Assembly: GCA_014859225.1 (NCBI GenBank)
Contig: JACUUP010000096.1
Span: 1 to 5,525, forward strand
Direction of reading: 5' to 3'
Origin: Candidatus Aerophobota bacterium
GTDB taxonomy: Bacteria > Aerophobota > Aerophobia > Aerophobales > B3-G15
Length of the DNA stretch: 5,525 nt
Shown here piece after piece: positions 1-5,525 of this stretch. Each line of letters begins with the position of its first letter. The stretch's first letter is position 1. The notes under the pieces were generated by a model. That model worked only from the letters and a program-made list of their open reading frames with translations. It was not told the DNA's origin and did no database searches. Position numbers and translations under genes: made by a program.

Positions 1-11
1 GTAGGCAGGCT

Positions 12-27
12 GTTTCAACCCCTTCTT
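12..27 (-). repeat. Partial CRISPR-repeat-like sequence at window edge
   Basis: On the minus strand this reads AAGAAGGGGTTGAAAC, which has the form of the 3' end of many type I-B and type III CRISPR repeats (GGG-TTGAAAC). It matches the last 16 nt of the repeat-like sequence at 1251-1287 at 14 of 16 positions. Bases 11 to 1 would then be the start of a spacer running out of the window. The 5' half of the repeat is not recognisable; instead the palindrome at 40-64 lies 12 nt away. Only one partial copy is visible, so the call is tentative. Confidence 0.25.
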
Positions 28-39
28 TGTTTGTGAGAG

Positions 40-64
40 GGGGACAGATTTCAAATCTGTCCCC
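40..64. repeat. Perfect 12-bp palindrome, copy 1 of dispersed repeat
   Basis: Arms GGGGACAGATTT (40-51) and AAATCTGTCCCC (53-64) are exact reverse complements around a single C at 52. The same core recurs at 1225-1247. On the plus strand a run of six T follows at 68-73, so in RNA this could act as an intrinsic terminator for a plus-strand gene lying left of the window. No such T-run follows on the minus strand, so it does not obviously end the toxin operon. Its second use upstream of a start codon elsewhere in the window argues for a dispersed element rather than a dedicated terminator. Confidence 0.75.
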
Positions 65-198
65 ACGTTTTTTCTTTAAAACCTATTTCTAAATTTATGT
101 CAACCAACCGCGTTAAATTGGAGTTATTGTTACAGGAGTGTTTGCTTACATCGAGGTTCTGGTTAGATTCTGCTTTGGAGCTTTAACAGGTAATTTCT

Positions 199-528
199 TC
201 ATACGAATTTGACACGACCTTCCATCTCCTTTGTTGAAAGAACTTCGCAAGCCAACGCAATTTTTCTAATTGCCTCTCCAATAGAGTAAGCTAAGGGGTG
301 ATGGTAAAGAATGCCAACATGTTTACAACCTGTCCGATGAAGGCGAAGAAAATCAGCATCTTGTGTATAAATAATTCGGCCTTCCTTTTGAGCTGTGTCC
401 ATAATAACCTTGTCCTTCACAGATGATAAACCAATTTCTTGGACGGTAACCACATCCAGACCTCTTCGCCGCAACCCTTCAACGATAGGACGGGGAATAT
501 GTTCATCACAAAGTAAGGATAAACCCAC
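199..528 (-). CDS. DUF5615 PIN-like toxin of a DUF433/DUF5615 pair
   Basis: A 109-residue protein of the DUF5615 (Mut7-C/PIN-like) family, whose members are predicted metal-dependent RNases acting as toxins of type II toxin-antitoxin systems. The N-terminal strand carries the acidic pair in LLCDEHIP (D8, E9), followed by a strand-helix unit (RRRGLDVVTVQEIG), a conserved D in SSVKDKVIM (D39), and the late acidic motif YTQDADFL (D57, D59) that completes a PIN-type acidic site. Length is normal for the family, and no catalytic-looking residue is missing. I place the start at GTG 528, whose G is the last base of the antitoxin stop codon and which sits 9 nt after an AAGGAG at 538-543. A TTG at 534 would add two residues but is only 3 nt from that site. 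Translation is probably coupled to the antitoxin. The family assignment is strong, while the RNase activity is inferred from the family. Confidence 0.85.
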   Translation of the reverse strand: MGLSLLCDEHIPRPIVEGLRRRGLDVVTVQEIGLSSVKDKVIMDTAQKEGRIIYTQDADFLRLHRTGCKHVGILYHHPLAYSIGEAIRKIALACEVLSTKEMEGRVKFV

Positions 529-806
529 TAACAAAGACTCCTTCGGAGACGGCTCACAAACTCCTCATCTTTTTGAATAGCACTGTCAATCTCATTTTTA
601 TGGTCATAGTAATATGTAATAGCTGCATGAATACCAGCTAAGGTCAAGCCAGGATGTGCATCGCAAATTTGATCAGGTATCCATCCGAGACGTTCATATT
701 CTAAGACAATATGTTGAACTTTAATACGAGTCCCTGCAATGCAGGGCTGTCCTCCACAAATACCTTCATTTTTGACGATATGAACTTGTTTAATCGCTTT
801 AGCCAT
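528..806 (-). CDS. DUF433 family antitoxin
   Basis: A 92-residue DUF433 protein, the usual antitoxin partner encoded just upstream of DUF5615 PIN-like toxins. It is predicted to bind and neutralise the toxin and to repress the operon. The family hallmarks are clear: the G-x-P-x-I-x-GTR-I block GGQPCIAGTRI (residues 18-28), a helix HIVLEYERLGW, then the helix-turn-helix-like segment IPDQICDAHPGLTLAGIHAAI, ending in the typical YYYDHKNEID (residues 65-74). The ATG at 804-806 is preceded on the minus strand by GAAGGTGG at a suitable distance, and an A/T-rich region with a TATAAT (833-838) lies just upstream. It is the first gene of a two-gene operon and shares its stop codon base with the toxin start. 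It is full length and intact. Confidence 0.88.
   Translation of the reverse strand: MAKAIKQVHIVKNEGICGGQPCIAGTRIKVQHIVLEYERLGWIPDQICDAHPGLTLAGIHAAITYYYDHKNEIDSAIQKDEEFVSRLRRSLC
538..543 (-). promoter_or_regulatory. Ribosome binding site deciding the toxin start
   Basis: AAGGAG on the minus strand, inside the last codons of the antitoxin gene. It lies 9 nt before GTG 528 but only 3 nt before TTG 534, which favours GTG as the toxin start. Confidence 0.5.
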
Positions 807-832
807 TAGCTTCCACCTTCTAAAAATAAGAA

Positions 833-851
833 ATTATAAAGAATTTGTCAA
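833..851 (-). promoter_or_regulatory. Candidate promoter elements before the DUF433/DUF5615 operon
   Basis: On the minus strand a perfect TATAAT lies at 833-838, which would put a transcript start some 20 nt before the antitoxin ATG. A perfect TTGACA lies at 846-851 but is only 7 nt from the TATAAT, so the two cannot be a -35/-10 pair. No good -35 box is seen 16-18 nt upstream of the TATAAT. The TTGACA does have a weak TATTTT at 823-828 with 17-nt spacing, but that start would cut into the ribosome binding site. A promoter in this gap is likely, but its exact location is uncertain. Confidence 0.3.
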
Positions 852-872
852 CCAGCTCTTGAGAGATTGCTG

Positions 873-918
873 AAAAGATACAGGTACAAGTGTTTTATCT
901 TTATACTGTATATCTTTT
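873..918. repeat. Imperfect inverted repeat between two minus-strand genes
   Basis: AAAAGATACAG (873-883) pairs with CTGTATATCTTTT (906-918) with a TA bulge and a 22-nt loop. The right arm overlaps a small perfect palindrome TATAC-T-GTATA (902-912). It lies just after the stop of the small helix-turn-helix gene and before the antitoxin promoter region, so it may be a weak terminator or an operator. The sequence is very AT-rich, and chance is a real alternative. Confidence 0.3.
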
Positions 919-927
919 CTTCATTCT

Positions 928-1194
928 TCAGAGGGAAGAACATTTATCTTCTTCCTTTTCTCTTTCCCCTTCATAAACACCGTGTGAAATAAATTTTTGG
1001 GTCTGTTTCCTATGTTCTCTCACATCTTTTTGCCAGTATTTGCTCCTAATCGCCCTTAAAACATGAAGTTCATACATCATCTTGTCATTGGGAAACTCTG
1101 TCTTTACTTCCTGTTCAATCTTCTTTAAGGTAGTATGAGGAACATTCATCTCCTTAGCTACCTTCTGATAATCAAAATATTCTATTTTTTCCAT
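928..1194 (-). CDS. Small helix-turn-helix-like protein of unknown function
   Basis: An 88-residue protein I do not recognise. The stretch YQKVAKEMNVPHTTLKKIEQEV (residues 9-30) has the spacing of a helix-turn-helix: a first helix, a short turn at NVPH, and a second helix. It is followed by a hydrophobic helix-like segment MMYELHVLRAIRSKYW (39-54). The C-terminal third is highly charged and probably disordered, ending in CSSL. There is no signal peptide or membrane segment. The ATG is well supported by an AAGGAG (minus strand, 1201-1206) six bases upstream. The dispersed palindrome at 1225-1247 lies in its leader region. It stands between two antitoxin-type genes on the same strand, so a role as a DNA-binding regulator or orphan antitoxin is possible, but this is inference from context and fold shape only. 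Confidence 0.6.
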   Translation of the reverse strand: MEKIEYFDYQKVAKEMNVPHTTLKKIEQEVKTEFPNDKMMYELHVLRAIRSKYWQKDVREHRKQTQKFISHGVYEGEREKEEDKCSSL

Positions 1195-1224
1195 GACCTT
1201 CTCCTTATAACTCTAAGAGAGAGA

Positions 1225-1247
1225 GGGACAGATTTCAAATCTGTCCC
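1225..1247. repeat. Perfect 11-bp palindrome, copy 2 of dispersed repeat
   Basis: Arms GGGACAGATTT (1225-1235) and AAATCTGTCCC (1237-1247) surround a C at 1236, identical in core to the copy at 40-64. The similarity extends outward: on the minus strand both copies are preceded by AAC plus two variable bases and followed by a TCTC-containing pyrimidine tract. Here the element sits between the CRISPR-repeat-like sequence (1251-1287) and the start of the small unknown gene, and no T-run follows on either strand. Translated, the palindrome gives GTDFKSVP or GDRFEICP, peptides I recall as frequent in spurious ORFs of environmental genomes, which suggests a widespread small repeat. Confidence 0.75.
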
Positions 1248-1250
1248 CCG

Positions 1251-1287
1251 GTTCCAATCCCTTCTTAATCAGGTCCACCTTTCAGAC
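1251..1287 (-). CRISPR. Solitary CRISPR-repeat-like sequence (37 nt)
   Basis: On the minus strand this 37-nt stretch begins GTCTGAAAGG, contains GACCTGATTAAGAAGG and ends GGGATTGGAAC. That overall form (GT start, GACCTGATTAA centre, GGGATTG-AAC end, 36-37 nt) is what I expect from type III or I-B CRISPR repeats. No second full copy and no spacer array lie in the window; a 16-nt partial match is at 12-27. It directly abuts a probable cmr6 relic read on the same strand, which supports the idea of a collapsed type III-B locus. A single repeat cannot prove a CRISPR array, so this is a resemblance only. Confidence 0.35.
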
Positions 1288-1441
1288 CTTTGCACCTGCA
1301 CCATAGTTCTTCAGAGCTGACTTTAGCCACTCCGAGGCTGTGACTAACAGGTCTTGGTCGTCATTTTTAGCTGGGACACAATCTCAAAAAGATGGCGTTA
1401 AGGATTTTGCCTGATGTTAAATTTTGAACATTCATTCCCAT
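1285..1441 (-). pseudogene. Probable frameshifted C-terminal relic of Cmr6 (type III-B CRISPR RAMP)
   Basis: Two short minus-strand segments in adjacent frames can be joined by a one-base frameshift within 1367-1383. The first (1441 down to 1367) encodes SGKILNAIFLRLCPS before a stop. The second (1383 down to 1285) encodes AKNDDQDLLVTASEW and then LKSALKNYGAGAKV, followed by TGA. The second part resembles the C-terminus of Cmr6, the RAMP subunit of Cmr effector complexes, where a helix of the form WL-x2-AL-x3-G is followed by the glycine-rich signature G-x-G-x-K-[ST]-x2-GYG. Here the sequence breaks off after GAGAKV, exactly where the CRISPR-repeat-like stretch begins. Most of the expected gene (normally a few hundred codons) is absent. 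The similarity is by eye, and another RAMP protein is possible. Confidence 0.4.
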
Positions 1442-1459
1442 TTTTATTTTTCTCTATCC

Positions 1460-1762
1460 TTAGAATTCTTGTTCAGAACATATACTTTTCCGATCTTTAA
1501 ATCTTTTTTCTGACTCTTCTCTGAAATCTCGTACCCACTGGTAAGTTCCCTTTTCCTCAAGTTCAAGATGATCCTTATCTTTCCATGCTCCTGCTGCTTT
1601 CTCTAATACTCTTTCAAGACGAATTCTTCTCAGCTCTTTTCGAGCTGCCTCAGTTACAAACTTACTTCTCTTCCTTTTGCCCATTAACTCATCTATTTCC
1701 TTTACCAACTCTTCAGGAAGAACTAAAGGTGTCTTAATCGTTTTACTTTTTTCTTTAGACAT
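1460..1762 (-). CDS. Ribbon-helix-helix (CopG/VapB-like) antitoxin-type protein, orphan
   Basis: A 100-residue protein with an N-terminal ribbon-helix-helix DNA-binding fold: a strand around residues 9-15 (IKTPLVL), helix A PEELVKEIDELMG (16-28), a basic turn KRKRS, and helix B KFVTEAARKELRRIRLERV (34-52). The rest (KAAGAWKDKDHLELEEKGTY-onward, about residues 55-95) resembles the toxin-binding tail of antitoxins. Such proteins dimerise, repress their own promoter and block a cognate toxin, often a PIN ribonuclease encoded immediately downstream. Here no intact toxin follows; the next 170 bases hold only a short relic that looks like Cmr6, not PIN. AGAGGT on the minus strand (1768-1773) lies five bases before the ATG. 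The last residues (SICSEQEF) look unlike the family tail and may be run-on sequence after a rearrangement. Confidence 0.75.
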   Translation of the reverse strand: MSKEKSKTIKTPLVLPEELVKEIDELMGKRKRSKFVTEAARKELRRIRLERVLEKAAGAWKDKDHLELEEKGTYQWVRDFREESEKRFKDRKSICSEQEF

Positions 1763-1782
1763 AGTTTACCTCTTAAATATTT

Positions 1783-1793
1783 CCTAATTTAGG
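1783..1793. promoter_or_regulatory. Candidate operator palindrome in the RHH gene leader
   Basis: CCTAA-T-TTAGG is a perfect 5-bp palindrome with a one-base centre, located where transcription from the predicted promoter at 1802-1829 would start. A related TTAGGTTT half site appears twice (1789-1796 and again near 1865-1872). Short palindromes at the start site are the usual targets of ribbon-helix-helix autorepressors, so self-repression of the antitoxin-like gene is a reasonable inference. The palindrome is short and could be chance. Confidence 0.3.
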
Positions 1794-1801
1794 TTTCTTA
1801 T

Positions 1802-1829
1802 AATATATCAAATAAAGAAATACAATCAA
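1802..1829 (-). promoter_or_regulatory. Candidate housekeeping promoter for the RHH gene
   Basis: On the minus strand TTGATT (1824-1829) is followed after 16 nt by TATATT (1802-1807), four and five matches to the sigma-70 consensus. The predicted start would be near 1795, giving a leader of about 30 nt that contains the AGAGGT ribosome binding site. Confidence 0.35.
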
Positions 1830-1929
1830 GCAAAATTATTATTCTTTCCTTAACAGAAAAGAAATTAGGTTTGATATTTTATAGCCTATTTTTAAATCTT
1901 TTAACTCAGTATCTTTTTCTTTTATTTAG

Positions 1930-1957
1930 GGAACATTTGTTACATTTTTATGTCTAA
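1930..1957 (+). promoter_or_regulatory. RpoE/ECF-type promoter of the spy-like gene
   Basis: GGAACAT (1930-1936) is separated by exactly 16 nt from TCTAA (1953-1957). The RpoE-class consensus is GGAACTT, 15-16 nt, TC-x-x-A, so only one base of the -35 box differs and the spacing is ideal. Transcription would start around 1963-1966, leaving a leader of roughly 40 nt with an AGGAGG (1992-1997) eight bases before the start codon. An ECF sigma factor is encoded 800 bases downstream, making it the obvious candidate to use this promoter. The motif is seen directly; use by this particular sigma factor is inference. Confidence 0.6.
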
Positions 1958-2005
1958 TTTAGTAGAATTTTTCTCACAAAATAAAAAAATCAGGAGGAAA
2001 AAAGG

Positions 2006-2485
2006 ATGAAAAAAAGATGGGGGAAAAGAGCCTGGGTTGTTCTTCTCTTGGTAGCGTTTGTAATTTCGCTGGCAAGCGTCTCGTGGGCCTGGCGGGGAAA
2101 TTACGGTCCCAGGGCAGCGGCGATGCGAGAGGGAAGGGAAAGATGGGAGAGGAGGGTTGATATAGATTTAACCTTAGAGCAAAAAGAAACCCTTGCTAAA
2201 TTAAGGCTTTCCCTTCAGGAGGAAACTTTAGATCTTCGCACCCAGCTAACGAGAAAGAGAATTGAGCTGAATAAACTCTGGTTGGAGGAGAGCCCGGATA
2301 AGACCAGAATCTATTCTTTGATGGATGAGATGGCGAGCATCAGAGCAGAGATAAACAAAAAATCAGTGGATTTTCTTCTTGAGGTGAAGAAAATTTTGAC
2401 CCCCGAGCAGCTTCAGAAATTCTGGTTACCCGGTCAAGTTTCAGGCTGGAAAATGAGACACGCTCCTCGCCCTTGCCCCTGGTGA
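2006..2485 (+). CDS. Spy/CpxP-family periplasmic protein (LTxxQ motif)
   Basis: A 159-residue exported protein of the Spy/CpxP/heavy-metal-sensor superfamily. These are small all-helical periplasmic proteins that act as ATP-independent chaperones or as stress and metal sensors. A signal peptide is clear: a basic start (MKKRWGKR), a hydrophobic core to about residue 25, and a likely cleavage after SWA (A28). The mature part is basic and then coiled: the first LTxxQ motif is LTLEQ (55-59), followed by a long amphipathic hairpin (60-130), and the second motif is LTPEQ (131-135). This two-motif layout is the family signature, and the length matches Spy. The C-terminus (MRHAPRPCPW) carries a His and a Cys of unknown role. 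Strong AGGAGG and an RpoE-type promoter precede it. It is probably the effector output of the downstream sigma system. The specific gene name is not assigned, since CpxP-like or metal-linked roles cannot be separated here. Confidence 0.82.
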   Translation: MKKRWGKRAWVVLLLVAFVISLASVSWAWRGNYGPRAAAMREGRERWERRVDIDLTLEQKETLAKLRLSLQEETLDLRTQLTRKRIELNKLWLEESPDKTRIYSLMDEMASIRAEINKKSVDFLLEVKKILTPEQLQKFWLPGQVSGWKMRHAPRPCPW

Positions 2486-2497
2486 TGGATAAATATA

Positions 2498-2520
2498 GGG
2501 AGGGGGGTATCCCCCCTCCC
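2498..2520 (+). terminator. Strong G/C hairpin after the spy-like gene, no T-run
   Basis: GGGAGGGGGG (2498-2507) and CCCCCCTCCC (2511-2520) form a perfect 10-bp stem with a three-base TAT loop, starting 12 nt after the stop codon. A further CCC and then AAAAGATT follow instead of a T-run, so it is not a canonical intrinsic terminator. It may attenuate read-through into the sigma operon or stabilise the 3' end of the spy-like message. Confidence 0.5.
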
Positions 2521-2573
2521 CCCAAAAGATTCAGTTAATCTATTAACCTGGATGCACCTTAAGGCGTATCACC

Positions 2574-2602
2574 TTGTCGGAGGTGGAAAAAACTGCTAAA
2601 CT
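2574..2602 (+). promoter_or_regulatory. Weak candidate housekeeping promoter for the sigma operon
   Basis: TTGTCG (2574-2579) and TAAACT (2597-2602) are 17 nt apart, each matching four of six sigma-70 consensus bases. No RpoE-type motif comparable to that at 1930-1957 was found between 2521 and 2750, so autoregulation through a dedicated promoter is not visible. The operon could instead be reached by read-through from the spy-like gene. Confidence 0.2.
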
Positions 2603-2636
2603 ATGGACAAAGACTTATCCTTTTCATAAATACCGG

Positions 2637-2659
2637 CCAATGTCTCATTATTGGAGACA
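2637..2659 (+). repeat. Overlapping alternative hairpins before the sigma gene
   Basis: Two inverted repeats share bases: CCAAT (2637-2641) with ATTGG (2650-2654), and TGTCTC (2641-2646) with GAGACA (2654-2659). They cannot both form fully, and they lie about 90 nt before the sigma start codon. They could be an operator or a small leader switch, or chance. Confidence 0.25.
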
Positions 2660-2750
2660 AGAGGTGAGTGGGAAATTAGATAGTTAAACTGGTAATGAAA
2701 GCTCATACTGAGAAGATGTATCTGGAGGGTAAGAGAAACAGGAAGGTAAA

Positions 2751-3335
2751 ATGGCAAACTCCGATGAGAGTTTGATTCGTAGATTTAAAAATGGGGACGA
2801 GGAGAGCTTTAAAGAACTGGTAAAAAGATACCAGGCACGCATCTACAGTATAGTTTTTGCTATGATGGGGGATAAAAATGATGCTGATGATATCTGTCAG
2901 GAGATTTTTGTTAAGCTTTACCGCTCTCTTTATCAATTTAGGGGAAAATCTAAATTTTTTACCTGGCTTTACCGACTAACGGTAAATACCTGTATCAATG
3001 CCCAAAACGGTAGAAAGAGAAAACTTCAAACTATTTCCTTATCTCATCCGGTGGGAGAAAGCGAGCAGTCACTTGTAGAATTCATTGAACAGGATGGGGA
3101 AAACTGCTCAATAGATATCTTAAAAAATAAAGAGCTTGGCATGAAAATAAACTCCGCTATTGACTGTTTATCAGATGACTTAAAAGAAGTTTTCATCCTC
3201 AGAGAGATTGAAGATTTATCTTACAGGGAACTGGCAAAAATCCTCCAGTGTTCTGAGGGAACTATAAAGTCAAGACTCTTTAGAGCGCGTGATAGATTAA
3301 AAGAAAAACTTTTGCCTTACATAAATAACTCTTGA
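2751..3335 (+). CDS. ECF (group IV) RNA polymerase sigma factor, RpoE-like
   Basis: A 194-residue extracytoplasmic-function sigma factor that directs RNA polymerase to stress promoters. Region 2 spans about residues 8-88. It contains the core-binding segment DADDICQEIFVKLYRSLYQF (44-63), and FFTWLYRLTVNTCIN (69-83) includes the -10 recognition helix. A variable linker (about 90-130) joins it to region 4 (about 137-187), with LSDDLKEVFILREIEDLSYRELAKIL and the helix-turn-helix CSEGTIKSRLFRARDRLKEKL that reads the -35 element. There is no region 1.1 or 3, as expected for the class. The ATG has AGGAAGG (2740-2746) four bases upstream. The next gene is its anti-sigma factor, 17 nt after the stop. 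The RpoE-type promoter at 1930-1957 is a likely target. The protein is intact and of standard length. Confidence 0.93.
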   Translation: MANSDESLIRRFKNGDEESFKELVKRYQARIYSIVFAMMGDKNDADDICQEIFVKLYRSLYQFRGKSKFFTWLYRLTVNTCINAQNGRKRKLQTISLSHPVGESEQSLVEFIEQDGENCSIDILKNKELGMKINSAIDCLSDDLKEVFILREIEDLSYRELAKILQCSEGTIKSRLFRARDRLKEKLLPYINNS

Positions 3336-3337
3336 GT

Positions 3338-3345
3338 AGAAGGAG
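3338..3345 (+). promoter_or_regulatory. Ribosome binding site deciding the anti-sigma start
   Basis: AGAAGGAG ends 7 nt before ATG 3353. A TTG at 3332 that overlaps the sigma stop codon would add seven residues but has no such site before it, so ATG 3353 is preferred. Confidence 0.6.
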
Positions 3346-3352
3346 CAAAATT

Positions 3353-3841
3353 ATGAAATGCAGATGGTCAAAAGAGAACCTATCTGCCTACATAGATGGT
3401 GAGCTAAACATTATAACAGGCTGGATAATTAAAAGGCATGCGAAGTTTTGTCCTGAATGTCAAAAAGAGTTGAATGAGCTGCAAAAAATAAGCAAGTTAA
3501 GCAAACTTTTACTTATTAAGGAGCCTGAGTTTGACTTCTATGAACAAGTCCGGGAAAAACTTCAGCAGGTGAAAATCGCTCAGCAGGAAAAACCCGAGAT
3601 TGCTGCAGAACGCAAAAGCATTGAAAGGATGTGGACTTTTCTGCCCCAATCAGGCAAAGCTGCCCTTTTAGTGGGAGTGGCAGCTTTATTGTTTTTTCTG
3701 GTAATCTACCCACAGATTTTTCCCGCTCCTTCTTTAAGTATAGAACAATTTGAAGAGGAGTACCTGCGCTCGCGGGAAACGCTCCCCTGGGTAGAAAGCC
3801 CGGCTTTATCGGCAACACTTATGAGTGCAGAGAGGGGTTAG
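3353..3841 (+). CDS. Zinc-binding membrane anti-sigma factor (ZAS family)
   Basis: A 162-residue single-pass anti-sigma factor that should hold the adjacent ECF sigma inactive at the inner membrane. The N-terminal ZAS domain shows C3, then 25 residues, then H29-x3-C33-x2-C36 (RHAKFCPEC), the same spacing as the zinc site of the redox-responsive RsrA family. SAYIDGEL (11-18) is the typical first helix. A helical linker follows, then one membrane segment (KAALLVGVAALLFFLVIY, about 102-119), and a short outer tail of about 43 residues rich in acidic residues (FEEEYLRSRE). Topology is cytoplasmic N-terminus and periplasmic C-terminus. The next gene encodes an RseB-like periplasmic protein, the known partner type for such tails. 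Release is probably by proteolysis, by oxidation of the zinc site, or both; the sequence does not decide. Confidence 0.88.
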   Translation: MKCRWSKENLSAYIDGELNIITGWIIKRHAKFCPECQKELNELQKISKLSKLLLIKEPEFDFYEQVREKLQQVKIAQQEKPEIAAERKSIERMWTFLPQSGKAALLVGVAALLFFLVIYPQIFPAPSLSIEQFEEEYLRSRETLPWVESPALSATLMSAERG

Positions 3842-3842
3842 G

Positions 3843-4865
3843 ATGAATTTAGTAAAATATCTAATAGCTCTATTTATTTTCACCTTTTCTTTTATCCTGA
3901 CTTTTGCCACTTTCACTTTTCCTTCCCGCGCCGAAGATAGCGAGCATATCATGAGGTCATCTTTTGCTACCACCTTTCAAATTGATTTTGAGGGTATAAA
4001 AGAAGTTTATATTTACAGGCCGCAAACTTTCAGATTTGTAACCAGGGTTATTTATCAAAAACCTGATTTTGTCTATACGGAATATTTAGAGCCTGACCAG
4101 CTCAAAGGGAAAATTATAATTGATGATGGAAAAAGGAGAATAGAGTATCTATCAGTTGAGGATAGAACGAGGATACTTCCCTCATTTAACCATCCTCAGA
4201 TGGAGACATTAAGGGAGATGGCACTAAAAGTTGTGCTTTCCAATTTTAAAATCTCTTTTTTATCCAGGGAAGAAATGCTGGGAAGAGAGGTTTATGTGTT
4301 TGAGCTTTCTCCTAAAAATACAATAAGTCCCTCACTAAAGCTATGGATTGATAAGGAAACTTACCTAACACTGCAAAGAGAAACATACGGTCCGGGGGGA
4401 GAACCTGTCTTTTTTTTCCGTTACATAGAAGTAGAGTTTAACAAAGAGTTTTCCCGGGAAAAACTTTATGAAAAAATCCCACAAACTGCGCAAATTAAAA
4501 AGGAGCCCCCCTTAGTTTCTTATTTCACAGAGAAAGAAATTACTGAAAAACTTAAATTTCCCGTTTGTTTTCCAACATATCTTCCTCCCGGTTATGTTTT
4601 TCAGGCAGGTGAGCTCACTGAAGAAAAAAGGGATGTTAAGCTTATCTACACTAATGGACTTGAGGTAATTGTGCTTTTTCAAAGACCGAGGGTAAATATA
4701 ATGATGCGACACCATCGCTGGGTGAGAACTGATAAAATGAGAATAAGATACGTAACAGGTCCTTATGGCAGCACTTTAGTATGGGACGGGGAAGACAAAA
4801 CTTTTGTATTAATGGGTGATGTTCCCGTGGAAGAGCTGATAAAAGTTGCCCAATCTGTTGAATAA
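3843..4865 (+). CDS. RseB/MucB-like periplasmic sigma-E regulator
   Basis: A 340-residue secreted protein resembling RseB/MucB, which binds the periplasmic tail of the anti-sigma factor, shields it from proteolysis and senses mislocalised envelope lipids or lipoproteins. The signal peptide is MNLVKYLIALFIFTF onward with probable cleavage after SRA (A30); no lipobox cysteine is present. Residues about 33-205 form a LolA-like beta-sandwich domain, with the characteristic strand LWIDKETYLTLQRET (167-181). The C-terminal domain (about 220-340) includes FPTYLPPGYVF (near 243), typical of RseB/DUF4367-type domains. ATG 3843 is one base after the anti-sigma stop and five bases after AGAGGGG (3831-3837). 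An in-frame GTG at 3825 would put extra residues before the signal peptide and is less likely. The match to RseB is by architecture and context; a LolA-like lipoprotein carrier is the alternative. Confidence 0.75.
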   Translation: MNLVKYLIALFIFTFSFILTFATFTFPSRAEDSEHIMRSSFATTFQIDFEGIKEVYIYRPQTFRFVTRVIYQKPDFVYTEYLEPDQLKGKIIIDDGKRRIEYLSVEDRTRILPSFNHPQMETLREMALKVVLSNFKISFLSREEMLGREVYVFELSPKNTISPSLKLWIDKETYLTLQRETYGPGGEPVFFFRYIEVEFNKEFSREKLYEKIPQTAQIKKEPPLVSYFTEKEITEKLKFPVCFPTYLPPGYVFQAGELTEEKRDVKLIYTNGLEVIVLFQRPRVNIMMRHHRWVRTDKMRIRYVTGPYGSTLVWDGEDKTFVLMGDVPVEELIKVAQSVE

Positions 4866-4866
4866 A

Positions 4867-5525
4867 ATGCTTAAAATGCGCATTTTAGTTACTTTTCAGG
4901 GAAACTACGGTAAAAGGATTATTGATAATATTTGCCGAAATGCCCCTGAGGGCTGGGAAATAAGCACCTGGAAAGCTCCCTCTTCCCTGCCACCAATTAT
5001 TGAGGACTTTGCAGAGTTTTTACCTCAACACCTCCCTCAAGTTAATCTACTACTCTGCTTAGGGGAAAGTACAGGAGCGGCTGAGCTTATTCCAGGTTTA
5101 GCCCGACTAGCAAAAGCAAAGGCGGTTATTGCCCCCGCTGATAATTTGGACTGGCTACCTTTCGGACTTCAAAATCAGATAAAAAAAGAGCTAAAGGCAT
5201 CTGGAGTAAGCTCGGTTTTCCCTTCACCTTTTTGCATTCTAACTGAGAAGTTAAGTGAGGATAAATACATAAAATCGTTTGCCACATCCTTCGGAAAACC
5301 ACAAATCATCCTTAACTTCCGGGAAGGTAAAGTTGAAAAGGTTAGCATTAAAAGAGAGGCTCCCTGTGGATGCACCAGGTTTATTGCGGAAAAACTTGTG
5401 GGAATAGAAGTTGCCCGGATAGAGGAAAAAGCAGCGCTTTTGCACCACTATTATCCCTGTCTTGCCTCAGGAAAAATGAGAGGGGCATTTAAGGATTCAC
5501 TTCTTCATCAATCAGCAAGTATGAC
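4867..5525 (+). CDS. DUF166 family protein (partial, runs off window)
   Basis: The first 219 codons of a protein of the DUF166 family (PF02593), cut by the window end. I recall the family being labelled a putative thymidylate synthase in archaea, a role I regard as unproven. The N-terminus MRILVTFQGNYGKRIIDNI looks like a nucleotide-binding-type strand-loop-helix. LLLCLGEST (43-51) is followed by a region ending in IAPADNLDWLPFGLQNQIK. Conserved-looking cysteines occur in APCGCTRFIAEKL (C167, C169) and HHYYPCLASGKM (C198), suggesting a metal or cluster site. The ATG lies one base after the RseB-like stop, and a second ATG at 4876 would give the shorter, more family-like MRILV start. Neither has a clear ribosome binding site, so translation is probably coupled to the gene before. 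Its link to envelope stress is unclear. Confidence 0.75.
   Translation, partial: MLKMRILVTFQGNYGKRIIDNICRNAPEGWEISTWKAPSSLPPIIEDFAEFLPQHLPQVNLLLCLGESTGAAELIPGLARLAKAKAVIAPADNLDWLPFGLQNQIKKELKASGVSSVFPSPFCILTEKLSEDKYIKSFATSFGKPQIILNFREGKVEKVSIKREAPCGCTRFIAEKLVGIEVARIEEKAALLHHYYPCLASGKMRGAFKDSLLHQSASM

Follow-up and report, generated by a model that had tools for sequence, protein, structure and literature searches.

We analysed a stretch of DNA of 5,525 nt (the window) from a Candidatus Aerophobota bacterium, whose source genome is a 1.8-Mb draft that is 91% complete. The plus strand of the window carries a cluster of genes for a Spy-like protein, an ECF sigma factor, an anti-sigma factor and an RseB-like protein, with a promoter element at its head. 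The features are listed below with the basis of each assignment; other genomes, contigs and loci are referred to by handles such as G003, C23 and L102.

1930..1936, plus strand: -35 element GGAACAT of an RpoE-type promoter, with GGAACATT as the form of the clade (sequence and orthologue comparison)
1937..1952, plus strand: T-rich spacer of 16 nt (GGAAC-to-TCTAA distance 18 nt), its length invariant among orthologues
1952..1957, plus strand: -10 element GTCTAA, in which G1952 precedes TCTAA (sequence and orthologue comparison)
1992..1997, plus strand: ribosome-binding site AGGAGG (direct reading)
2006..2485, plus strand: Spy/ZraP/CpxP-like periplasmic protein, 159 aa, signal peptide-like N-terminus (PF13801, E 1.3e-12)
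2498..2520, plus strand: strong 10-bp hairpin just 3' of spy, no T-run on the plus strand (sequence)
2751..3335, plus strand: RpoE-like ECF sigma factor, 194 aa, presumed reader of the promoter (PF04542 and PF08281)
3353..3841, plus strand: anti-sigma factor with zinc finger HAKFCPEC and one hydrophobic segment (PF13490, zf-HC2, E 8.8e-7)
3843..4865, plus strand: RseB/MucB-like periplasmic protein with C-terminal DUF4367 (PF03888, E 4.3e-7; PF14285, E 4.7e-8)

The initial annotation had placed a Spy-like gene beside an ECF sigma, anti-sigma and RseB-like module, and profile and structure matches bear this out. The Spy-like protein, the sole PF13801 protein that we found in its genome, also matches PF07813 (E 8.5e-5, just under the cut-off) and the ZraP structure 3LAY (E 1.2e-4). 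It carries two LTxxQ motifs, LTLEQ and LTPEQ, and residues Q59, T132, E134 and Q135 are invariant in the alignment of Spy-like proteins. Profile, LTxxQ motifs and periplasmic signal are those of the Spy/CpxP/ZraP family, and on the basis of family the protein is a putative chaperone. For the sigma factor the best model is TIGR02939 (RpoE; E 5.8e-45), with a score of 153.6 bits that lies under the equivalog cut-off of 236, and matches to PDB 6IN7/1OR7 reach E values of about 1e-34 to 1e-33. Judged from its sequence it is RpoE-like and not RpoE itself; its nearest named relative comes from Candidatus Aerophobetes AUK192, with 62% identity over the sigma factor. The anti-sigma factor was searched for an RseA N-terminal domain and none was found (PF03872, E 0.08, below the cut-off). 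Orthologues of the RseB-like protein are present in 12 operons, and the genome encodes an RseP-family site-2 protease (TIGR00054, 281 bits, cut-off 147.55). In one orthologous locus (L049, G006:C84) an in-frame TAA lies within the sigma gene while the promoter motif and spy are intact; either the gene is broken or the assembly is in error there. Directly 3' of the RseB-like gene is a gene for a DUF166 protein (4867-5523), which is cut by the contig end. Elsewhere in the window a 35-nt palindrome-containing repeat, GGGGACAGATTTCAAATCTGTCCCC, occurs in two copies (35-69 and 1219-1253), one on either side of a block of small minus-strand genes, and resembles a REP-type or mobile-element repeat. 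A DUF433 and DUF5615/PIN-like pair on the minus strand (199-806) is probably a toxin-antitoxin module.

The promoter had been described as GGAACAT, 16 nt and TCTAA, one mismatch from the core RpoE-type consensus. Direct reading of the window confirms this, with GGAACAT at G1930-T1936, the 16-nt spacer at 1937-1952 and TCTAA at 1953-1957. The single mismatch to GGAACTT/TCTAA is an A for T at the sixth base of the -35 heptamer; measured against the E. coli consensus, quoted as GGAACTT/TCAAA (PMC4890791), there are two mismatches. With a GGAAC -35, a TCNAA -10 and a spacer of about 16 nt the element has the form of an RpoE-type promoter. From the end of TCTAA (1957) to the ATG of the Spy/ZraP-like gene (2006) there are 48 nt, and the transcription start is predicted a few nt 3' of the -10 element, at about 1961-1964.

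Might the element be a chance similarity or a dispersed repeat? The short core GGAAC-N-TCTAA by itself is weak evidence: in its loose form (GGAAC-N14-20-TCTAA) 0.10 matches are expected per window, and genome-wide it does not exceed its control (30 matches vs 36 for the reversed pattern), so that genome-wide counts are uninformative. A relaxed search with one mismatch gave 32 matches vs 24 in controls, mostly noise outside the known sites. For comparison we used 17 genomes of the Aerophobota class; a search of the phylum gave the same 17. A close sigma orthologue is present in 12/17 (about 47-65% identity, or the window's own genome), and in 10/12 the contig reaches far enough upstream for the search, those of G007 and G016 being cut short. 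Upstream regions of 0.76-1.1 kb were searched for [G/T]GAAC followed by TCTAA at any spacer of 10-26 nt (17 spacings). Conservation before orthologous genes had been named beforehand as the test that could refute the promoter, and the motif passed it: exactly one [G/T]GAAC-N18-TCTAA site, with identical spacing, was found in 10/10 close orthologous sigma operons, which are not independent observations, the class being small and its genomes related drafts. When the 12 upstream regions were dinucleotide-shuffled 500 times, a mean of 0.044 regions had a site and the maximum was 1. The extended motif GGAACWTT-N14-GTCTAA had 18 matches in the 17 genomes vs 1 for the reversed control, most of them 36-150 nt before sigma or before genes with signal-peptide-like N-termini. 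The T-rich stretch of the spacer, which lay outside the selection criteria, is conserved as well (T in 19/21 at two positions), and the flanks are unrelated between sites. The element is non-random because exact spacing, extended motif and conservation come together, and with such unrelated flanks we regard chance or a repeat as a practically negligible explanation.

The promoter had also been taken to lie directly before spy. Its RpoE type holds; what does not hold is a promoter dedicated to spy, as it persists in G003 and G004, where spy is absent and about 200 nt separate the element from sigma. In G008 and G009 spy is reduced to broken remnants that keep the start and the signal peptide, and the promoter is retained before sigma. 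In G012 (L100, G012:C11, reverse strand) the place of spy between motif and sigma is taken by a 64-aa frame (MKVKYIGKPTPEKDLLGNEV...). Since the promoter is kept where spy is lost, broken or replaced, the constant partner is the sigma operon and not spy. The simplest reading of these arrangements would be that the sigma operon, whose first gene is normally spy, positively regulates itself. We consider it very probable that the element at 1930-1957 serves this Aerophobota bacterium as the autoregulatory promoter of its RpoE-like ECF sigma operon (spy - sigma - anti-sigma - RseB-like).

Alternatively, the promoter might drive spy alone, the hairpin ending the spy transcript and the sigma operon having a promoter of its own. 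The spy-sigma gap of the window is indeed 265 nt long and holds a very stable hairpin, and spy also occurs outside sigma operons with the same type of promoter (L098, L070). However, no second such motif was found between spy and sigma, the hairpin does not lead into a T-run, and G010 and G011 have a gap of just about 95-105 nt. Together with the sites that stand directly before sigma, or before sigma and a broken spy, this makes a spy-only promoter unlikely. The hairpin may protect or partly uncouple the spy mRNA, leaving spy in excess over sigma. Its counterparts in G011, G010 and G001 likewise come after spy; the loci noted for such a hairpin between spy and sigma are L033 (about 2735-2759), L052 and L048, and it may stabilise or attenuate the transcript. 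Less easily reconciled with a promoter of the sigma operon is G016, where 307 nt separate the motif from spy and contig ends cut the link to the sigma operon.

Which sigma factor reads the element? From its position, from residue conservation and from exclusion of the alternative, the promoter is most likely read by the ECF sigma of its own cluster. The sigma-4 residues equivalent to R149, G168, T169, S172, R173 and R176 of E. coli RpoE are identical in 12/12 close orthologues (the RpoE sequence used for the alignment agrees with chain 1OR7); the DNA-contact roles of these residues are known from RpoE-DNA structures. The sigma homologues of G013 and G014, which are 35-40% identical, have no upstream motif, and R149, G168, T169 and R171 are changed in them. 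Across the 17 genomes motif and sigma occur together in 11, neither occurs in 4, and the two discordant genomes (1 + 1) are contig-truncated or 69% complete; the Fisher p of 0.01 is weakened because the genomes are related. We consider it very unlikely that the element merely resembles an RpoE site and is read by the housekeeping or another sigma factor. A sigma-70-like match (9/12) does overlap it at 1939-1968, but this site is not conserved and such matches, 6 vs 2.3 (sd 1.9) in shuffles, are not clearly above expectation, so that a sigma-70 promoter was rejected. The genome holds one other ECF-like sigma, on contig C5, whose recognition helix is different. None of the other 16 genomes of the class has an orthologue of it, and it therefore cannot be the reader of a conserved motif; it was ruled out.

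The initial annotation had predicted an envelope regulon, and in silico such a regulon is present: the genome search put the motif before tolC/macAB, spy and genes with signal-peptide-like starts. A second site in the window's own genome, GGAACTTTTTTTGTGTTTTTATGTCTAA (G000:C125:18294-18321), precedes a tolC-tolC-MacA-MacB-type operon encoding two outer-membrane efflux proteins, an HlyD/RND-type adaptor, an ABC ATPase and a MacB-type permease. The element stands before spy-tolC-tolC-macA-macB-macB in G004, before spy-tolC in G009 and before two tolC genes in G016. In G003 (L102, G003:C23, reverse strand) the promoter is separated from spy-tolC-tolC-macA by a PF13801 protein and another ECF/anti-sigma pair; this second ECF module looks like an insertion. 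Further sites precede a DUF4384/PEGA protein (G001, G002), a CsgG-like protein (G003) and a protein with a signal-peptide-like start (G003, G004). From these positions it seems that the cluster's own sigma also switches on a TolC/MacAB-type export pump. A third site in the own genome (G000:C119:5315) falls within an open reading frame. It is probably due to chance, as are probably the matches at G014:C42 and G016:C44, which are without the extended motif.

The proposed scheme is that envelope stress would cause the membrane zinc-finger anti-sigma to release the sigma factor; the RseB-like protein probably modulates the anti-sigma, and the RseP-family protease probably degrades it. The freed sigma would then read GGAACATT-N14-GTCTAA before its own operon, so that Spy chaperone and sigma rise together, and would read the same element before the tolC-tolC-macA-macB-type export operon. 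Transcription by this sigma, co-transcription across the spy-sigma gap and the stress signal are presumed steps of this scheme. It is conceivable, if doubtful, that the Spy-like protein acts as a sensor of CnrX type, adjusting the anti-sigma, and not as a chaperone effector, the promoter then mainly closing a feedback loop. CnrX is encoded together with CnrH, likewise an ECF sigma. The Spy-like protein is a PF13801 Metal_resist family member with an ECF sigma encoded alongside it, and in G003 the PF13801 protein adjoining the second ECF/anti-sigma pair looks anchored. Against such a sensor, the N-terminus is signal peptide-like rather than obviously anchored, spy also occurs beside tolC outside the sigma operon and is lost from some sigma operons, and the invariant positions of the 7-protein alignment include no histidine; judged by invariance alone, the metal-binding histidines of CnrX have no counterpart in the 7 homologues. 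More speculatively, and with a rather low probability, one RpoE-like sigma might replace Bae/Cpx-type control of Spy and tripartite efflux across Aerophobota, while the operon-first Spy feeds back on the anti-sigma/RseB-like sensor.

In our literature searches we found no paper on Aerophobetes sigma factors, and an uncultured phylum hereby gains a precise promoter prediction and a small regulon. New here are the phylum and the wiring of Spy plus efflux, in which regulator and targets are unusually combined. Operons that hold both an ECF sigma and a Spy-fold protein have partial precedents. In CnrYXH of Cupriavidus metallidurans a Spy-fold periplasmic protein is encoded beside an ECF sigma; there CnrX is the metal sensor of a metal-resistance system, whereas the Spy-like proteins described here are without invariant histidines. 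In Azospirillum brasilense the ECF sigma RpoE8, a hypothetical protein and a 'periplasmic heavy metal sensor' share one induced operon (PMC12826043), again joining an ECF sigma and a Spy-fold-type protein, with a different gene order and in another phylum.

Autoregulated ECF operons are the norm, as about 55% of ECFs with predicted targets are autoregulated (PMC8103513), and self-controlled promoters of RpoE type are already known: the E. coli RpoE operon is positively autoregulated and RpoE-type promoters have a spacer of about 16 nt (PMC8103513). Like E. coli rpoE-rseA-rseB, the cluster combines an RpoE-like sigma, a membrane anti-sigma, an RseB-like partner and a GGAAC/TCNAA promoter, which suggests that RpoE-type DNA recognition (GGAAC with residues of the R149/S172/R176 type) is retained outside Proteobacteria. 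Unlike in E. coli, the anti-sigma is a zf-HC2 zinc-finger protein without an RseA_N domain, the RseB-like protein carries DUF4367, the first gene of the operon is spy and the predicted targets include a MacAB-type pump. Spy of E. coli is under Bae and Cpx control, with BaeR sites upstream of spy, mdt-bae and acrD (PMC2731931). The suggestion that ECF control of Spy would be a wiring different from that of E. coli is supported by our sequence comparison. Spy is co-regulated with export pumps in both cases, by two-component systems in E. coli and, as predicted, by an ECF sigma here. This indicates that envelope responses repeatedly pair Spy with an export pump, and that either kind of regulator can be put in control of the pair. 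Because BaeR sites precede both spy and efflux genes, the target set described here resembles the Bae regulon, and by this analogy the targets would be Bae-like and the regulator RpoE-like.
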